From positions 1 through 22,249 of the forward strand of contig JABITU010000153.1 of the NCBI GenBank assembly GCA_018668195.1: a stretch of DNA of 22,249 nucleotides, read 5' to 3'. The notes beneath the pieces were generated by a model. The model made no database searches and was not told the origin of the DNA. It saw only the letters and a program-made list of their open reading frames with translations. The position numbers and the translations under genes were made by a program. Below, one piece after another: positions 1 to 22,249 of this stretch (positions are counted from its first letter, which is position 1; each line of letters starts with the position of its first letter). Origin of the DNA: Tateyamaria sp. (GTDB lineage Bacteria > Pseudomonadota > Alphaproteobacteria > Rhodobacterales > Rhodobacteraceae).

Positions 1-1
1 C

Positions 2-427
2 AAGCGGATGATCTCAGGGCTCGTTTTAAAGTACCTGAATGGGGAGTGTTTTGTCATATGGCGAGGCTACGAAACCACCCTGCTCGCTTCAACCGAGTTT
101 AATCTGACAGTACCCGCTGGGGGCATATCCGCGCCGGTGTCCGTGACGTTCCTAAATGCGCTCAAGATGGAAAGGGCCGCATTTATTGCAACGATATCGA
201 TCTTCTTTGTCGCGATGTCAGCTGTTCAAATCCCCACTTTGATCAGCTTGGGTATCCTGACCCAAGACCGGCTTTTGTTTAGCGTTTTTGCTTTGATCCC
301 CCTGCTTGGCGGCATGCCAATTGGGGCATGGATCGCAAGGCACGTGGATGCTGCTATCTTTGACAAGGTGGTTCTGGCGCTTTTGTTTGTCGTTGCGCTG
401 AAGTTGATCTTCTTTCCAAATAGCTAG
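2..427 (+). CDS. TauE/SafE family permease, C-terminal part (5' end missing or disrupted)
   Basis: The frame is open from the left edge of the window to a TAG stop. From about base 116 the protein looks like the second half of a TauE/SafE (DUF81) membrane permease: a GGISAP motif, a short loop, then hydrophobic segments ending in VALLFVVALKLIFF. Family members export or import small sulfur-containing or organic anions. The first ~38 residues in this frame are polar and do not resemble the helix that normally precedes the GGISAP motif, and neither other forward frame supplies it. The gene may therefore be a 5'-truncated or frameshifted remnant, but the window edge prevents certainty. Its stop overlaps the stop of the convergent monooxygenase by 3 nt. 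The family call for the C-terminal part is fairly firm; intactness is not. Confidence 0.6.
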   Translation, partial: KRMISGLVLKYLNGECFVIWRGYETTLLASTEFNLTVPAGGISAPVSVTFLNALKMERAAFIATISIFFVAMSAVQIPTLISLGILTQDRLLFSVFALIPLLGGMPIGAWIARHVDAAIFDKVVLALLFVVALKLIFFPNS

Positions 428-2037
428 GTTTGTCCTGTTACGTGCGCCGCAAGTTGTGCAGGATCATTCGGCGCAGCATTTGAACGCCAAGCGATATGTA
501 AATCAGGGCGTAACAAGAACAGATCGCGCCCATAAAGTGCACGCAGGCGCGGATCGTCAATGATCTCTTCCTGCACTGGCGCGCCGATGTCATGCAGCGC
601 AGAGGTGATCGCGTGGCCTGCAGATACATCCTGCCCAAAGTTCAACACTGTATAACTGCGCCCGAACCCATCCAAGATCGACACGTCCGGTGCGACCCAA
701 GCATGCGGCATGCGCACACCTGTCCAAGCGGTTGGATCGTAAGTGCGAAACAACTGTCCGGGGCCGCCAGGCTCTTCGGTGATGACAGGGCTGCCAACAT
801 AGCGATAGCCAAGTTCGGCACCGATCATTTCGTTGGTCTTGCGTTGTTCTTCGTCTGCAACCCGGACAAATTCGGCGCGGGCCACGTCCTGTTCCGCACC
901 GCCGCTGTCCAACTCTGGCCGCCACATCGACCGCCATTTTCGCCGACCGGTCGAGGCATACCGTGAAGCGCCGATGTTGCGGTCGCCAACTTGCCTGCGC
1001 TCAACCTCGTAGGATGCCAAAAGTGCCGGTCCGCCCCAGCCTTGCAGCGATGCGGCAATTTTCCATGACAGATCAATAGCGTCTCCAATGCCGGTGTTCA
1101 TACCCAACCCACCAGTCGGGATCACCAGATGGGCAGAGTCTCCAGCAAGGAAAACCCGACCGGTTCCATAACTATCGGCCAGCAAGAGGTTCTGTTTCCA
1201 TTCGCCAACGTACAGCATTTCATAGTCAATCGGCTGGCCAACTACCTTTTCAAACTGCGCCGCCATCGCCGCGTCGCTATCGACCACAGCATGTAAGGTC
1301 CAATGACGGGTGGAATCCTGCATGATCAGGAAAGAGCTTGCAGCATCTGCGACATGATAATGACGCCCCTGCCCCGGTCCGGGCCCCATCGGCAAGCGGT
1401 CAAACAGATCATCGCAACGATAAAGCGCTTGGCGCATCCGCGCGATGTTCCCCTCGCCCGTAAGACTAATTCCAAGGGCGCGGCGAACGGGGCTGCCGCC
1501 ACCATCGCATCCAACAAGGTAGTCCGCGCGGATGTCTTGTGCTTGCCCCGCGATATGGACTGTTGCCGTCACACCACCGGCATCTTGGGTGAGGTTTTCA
1601 TATTCACAGCCGTAGATGACTTCGATAGTCGGAAGGCTCTCGGCAACTTCGCGCAACAGCGGTTCCAAAGTATATTGGGAAATCAGCTGATAAGTTTCTG
1701 CTGGCATCGATGTATCTTGGCAGGCCGCGATCTGTGCCCGCGCATCATCGACGGATGGGTAATCCAAGCGCAGCCAAGGTTCCTCGCACATTGAACGGAC
1801 AATAAACACATCCATGGACACATCCGAGAGCAATCCTGCAGCGCGAATTCGCGTCGACAGCCCCATACGGCGGAAGATCTCCATCGTGCGGGCATTGCAG
1901 CGTTCCATTTTAGGCAGAAACTCTGGCCCCGGCTTTTTATCGACCAAAAGGCAGCGGATACCTTGCTGACCAAGGTCAATGGCAAGCGTCAGACCAACGG
2001 GTCCGGCACCAACGATGAGCACCTGCGTTCTGCGCAA
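424..2037 (-). CDS. FAD-dependent aromatic monooxygenase (PheA/TfdB/UbiH-type)
   Basis: A 537-residue class A flavoprotein monooxygenase that would hydroxylate an aromatic ring using NAD(P)H and O2. Visible motifs are the N-terminal dinucleotide-binding GAGPVG (residues 10-15), the CDG motif (177-179) and the FAD ribityl-binding GD motif (AGDSAH at 298-303), followed by PTGGLGMNTGIGDA. The C-terminal ~150 residues, with RDLFLLRPD near the end, fit the thioredoxin-like domain of phenol-hydroxylase-type enzymes. I set the start at a TTG at 2037 because AGGAG lies 6 nt upstream and the protein then begins MRRTQVLIVGAGPVG, as in the family. An in-frame ATG at 2157 would add 40 residues unlike the family and would cover the promoter and operator. 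It is divergent from the aldolase and probably acts with it. The substrate cannot be read from sequence; a hydroxybenzoate-like acid is a guess. Confidence 0.88.
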   Translation of the reverse strand: MRRTQVLIVGAGPVGLTLAIDLGQQGIRCLLVDKKPGPEFLPKMERCNARTMEIFRRMGLSTRIRAAGLLSDVSMDVFIVRSMCEEPWLRLDYPSVDDARAQIAACQDTSMPAETYQLISQYTLEPLLREVAESLPTIEVIYGCEYENLTQDAGGVTATVHIAGQAQDIRADYLVGCDGGGSPVRRALGISLTGEGNIARMRQALYRCDDLFDRLPMGPGPGQGRHYHVADAASSFLIMQDSTRHWTLHAVVDSDAAMAAQFEKVVGQPIDYEMLYVGEWKQNLLLADSYGTGRVFLAGDSAHLVIPTGGLGMNTGIGDAIDLSWKIAASLQGWGGPALLASYEVERRQVGDRNIGASRYASTGRRKWRSMWRPELDSGGAEQDVARAEFVRVADEEQRKTNEMIGAELGYRYVGSPVITEEPGGPGQLFRTYDPTAWTGVRMPHAWVAPDVSILDGFGRSYTVLNFGQDVSAGHAITSALHDIGAPVQEEIIDDPRLRALYGRDLFLLRPDLHIAWRSNAAPNDPAQLAAHVTGQT

Positions 2038-2066
2038 AGTAATCTCCTTTGAAATGATTTCACCTG

Positions 2067-2094
2067 AGCATAGACGTGGGTACGTTCCGTTCAA
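2067..2094 (-). promoter_or_regulatory. Sigma70-type promoter of the FAD monooxygenase
   Basis: On the minus strand TTGAAC (2094-2089) is followed after 16 nt by TATGCT (2072-2067). Transcription would start about 23 nt before the TTG start at 2037, leaving room for the AGGAG ribosome-binding site at 2048-2044. The GTTCC-N7-GGAAC repeat lies 16 nt upstream of the -35 box, a position typical of an activator. Prediction from sequence only. Confidence 0.5.
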
Positions 2095-2110
2095 AATAAC
2101 ATCGCGCCCT

Positions 2111-2127
2111 GTTCCTTTAAGTGGAAC
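2111..2127. promoter_or_regulatory. Operator candidate, GTTCC-N7-GGAAC (copy 1)
   Basis: GTTCCTTTAAGTGGAAC is a perfect 5+7+5 inverted repeat in the intergenic region between the divergent monooxygenase and aldolase genes. Copies with the same arms and spacing (one arm base differs in the third) occur at 5117-5133 and 10439-10455, also beside promoters. Further GTTC half-sites flank it at 2084, 2089 and 2131. It is probably bound by a dimeric regulator that is not encoded in the window. The TGGAAC-type arms recall IclR-family sites, but this family assignment is only a guess. Confidence 0.6.
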
Positions 2128-2133
2128 GGCGTT

Positions 2134-2162
2134 CTGGATTGGCTTTGTCGGCGCCAATCCAG
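2134..2162. repeat. Perfect 10-bp inverted repeat upstream of the aldolase
   Basis: The arms CTGGATTGGC (2134-2143) and GCCAATCCAG (2153-2162) are exact reverse complements around a 9-nt spacer. The repeat sits between operator copy 1 and the aldolase start at 2194. No T-run follows, so it is not a classical terminator. It could be a second operator overlapping the aldolase promoter (a weak TTTGTC-N17-TAGGAT is possible at 2144-2172) or a stem-loop in the leader RNA. Confidence 0.55.
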
Positions 2163-2193
2163 CCTCTAGGATTTGTCCGTGAGGTGGATTACG

Positions 2194-2928
2194 ATGTCAG
2201 AGCAAAAAACACTCCTGCGCGATTTGGTGATCGCAAGCCGCATCCTTGCCAATGAAGGGATTTGCGACGCTTTTGGCCACATCAGTGTGCGCAACCCGAC
2301 CAACTCGGAACGGTTCTTTCTGGCCCGCGCAATCGCGCCCGAATTGGTGAATCTTGATGACATTATTGAATTCTATTTGGATGGAACAGCCGTGTCCGAC
2401 ACGCGCAAACCGTTTCTGGAGCGGTTCATCCACGGCACATTGATGGCCGCCCGCCCTGATGTGCAATCCGTGGTGCACAGCCATTCGCGGGGTGTCATTC
2501 CCTTTGGCGTGACCAACACTCCGATCCGGCCTTTGCTGCATTCCTGCGGTGTACTTGGACATGATGTACCCGTCTGGGATGCAGGGGATGCTTTTGGTGA
2601 TACTAACCTTTTGATTTCCAGCAATGACATGGGCGATGATTTTGCCGCCCGGCTTGGCGATGGACGCGCAGCCCTGATGCGAGGGCACGGATCCACCGTG
2701 GTTGGCCGTTCGATCCAAGAGGCGGTCTATACGGCGATTTATCTTGACGTGAACGCACAGTTGCAAGCCGACGCAATGCAGCTGGGAACAGTGAAATATC
2801 TGACAGATGGCGAAATTGATCTGATCCAATCCCGACTGGGCGATGCCAAGCCCGGCGAAGGCTATGACCGAACCTGGCAATACTGGGCGCGCCGCGCGGG
2901 CTTTGGCTCCGACGCACCCATTCCCTAA
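2194..2928 (+). CDS. Class II aldolase/adducin family protein, probable aldolase or decarboxylase
   Basis: A 244-residue cytosolic metal-dependent enzyme of the class II aldolase family. The family features are in order: GHIS near residue 28, the acidic residue and His of ERFIHG (E76, H80), the metal-binding HSH (95-97) and the third His in MRGHGST (H165). Members include fuculose-phosphate aldolase but also the decarboxylases PhtC (3,4-dihydroxyphthalate) and hydroxycarboxymuconic-semialdehyde decarboxylases. The neighbouring flavin monooxygenase favours such a decarboxylase role, but that is inferred. The start at 2194 has GAGGTGG 6 nt upstream; a TTG 21 nt earlier is less likely. It begins the aldolase, MFS and EamA gene group, with the MFS gene 4 nt after its stop. 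Confidence 0.82.
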   Translation: MSEQKTLLRDLVIASRILANEGICDAFGHISVRNPTNSERFFLARAIAPELVNLDDIIEFYLDGTAVSDTRKPFLERFIHGTLMAARPDVQSVVHSHSRGVIPFGVTNTPIRPLLHSCGVLGHDVPVWDAGDAFGDTNLLISSNDMGDDFAARLGDGRAALMRGHGSTVVGRSIQEAVYTAIYLDVNAQLQADAMQLGTVKYLTDGEIDLIQSRLGDAKPGEGYDRTWQYWARRAGFGSDAPIP

Positions 2929-2932
2929 AGCG

Positions 2933-4165
2933 ATGGCCTTTGGCGCACGGACCCGGTCCGGCCTTGTTGCGTTTCAACACGCCGGATTTCGCAACTATTG
3001 GATCGCGCTGATTTGCACGGGTTTTGCCGTTCAAATTCAAACTGTGGCCGTGGGCTGGCAGGTCTATGATCTGACCCGCAACACTTTTGATCTTGGGCTG
3101 ATTGGGCTGTCACAATTTGCCCCCGCACTTTTGCTTGTGTTCGTCACAGGCACCGTGGCGGACCGCTTTTCGCGACGCTGGATCATTGGCATCAATCTGT
3201 GCGTCATGGCAACAGGTGCAACAGGTTTGCTATTGCTGACCACCAGCGGTATCCCCCACGTTGGATTTATCTTTCTGCTGATGGCGGTATTCGGCACGGC
3301 GCGCGCATTCTATAACCCAGCCCGCCAATCCATCGTCCCAAACCTTGTGCCTCCAAACCACCTGGCCCAAGCGATTGCCACAACATCCAGCGGGGCCCAA
3401 ATTTCAACCATATGCGGGCCTGTGGCGGGCGGCTTGCTTTATGGGCTTAGCCCTAATGCGGCCTATGGAACATCGGTTATCTTGTTTTTGACCTCAGCCT
3501 TGCTGGTGCTCAATCTGCCAAAACTCGCGCAAAACCTGTCGAAACGTGCGACCAACTGGGAAACGCTGAGTGCCGGATTCCGCTATATCTGGACACAAAA
3601 GGTCATCTTGGGCGCAATTTCACTGGACCTTTTTGCCGTTATCCTTGGCGGTGCGACGGCACTTTTACCTGTCTTTGCGCGCGATGTGCTTGATATTGGT
3701 CCGATAGGATTGGGTTTTTTGCGGGCAGGTCCCGGCATTGGGGCGATTATTGTCGGCCTATACCTGATGGCCAATCCGATCACTGACCACGCAGGCCGGG
3801 CGATGTTTATTGCGATTGCGATATTTGGCGTCTTTACGACAGTTTTTGCCCTATCCGAAACAGTTTGGCTGTCTATCGCTGCGCTGATCATCCTTGGCGG
3901 TGCGGATATGGTCAGTATCTTTGTGCGCAGCACGCTGATTCAGCTTTGGACGCCCGACGAGCTGCGTGGTCGGGTGAATGCGGTCAATCAGGTTTTTATC
4001 GGTGCGTCAAACGAGGTGGGGGCTTTCCGGGCCGGGTCGCTTGCGGCGGTTATGGGTCCGGTCACGGCTGTCTTGATAGGCGGTGTTGGCACGCTGATCG
4101 TTGCAGGTGTCTGGCTTAGGAAGTTTCCCGAATTAGGCCGGATCAATAAGCTGGACGGCACATGA
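2933..4165 (+). CDS. MFS transporter, MFS_3 (EntS-like) family
   Basis: A 410-residue polytopic inner-membrane protein with about 12 hydrophobic segments. The loop 2-3 motif GTVADRFSRRW is the canonical MFS motif A, and the late NEVGAFRAG segment is typical of the MFS_3 group, which mostly exports small organic molecules such as siderophores or drugs. I chose the ATG at 2933, 4 nt after the aldolase stop, because the protein then begins a few residues before the first helix (FRNYWIALI). In-frame ATGs at 2843 and 2864 would overlap the aldolase and add a non-conserved tail. No strong ribosome-binding site is seen, so translation may be coupled to the aldolase. A role in efflux of an aromatic substrate or toxic intermediate is inferred from position. 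Confidence 0.85.
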   Translation: MAFGARTRSGLVAFQHAGFRNYWIALICTGFAVQIQTVAVGWQVYDLTRNTFDLGLIGLSQFAPALLLVFVTGTVADRFSRRWIIGINLCVMATGATGLLLLTTSGIPHVGFIFLLMAVFGTARAFYNPARQSIVPNLVPPNHLAQAIATTSSGAQISTICGPVAGGLLYGLSPNAAYGTSVILFLTSALLVLNLPKLAQNLSKRATNWETLSAGFRYIWTQKVILGAISLDLFAVILGGATALLPVFARDVLDIGPIGLGFLRAGPGIGAIIVGLYLMANPITDHAGRAMFIAIAIFGVFTTVFALSETVWLSIAALIILGGADMVSIFVRSTLIQLWTPDELRGRVNAVNQVFIGASNEVGAFRAGSLAAVMGPVTAVLIGGVGTLIVAGVWLRKFPELGRINKLDGT

Positions 4166-4193
4166 TTCCTTACCTTCATCGGAGGTATGTATA

Positions 4194-5099
4194 ATGCCGG
4201 GGCTTTTAGGCGAAAGCCTTGCTGTTTTATCTGCGCTGTCCTTTGCGCTGTTCAACATTGTGATCTCTGGGTCGGCTGGATCACGCGGTGACAAAGGTGT
4301 GTTGTTCTCGGTCGTCGTGACTATTGGGTTTTCATTTGTCCTTTTCTTAATACTCGAGGCAGGTCGACTTGATCTAACAATTTCGCGGAACACAGCCTTG
4401 GGTGTTGGTTCTTTCGCAATGGCAGGAATTGCGGCGATGGTCTTTGGGCGTACATTAGTTTTTGACTCGATCCGAAGGCTTGGGGCAACGCGCGCGTCTG
4501 CCGTTAAACGGTTGAACCCGTTCTTCTCGGTTCTTCTGGCCGCGCTGTTCTTGTCAGAGGCCGTGACGCGATATGACTTTATCGGTCTTGTCATCATTGC
4601 CATCGCCTTCGGCATTTTGATCCAAACCAGTTTTAGAAAAGGCCAAGTTGGCAGTGATGCACCACGACCCATTGCTTATATGATCGGCGCAGGGGCCGCT
4701 TTGGCCTATGCGGTGTCCTATATTTTTCGAAAGGCCGGGCTGAACGTGATGGACGCTCCGGCACTTGGTACTTTCATCAGTGCCCTATCTGGCTTTCTTG
4801 GCTTTGCAATCATGGCTGCTTTTTCGGCGCGGTACAGGCCGATGTTCACGAATCTGTTTAAGAATATCGACCGCCACATAATGGCCGCCGCTGTTCTGGT
4901 GTCGATGGGGCAGATTCTGATGTTCGCTGCCTTGGCCTATGAAAAGGTATCCACAGTCGTGATGATTTCATCGCTAGAAGTGTTCTTTTCAATCTTCCTT
5001 GCCACCGTTGTCTTCCGAACAGAGGCGCGCCCTGCCCCGACAATCCTTGTCGCCGCGGCCCTTGCAGTCATTGGTGTTGTTCTTGTTGCATCTGCATAG
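4194..5099 (+). CDS. EamA/DMT-superfamily permease (first copy)
   Basis: A 301-residue inner-membrane protein with about ten hydrophobic helices in two EamA repeats. The first repeat ends with the helix pair around RLNPFFSVLLAALFLSE and the second with VSTVVMISSLEVFFSIFLA. The family transports amino acids, purines and other metabolites, usually as exporters. A strong GGAGG (4181-4185) lies 8 nt before the ATG. The gene follows the MFS gene by 28 nt and probably shares its transcript. The substrate is unknown. A second EamA gene lies at 18609, and both are next to putative ring-modifying enzymes, so they may move related compounds. No T-run terminator follows. Confidence 0.83.
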   Translation: MPGLLGESLAVLSALSFALFNIVISGSAGSRGDKGVLFSVVVTIGFSFVLFLILEAGRLDLTISRNTALGVGSFAMAGIAAMVFGRTLVFDSIRRLGATRASAVKRLNPFFSVLLAALFLSEAVTRYDFIGLVIIAIAFGILIQTSFRKGQVGSDAPRPIAYMIGAGAALAYAVSYIFRKAGLNVMDAPALGTFISALSGFLGFAIMAAFSARYRPMFTNLFKNIDRHIMAAAVLVSMGQILMFAALAYEKVSTVVMISSLEVFFSIFLATVVFRTEARPAPTILVAAALAVIGVVLVASA

Positions 5100-5116
5100 T
5101 TCACACACATCTGTCG

Positions 5117-5133
5117 TTCCCTCATATGGAACG
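5117..5133. promoter_or_regulatory. Operator candidate, GTTCC-N7-GGAAC (copy 2)
   Basis: GTTCCCTCATATGGAAC has the same 5+7+5 arms as copy 1, extended by one pair (C at 5116, G at 5134). Its centre lies about 50 nt upstream of the predicted start of the tctC transcript, 9 nt before the -35 box. The spacer CTCATAT is close to the spacer CCTATAT of copy 3. Confidence 0.6.
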
Positions 5134-5142
5134 CCGTCCCAT

Positions 5143-5170
5143 TGACTGAAAATCTGGACGCGCCTAACAT
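5143..5170 (+). promoter_or_regulatory. Sigma70-type promoter of the first TTT operon
   Basis: TTGACT (5143-5148) is followed after 16 nt by TAACAT (5165-5170), directly downstream of operator copy 2. If this is the start, tctC has an unusually long leader of about 215 nt (5177-5391). A promoter nearer to tctC is possible, but I found no better match. Confidence 0.5.
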
Positions 5171-5211
5171 CTTAACGCAAGGGCGTATCTGGGAGGAAAG
5201 CCCGAGGAAAG

Positions 5212-5268
5212 ATGCAATTGCAACGCGGGCGCAGGCCGATTGAGCATATGTCCGTTGATTTAGTCTAA
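5212..5268 (+). CDS. Possible 18-residue leader ORF in the tctC 5' region
   Basis: Within the 292-bp gap before tctC an ATG at 5212 is preceded by GAGGAAAG (5204-5211) and opens a short frame, MQLQRGRRPIEHMSVDLV, ending in TAA at 5268. The upstream GGGAGGAAAG copy (5191-5200) resembles the GGGAGGAAA site of tctC itself. This could be a translated leader or chance. The rest of the gap holds operator copy 2, the promoter and no recognised riboswitch. Confidence 0.2.
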   Translation: MQLQRGRRPIEHMSVDLV

Positions 5269-5391
5269 CTTAGCTTCAAGTGGCACCATACCCTTGGCCC
5301 CACATGAAAAACGATAAGAAAAAGCAGCGTAAGATATCCGTTAAAAGACGCGACGCTGACAGTACGGAAAGAAAACTCTCAGGGAGGAAAC

Positions 5392-6429
5392 ATGAGACGC
5401 ACATTTCTTAAGTCCGCGACGGCCGCTGTTGTAGCGATCACAACACTTGGCTTCGGCACAACAGTTGCAGCGCAAGACGCTGCAGAGTTTTACAAAGACA
5501 ACGTCATCAAATGGATTGTACCTTACGATCCCGGTGGCGGTTATGATGAATACAGCCGCATCATCATTCCTTACTTTGAAAAATATTCCGGCGCGCGTGT
5601 CGACATTGTCAACCTTCCCGGTTCTGGCGGCATGAAAGGTGCGGTGGAAATTTTTAACTCGCCTGCTGACGGTCTGACCGTTGGGATCATCAATGGATCT
5701 GCCATGGTAACAAACCAATTGGCTGAAATTGAGGGCGCGACTTACAAGGTTGGCGACTATAATTATCTGGGTCGCATCGTGGCAGACAAGCGCGTTATGG
5801 TTGCAAGTGAATCGTCAGGCACCACGTCATTTGAAGACCTGATGAACAACGGCATAACAGAAATCGTGGGTGCAACCGGTCTTGGCGGGTCAACTTATGT
5901 TGACGCGGTGATCACTGGCGAGGTGCTGGCAATCGACCAGCGCGTTGTCCACGGTTTTGACCGCTCTGGCGATATCCGCACGGCGATGTTGCGCGGTGAC
6001 GTGCAAACAATGTGGGGATCGCTTGGTTCAGCGCTCAGCGGGATCGAAGACGGTGATCTGAAGATTATCCTGCATGGTGAGAAAGTCGCGACTGGCATGC
6101 TGGAAGGTATCCCGTCGATCTATGACATCGCGATGACGATGGATGATGGCGAAAAGCGCGTCAAAATCCTTGAAAGCTGGGAGGCACTTTCAGCTGTTGG
6201 ACGTCCGGTTGCCGCTCCTCCGGGTATCCCAGAGGACCGTTTGGCATTTCTGCGCGAAGCCTTCGCGCAGGCCATGAACGATCCGGAGTTCGTTGCTGGC
6301 TCGCTCGAATCTGATCGTGAGCTGTCCTTTGCAAATGGTGAAGATATGTCGCGCATCGCTAAATCTGCAACAGAGCTTGAGCCGGATGTGGCCGAGCTTT
6401 TCGTCAAGGCTATCCGCGGCGAAATCTAA
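5392..6429 (+). CDS. tctC: TTT transporter substrate-binding protein (TctC/Bug family), set 1
   Basis: A 345-residue periplasmic binding protein that captures a carboxylic acid and hands it to TctA/TctB. It starts with a clear Sec signal peptide (MRRTFLKSATAA, a hydrophobic core, then a VAA-like cleavage region near residues 26-28). The mature protein has the Bug-family signature YDPGGGYDEYSR in the first ligand loop and NLPGSGGMKGA in the second region. The start has GGGAGG 4 nt upstream. An intrinsic terminator separates it from tctA, which should make binding protein more abundant than permease. Aromatic acids such as terephthalate are known substrates of this family (TphC of Comamonas), which suits the surrounding genes, but the true ligand is unknown. 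Confidence 0.9.
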   Translation: MRRTFLKSATAAVVAITTLGFGTTVAAQDAAEFYKDNVIKWIVPYDPGGGYDEYSRIIIPYFEKYSGARVDIVNLPGSGGMKGAVEIFNSPADGLTVGIINGSAMVTNQLAEIEGATYKVGDYNYLGRIVADKRVMVASESSGTTSFEDLMNNGITEIVGATGLGGSTYVDAVITGEVLAIDQRVVHGFDRSGDIRTAMLRGDVQTMWGSLGSALSGIEDGDLKIILHGEKVATGMLEGIPSIYDIAMTMDDGEKRVKILESWEALSAVGRPVAAPPGIPEDRLAFLREAFAQAMNDPEFVAGSLESDRELSFANGEDMSRIAKSATELEPDVAELFVKAIRGEI

Positions 6430-6450
6430 GCAGACAAATCGTCTGACACA

Positions 6451-6482
6451 CCCCCGCCGGATAAACCGGCGGGGGTCTTTTT
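6451..6482 (+). terminator. Intrinsic terminator/attenuator between tctC and tctA
   Basis: CCCCCGCCGG (6451-6460), loop ATAAA, CCGGCGGGGG (6466-6475), then TCTTTTT (6476-6482): a perfect 10-bp GC stem plus T-run. It ends 18 nt before tctA, so tctAB probably depends on read-through. A small CAGAC/GTCTG stem lies just upstream (6431-6445). Confidence 0.88.
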
Positions 6483-6500
6483 GGGGCAGGACCGGTAATA

Positions 6501-8009
6501 ATGACTATCTTTCAGGGCATGGCCAGTGGCTTCTTTCAATCCACAAGTTTAACCGTTTTTCCATATCTCTTTGCCGGCTCGATTTTCGGCTTGATCATTG
6601 GCGTGATCCCCGGCCTATCCGGTCACTTCGCGATGGCGATGGCGGTAACTTTCCTTTACACGATGGAACCCGCAGCCGGTATTGCGTTTATCCTTGCGGC
6701 ACATGCGACAGTGGCCCAAGGCGGCGGACTGACCGCTATTCTATTCTCGACGCCGGGCACGGGTCAGAACGCCGCGACCTTGCTGGATGGCCCGCCGATG
6801 CGCGACAAAGGCGAGGCCGGGATCGCAGTTGGTGCTGCCATGGCATCGTGCTTTTTGGGCGCAACCTTTGGCGCGATTGTTCTGGCACTTCTGATCCCTG
6901 TCTTGCGTGAAGTGGTATTATTCTTTGGCCCGCCCGAGGTTTTCGTCCTGGCCTTTCTGGCCCTGACATTCGTTGCCGTCCTTGGAAAAGAGGATATGAC
7001 CCGCAGTCTGATTGCCGCCCTTTTGGGTATGCTGCTGGCGATGGTCGGCGTCGACAATGTGACCAATACTTTCCGCTTTACCATGGGATCCGAGCGCCTT
7101 GCTGACGGGTTGCAACTTGTTCCCGTGATATTAGGGCTTTTTGCCGTCGCCGAGATGATTGACCTCTGGGTTCGTGGCGGGACACTCGCGAAAGATGTGC
7201 CCACGGCCTTGTCGGCAAAGGAGACACAAAAACAAATCTTCAAAGGCATCGGCTTGGCGTTCAAGAATTGGTGGCTGGTGATGCGCTGTTCGGCCATCGG
7301 CACTGGGATGGGTCTGATTCCGGGCCTTGGCTCGGCGCCTGCGGCCTTTGTGGCTTACGGCCATGCCAAACAATCGTCCCCTGACAGGGACACATTTGGC
7401 AAAGGCAACGTCAAAGGGGTCATCGGTCCGGAGGCTGCGAACGACGCGGTCGAAGGTGGCGCGCTTGCTTCTACACTGGCCTTCGGCATTCCCGGATCGT
7501 CGTCAATGGCGATTTTGCTGTCGGGCCTGTTCATTCTCGGCCTAGAGACCGGCCCCCGGATGTTGAACCAGAATGTCGACATTGTATTTCTGATGATTTT
7601 CACCATCATCTTTGGCAACCTGATTGGCACAATCATTGGCATGTTCCTGGTCAACCCCTTGTCGCGGGCAACCTCGATCCGGGCGTCTGTCATGGTGCCG
7701 GTTCTGATGTCTGTCATCGCGACGGGTGCCTTTGCGGGTGAACGGGCGATTTTTGATATCAGCATCGCGATTGTGTTCGGCATTGTTGGCTATGCGATGA
7801 AGGTCCTGAACTATTCGCGCGCTGCCTTGTTGATCGGCTTCGTACTTGGATTTGCGGTCGAGAAGAACCTGTATCTGGCACTGCTTCTGGATGGGCCGTT
7901 GTTTATCATGCAACCCATTCCGTTAGGACTGATGACCGTCACGATCGTCTTCTTGGGCTGGAATATTTACACAATCTATCGTGATCGCAAAAGGGTCATA
8001 CCAAAATGA
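6501..8009 (+). CDS. tctA: TTT transporter large permease subunit TctA, set 1
   Basis: A 502-residue inner-membrane subunit with about twelve helices. It carries the two TctA signature regions: GVIPGLSGHFAMA near residue 35 and GLIPGLGSAPAAF near residue 272, the latter followed by DRDTFGKGN and the conserved PEAANDA and FGIPGSSS segments. It forms the cation-coupled channel for the substrate presented by TctC. The start at 6501 follows the terminator directly, with only a weak GGGGCAGGA upstream, which would keep its level below that of tctC. Its stop overlaps the tctB start in an ATGA arrangement. Confidence 0.92.
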   Translation: MTIFQGMASGFFQSTSLTVFPYLFAGSIFGLIIGVIPGLSGHFAMAMAVTFLYTMEPAAGIAFILAAHATVAQGGGLTAILFSTPGTGQNAATLLDGPPMRDKGEAGIAVGAAMASCFLGATFGAIVLALLIPVLREVVLFFGPPEVFVLAFLALTFVAVLGKEDMTRSLIAALLGMLLAMVGVDNVTNTFRFTMGSERLADGLQLVPVILGLFAVAEMIDLWVRGGTLAKDVPTALSAKETQKQIFKGIGLAFKNWWLVMRCSAIGTGMGLIPGLGSAPAAFVAYGHAKQSSPDRDTFGKGNVKGVIGPEAANDAVEGGALASTLAFGIPGSSSMAILLSGLFILGLETGPRMLNQNVDIVFLMIFTIIFGNLIGTIIGMFLVNPLSRATSIRASVMVPVLMSVIATGAFAGERAIFDISIAIVFGIVGYAMKVLNYSRAALLIGFVLGFAVEKNLYLALLLDGPLFIMQPIPLGLMTVTIVFLGWNIYTIYRDRKRVIPK

Positions 8010-8551
8010 ACAACGATACAGATCCTGATGCCGCACAGGCTAAAGCGACAGCAAAAGACAAGCGCGGCAATCTTTACGCCGCTGAGATTTGCTTTCTTGC
8101 CTTCATAGGCGTCATCGTTGTCGCAGCCTTTCTGGAGGCGACGAGCTATAAGATCGTGTCGTCCAGAACACCGTTCGTGATCATGGTACCATTACTGGCC
8201 CTGATAGCGATCCACGCGAGCAGACTATGGCGTATTCGGTCAGAGTTCCACCCGGGGCGCCGTATTGGGGGTGCGCTTCGCGGTGTTAATAACGCCTTAA
8301 ACAAGATCGTGGGCTTTTCGGTGTGGATGATCGGGATGCTTGTCGTGATCGCTGTTCTTGGTCACTACGCAGGTATCTTCATGTTGTGCATTATCCTGAT
8401 GCGGTTTCTCGAGGCTGAAAGCTGGGTGCTTACTTTGGCAGTCGCTGCTGGCACTGTCCTGTTCATCTATGGCGTGTTTGAAATTGCCTTCAACATCGAC
8501 CTCTACCGCGGCCTGATCCCGCGCTATTTAATGGGCTTCCGGGACTTCTAA
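8006..8551 (+). CDS. tctB: TTT transporter small permease subunit TctB, set 1
   Basis: A 181-residue membrane protein with four hydrophobic segments and the conserved C-terminal motif DLYRGLIP of TctB proteins. Translation is coupled to tctA through the ATGA overlap at 8006-8009. The N-terminus (about 26 residues) is polar and charged. Its stop overlaps the stop of the convergent ThDP enzyme by 4 nt, so no room is left for a separate terminator between the two genes. Confidence 0.87.
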   Translation: MNNDTDPDAAQAKATAKDKRGNLYAAEICFLAFIGVIVVAAFLEATSYKIVSSRTPFVIMVPLLALIAIHASRLWRIRSEFHPGRRIGGALRGVNNALNKIVGFSVWMIGMLVVIAVLGHYAGIFMLCIILMRFLEAESWVLTLAVAAGTVLFIYGVFEIAFNIDLYRGLIPRYLMGFRDF

Positions 8552-10338
8552 CCGCTTTTAGTTGCCCGAATCGCGGCCGTTTCGCGACCTTGGCGCGAGT
8601 CGATCCAAACGTCTATGAGGTAGGGGCGCCCGTCTCGTAATGCTGCAACTCCGGAGGCTATCGCTTTATTCAGCTCGGCTATCGTCTTGATAGGACCGTC
8701 TGCTTCGACTCCTTGCGCGCGGGCCATGCCGGCAATGTCGGGTGCTGGACCATCAAGCCGCTGACCAACCCATGCATTCGCGGTATTGCGGCCACGGGTT
8801 TTCGCCACGCTTTCCTGGTGCAGTTCGTCGTTGAAGTATGACCGGTTGTTGCCGATCACAAAAAGCACAGGCAAGGCGTATTTGGCCGCCGTCCAAAGCG
8901 CCGTTACGCCCATAAGTGTATCACCGTCCCCCAAAGTCGCGATGACAAGCCGCCCCGACCCTTTCAGGGCCAAGGCAGCCCCCACCGCAAGTCCCGGACC
9001 GCTGCCAATCCCTCCGCCGCCATCTTTGCCAAGAAAATCCATCGGATCATGCTGGGGCCACAGATCATGCGGCCAGCTGCGCGCCAATGCGGGGAAAGTT
9101 ACCGGCGTATCGCCAACCTCGTGCTTCAACGCGGTGGCAATATCGCGGAAGGTCAGGCTATCGCCTTCGGCTGCTGCGGGTGGCGCAGTCTTTGGCACCG
9201 GCGGTGCGGCTTTGGTGGCGTATGGGAGGGCGGTGAGTAGGTCTTCGGCCAATGGATCGCCGGGGCAGTTGAATTCGATATCAACGGCGGGCAGTCCGAA
9301 ATGTTCCTGCCCGAACCCACGGTGCAACTGCGTTTCATCACTCGCGTGAATAACGGTCGCTTTGGTGCCTTCGGTCCCGAAGGCCTGCAACAGGATCCCG
9401 CCAAGGTCGACCCACCCCAAGCTGAGGATTACATCCGCTCGCTCCAGTGCCTTGCCCACAGCAGAGGACAGTTTATTGATCGGAGCGCCCACATGATTGA
9501 TATGATCTGTTGGAACCATCGTGCCGACCTTCAGGTCAGATACCATCATCGCGCCACAACGTTCGGCCAAGGCCACCCGCGTTTGCATTGCGGCCTTCGT
9601 ACGCGCCCCGCGGCCCATCAGAATGACAGGTGACTTGGCTTCGCTTAGGACGTTTGCAGCCTGCGCAACGCGTGCAGGATCGGGTCGCGGTGCAGCCAAG
9701 GGGAAATGTCGTACAAGGTCGGGCCATGTCATATCCGGATCGACAGGCGCTTCCTGCCAACCGGCATCGAGATTGATATAAACAGGCGCCATCGGGCTAG
9801 TGTTAGTGATCTTCCACCCGCGGGCCATCGCCTCAGGCAAGGCCTTGGCCGATCCTGGCTGATCATCCCATTTGGTAAATGACCGAATCAACGCGCCCTG
9901 ATCCTGCGTGCTGTGCAGCCAGTCGATCCACGGCCTGCGCTGGGACGCATCGAGAGGGCCAGTCGCCCCGAGGATCAACATCGGCGCGCGGTCGCCCCAT
10001 GCGTTGAAGATTGCCATAGAGCCATGCATCAGACCGACATTTGAATGCAGTGCCACGGCCATCGCTTGTCCAGTGACTTTTGCATAGCCATGGGCAATCG
10101 CAACCGCGTGTTCTTCGTGCAAGCAAAGCAACATCTCGGGCCGTTCGTTGCCAAGGTGGTTCACCAGACTGTCGTGAAAACCGCGATAGCTGGCACCGGG
10201 GGTCAGCGCGATCCACGGGATGTCCAAACGACGCAGCATTTGGGCTGCTACATCTGACCCCCATCCAACGGTTTCATCCAACGGACCGGCAACAGGCTCG
10301 GCCTTCGAAATTGACTTACGATCACCGCCTTGCGCCAT
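8548..10338 (-). CDS. Thiamine diphosphate-dependent enzyme (acetolactate synthase/benzoylformate decarboxylase-like)
   Basis: A 596-residue three-domain ThDP enzyme: N-terminal Pyr domain, middle domain, and C-terminal PP domain. The cofactor-activating glutamate is visible in LHEEHAVAIAHGYA (E75). The ThDP/Mg-binding motif runs from GDG (470-472) to NN (497-498). A Pro/Ala-rich linker (residues 376-390) precedes the PP domain. Relatives decarboxylate or carboligate 2-oxo acids (benzoylformate, phenylpyruvate, oxalyl-CoA, acetolactate synthesis), and I cannot choose between these. The start is the ATG at 10338, with GGGGAGG 6 nt upstream; an in-frame TTG at 10353 lies before that site and is rejected. 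It is divergent from the double-cupin gene and probably belongs to the same pathway. Confidence 0.85.
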   Translation of the reverse strand: MAQGGDRKSISKAEPVAGPLDETVGWGSDVAAQMLRRLDIPWIALTPGASYRGFHDSLVNHLGNERPEMLLCLHEEHAVAIAHGYAKVTGQAMAVALHSNVGLMHGSMAIFNAWGDRAPMLILGATGPLDASQRRPWIDWLHSTQDQGALIRSFTKWDDQPGSAKALPEAMARGWKITNTSPMAPVYINLDAGWQEAPVDPDMTWPDLVRHFPLAAPRPDPARVAQAANVLSEAKSPVILMGRGARTKAAMQTRVALAERCGAMMVSDLKVGTMVPTDHINHVGAPINKLSSAVGKALERADVILSLGWVDLGGILLQAFGTEGTKATVIHASDETQLHRGFGQEHFGLPAVDIEFNCPGDPLAEDLLTALPYATKAAPPVPKTAPPAAAEGDSLTFRDIATALKHEVGDTPVTFPALARSWPHDLWPQHDPMDFLGKDGGGGIGSGPGLAVGAALALKGSGRLVIATLGDGDTLMGVTALWTAAKYALPVLFVIGNNRSYFNDELHQESVAKTRGRNTANAWVGQRLDGPAPDIAGMARAQGVEADGPIKTIAELNKAIASGVAALRDGRPYLIDVWIDSRQGRETAAIRATKSG

Positions 10339-10372
10339 GTCTGGCCTCCCCAACTGCCCATGCTTCTACCTC

Positions 10373-10402
10373 ACGGTAGCCCCCTGTTTAAGGTCCTGTC
10401 AA
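10373..10402 (-). promoter_or_regulatory. Putative promoter of the ThDP enzyme gene
   Basis: On the minus strand a consensus TTGACA (10402-10397) is followed after 18 nt by TACCGT (10378-10373). The -10 box is weak and the spacing long, so help from an activator is likely. A small CTACC/GGTAG inverted repeat (10366-10379) overlaps the -10 box. Confidence 0.35.
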
Positions 10403-10438
10403 AATACGAAATCCAGAAAGTGTGGTCGATGAAAGTTC

Positions 10439-10455
10439 GTTCTCCTATATGGAAC
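10439..10455. promoter_or_regulatory. Operator candidate, GTTCT-N7-GGAAC (copy 3)
   Basis: GTTCTCCTATATGGAAC matches copies 1 and 2 with one arm mismatch. Its right arm also forms an overlapping repeat TGGAA-N5-TTCCA (10450-10464), so two regulator dimers, or one alternative register, could bind here. It lies 15 nt upstream of the -35 box of the cupin promoter and about 36 nt upstream of that of the ThDP gene, so it could serve both directions. Confidence 0.58.
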
Positions 10456-10470
10456 TCTATTCCACATAGA

Positions 10471-10499
10471 TTGACGGACCGATTTGACTGCGACATGCT
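10471..10499 (+). promoter_or_regulatory. Sigma70-type promoter of the cupin-EutA-TTT operon
   Basis: TTGACG (10471-10476), a 17-nt spacer and CATGCT (10494-10499). The leader would be about 30 nt, carrying the GGGGAGGG site before the ATG at 10536. The arrangement of operator, gap of about 15 nt, then -35 box closely matches that of the FAD monooxygenase promoter. Confidence 0.5.
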
Positions 10500-10535
10500 G
10501 CACTTGAGTTTCAGCTTGTTTTGGGGAGGGCCTAG

Positions 10536-11744
10536 ATGCCACACGACATGGACGACACTGTTCATTGGCACGAGCCACAGCGCGGAGAGCGAGCCGGGTA
10601 TGGCAAATTTGGGCAACCGCAATCTGACTACGACAAGTTCATGGAATCCGAAGGTATTCCGGTGTTTCGCGGGATTGGGATCAAGTCTGTCTTTGACCTA
10701 GAACTTGCCGATTGGCCCCGGATGGGCGGGCGTGGCAGCTATATTCAGCTGTACGGCACCGAAGGAAAATGGGGACAGTATGTTGTCGAGGTTCCCGGCG
10801 CCGGGGCGCTGAATACTGAAAAGCACTTGTACGAGGAAATCTTTCTTGTTGCCTCTGGCCGTGGCACGACAGAAGTTTGGCTGGAAGAAGGCGGCGAAAA
10901 GCATGTCTTCGAATGGCAAAGAGGATCGCTGTTTTCGATCCCCGTGAATGCCTATCACCGCATCGTTAATGCCACAGCAGAGCCTGCTTTGCTTATCGGC
11001 GGCACGACCGCCCCGAACCTGATGAACCTGCTGGGTGACACCGAACTGATCTACAATTGCCCATACAAAATGACAAGCCGGTTCTCTGGGACGGATGATT
11101 TTTACAAGTATAAAGAAGACCTTGAGCCCGATCCGATCCGCGGTCTTGCGATGCGCCGCACCAATCTCGTGCCCGATGTGATCGACTGCGACCTGCCTCT
11201 CGATAACCGGCGCTCTCCGGGCTATCGGCGGGTAGAGCCTTTCATGACAGGCAACAAATTCTACTTGTGGCTTGCGCAGCACGAAACAGGAAAATATTCG
11301 AAGGGGCACGCGCATACGTCCGCGGCCGTCCTGATCTGCATTAAGGGCAAAGGTTATACCTATACGTGGCCGGAACGCGCCGGGGAAACGCCGTTCGAAG
11401 ACGGCAAGGGCGATTTAGTCCAACGGCTGGATTACGAACAATTCGGTATGGTTACGGCCGCACCGGGAGGGGAACGCTGGTATCACCAGCACTTCAATTC
11501 GTCTTCGGAACCGTTCCGTCTGACGGCTTGGTTCGGGCCGAACCATCCGTCGCTGGTCACTGGGTTGCCGCCAGGCGCCAAACAGATCGACTACACCGCG
11601 ATGGACGTTACGGAAGGTGGCACGGCGATCCCCTATTGGATGGAAGACAAGAAATTGCGGACCGAGTTTGAAACGCTGATCGAATCCAATGGCGGCAAAA
11701 GTCGGATGGACCCCGCCCTTTACGACAAGCCCGACGACCAGTGA
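10536..11744 (+). CDS. Double-cupin protein, putative dioxygenase (gentisate-dioxygenase-like architecture)
   Basis: A 402-residue cytosolic protein with two cupin barrels. The first shows an altered metal motif: E95-K-H97-x3-E101, then H141 in NAYHRIV. The second has GHAHTS (H258, H260) and YHQHFN (H318, H320), but A264 stands where the conserved Glu usually is. Bicupins of this type include gentisate and 1-hydroxy-2-naphthoate dioxygenases, although those usually keep the metal site in the N-terminal barrel and are near 350 residues. The second barrel resembles the two single-cupin proteins encoded at 17384 and 17986. A strong GGGGAGGG precedes the ATG. It leads the operon and overlaps eutA (GTGA). 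Ring cleavage is plausible but unproven; an isomerase or binding role is the alternative. Confidence 0.78.
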   Translation: MPHDMDDTVHWHEPQRGERAGYGKFGQPQSDYDKFMESEGIPVFRGIGIKSVFDLELADWPRMGGRGSYIQLYGTEGKWGQYVVEVPGAGALNTEKHLYEEIFLVASGRGTTEVWLEEGGEKHVFEWQRGSLFSIPVNAYHRIVNATAEPALLIGGTTAPNLMNLLGDTELIYNCPYKMTSRFSGTDDFYKYKEDLEPDPIRGLAMRRTNLVPDVIDCDLPLDNRRSPGYRRVEPFMTGNKFYLWLAQHETGKYSKGHAHTSAAVLICIKGKGYTYTWPERAGETPFEDGKGDLVQRLDYEQFGMVTAAPGGERWYHQHFNSSSEPFRLTAWFGPNHPSLVTGLPPGAKQIDYTAMDVTEGGTAIPYWMEDKKLRTEFETLIESNGGKSRMDPALYDKPDDQ

Positions 11745-13222
11745 CAAAGGCGATGCACCCAGACGAGTTAGACGACGGTGGGCGCATCCACTTTTCGAGC
11801 GCTGGGCGTTCGTTGATTGAAGAGGATCAGATTGAGCTGACCAGTGTTGGCGTTGATATCGGGTCCTCTACATCGCATCTTTTGGTGTCCGTGCTCACGC
11901 TAGAGCGGATGGATACGCGCTATGTCGTGACAGGGCGCGAGGTTCGGTTTGAATCAGAAATTTTGCTGACTCCCTATGCGGAAGGCAATACGATTGATGC
12001 GGATGCTTTGGCCCGTTTCATTGATGCGCAGTATGTAGCCTCGGGCCTGACGCCAGAGGATATCGACACGGGTGCTTTGATCCTAACGGGAGTCGCTGCG
12101 CGCCGCTCTAACGCCCGCGCTATCGGTGAGATTTTCGCAGCGCAGGCGGGCAAGTTTGTAGCCGTCAGCGCGGGCGACGCACTTGAAACGCTGATGGCAG
12201 CCCATGGGTCTGGCGCTGTCGCTTTGTCCGAACAGTTGGGGACTGTCCTCAATATTGACGTTGGTGGCGGAACCACAAAGATTGCGCTTTGTCGTGACGG
12301 TGAGATCGTAGCGCGGACAGCACTTGATGCAGGGGCGCGGCTGATTGTGATTGGTGCAGACGACAGGATTACGCGGCTTGAACCATTCGGCGCGCAGTAC
12401 CTGTCTGAAATGGGCGTTAACCTTGGTGTCGGTGACATTCTGTCTGCAGACACCCGCAGCGACATAGCAAGCCGGATGGCTTCGGCTATTCTGTTGGCGG
12501 CGCGTGGCGAAGATGTGCCCGGCTTCATGCGTCTGCCGCAGCTCACGCAGGCTCCTGCCCTCGGCCAAATTGTCTTTTCCGGCGGCGTGTCCGAATTTCT
12601 GAACGGCAGCGGCGACGATACTGGCGATCTTGGGCCAGAACTGGCCCGCGCCTTGTCCGCGCTGGTGTTGGAACAAGGCTTTCAAGTCTCGCCTGCCCGA
12701 CAAGGCATTCGCGCGACGGTCGTTGGCGCTTCACAATATACGGTGCAGGTGTCTGGCTCGACGATCTATCTGGACCCGGACGACTCGCTCCCTTTGCGCA
12801 ACCTCGCGGTCATTGCCCCAACAGTCACACTGGGCGATGAGATTGACGCGACAGAGATAGCATGTGCGATCCAAGATGCCCTAGCCCGGCTTGATTTGCA
12901 GGACGGTGACACGCCTGTCGCTGTCGCTGTGCCTTGGCAGGGATCTGCAAGCTATGCGCGGCTGCGCGCTTTGGGCCAAGGGCTTGTCACTGGCCTGGCG
13001 CCCGTACTGGAAAAGCGGCACCCTTTGGTCATTGTCAGTGCAGGCGACATCGGTGGGCTGATCGGCATGCAGTGCCGCAGCGAAGAAAAAGTGCCCGGTG
13101 CCATCGTTTCGATTGACGGAATTGCGCTTTCAGAATTCGATTTCATCGATATCGGCGAAGTGTTGCGGGCAACCGGCGCAACACCAGTCGTCGTCAAATC
13201 GCTATTGTTCCCGACGGAGTAA
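11741..13222 (+). CDS. eutA: EutA-like ASKHA ATPase (reactivase-type chaperone), orphan
   Basis: A 493-residue protein resembling EutA, the ATP-dependent factor that swaps inactive for active adenosylcobalamin in ethanolamine ammonia-lyase. The actin/Hsp70-type nucleotide motifs are visible: phosphate 1 GVDIGSSTS (37-45), phosphate 2 NIDVGGGTTK (171-180) and the adenosine motif around FSGGVSEF. It is slightly longer than typical EutA. The GTG start at 11741 overlaps the cupin stop (GTGA); an ATG at 11753 is the alternative start. Its stop overlaps the next gene, tctB. No eutB, eutC or other B12 enzyme is in the window, so the client is unknown. It might be a cobalamin enzyme elsewhere or, less likely, the co-encoded cupin. 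The family call is firm; the role is open. Confidence 0.8.
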   Translation: MTKAMHPDELDDGGRIHFSSAGRSLIEEDQIELTSVGVDIGSSTSHLLVSVLTLERMDTRYVVTGREVRFESEILLTPYAEGNTIDADALARFIDAQYVASGLTPEDIDTGALILTGVAARRSNARAIGEIFAAQAGKFVAVSAGDALETLMAAHGSGAVALSEQLGTVLNIDVGGGTTKIALCRDGEIVARTALDAGARLIVIGADDRITRLEPFGAQYLSEMGVNLGVGDILSADTRSDIASRMASAILLAARGEDVPGFMRLPQLTQAPALGQIVFSGGVSEFLNGSGDDTGDLGPELARALSALVLEQGFQVSPARQGIRATVVGASQYTVQVSGSTIYLDPDDSLPLRNLAVIAPTVTLGDEIDATEIACAIQDALARLDLQDGDTPVAVAVPWQGSASYARLRALGQGLVTGLAPVLEKRHPLVIVSAGDIGGLIGMQCRSEEKVPGAIVSIDGIALSEFDFIDIGEVLRATGATPVVVKSLLFPTE

Positions 13223-13743
13223 TGATGGACGAACCCGATCCCCTTCAAGCCCCGCGGATTGTGACATCAATCTGGCCTGCAGTGCTGTTGTTGGCATTCG
13301 CAATTGTGACGTTCGTCGTTGCGCAAGGTTATTCAGCAACATCTGCGCGGTTCCCGTCAATGGTCGCAGGCGCGATGATCGTTTTGTCCGTGTTTGATAT
13401 CTGGAGCCGGACAAATCTGCCCGGTGCCAATACTGTTAAAACATTCGGGGGCACGGGTTTTCGCCAACGCGAGATGATGCATAACCCAAGCTTTGCCAAG
13501 CAGGCAGAATGTCTGGGCTGGATTGCTACCGCTTTTGCGATGATGGCGGCAATTGGGATTCTTGCCGCCTCACCGGTATTTTGTGCATCTTACGTGCGTT
13601 TTAAAGGAAACCGATCGTTTTCCGTTTCTGTTGGCGTTGGAATTGGCGTGCTGATTTTTCAGTTCGCAGTGTTTGAATGGGCTTTGAATTACGAACTTTA
13701 TCGTGGCCTGTTCTTTACGAAAGGTGGCGTCTCCGCGTGGTGA
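13222..13743 (+). CDS. tctB: TTT transporter small permease subunit TctB, set 2
   Basis: A 173-residue membrane protein with four hydrophobic segments and the TctB C-terminal signature ELYRGLFF, as in set 1. Its first ATG (13222) shares one base with the eutA TAA stop. A second in-frame ATG at 13225 is better placed relative to CGGAG (13215-13219), so the true N-terminus may be MDEPDPLQ. Translation should be coupled to eutA. Here tctB precedes tctC and tctA, whereas set 1 has the order C-A-B. Sequence similarity between the two TctB proteins is low, so the transporters need not share a substrate. Confidence 0.82.
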   Translation: MMDEPDPLQAPRIVTSIWPAVLLLAFAIVTFVVAQGYSATSARFPSMVAGAMIVLSVFDIWSRTNLPGANTVKTFGGTGFRQREMMHNPSFAKQAECLGWIATAFAMMAAIGILAASPVFCASYVRFKGNRSFSVSVGVGIGVLIFQFAVFEWALNYELYRGLFFTKGGVSAW

Positions 13744-13772
13744 CGGCGCTTGAAAACAAGGGAGGAAGTAAA

Positions 13773-14735
13773 ATGAAGAAGTTTCTAGTAACAGGCGCAA
13801 CAGCCGTTGCCCTGGTGACCGGAGGAGCCGCACACGCGGAATTCCCAATGGATGACAATATCACATTCGTGATTCCCTACAGCCCCGGCGGTGGATTTGA
13901 CACGATTGTGCGCCAATTCGCACCCGCAATGGAGCGAACAATGGGCACCACTGTCGTTCCTGAGAACATCTCAGGCGCGGGCGGTGCCCGTGGTGGACAA
14001 TCCGTGCACCGTGCAGATGCAGATGGATATACCATCGGGATCTATAACATTCCCGGCCTAACCGTGAACGAAGTCCTTGGAATGGATCAAGGCTTTAAGC
14101 TGGATGAAGTCACTTGGCTGGCAAACCTTGCAGTAGAAACCTATGCGCTTGCCGTAGCTGCCGATAGTGGCATCAATTCGGTCGAAGATCTGTGCGCATT
14201 AGATCAGCCCGCCAAGATGTCGGATACCGGCGCCACATCAACAGCCGCTGTTACAACGCGGATTACATTTGGTATCCTAGGTTGTGATATCGTTGACGTC
14301 ACAGGCTACGCCGGTTCGAACGACGCTATGATCGCTGTGATCAGTGGTGAGGTGAACGCTACAATCAAGCCTATCACATCGCTGACGAAATACCTTGATG
14401 GTGATGGTGGGACAGGAGACATGAAACTGATCCTGACATTAACCACCGAAGAAGCCGTGTCAGGCGTTCCGACTGCGACTGATATCGGACACCCCGAACT
14501 GGCCAAATTCACACTGAACCGCGTGATTGGTGGCCCTCCAGGTATGCCAGCCGAGGTGGTATCCGCACTTGAAGAAGGCCTGCGGGCTGCATCCGAAGAC
14601 CCAGAAGTCACGGCTTGGGCCGAAGGTGCAGGCGTTGGGCTTGAATTCATGAACACTGCCGACACCACGACGCTGATGAATGATTTAAGCTCTTTCTATC
14701 AGCAATACAAAGACCTTGCGGCTGTCGCAGAGTAA
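13773..14735 (+). CDS. tctC: TTT transporter substrate-binding protein (TctC/Bug family), set 2
   Basis: A 320-residue periplasmic binding protein. It begins MKKFLVTGATAVALVTGG with an A-H-A cleavage motif near residue 22. The mature part has the Bug signature YSPGGGFDTIVRQF and the second loop SGAGGARGG. The start at 13773 is set by GGAGGA 6 nt upstream; the longer open frame from 13677 overlaps tctB and lacks a signal peptide. A stem-loop follows the stop codon (14744-14769). C183 and C203 (approximate positions in the middle region, DLCALD and LGCDIVD) could form a disulfide. The ligand is unknown; a carboxylate made or used by the cupin/EutA operon is a reasonable inference. Confidence 0.88.
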   Translation: MKKFLVTGATAVALVTGGAAHAEFPMDDNITFVIPYSPGGGFDTIVRQFAPAMERTMGTTVVPENISGAGGARGGQSVHRADADGYTIGIYNIPGLTVNEVLGMDQGFKLDEVTWLANLAVETYALAVAADSGINSVEDLCALDQPAKMSDTGATSTAAVTTRITFGILGCDIVDVTGYAGSNDAMIAVISGEVNATIKPITSLTKYLDGDGGTGDMKLILTLTTEEAVSGVPTATDIGHPELAKFTLNRVIGGPPGMPAEVVSALEEGLRAASEDPEVTAWAEGAGVGLEFMNTADTTTLMNDLSSFYQQYKDLAAVAE

Positions 14736-14743
14736 CATACGCG

Positions 14744-14769
14744 ACGCGCCATTCTTAGGGGTGGCGCGT
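14744..14769 (+). other. Stem-loop between tctC and tctA of set 2
   Basis: ACGCGCCA (14744-14751) pairs exactly with TGGCGCGT (14762-14769) around a 10-nt loop. No T-run follows, so it is more likely an RNA-stabilising or processing hairpin that protects the tctC message than a terminator. It occupies the same place as the terminator in set 1. Confidence 0.55.
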
Positions 14770-14789
14770 CCGATAGACTGGATATCGAC

Positions 14790-16310
14790 ATGGGCTTAGA
14801 CGCACTTCTTGACGCTTTCTTATCTGTCCTGAATGGAGGCAGCTTAACGTTCCTGATGGCTGGCGTATTGCTTGGCCTGACCTTTGGCGTGATCCCCGGC
14901 TTGGGCGGCACGACGGCTTTGGCGCTGTTGATTCCTGTGACCTACACGCTAGACCCGCTTTCGGCGATGTATCTGGCGGGCGGCGTCATGGGGGCGACGT
15001 CATTTGGTGGCTCTATATCTGCGATCCTTTTGAACACGCCAGGAACCGCACCTAATGCGGCGACTTGCTTTGATGGCTATCCGCTTGCGCGGCAGGGTAA
15101 GGCTGGAATGGCGATTGGGGCATCAGCGACAGCCTCTGCGTTGGGGGGCTTGATCGGGCTGTTCACATTGCTGCTGTTCATTCCGGTCGCACGCGAAGTT
15201 GTCCTGAGTTTTGGATCTTCGGAATTCTTTCTTTTGACCGTCCTAGGGCTTGCCGCAATTGCCGTTTCAATCAAGGGCAAGCTTTTGCGCGGCCTGATTG
15301 CGGCCTGTATCGGTCTGTTGCTTGCCTTCACCGGGGCCAACCAATTTACGGGCGAAACGCGGTTCACAGGTGGGATCAATTATCTATGGGAAGGAATCCC
15401 TTTGGTTCCTGCCCTGACCGGATTATTCGCGATTAGTCAAATGATCGAACTGGCGCTTAAGGGCGGCTCTGTCGCTGACGATGAGACGGTGAAAGAAGCC
15501 AAGAATATGAGAATCACAGGGGTGTCTGAGGGCGTGTTTGCGGTCTTCAAGCACTGGCCTGTCCTTTTGCGCGGTTCCTTGATCGGCACGGTCATTGGCG
15601 CAATCCCCGGACTTGGCGGCACTGTCGCGTCGTTCCTGAGCTATTCATCTACGGCCCAAACAGCCAAGGATCGCGATACCTTTGGCAAAGGTAATATCAA
15701 AGGCGTGATCGCACCCGAAGCAGCCAATAACGCCAAAGACGGCGGCTCGCTTATTCCGACGGTCGCCTTTGGCATCCCCGGAAGCGCAGAAACGGCTGTA
15801 TTCCTAGGTATCCTTGTCCTGCACGGGATCGAACCTGGCCCGCAAATTCTTTTGCAAAACGAACGTGAAATCTATGGGTTGATTGTTGCCCTAACCGTAT
15901 CCGCGATTGCAGCATCCGTACTGGGTCTGATATTTGCGCGCCTCCTCGTTCTTATTACAAGGATCGATGTGAACATTGTGGTTCCAGTCGTCGTGACCTT
16001 GTCATTAACAGGTGTCTACGTGCTTGAAGGGCGCATGGCAGATGTGGCCGTTGCCACGATCATTGGTATTTTCGGCTATCTGATGATCCGCTTTGACTAC
16101 CCCAGACTGACACTGGTCATCGCTTTTGTTTTGGGCGAAATTGCCGAACGATCCTATCATCAAGTCCGCCTCATCTCGGATGGGAACGTCATGGAATATA
16201 TGTTGGGTCGCCCGATTTCGGTTATTTTGATCATTGCGACAATTATAACATTCTTCTTGCCAGCCATGCGCAAACTACCTTGGCGGCGTATGGTGGGTCG
16301 CGCGATATGA
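14790..16310 (+). CDS. tctA: TTT transporter large permease subunit TctA, set 2
   Basis: A 506-residue polytopic permease with the paired TctA motifs GVIPGLGGTTALAL (near residue 33) and GAIPGLGGTVASF (near residue 270), the second followed by DRDTFGKGN, PEAANNA and FGIPGSAE. It is clearly a homologue of the set 1 TctA but diverged, including an N61-like LNTPGTAPNA segment where set 1 has STPGTGQNA. No good ribosome-binding site precedes the ATG at 14790, so expression may be kept low relative to tctC. Its stop overlaps the methyltransferase start in an ATGA arrangement. Confidence 0.92.
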   Translation: MGLDALLDAFLSVLNGGSLTFLMAGVLLGLTFGVIPGLGGTTALALLIPVTYTLDPLSAMYLAGGVMGATSFGGSISAILLNTPGTAPNAATCFDGYPLARQGKAGMAIGASATASALGGLIGLFTLLLFIPVAREVVLSFGSSEFFLLTVLGLAAIAVSIKGKLLRGLIAACIGLLLAFTGANQFTGETRFTGGINYLWEGIPLVPALTGLFAISQMIELALKGGSVADDETVKEAKNMRITGVSEGVFAVFKHWPVLLRGSLIGTVIGAIPGLGGTVASFLSYSSTAQTAKDRDTFGKGNIKGVIAPEAANNAKDGGSLIPTVAFGIPGSAETAVFLGILVLHGIEPGPQILLQNEREIYGLIVALTVSAIAASVLGLIFARLLVLITRIDVNIVVPVVVTLSLTGVYVLEGRMADVAVATIIGIFGYLMIRFDYPRLTLVIAFVLGEIAERSYHQVRLISDGNVMEYMLGRPISVILIIATIITFFLPAMRKLPWRRMVGRAI

Positions 16311-16912
16311 GCGAGTTTGATCGTTGGGAAGGACGCTTTGCTGCAGAAGAATACGTCTTTGGCACAGCGCCCAATCAATTTCTAAGCCAGCAAGCCAAGC
16401 ATTTGGTTGCTGGTGCGAAAGCGCTTTCGATTGCAGATGGCGAAGGGCGCAACGGGGTTTGGCTCGCTGAACAAGGCCTTCAGGTCACGGCGCAAGACTT
16501 CTCGCCTACGGCGCAAAACAAGGCCCGCAAATTGGCACAAACGCGGGGTGTGGACCTGACGTTCGAACTGTCAGATCTGACTAAGCGCCGGTGGGAGCCA
16601 GACACCTACGATGTAGTCGTCGGCATATTCTTCCAGTTCCTTTCGCCTGTCGATCGCGCCGCAGCGTTCATGGGTATTCGCGACACGCTAAAGCCCGACG
16701 GGCTTTTGTTGATCGAAGGCTACGGCCCAAAGCAACTCGAGTATGGCACAGGCGGCCCGAAGATTCTGGAAAACCTTTATACCGAAGACATGCTCTGCGA
16801 AGCATTCGACGGGTTCACCGATCTTAGCGTCATTGCCTATGATGAAGAGGTTTCAGAAGGTGCCGGCCATCATGGCCTCTCTGCCCTTGTTGACGTGATC
16901 GGACGGAAATAA
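16307..16912 (+). CDS. Class I SAM-dependent methyltransferase (TehB-like)
   Basis: A 201-residue cytosolic protein with a Rossmann methyltransferase fold. Motif I is IADGEGRNGVWLAEQG (about residues 42-57), followed by the acidic end of strand 2 (VTAQDFS), the SDL segment, and DVVVGIFFQF for motif IV. The N-terminal FDRWEGRFAAEEYVFGTAPN is typical of a large group of small TehB/thiopurine-type methyltransferases. The start at 16307 overlaps the tctA stop (ATGA); a frame opening at 16280 inside tctA is unlikely. It is the last gene of the cupin-EutA-TTT operon and ends 1 nt from the convergent Rieske gene. The substrate is unknown; detoxification or O-methylation of a phenolic intermediate is a guess. 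Confidence 0.8.
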   Translation: MSEFDRWEGRFAAEEYVFGTAPNQFLSQQAKHLVAGAKALSIADGEGRNGVWLAEQGLQVTAQDFSPTAQNKARKLAQTRGVDLTFELSDLTKRRWEPDTYDVVVGIFFQFLSPVDRAAAFMGIRDTLKPDGLLLIEGYGPKQLEYGTGGPKILENLYTEDMLCEAFDGFTDLSVIAYDEEVSEGAGHHGLSALVDVIGRK

Positions 16913-16913
16913 C

Positions 16914-17234
16914 CTACGGGGCTTCGATCATCACAGCTGTATCATGCGGTACAACTTTGTAGGTCTTGATTTCGATAATACATGGTGGCGCCACGACAGC
17001 ACCATCACGAATGTCGAACTTACCTTGATGGAAGTCGCATTCTATGACGTGCCCTTCCAGATAGCCTTCTGATAATTCACCGGGACCGTGGGTGCACATA
17101 TTGTCCGTCACGTAGAATGCGCCGTCGACATGATAGACCGCCAGTTCTAGATCGCCTTTGTCAACGCGGATTACCTCGCCATCTGATACATCGTCTTTGG
17201 CGCAGATTTCGATTTGGTTGCTCGCTTCGGCCAT
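16914..17234 (-). CDS. Rieske [2Fe-2S] ferredoxin of an aromatic ring-hydroxylating oxygenase
   Basis: A 106-residue soluble ferredoxin that would pass electrons from a reductase to an oxygenase. The Rieske ligands are C47-x-H49 (CTHG) and C66-x2-H69 (CDFHQGKFD), separated by 16 residues, as in NagAb/NahAb-type and salicylate-5-hydroxylase ferredoxins, which are also near 104-108 residues. The start at 17234 gives the family length; an upstream in-frame ATG at 17345 would add 37 residues without family resemblance. The ribosome-binding site is weak (GGA then A-rich). No oxygenase or reductase subunit lies in the window. It is divergent from the cupin pair, which might be a partner, though cupins do not normally need a ferredoxin. 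Confidence 0.88.
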   Translation of the reverse strand: MAEASNQIEICAKDDVSDGEVIRVDKGDLELAVYHVDGAFYVTDNMCTHGPGELSEGYLEGHVIECDFHQGKFDIRDGAVVAPPCIIEIKTYKVVPHDTAVMIEAP

Positions 17235-17341
17235 CTTTTTTTCCAATCTTTCTTGGTCGCATGGTCTCGCAAAATTAGCGCAGGACCAGCCAAGAGAAAC
17301 CCGTCGATCCGAATGCGTCCCGCATAGAAGAATGTAGTTCT

Positions 17342-17357
17342 GCAAAACTTGTTTTGC
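17342..17357. promoter_or_regulatory. Perfect inverted repeat GCAAAAC-TT-GTTTTGC in the divergent promoter region
   Basis: Exact 7-bp arms around TT lie in the 149-bp region between the Rieske ferredoxin and cupin genes, 26 nt before the cupin ATG. It differs from the GTTCC-type operator, so this region may answer to another regulator. No convincing -35/-10 pair was found on either strand. Confidence 0.45.
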
Positions 17358-17383
17358 GGTGCGACTGCGTGAAAAGATGAGAC

Positions 17384-17986
17384 ATGGATGAAAAAAAAGA
17401 CACCCCCGAAACCGAAGCCGAAATCGGCCCTGCAGGTTACTATCACAGCCAAAAGGACCGCATCTTTGTGCGGGCCATCCAAGGCGAATACAATCTGCAA
17501 TGGGAGCTGGATCGCGTGCGCGCCATGCCCCGTGTCCGCAAGGCCAAAGACATTAAATTCGTGGACGGCCCACAGGCCTACTCACGCCATTACGTGGAAC
17601 CCAAAGATGGCATCAGCCAGCTGTTCCATTTGCACCTTGAAGAATACGGCCCCGGCGGCAAAAGCCAGAAGCATGGGCACGTGAACGAAGCGGCGTTCTA
17701 TATCCTTGACGGTGAAGGATATGAAATACACGACGACATTCGCTATGATTGGAAAGCCGGTGATGTGGCCATTGTGCACAACAACTGCGTCCACCAGCAC
17801 TTCAACGCCTCTGACACCAAGCCCGCCCGCGCGCTTGTGCTGAAAACCAAACCGATGTTCGTCTTCATGAACATGCTGTTCCAAAAAACTGTTGAGCCGC
17901 GTGATACCTTCCCCGCCCCTGGTGGCGAGGATTTCGTCGTGCGCGAGGAAGAAGAAGATCACAACCATCCCGAGGGGGGCTATTAA
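17384..17986 (+). CDS. Single-domain cupin protein (first of a coupled pair)
   Basis: A 200-residue soluble protein with one cupin barrel. The metal-binding motif 1 is KHGHVNEAAF (H97, H99, E102) and motif 2 is CVHQHFN (H137, H139), so a mononuclear Fe, Mn or Ni site is likely. The acidic, His-containing tail (EEEEDHNHPEGGY) has no obvious counterpart. The barrel aligns with its neighbour and with barrel 2 of the double-cupin at 10536. Its TAA stop shares one base with the next ATG. The two might form a heteromeric enzyme, perhaps a dioxygenase acting on an aromatic diol acid; that is inference. The ATG at 17384 has only a weak purine-rich upstream site. Confidence 0.77.
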   Translation: MDEKKDTPETEAEIGPAGYYHSQKDRIFVRAIQGEYNLQWELDRVRAMPRVRKAKDIKFVDGPQAYSRHYVEPKDGISQLFHLHLEEYGPGGKSQKHGHVNEAAFYILDGEGYEIHDDIRYDWKAGDVAIVHNNCVHQHFNASDTKPARALVLKTKPMFVFMNMLFQKTVEPRDTFPAPGGEDFVVREEEEDHNHPEGGY

Positions 17987-18588
17987 TGGCGTGGGATGAA
18001 GTAAGCAGTTGGCTTGAGGGTATTGAAAACCAACCCTTGTACCAAGACCTTTTGGATGACGCTGCCGCCCGCCCAGCCCGCGATGCAGAGCGAAAGAAGG
18101 TAGTACATCCGCATGAAATGCCCTGGGATATGTCTCGGCAGGGCCTACTGAAGCACCTGATCAATGAGAGCATGAACACCCGCATTGAAACGGTCGATGC
18201 CTACATGCAGATCGTGCCGCCAGGGTCCAAGTCTGGCAAGCACCGGCATTTGGCGGAAGAGTGTCTTTATGTGCTTGAAGGCAAAGGCTATGATTTGCAT
18301 CAGGATTGTGATGTGGAGATTACTGACACCTATTTCTGGAAACCGCAGGATAAGGTGTCACGCTGGGAATACGAAGCGGGCGATGTCATCTATGTGCCGC
18401 CGAACACGATCCACCAGCATTTTAATGCGGACCCAGAAAAACCTCTCCGCTTGATTTCCGTTATTAACCGTATCTTCAAGCAATGTGGCCTGAACGATCT
18501 GGAACAGATCGAAGACGCGCCCGAATATGACCCAGCGGTCATATTATCACCGGAACTGGTCCGAGATTTTTTGCGCGGAAAAGCCTGA
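17986..18588 (+). CDS. Single-domain cupin protein (second of a coupled pair)
   Basis: A 200-residue soluble protein. Its cupin motifs are GKHRHLAEECLY (H86, H88, E91/E92) and TIHQHFN (H143, H145), giving an intact 3-His/1-Glu set. The first ~60 residues are charged and non-cupin, and the C-terminal ~40 residues are acidic. A strong GAGGGGGG precedes the ATG, inside the end of the previous gene, and the start overlaps that gene's stop by one base. Tight coupling to the first cupin suggests equal amounts of the two proteins. Alternatives to a dioxygenase role are an isomerase, or a regulatory or binding cupin. Confidence 0.77.
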   Translation: MAWDEVSSWLEGIENQPLYQDLLDDAAARPARDAERKKVVHPHEMPWDMSRQGLLKHLINESMNTRIETVDAYMQIVPPGSKSGKHRHLAEECLYVLEGKGYDLHQDCDVEITDTYFWKPQDKVSRWEYEAGDVIYVPPNTIHQHFNADPEKPLRLISVINRIFKQCGLNDLEQIEDAPEYDPAVILSPELVRDFLRGKA

Positions 18589-18608
18589 CAATATAGGAGG
18601 GCCTGTCG

Positions 18609-19577
18609 ATGTTTGGTGCCCTCCTGTCTCTGGCCTCTGCGGCATTTTTTGGCTTGAACAATGCAACGATTCGCCGTGGCGTTATCAAGGGATCTGTCCT
18701 GCAAGCAATGGTGATCACGGTACCTTTCGGGGTGCCAATGTTTGCTGTCATTGCCTTCTTTATGGGCGGATTCGAGGCCATGGCCAGATGGGGCGTTGCC
18801 CCGTGGCTATGGATGATTCTTGCCGGACTCGTTCATTTTGTCATCGGCCGTTATGGCAATTATAAAGCAACGCAGCTTTTGGGTTCGACCCTCTCAACCC
18901 CCATTCAGCAGTTGTCGATTGTTCTGGCCCTTGTATTGGCCGTGGGATTTCTTGGTGAGACCGTCAACCTGATGAATATCATCGGTATTGCGCTGGTTGT
19001 AGTTGGTCCGATGATCGTCGTGAGGCGGAAGAAAGCCGTAACCCAAGCCGGCACCAAAAAAGAGTTCATTCCAAACTATAGACCCGGGCTGTTTTGGGGC
19101 GCGGTCTGCGCCTTCGGCTATGGCACAAGCCCATTGTTCGTCGCGCTTGGGATCGGCGATGGCGGGATCGCGGACAGTGTTGGCGGCTTGCTGGTGTCTT
19201 ATGTCGCAGCCACAATCGTTTTGATTTTATGGGTCATCGCAGCACGCCAAACCGGCGCAGTTTCAGGCCTTGATCGCAGCACACGGGGCTGGTTCCTGCT
19301 TTCGACGCTGTTTGTCGCCCTTTCGCAGTTCTTCCGCTATGTGGCTTTGGCGGTAGCCCCGGTCACGGTAGTCGTGCCGATCCAACGTCTTTCCGTGGTC
19401 TTCAGACTGATCTTTAACGCTATTTTGAACCGCGAACACGAGGTATTTGACCGCTGGGTTATCGGTTCGATCATGCTATCGGTTGTGGGGACTGTCGCGC
19501 TTGCTGGCGACACACCCACGTTGCTTGCCTGGCTTGGATTTAAAAACCAAAACTGGCTTGCGCAACCGTTATTCTGA
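18609..19577 (+). CDS. EamA/DMT-superfamily permease (second copy)
   Basis: A 322-residue inner-membrane protein with about ten helices in two EamA repeats, separated by a polar central loop (RRKKAVTQAGTKKEF). AGGAGG (18595-18600) lies 8 nt before the ATG, and the gene follows the second cupin by 20 nt, so it is probably in the same operon. The repeat-ending helix pair IQQLSIVLALVLAVGFLGE matches the EamA pattern. It is diverged from the permease at 4194 and may act on a different compound. A run of eight T residues (19593-19600) follows the stop, but no convincing stem precedes it, so termination there is uncertain. Confidence 0.83.
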   Translation: MFGALLSLASAAFFGLNNATIRRGVIKGSVLQAMVITVPFGVPMFAVIAFFMGGFEAMARWGVAPWLWMILAGLVHFVIGRYGNYKATQLLGSTLSTPIQQLSIVLALVLAVGFLGETVNLMNIIGIALVVVGPMIVVRRKKAVTQAGTKKEFIPNYRPGLFWGAVCAFGYGTSPLFVALGIGDGGIADSVGGLLVSYVAATIVLILWVIAARQTGAVSGLDRSTRGWFLLSTLFVALSQFFRYVALAVAPVTVVVPIQRLSVVFRLIFNAILNREHEVFDRWVIGSIMLSVVGTVALAGDTPTLLAWLGFKNQNWLAQPLF

Positions 19578-19598
19578 CGCGCTATCTATGGCTTTTTT

Positions 19599-19826
19599 TT
19601 AACCTGCGTCAGTCATCGTTTTCATCGCAAGGCCCGGCAGATCAGCGCGGCTTATACCTTTTGCTTCCAACTGTGCGTCAGTCATCGCATCTAAGTCCGT
19701 ATAAACGCGATAAGCCTGATAGCCAGATGTCATACCCTGGAAAGCGGCACGCAATCGCCTGAACCCAAACACAACAAAGTTCGGTGAAGCTTCAAAGCTA
19801 CCGCGGGTTGCTGTAAAATCGCTCAT
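19599..19826 (-). CDS. DUF1127 family small protein
   Basis: A 75-residue basic-to-neutral protein. Its C-terminal half, LDAMTDAQLEAKGISRADLP, is the DUF1127 (YjiS-like) motif; an Arg-rich segment (FGFRRLRAAF) precedes it. In alphaproteobacteria, small DUF1127 proteins are linked to stress responses and RNA or phosphate/carbon metabolism, but no biochemical role is assigned here. AGGAG lies 7 nt upstream of the ATG, and a good promoter lies just before that. It stands between two catabolic operons with its own control and is probably not part of the pathway. Confidence 0.8.
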   Translation of the reverse strand: MSDFTATRGSFEASPNFVVFGFRRLRAAFQGMTSGYQAYRVYTDLDAMTDAQLEAKGISRADLPGLAMKTMTDAG

Positions 19827-19851
19827 AATATTTCTCCTTTTGCTGCACTGC

Positions 19852-19879
19852 AGTATAGGGTGAAATCATTTATTTTCAA
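19852..19879 (-). promoter_or_regulatory. Sigma70 promoter of the DUF1127 gene
   Basis: On the minus strand TTGAAA (19879-19874) and TATACT (19857-19852) are separated by 16 nt. The box pair is close to consensus and starts immediately after the T-run of the upstream operon's terminator. The predicted leader is about 20 nt. Confidence 0.65.
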
Positions 19880-19881
19880 CG

Positions 19882-19939
19882 AAAAAGGCGCGTATTCATA
19901 GCGGGTATGCAGCAGATGCATTGCTATAAGACGCGCGCC
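19882..19939 (-). terminator. Intrinsic terminator of the CobW-aldolase-hydratase operon
   Basis: On the minus strand an imperfect long hairpin starts inside the last codons of the hydratase gene (GGCGCG at 19939-19934, then a TATAGC segment). It closes with GCTATG and CGCGCC (19892-19887), followed by TTTTT (19886-19882). An inner ATGCA/TGCAT pair extends the structure. The long loop and interior mismatches lower certainty. Confidence 0.6.
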
Positions 19940-20943
19940 TTGAGTGCAGCATCAAGGCGGGGATAAACTCTGCGGGCGTTGCCTTCAAAGACCTTTGCGC
20001 GCTCTGCGTCAGTTATGTCCAAGGCATCAATGTAACGTTTGGTGTCATCAAAGTTATGCCCGGATTCGGGGTCAACGCCCTTTACCGCGCCAAACATTTC
20101 TGAGGCAAACAAGATGTTGTCAATGTCGATCACTTTGAACAGGCAGTCAATTCCGGGCTGATGATAAACACATGTATCAAAGTAGACGTTACGCATCACA
20201 TGGTCGCGCAGCGGTGGTTTGCCCATCATATCCGCCAAGCCCCGGTAGCGCCCCCAGTGATAAGGCACTGCACCGCCACCATGCGGAATGATCAGGCGTA
20301 AGTCGGGGAAGTCGGCAAACAAATCGCCTTGCAGGAATTGCATGAAGGCCGTGGTGTCAGCGTTGATGTAATGTGCTCCAGTCATGTGAAAGTTTGCATT
20401 ACATGATCCAGAAACATGGATCATCGCGGGAACGTCCAGTTCGACCATCTTTTCAAAAAACGGATACCATGCGCGGTCGGTCAGCGGCACACCCGTCCAC
20501 ATGCCCCCACTTGGATCAGGATTCAGGTTACAACCGACAAAGCCGAGTTCCGTGACGCAGCGCTCCAATTCCTCAATAGCATTTGCAATTGGTACTTTTG
20601 GGTTCTGCGGCAACTGGCAGACGCCGATGAAGTTATCCGGGAAAAGATGCGTGACCCGATGGATCATATCGTTGCTGTGCCGGGTCCAGACCTTTGACAC
20701 GGCCTCGTCCCCGATATGGTGGCCCATACCCGATGCGCGCGGGCTGAAGATCGTCATATCCGCCCCGCGATCTTTCAACGCTTTCAGCTGATTGGCTTCT
20801 ACACTTTCGCGGATTTCATCATCAGAGATTTCGGGAAACGATGGCATTGGGCCGCCAGTTTCAAAGGCTGCAACCTGCGCCTTGCGGAAATCCATGAACG
20901 GCTTTGGTTCGGTCGTGTAGTGCCCGTGGCAATCAATAATCAT
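19924..20943 (-). CDS. ligJ: 4-Oxalomesaconate hydratase-like amidohydrolase (LigJ type)
   Basis: A 339-residue metal-dependent protein of the amidohydrolase_2/ACMSD fold. LigJ hydrates 4-oxalomesaconate to 4-carboxy-4-hydroxy-2-oxoadipate in the protocatechuate-4,5-cleavage and gallate pathways. Visible features: the opening MIIDCHGHYTT with metal ligands H6 and H8, NLNPDPSGG at 139-147, H176 in MIHVSGS, HGGGAVPYHWGR (H221), and an acidic residue E282 in SEMFG where many amidohydrolases use Asp. Length and N-terminus match LigJ. The start overlaps the stop of the upstream aldolase gene (ATGA), whose product would cleave LigJ's product, so the pair supports the assignment. Other gamma-resorcylate- or ACMSD-type activities remain possible. 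Confidence 0.82.
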   Translation of the reverse strand: MIIDCHGHYTTEPKPFMDFRKAQVAAFETGGPMPSFPEISDDEIRESVEANQLKALKDRGADMTIFSPRASGMGHHIGDEAVSKVWTRHSNDMIHRVTHLFPDNFIGVCQLPQNPKVPIANAIEELERCVTELGFVGCNLNPDPSGGMWTGVPLTDRAWYPFFEKMVELDVPAMIHVSGSCNANFHMTGAHYINADTTAFMQFLQGDLFADFPDLRLIIPHGGGAVPYHWGRYRGLADMMGKPPLRDHVMRNVYFDTCVYHQPGIDCLFKVIDIDNILFASEMFGAVKGVDPESGHNFDDTKRYIDALDITDAERAKVFEGNARRVYPRLDAALKARVL

Positions 20944-21638
20944 TGGCCGCGCTCCCAGTCTGCTTGACTGACATAGGTCAGCCCTTTTTCCTTAAGACGG
21001 CCGCGCATGTCATTGACATCAAGACCCAATTCACCTGCCTGATACCGAAGGCGGGATTGTTCTTCTTTTTCGATGCGCGCCTGCGACGCTTTCACAACCG
21101 CCCCGGCCGTCAAACGCGGCACAACAACAACGCCATCGTCATCCGCCACGATCACATCTCCGGGCCGTACGATTTCATCGCCGCAGGACACCGGGACATT
21201 CACATCACCCAAGACTTCCTTGACTGTTCCATGCGCCGAGATCGAGCGGGACCAGACCGGAAATCCTAAAGCCTCTAGATCGCGGATATCTCGGCACCCA
21301 GCATCAAGGATCAAACCCGTGACACCGTGCGCTTTCAATGAAGTACCCAGTAGATCGCCAAAGTACCCCGAATGCGATTCGGAAATTGTGGCGGCAACAA
21401 GCACATCGCCTGGTTGGCATTGTTCAACCGCGACATGGATCATCCAGTTGTCACCGGGGGCTAAGGTGCATGTCACCACCGTCCCGCTGATCGCGGCACC
21501 TTTGTAGATCGGGCGCAGCCGATGGTGCATCAGCCCGGTGCGGCCCTGAGCTTCATGCACGGTGGCGACACCATATTGCGCCAAGGCTTTGGTGGCTTCT
21601 GCATCTGCGCGTTTGATATCTGTTACGACAACCGGCAT
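20940..21638 (-). CDS. ligK: RraA-like 4-carboxy-4-hydroxy-2-oxoadipate aldolase (LigK/GalC type)
   Basis: A 232-residue RraA-fold class II aldolase. LigK/GalC enzymes split 4-carboxy-4-hydroxy-2-oxoadipate to pyruvate and oxaloacetate and also decarboxylate oxaloacetate. The family landmarks are ATVHEAQGRTG near residue 25, PGDNWMIHVA near 60, the catalytic loop GYFGDLLGTSLKAHG (91-105), the metal/substrate motif AGCRDIRDLEALGFPV (113-128), and ADDDGVVVVP. The C-terminal ~40-residue charged extension is found in the HMG/CHA aldolase branch but not in the RraA RNase E inhibitor. AGGAG precedes the ATG. It follows the CobW gene by 14 nt and overlaps ligJ. Confidence 0.85.
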   Translation of the reverse strand: MPVVVTDIKRADAEATKALAQYGVATVHEAQGRTGLMHHRLRPIYKGAAISGTVVTCTLAPGDNWMIHVAVEQCQPGDVLVAATISESHSGYFGDLLGTSLKAHGVTGLILDAGCRDIRDLEALGFPVWSRSISAHGTVKEVLGDVNVPVSCGDEIVRPGDVIVADDDGVVVVPRLTAGAVVKASQARIEKEEQSRLRYQAGELGLDVNDMRGRLKEKGLTYVSQADWERGQ

Positions 21639-21652
21639 GGCAGCTCCTCTTG

Positions 21653-22249
21653 TCAGGCGGTTTGAAGGGCGCGGCAGGATGCGAACCCTTCGGTTAATTC
21701 GGCGCGGTCAAGGTTGCGCCCAATGATGACCATACGCGATGATCTTACATCTTCAGACCATGGCGCACCAAGAACACCTTCGTACATCATATGCACAGAT
21801 TGAATGATGATGCGACGCTCTTGGTCTTTGACACTCAAGACACCCTTCAGCCGCAAAATATCCGCGCCACGCAACATCAAAAGCCTTTCAAGCCAAGCCT
21901 CTAGGGCGACATCATCTAGCGGGTCTTTGCTTTCCAACGTGACGCATGCGATTCCATTTGCGGCGACATGATCATGGTGGTGATCGGTGATATTCATATC
22001 TACAGCGATCCGCTCTAATGAAAAGCTGTGCGTATCCAAGATGCAGGTGTGGTCGATCACCCCGCGGTTGGTGCGATGAATTTGCGCATGCGGGTTCAGG
22101 TCGCGCAGCGCCTTTTCTGTGCCTTCCACATCAAACCCATCAGCCACCTTGTTCAGGACAATCACGCTCGCCAATGCAACCTGATCCGCAGCATCTACAC
22201 TATCCTCAAGCCGTGCAGCGATATGTGCCGCGTCAACAACCGTGACGAC
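21653..22249 (-). CDS. COG0523/CobW-family GTPase, partial (N-terminus outside the window)
   Basis: The open frame continues through the right edge of the window, so only the C-terminal ~198 residues are present. The visible part starts VVTVVDAAH and continues to VIVLNKVADG, then a CobW C-terminal domain with FSLERI and a GAPWSEDVRSSRMVIIGRNLD end. COG0523 GTPases insert or deliver metals (zinc, iron, cobalt). A His-rich stretch (DHHHDH) may bind metal. The G4 motif is NKVAD, so the Asp of NKxD is one residue late. The gene heads, or is upstream in, the operon with the metal-dependent aldolase and hydratase, and a metallochaperone role for them is possible. A TTG at 22174 is internal, not the start. 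Confidence 0.82.
   Translation of the reverse strand, partial: VVTVVDAAHIAARLEDSVDAADQVALASVIVLNKVADGFDVEGTEKALRDLNPHAQIHRTNRGVIDHTCILDTHSFSLERIAVDMNITDHHHDHVAANGIACVTLESKDPLDDVALEAWLERLLMLRGADILRLKGVLSVKDQERRIIIQSVHMMYEGVLGAPWSEDVRSSRMVIIGRNLDRAELTEGFASCRALQTA

Follow-up and report, generated by a model that had tools for sequence, protein, structure and literature searches.

The window (the whole stretch of DNA analysed here, 22,249 nucleotides from Tateyamaria sp.) contains a gene for a protein of the EutA family, preceded by a gene for a double-cupin protein (bicupin) and followed by transporter genes. The features of this region are:

10536..11744, + strand: bicupin gene, partner of the EutA-like protein (402 amino acids, predicted gentisate/salicylate-dioxygenase-like fold)
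10563..10577, + strand: HWHEP in the N-terminal tail of the bicupin, residues 10-14, a motif characteristic of the window's clade
11307..11315, + strand: H258-A-H260, second-cupin histidines predicted to bind metal (H258 in 132/135 and H260 in 131/135 bicupins)
11484..11492, + strand: H317-Q-H319, second-cupin histidines, one or both predicted to bind metal (H317 in 133/135 and H319 in 134/135 bicupins)
11741..11744, + strand: GTGA, 4-nt overlap of bicupin stop and EutA-like start, read from the DNA
11741..13222, + strand: gene for the EutA-like ASKHA ATPase (GTG start, 493 amino acids, PF06277)
11807..11827, + strand: RSLIEED, N-terminal motif conserved in the window's close relatives (residues 23-29; alignment of 20 sequences)
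11855..11872, + strand: phosphate-1-like motif DIGSST (residues 39-44)
12185..12187, + strand: E149, invariant glutamate (125/125 cupin-type and 9/9 eutBC-type proteins)
12257..12277, + strand: phosphate-2-like motif DVGGGTT (residues 173-179), then K180
12581..12586, + strand: adenosine-like motif G281-G282 (125/125 cupin-type and 9/9 eutBC-type proteins)
13222..14735, + strand: tctB (13222-13743) and tctC (open reading frame 13677-14735), lineage-specific neighbours, from Pfam and the neighbourhood lists
14790..16310, + strand: tctA of a second TTT set (PF01970, 438.6 bits)

The stop codon of the bicupin gene (TGA, 11742-11744) lies inside the overlap with the GTG start of the EutA-like gene, and the stop codon of the latter (TAA, 13220-13222) shares one base with the ATG of tctB. 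As described in the initial annotation, an orphan EutA-like gene overlaps both its neighbours, the cupin gene (4 nt) and tctB (1 nt), and eutBC is absent nearby; both the DNA and Pfam confirm this. Neither EutB, EutC nor other families of B12 enzymes were found in a Pfam scan of the 20 open reading frames of the window, and tblastn with haloarchaeal EutB and EutC gave no match there. The window had no Rfam match at the gathering threshold, i.e., no cobalamin riboswitch at that threshold, and seven related loci were likewise blank.

The Pfam EutA domain (PF06277) spans residues 32-490 of the EutA-like protein, which is almost its full length, with 350.9 bits (cut-off 27). The protein scores under all four listed cut-offs of the NCBIfam EutA equivalog models (294 against 598, 235 against 769, 197 against 799 and 190 against 952), so that “EutA” can be taken as a family name only. 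Judged from the alignment, the ATP-site residues are intact: G37, D39 and G41 (in and next to DIGSST, which we take to be the phosphate-1 motif) are each present in 124 of 125 cupin-type proteins, with one gap, and in 9/9 of eutBC type, and D173, G175 and G176 are present in all 125 and all nine. Residue 180 is K in all of the 125 cupin-type proteins and N in 9/9 of eutBC type. The predicted model of the protein has a pLDDT of 82.8, with residues 1-26 below 50. A sequence search of the PDB returned ASKHA relatives only, with weak scores, and the best structural matches included 1hux and 4ehu (activators of 2-hydroxyacyl-CoA dehydratases) as well as kinases; these VIA-align lists, for the EutA-like protein and the bicupin alike, indicate fold only, and absence from them does not argue against a family.

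For the bicupin, Pfam gives one Cupin_2 match, while the predicted model aligns with two-barrel cupins along most of its length, as expected of a two-cupin fold like that of gentisate/salicylate 1,2-dioxygenases. The top Foldseek matches are to MncA, oxalate decarboxylase and seed globulins, and the fold is thus not diagnostic of a dioxygenase; bicupins of oxalate-decarboxylase type match nearly as well as the gentisate/salicylate dioxygenases, to which identity is about 12%. The sequence match to 3bu7 spans one cupin only, and NCBIfam has no match. EutQ, the cupin of eut operons, was rejected as its identity, the Pfam EutQ match being absent. The metal site of gentisate dioxygenases is in the first cupin. 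In the window's bicupin, no three-His site was found there, and the first cupin is less conserved (H97 in 99/135, H141 in 90/135); the near-invariant His cluster is in the second. We regard a ring-cleaving dioxygenase of the gentisate/salicylate type as the probable identity of the bicupin.

The initial annotation proposed a functional linkage between the EutA-like protein and the double cupin, and this is supported by adjacency across phyla and by co-occurrence in genomes. In the best 80 of at least 518 confirmed loci, retrieved by EutA similarity alone, a bicupin open reading frame lies directly upstream of EutA in 56 and farther upstream in nine, more often than chance would give; tblastn found neither EutB nor EutC in these 80. 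Genes were called with an open-reading-frame script whose predicted starts are often too long, and some genes were retrieved twice (e.g., L069 and L094). Fourteen of the 80 lack a co-directional bicupin upstream of EutA. Three of these are contigs shorter than 5 kb, and the bicupins of L050 are encoded on the opposite strand; among the 14 are L039, L054, L071 and L082 (Chloroflexota) and L085, which have aldo/keto reductase, amidase or phosphatase genes after EutA. Counted by family member, 89 of 128 have a bicupin within 1.5 kb. The linkage is present in Alpha-, Beta- and Gammaproteobacteria and in Chloroflexota. In the window's clade there is mostly one bicupin per EutA, the genes often overlapping or closely spaced. 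The transporter, which the initial annotation had included in the linkage, does not hold as a constant partner: with the EutA cluster itself counting 83, TctA-like genes near EutA occur in 19 loci against cupins in 61, and the TTT system was rejected as functional partner because it is lineage-restricted.

Among 26 proteins from a search for fusions, one is an in-frame bicupin-EutA fusion (P0148, 599 amino acids, with a truncated EutA, from a record without a contig), which is too weak a case to build on. The same search gave TctB-EutA (P0072) and EutA-MFS (P0135, P0138) fusions.

Genome-wide counts were made on the genomes of relatives rather than that of the window. The 448 genomes of three evenly drawn samples include 17 with EutA. 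A bicupin is present in 14 of these 17, compared with 2 of the remaining 431 (P = 7e-22, or 9e-18 when the three seeds are left out). In G202 there is a partial EutA and neither bicupin nor EutB, and in G381 a bicupin without EutA. In several genomes bicupins exceed EutAs, e.g., at least 13 to 2 in G163 and at least 15 to 3 in G037 (bicupin totals are minimum values where only part of the candidates was scored), and in L123 the operon is bicupin-bicupin-bicupin-EutA; both observations fit a helper shared by several bicupins. There are several clades of cupin-type EutA, each with its own bicupins. Tree distances of EutAs and bicupins correlate at 0.74, with 1000 Mantel permutations reaching at most 0.23, although shared species history remains in this figure. 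Taken from sequence and gene order, it is well supported that the EutA-like protein is partnered with a bicupin in many ocean and soil bacteria.

What the partnership might do is suggested by histidines. Outside the window's clade (clade labels I, IIa and IIb were cut from FastTree trees), 49 of 53 EutA-like proteins have an N-terminal HxH tail (10/10 in IIa, 22/23 in IIb, 17/20 of other cupin-type proteins), and all 23 of clade IIb also have polyhistidine C-terminal tails; such tails occur in 0/9 EutAs of eutBC type. The window's EutA-like protein has no His-rich tail, and in clade I one protein in 86 has one. In the window's clade, HWHEP on the bicupin takes the place of the His tail on the ATPase: HxH precedes residue 32 of the bicupin in 55 of 61 clade-I pairs (the nearest-gap pairing rule gave five clade-IIb EutAs a clade-I bicupin), and 54 of the 135 bicupins, counted over all clades, contain H[WY]HEP. 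The window contains no nickel genes. Among the matches listed for 50 related genomes, 17 of 64 NicO genes are no more than 6 kb from EutA, compared with 0.59 expected, and 17 of the 50 genomes have NicO near EutA; the count used 128 long EutA matches, with split matches merged by hand and shorter ones left out, three of the 17 NicO matches are below the family cut-off, and the 17 cases fall in about five lineages and are therefore not independent. NicO transports cobalt besides nickel, and some members of its family export. NikR is found near the EutA-bicupin pair in two lineages, Phyllobacterium and Noviherbaspirillum. In several relatives of the window, a pair of clade IIb together with NicO is situated about 18 kb away. 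Together, the His-rich tails and the nickel transporters nearby in relatives suggest that the EutA-like protein may serve to load or renew a metal, not B12.

The best explanation, by analogy with EutA, is that this EutA-family ASKHA ATPase is a dedicated helper of the adjacent bicupin, whose metal it would insert or exchange, a reading to which we give about an even chance. The ATPase would bind the bicupin and help it to hold a divalent metal, most likely Ni2+ or Co2+, possibly Fe2+; ATP would drive insertion of the metal or replacement of one lost or oxidised; and the His-bearing tail would be on the bicupin in the window's clade and on the ATPase elsewhere. The model for such action is the exchange of damaged cobalamin in EutBC by EutA, which uses ATP to remove the damaged cofactor (PMC5821096). 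For the client, the cupin QueD offers a parallel, with nickel as its likely cofactor and tolerance of a 4-His site (PMC4416304). We infer both the metal step and the involvement of nickel. The initial annotation had offered, as its second alternative, the recruitment of an ASKHA ATPase to some enzyme that does not use B12, and that alternative gains support alongside the bicupin linkage. Among the open-licence papers listed in literature searches, none links EutA with this bicupin or with nickel in its title or the opening of its abstract.

The likeliest of the alternatives, though itself unlikely, is that the EutA-like protein is itself an enzyme of the pathway, phosphorylating a substrate or forming an ATP-dependent two-subunit enzyme with the bicupin; ASKHA kinases and subunits of acetone-carboxylase type are the analogies. 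The kinases among its structural matches, the usual one-to-one, closely spaced gene pairs of the window's clade and the P0148 fusion would fit, but the similarity to a known reactivase is full-length, E149 and the ATP-site residues are common to EutA of eutBC type, bicupins outnumber EutAs in several genomes, and metal-binding tails would be odd on a kinase.

It is improbable that the protein reactivates an unrecognised cobalamin enzyme, the other alternative of the initial annotation; such an enzyme would act in the bicupin's pathway, with NicO supplying cobalt for B12. Its family membership and the nearby NicO and CobW-like genes, which could serve cobalt, agree with this. Against it, Pfam shows no B12 enzyme in the window or in the neighbour proteins scanned (part of all neighbours), Rfam is blank for the window and the seven related loci, and the His tails point elsewhere, suggesting that the EutA-like protein itself binds metal.

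That the protein is an ordinary EutA, serving an ethanolamine ammonia-lyase encoded elsewhere in the genome, is largely refuted and very improbable. The PF06277 match would allow it, and a eutBC operon elsewhere without its own eutA is seen in a few relatives: three eutBC loci in the 50 genomes (L086-L088) have no EutA in the 3.5-4.3 kb around them, nor, for two, in 17 and 10 kb. However, 43 of these 50 genomes with the module have no EutB match (seven have one; some assemblies are incomplete), and in the 448 sampled genomes EutA and EutB occur together in three, i.e., in 3 of the 17 with EutA, and adjoin each other in two. Phylogeny against true EutA gave the same answer: in the FastTree tree, which carries a long-branch warning, seven eutBC-linked rows split from the 125 others at support 100, and the window's protein does not group with them. 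Just as improbable is that the protein reduces the bicupin's oxidised metal, as ASKHA activators of 2-hydroxyacyl-CoA dehydratases would suggest given 1hux and 4ehu, since Fe-S reductive activation was rejected for want of a family-wide Cys column (best 90/125).

The metal-helper reading can be placed among known systems. The window's protein resembles EutA in the full-length domain, about 30-35% identity, ATP-site residues and E149, and presumably in ATP-driven cofactor exchange; it differs in adjoining a bicupin rather than serving EutBC, in its separate clade, longer N-terminus, diagnostic residues such as K180 for N, and sub-cut-off NCBIfam scores. HypB-type nickel chaperones have an NTPase domain and a His-rich tail. 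Other clades of the EutA-like family likewise have an NTPase-type domain, a His-rich tail and nickel-transport neighbours, but their fold is ASKHA and not that of a GTPase, their client would be a bicupin, and the window's clade lacks the tail. QueD sets a precedent as a cupin dioxygenase that works with Ni or Co, and a 4-His variant of it keeps residual activity, but QueD produced cell-free in the presence of Ni2+ is active, and the abstract names no EutA-like partner (PMC4416304).

At E <= 0.001, 7930 of 8000 scored candidates are relatives of the query, true EutA possibly among them, and the name “EutA, ethanolamine ammonia-lyase reactivating factor” is probably wrong for many of the proteins that carry it. 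The bicupin family is much expanded in some Chloroflexota, including SAR202-VII-2, and in Proteobacteria bicupins adjoin oxygenase and transporter genes. More tentatively, EutA-family ATPases may constitute a new class of ATP-driven Ni/Co insertase or reactivase for a widespread family of metal-dependent ring-cleaving bicupins; the His tail that docks the metal would belong to the ATPase in most clades but to the bicupin in that of the window. Should the metal reading hold, a family of ATPases known for the repair of B12 would also look after a simple metal site, the aerobic breakdown of aromatics would involve nickel or cobalt, and assays of such bicupins would need the ATPase helper to be added.

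The EutA-like gene of the window overlaps, as read from the DNA, the TGA of a bicupin (double-cupin) gene (10536-11744) by 4 nt with its GTG start, and the ATG of tctB by 1 nt with its TAA. The features concerned are:

11741-13222, forward strand: EutA-like open reading frame, GTG start, 493 aa, with a Pfam EutA match spanning the protein length
17384-18588, forward strand: two neighbouring small cupin genes, 200 aa each
19924-21638, reverse strand, right end of the window: Amidohydro_2 and RraA-like aldolase genes, overlapping by 4 nt

The EutA-like protein does not reach the cut-off of any of four listed NCBIfam EutA equivalog models, and neither Pfam nor tblastn found EutBC in the window. 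Other genes (Pfam) include two TctA/TctB/TctC (TTT) transporter sets, one TPP enzyme, further transporters and, at the right end, one encoding a CobW-like C-terminal domain. Among the loci kept by a genome-collection scan, the closest named ones are from Rhodobacteraceae (L006, 76%). The Amidohydro_2/RraA-like couple, which we take to resemble LigJ/LigK of the lower protocatechuate-4,5/gallate pathway, also adjoins the pair in several Rhodobacteraceae-like loci. The two 200-aa cupins show 74-92% conservation in such loci and recur in two Burkholderiales-type operons (L095, L109) with EutA of clade IIb, a label cut, like clades I and IIa, from our FastTree trees.

The bicupin is the constant partner of the EutA-like protein. 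Queried with 20 aligned relatives, the scan gave at least 518 confirmed loci, of which the best 80 were taken by EutA similarity only. The gene immediately upstream of EutA is a same-strand bicupin ORF in 56 of the 80 (gap < 300 bp); in nine more the bicupin is 1.1-5.0 kb upstream, one locus is truncated by a contig end, and 14 have no bicupin upstream on the EutA strand. EutB or EutC was found by tblastn in 0/80. The initial annotation was correct that this is an orphan EutA-like protein linked to a cupin, and that linkage is kept among homologues: 89 of 128 family members (the window, fetched loci and extra copies, including three eutBC-linked haloarchaeal ones) have a bicupin within 1.5 kb, arranged cupin-to-EutA (72), divergently (11) or EutA-to-cupin (6). 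The carboxylate transporter, also proposed as a functional partner, is incidental, TctA-like genes being near EutA in 19 loci versus 61 for cupins (the EutA cluster itself counts 83); in Sinorhizobium and Phyllobacterium, a LigXa-type Rieske oxygenase and a class II aldolase accompany the pair instead of TTT. A conserved protein of ~180 aa without a Pfam match (L101 11774-12304 and relatives) occurs in 22 loci (two share one gene), mostly with the LigXa-type Rieske gene, and adjoins NicO, a nickel/cobalt transporter family gene, in L099-L104. EutA-like fusions were seen with TctB (P0072), with an MFS transporter (two records, P0135 and P0138) and, in frame, with a bicupin (P0148, a single truncated record).

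Co-occurrence was followed in evenly drawn samples, each including its seed, of 142 Alphaproteobacteria (class of G001), 185 Gammaproteobacteria in the GTDB sense (class of G041) and 121 Chloroflexota (phylum of G037).

Genomes positive in each sample
Alphaproteobacteria: EutA 4/142, bicupin profile 4/142, EutB 11/142
Gammaproteobacteria: EutA 3/185, bicupin profile 2/185, EutB 11/185
Chloroflexota: EutA 10/121, bicupin profile 10/121, EutB 7/121

The four alphaproteobacterial genomes with EutA and with bicupin are identical, and all are without EutB. Nine of the ten chloroflexotal EutA genomes are bicupin-positive; in the tenth, G403, EutA adjoins EutB, and G381 has a bicupin without EutA. 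Among Gammaproteobacteria, the seed G041 has EutA, bicupin and EutB, G336 has EutA adjoining EutB, G202 has a partial EutA with neither bicupin nor EutB, and G320 has a short cupin match alone. Pooled, 14 genomes have both, three EutA alone, two bicupin alone and 429 neither (P = 7e-22; P = 9e-18 without the seeds), and EutB occurs in 3/17 EutA-positive genomes (P = 0.09).

Over the 50 module-bearing genomes, in which 128 long EutA matches were counted, EutA is present in 50 and EutB in seven (one a fragment). The long EutB homologues of three Rhizobiales (G030, G032, G045; E-141 to E-143), in open frames of 787-802 aa, longer than EutB, are possibly fused to another domain. The proposed comparison with true EutA gave a division: a FastTree tree, for which the program warned of long branches, places seven EutAs with eutBC linkage (E. 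coli, Klebsiella, Cetobacterium, Acetoanaerobium and three haloarchaea, linked by annotation or tblastn) apart from the remaining 125 sequences at support 100. Positions such as K180 (window numbering), which is N in 9/9 eutBC-type proteins, distinguish the two types. A reactivase for an unrecognised cobalamin enzyme, one of two readings offered initially, is unlikely; the other, an ASKHA ATPase recruited to a non-B12 enzyme, we judge right.

The trees of EutA and bicupin run in parallel (distance correlation r 0.74, permutation maximum 0.23), also inside two groups (0.48 and 0.59; maxima 0.23 and 0.37). Bicupins outnumber EutA in G163, with at least 13 bicupins versus two EutAs, and in G037, G388, G413 and G431, with at least 15 each versus three to ten EutA matches; copy numbers are near equal in the other genomes, with one bicupin to two EutAs in G440. 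In locus L123 three bicupins precede one EutA; in L125 (G037, SAR202-VII-2) seven tandem bicupins (5753-14507) adjoin a Rieske gene and one for an iron-dependent repressor, and EutA is absent from its 19 kb. Because there are many bicupins per EutA, a shared helper would fit better than a fixed enzyme subunit.

In some relatives, genes for nickel and cobalt handling lie near the pair. Of 64 NicO (PF03824) genes, in 42/50 module-bearing genomes, 17 lie within 6 kb of an EutA gene versus 0.59 expected, three of the 17 scoring under the family cut-off. By the names of their loci, these 17 genomes belong to Rhodobacterales-like or related Alphaproteobacteria (seven), Phyllobacterium (three), Burkholderiales (five) and SAR202 (one), the remaining one being a further alphaproteobacterium. 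In Phyllobacterium a nickel/cobalt transporter and NikR follow EutA immediately; in Noviherbaspirillum a divergent NikR lies directly upstream of the pair and a TonB receptor on the far side. The window as a whole has no gene for NicO, NikR, a nickel/cobalt transporter or a TonB receptor. Histidine tails were surveyed in 148 family members, the N-terminal region being the last 55 residues before G37. EutA-like proteins carry an N-terminal HxH motif in clades IIa (10/10) and IIb (22/23) and in unplaced cupin-type members (17/20), rarely in clade I (1/86) and not in eutBC-type proteins (0/9); a C-terminal tail with at least six His occurs in 23/23 of clade IIb and 1/20 unplaced. In clade I, to which the window's protein belongs, the paired bicupins bear the N-terminal HxH instead (55/61; HWHEP in the window).

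EutA is described as removing damaged cobalamin from EutBC in an ATP-dependent manner (PMC5821096), and QueD as a Ni/Co cupin dioxygenase (PMC4416304). Because the EutA-like proteins belong to the same family, keep intact ATP-site residues, have a metal-enzyme client and are associated with metal-binding tails, the analogy suggests that they may perform on a metal the act that EutA performs on cobalamin: the ATPase would hold the metal, open the bicupin and insert the metal into it or exchange it there. Beside the observed pairing, profiles and sequence features of the couple, we infer binding of the two proteins, a metal, its exchange and ring cleavage. Nickel is favoured as the bicupin metal because of NikR and NicO, cobalt and iron being possible too; that it is nickel or cobalt is put forward tentatively. 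Insertion or exchange of metal by the ATPase is about evenly balanced between true and false, and the pair is probably a helper ATPase with its client.
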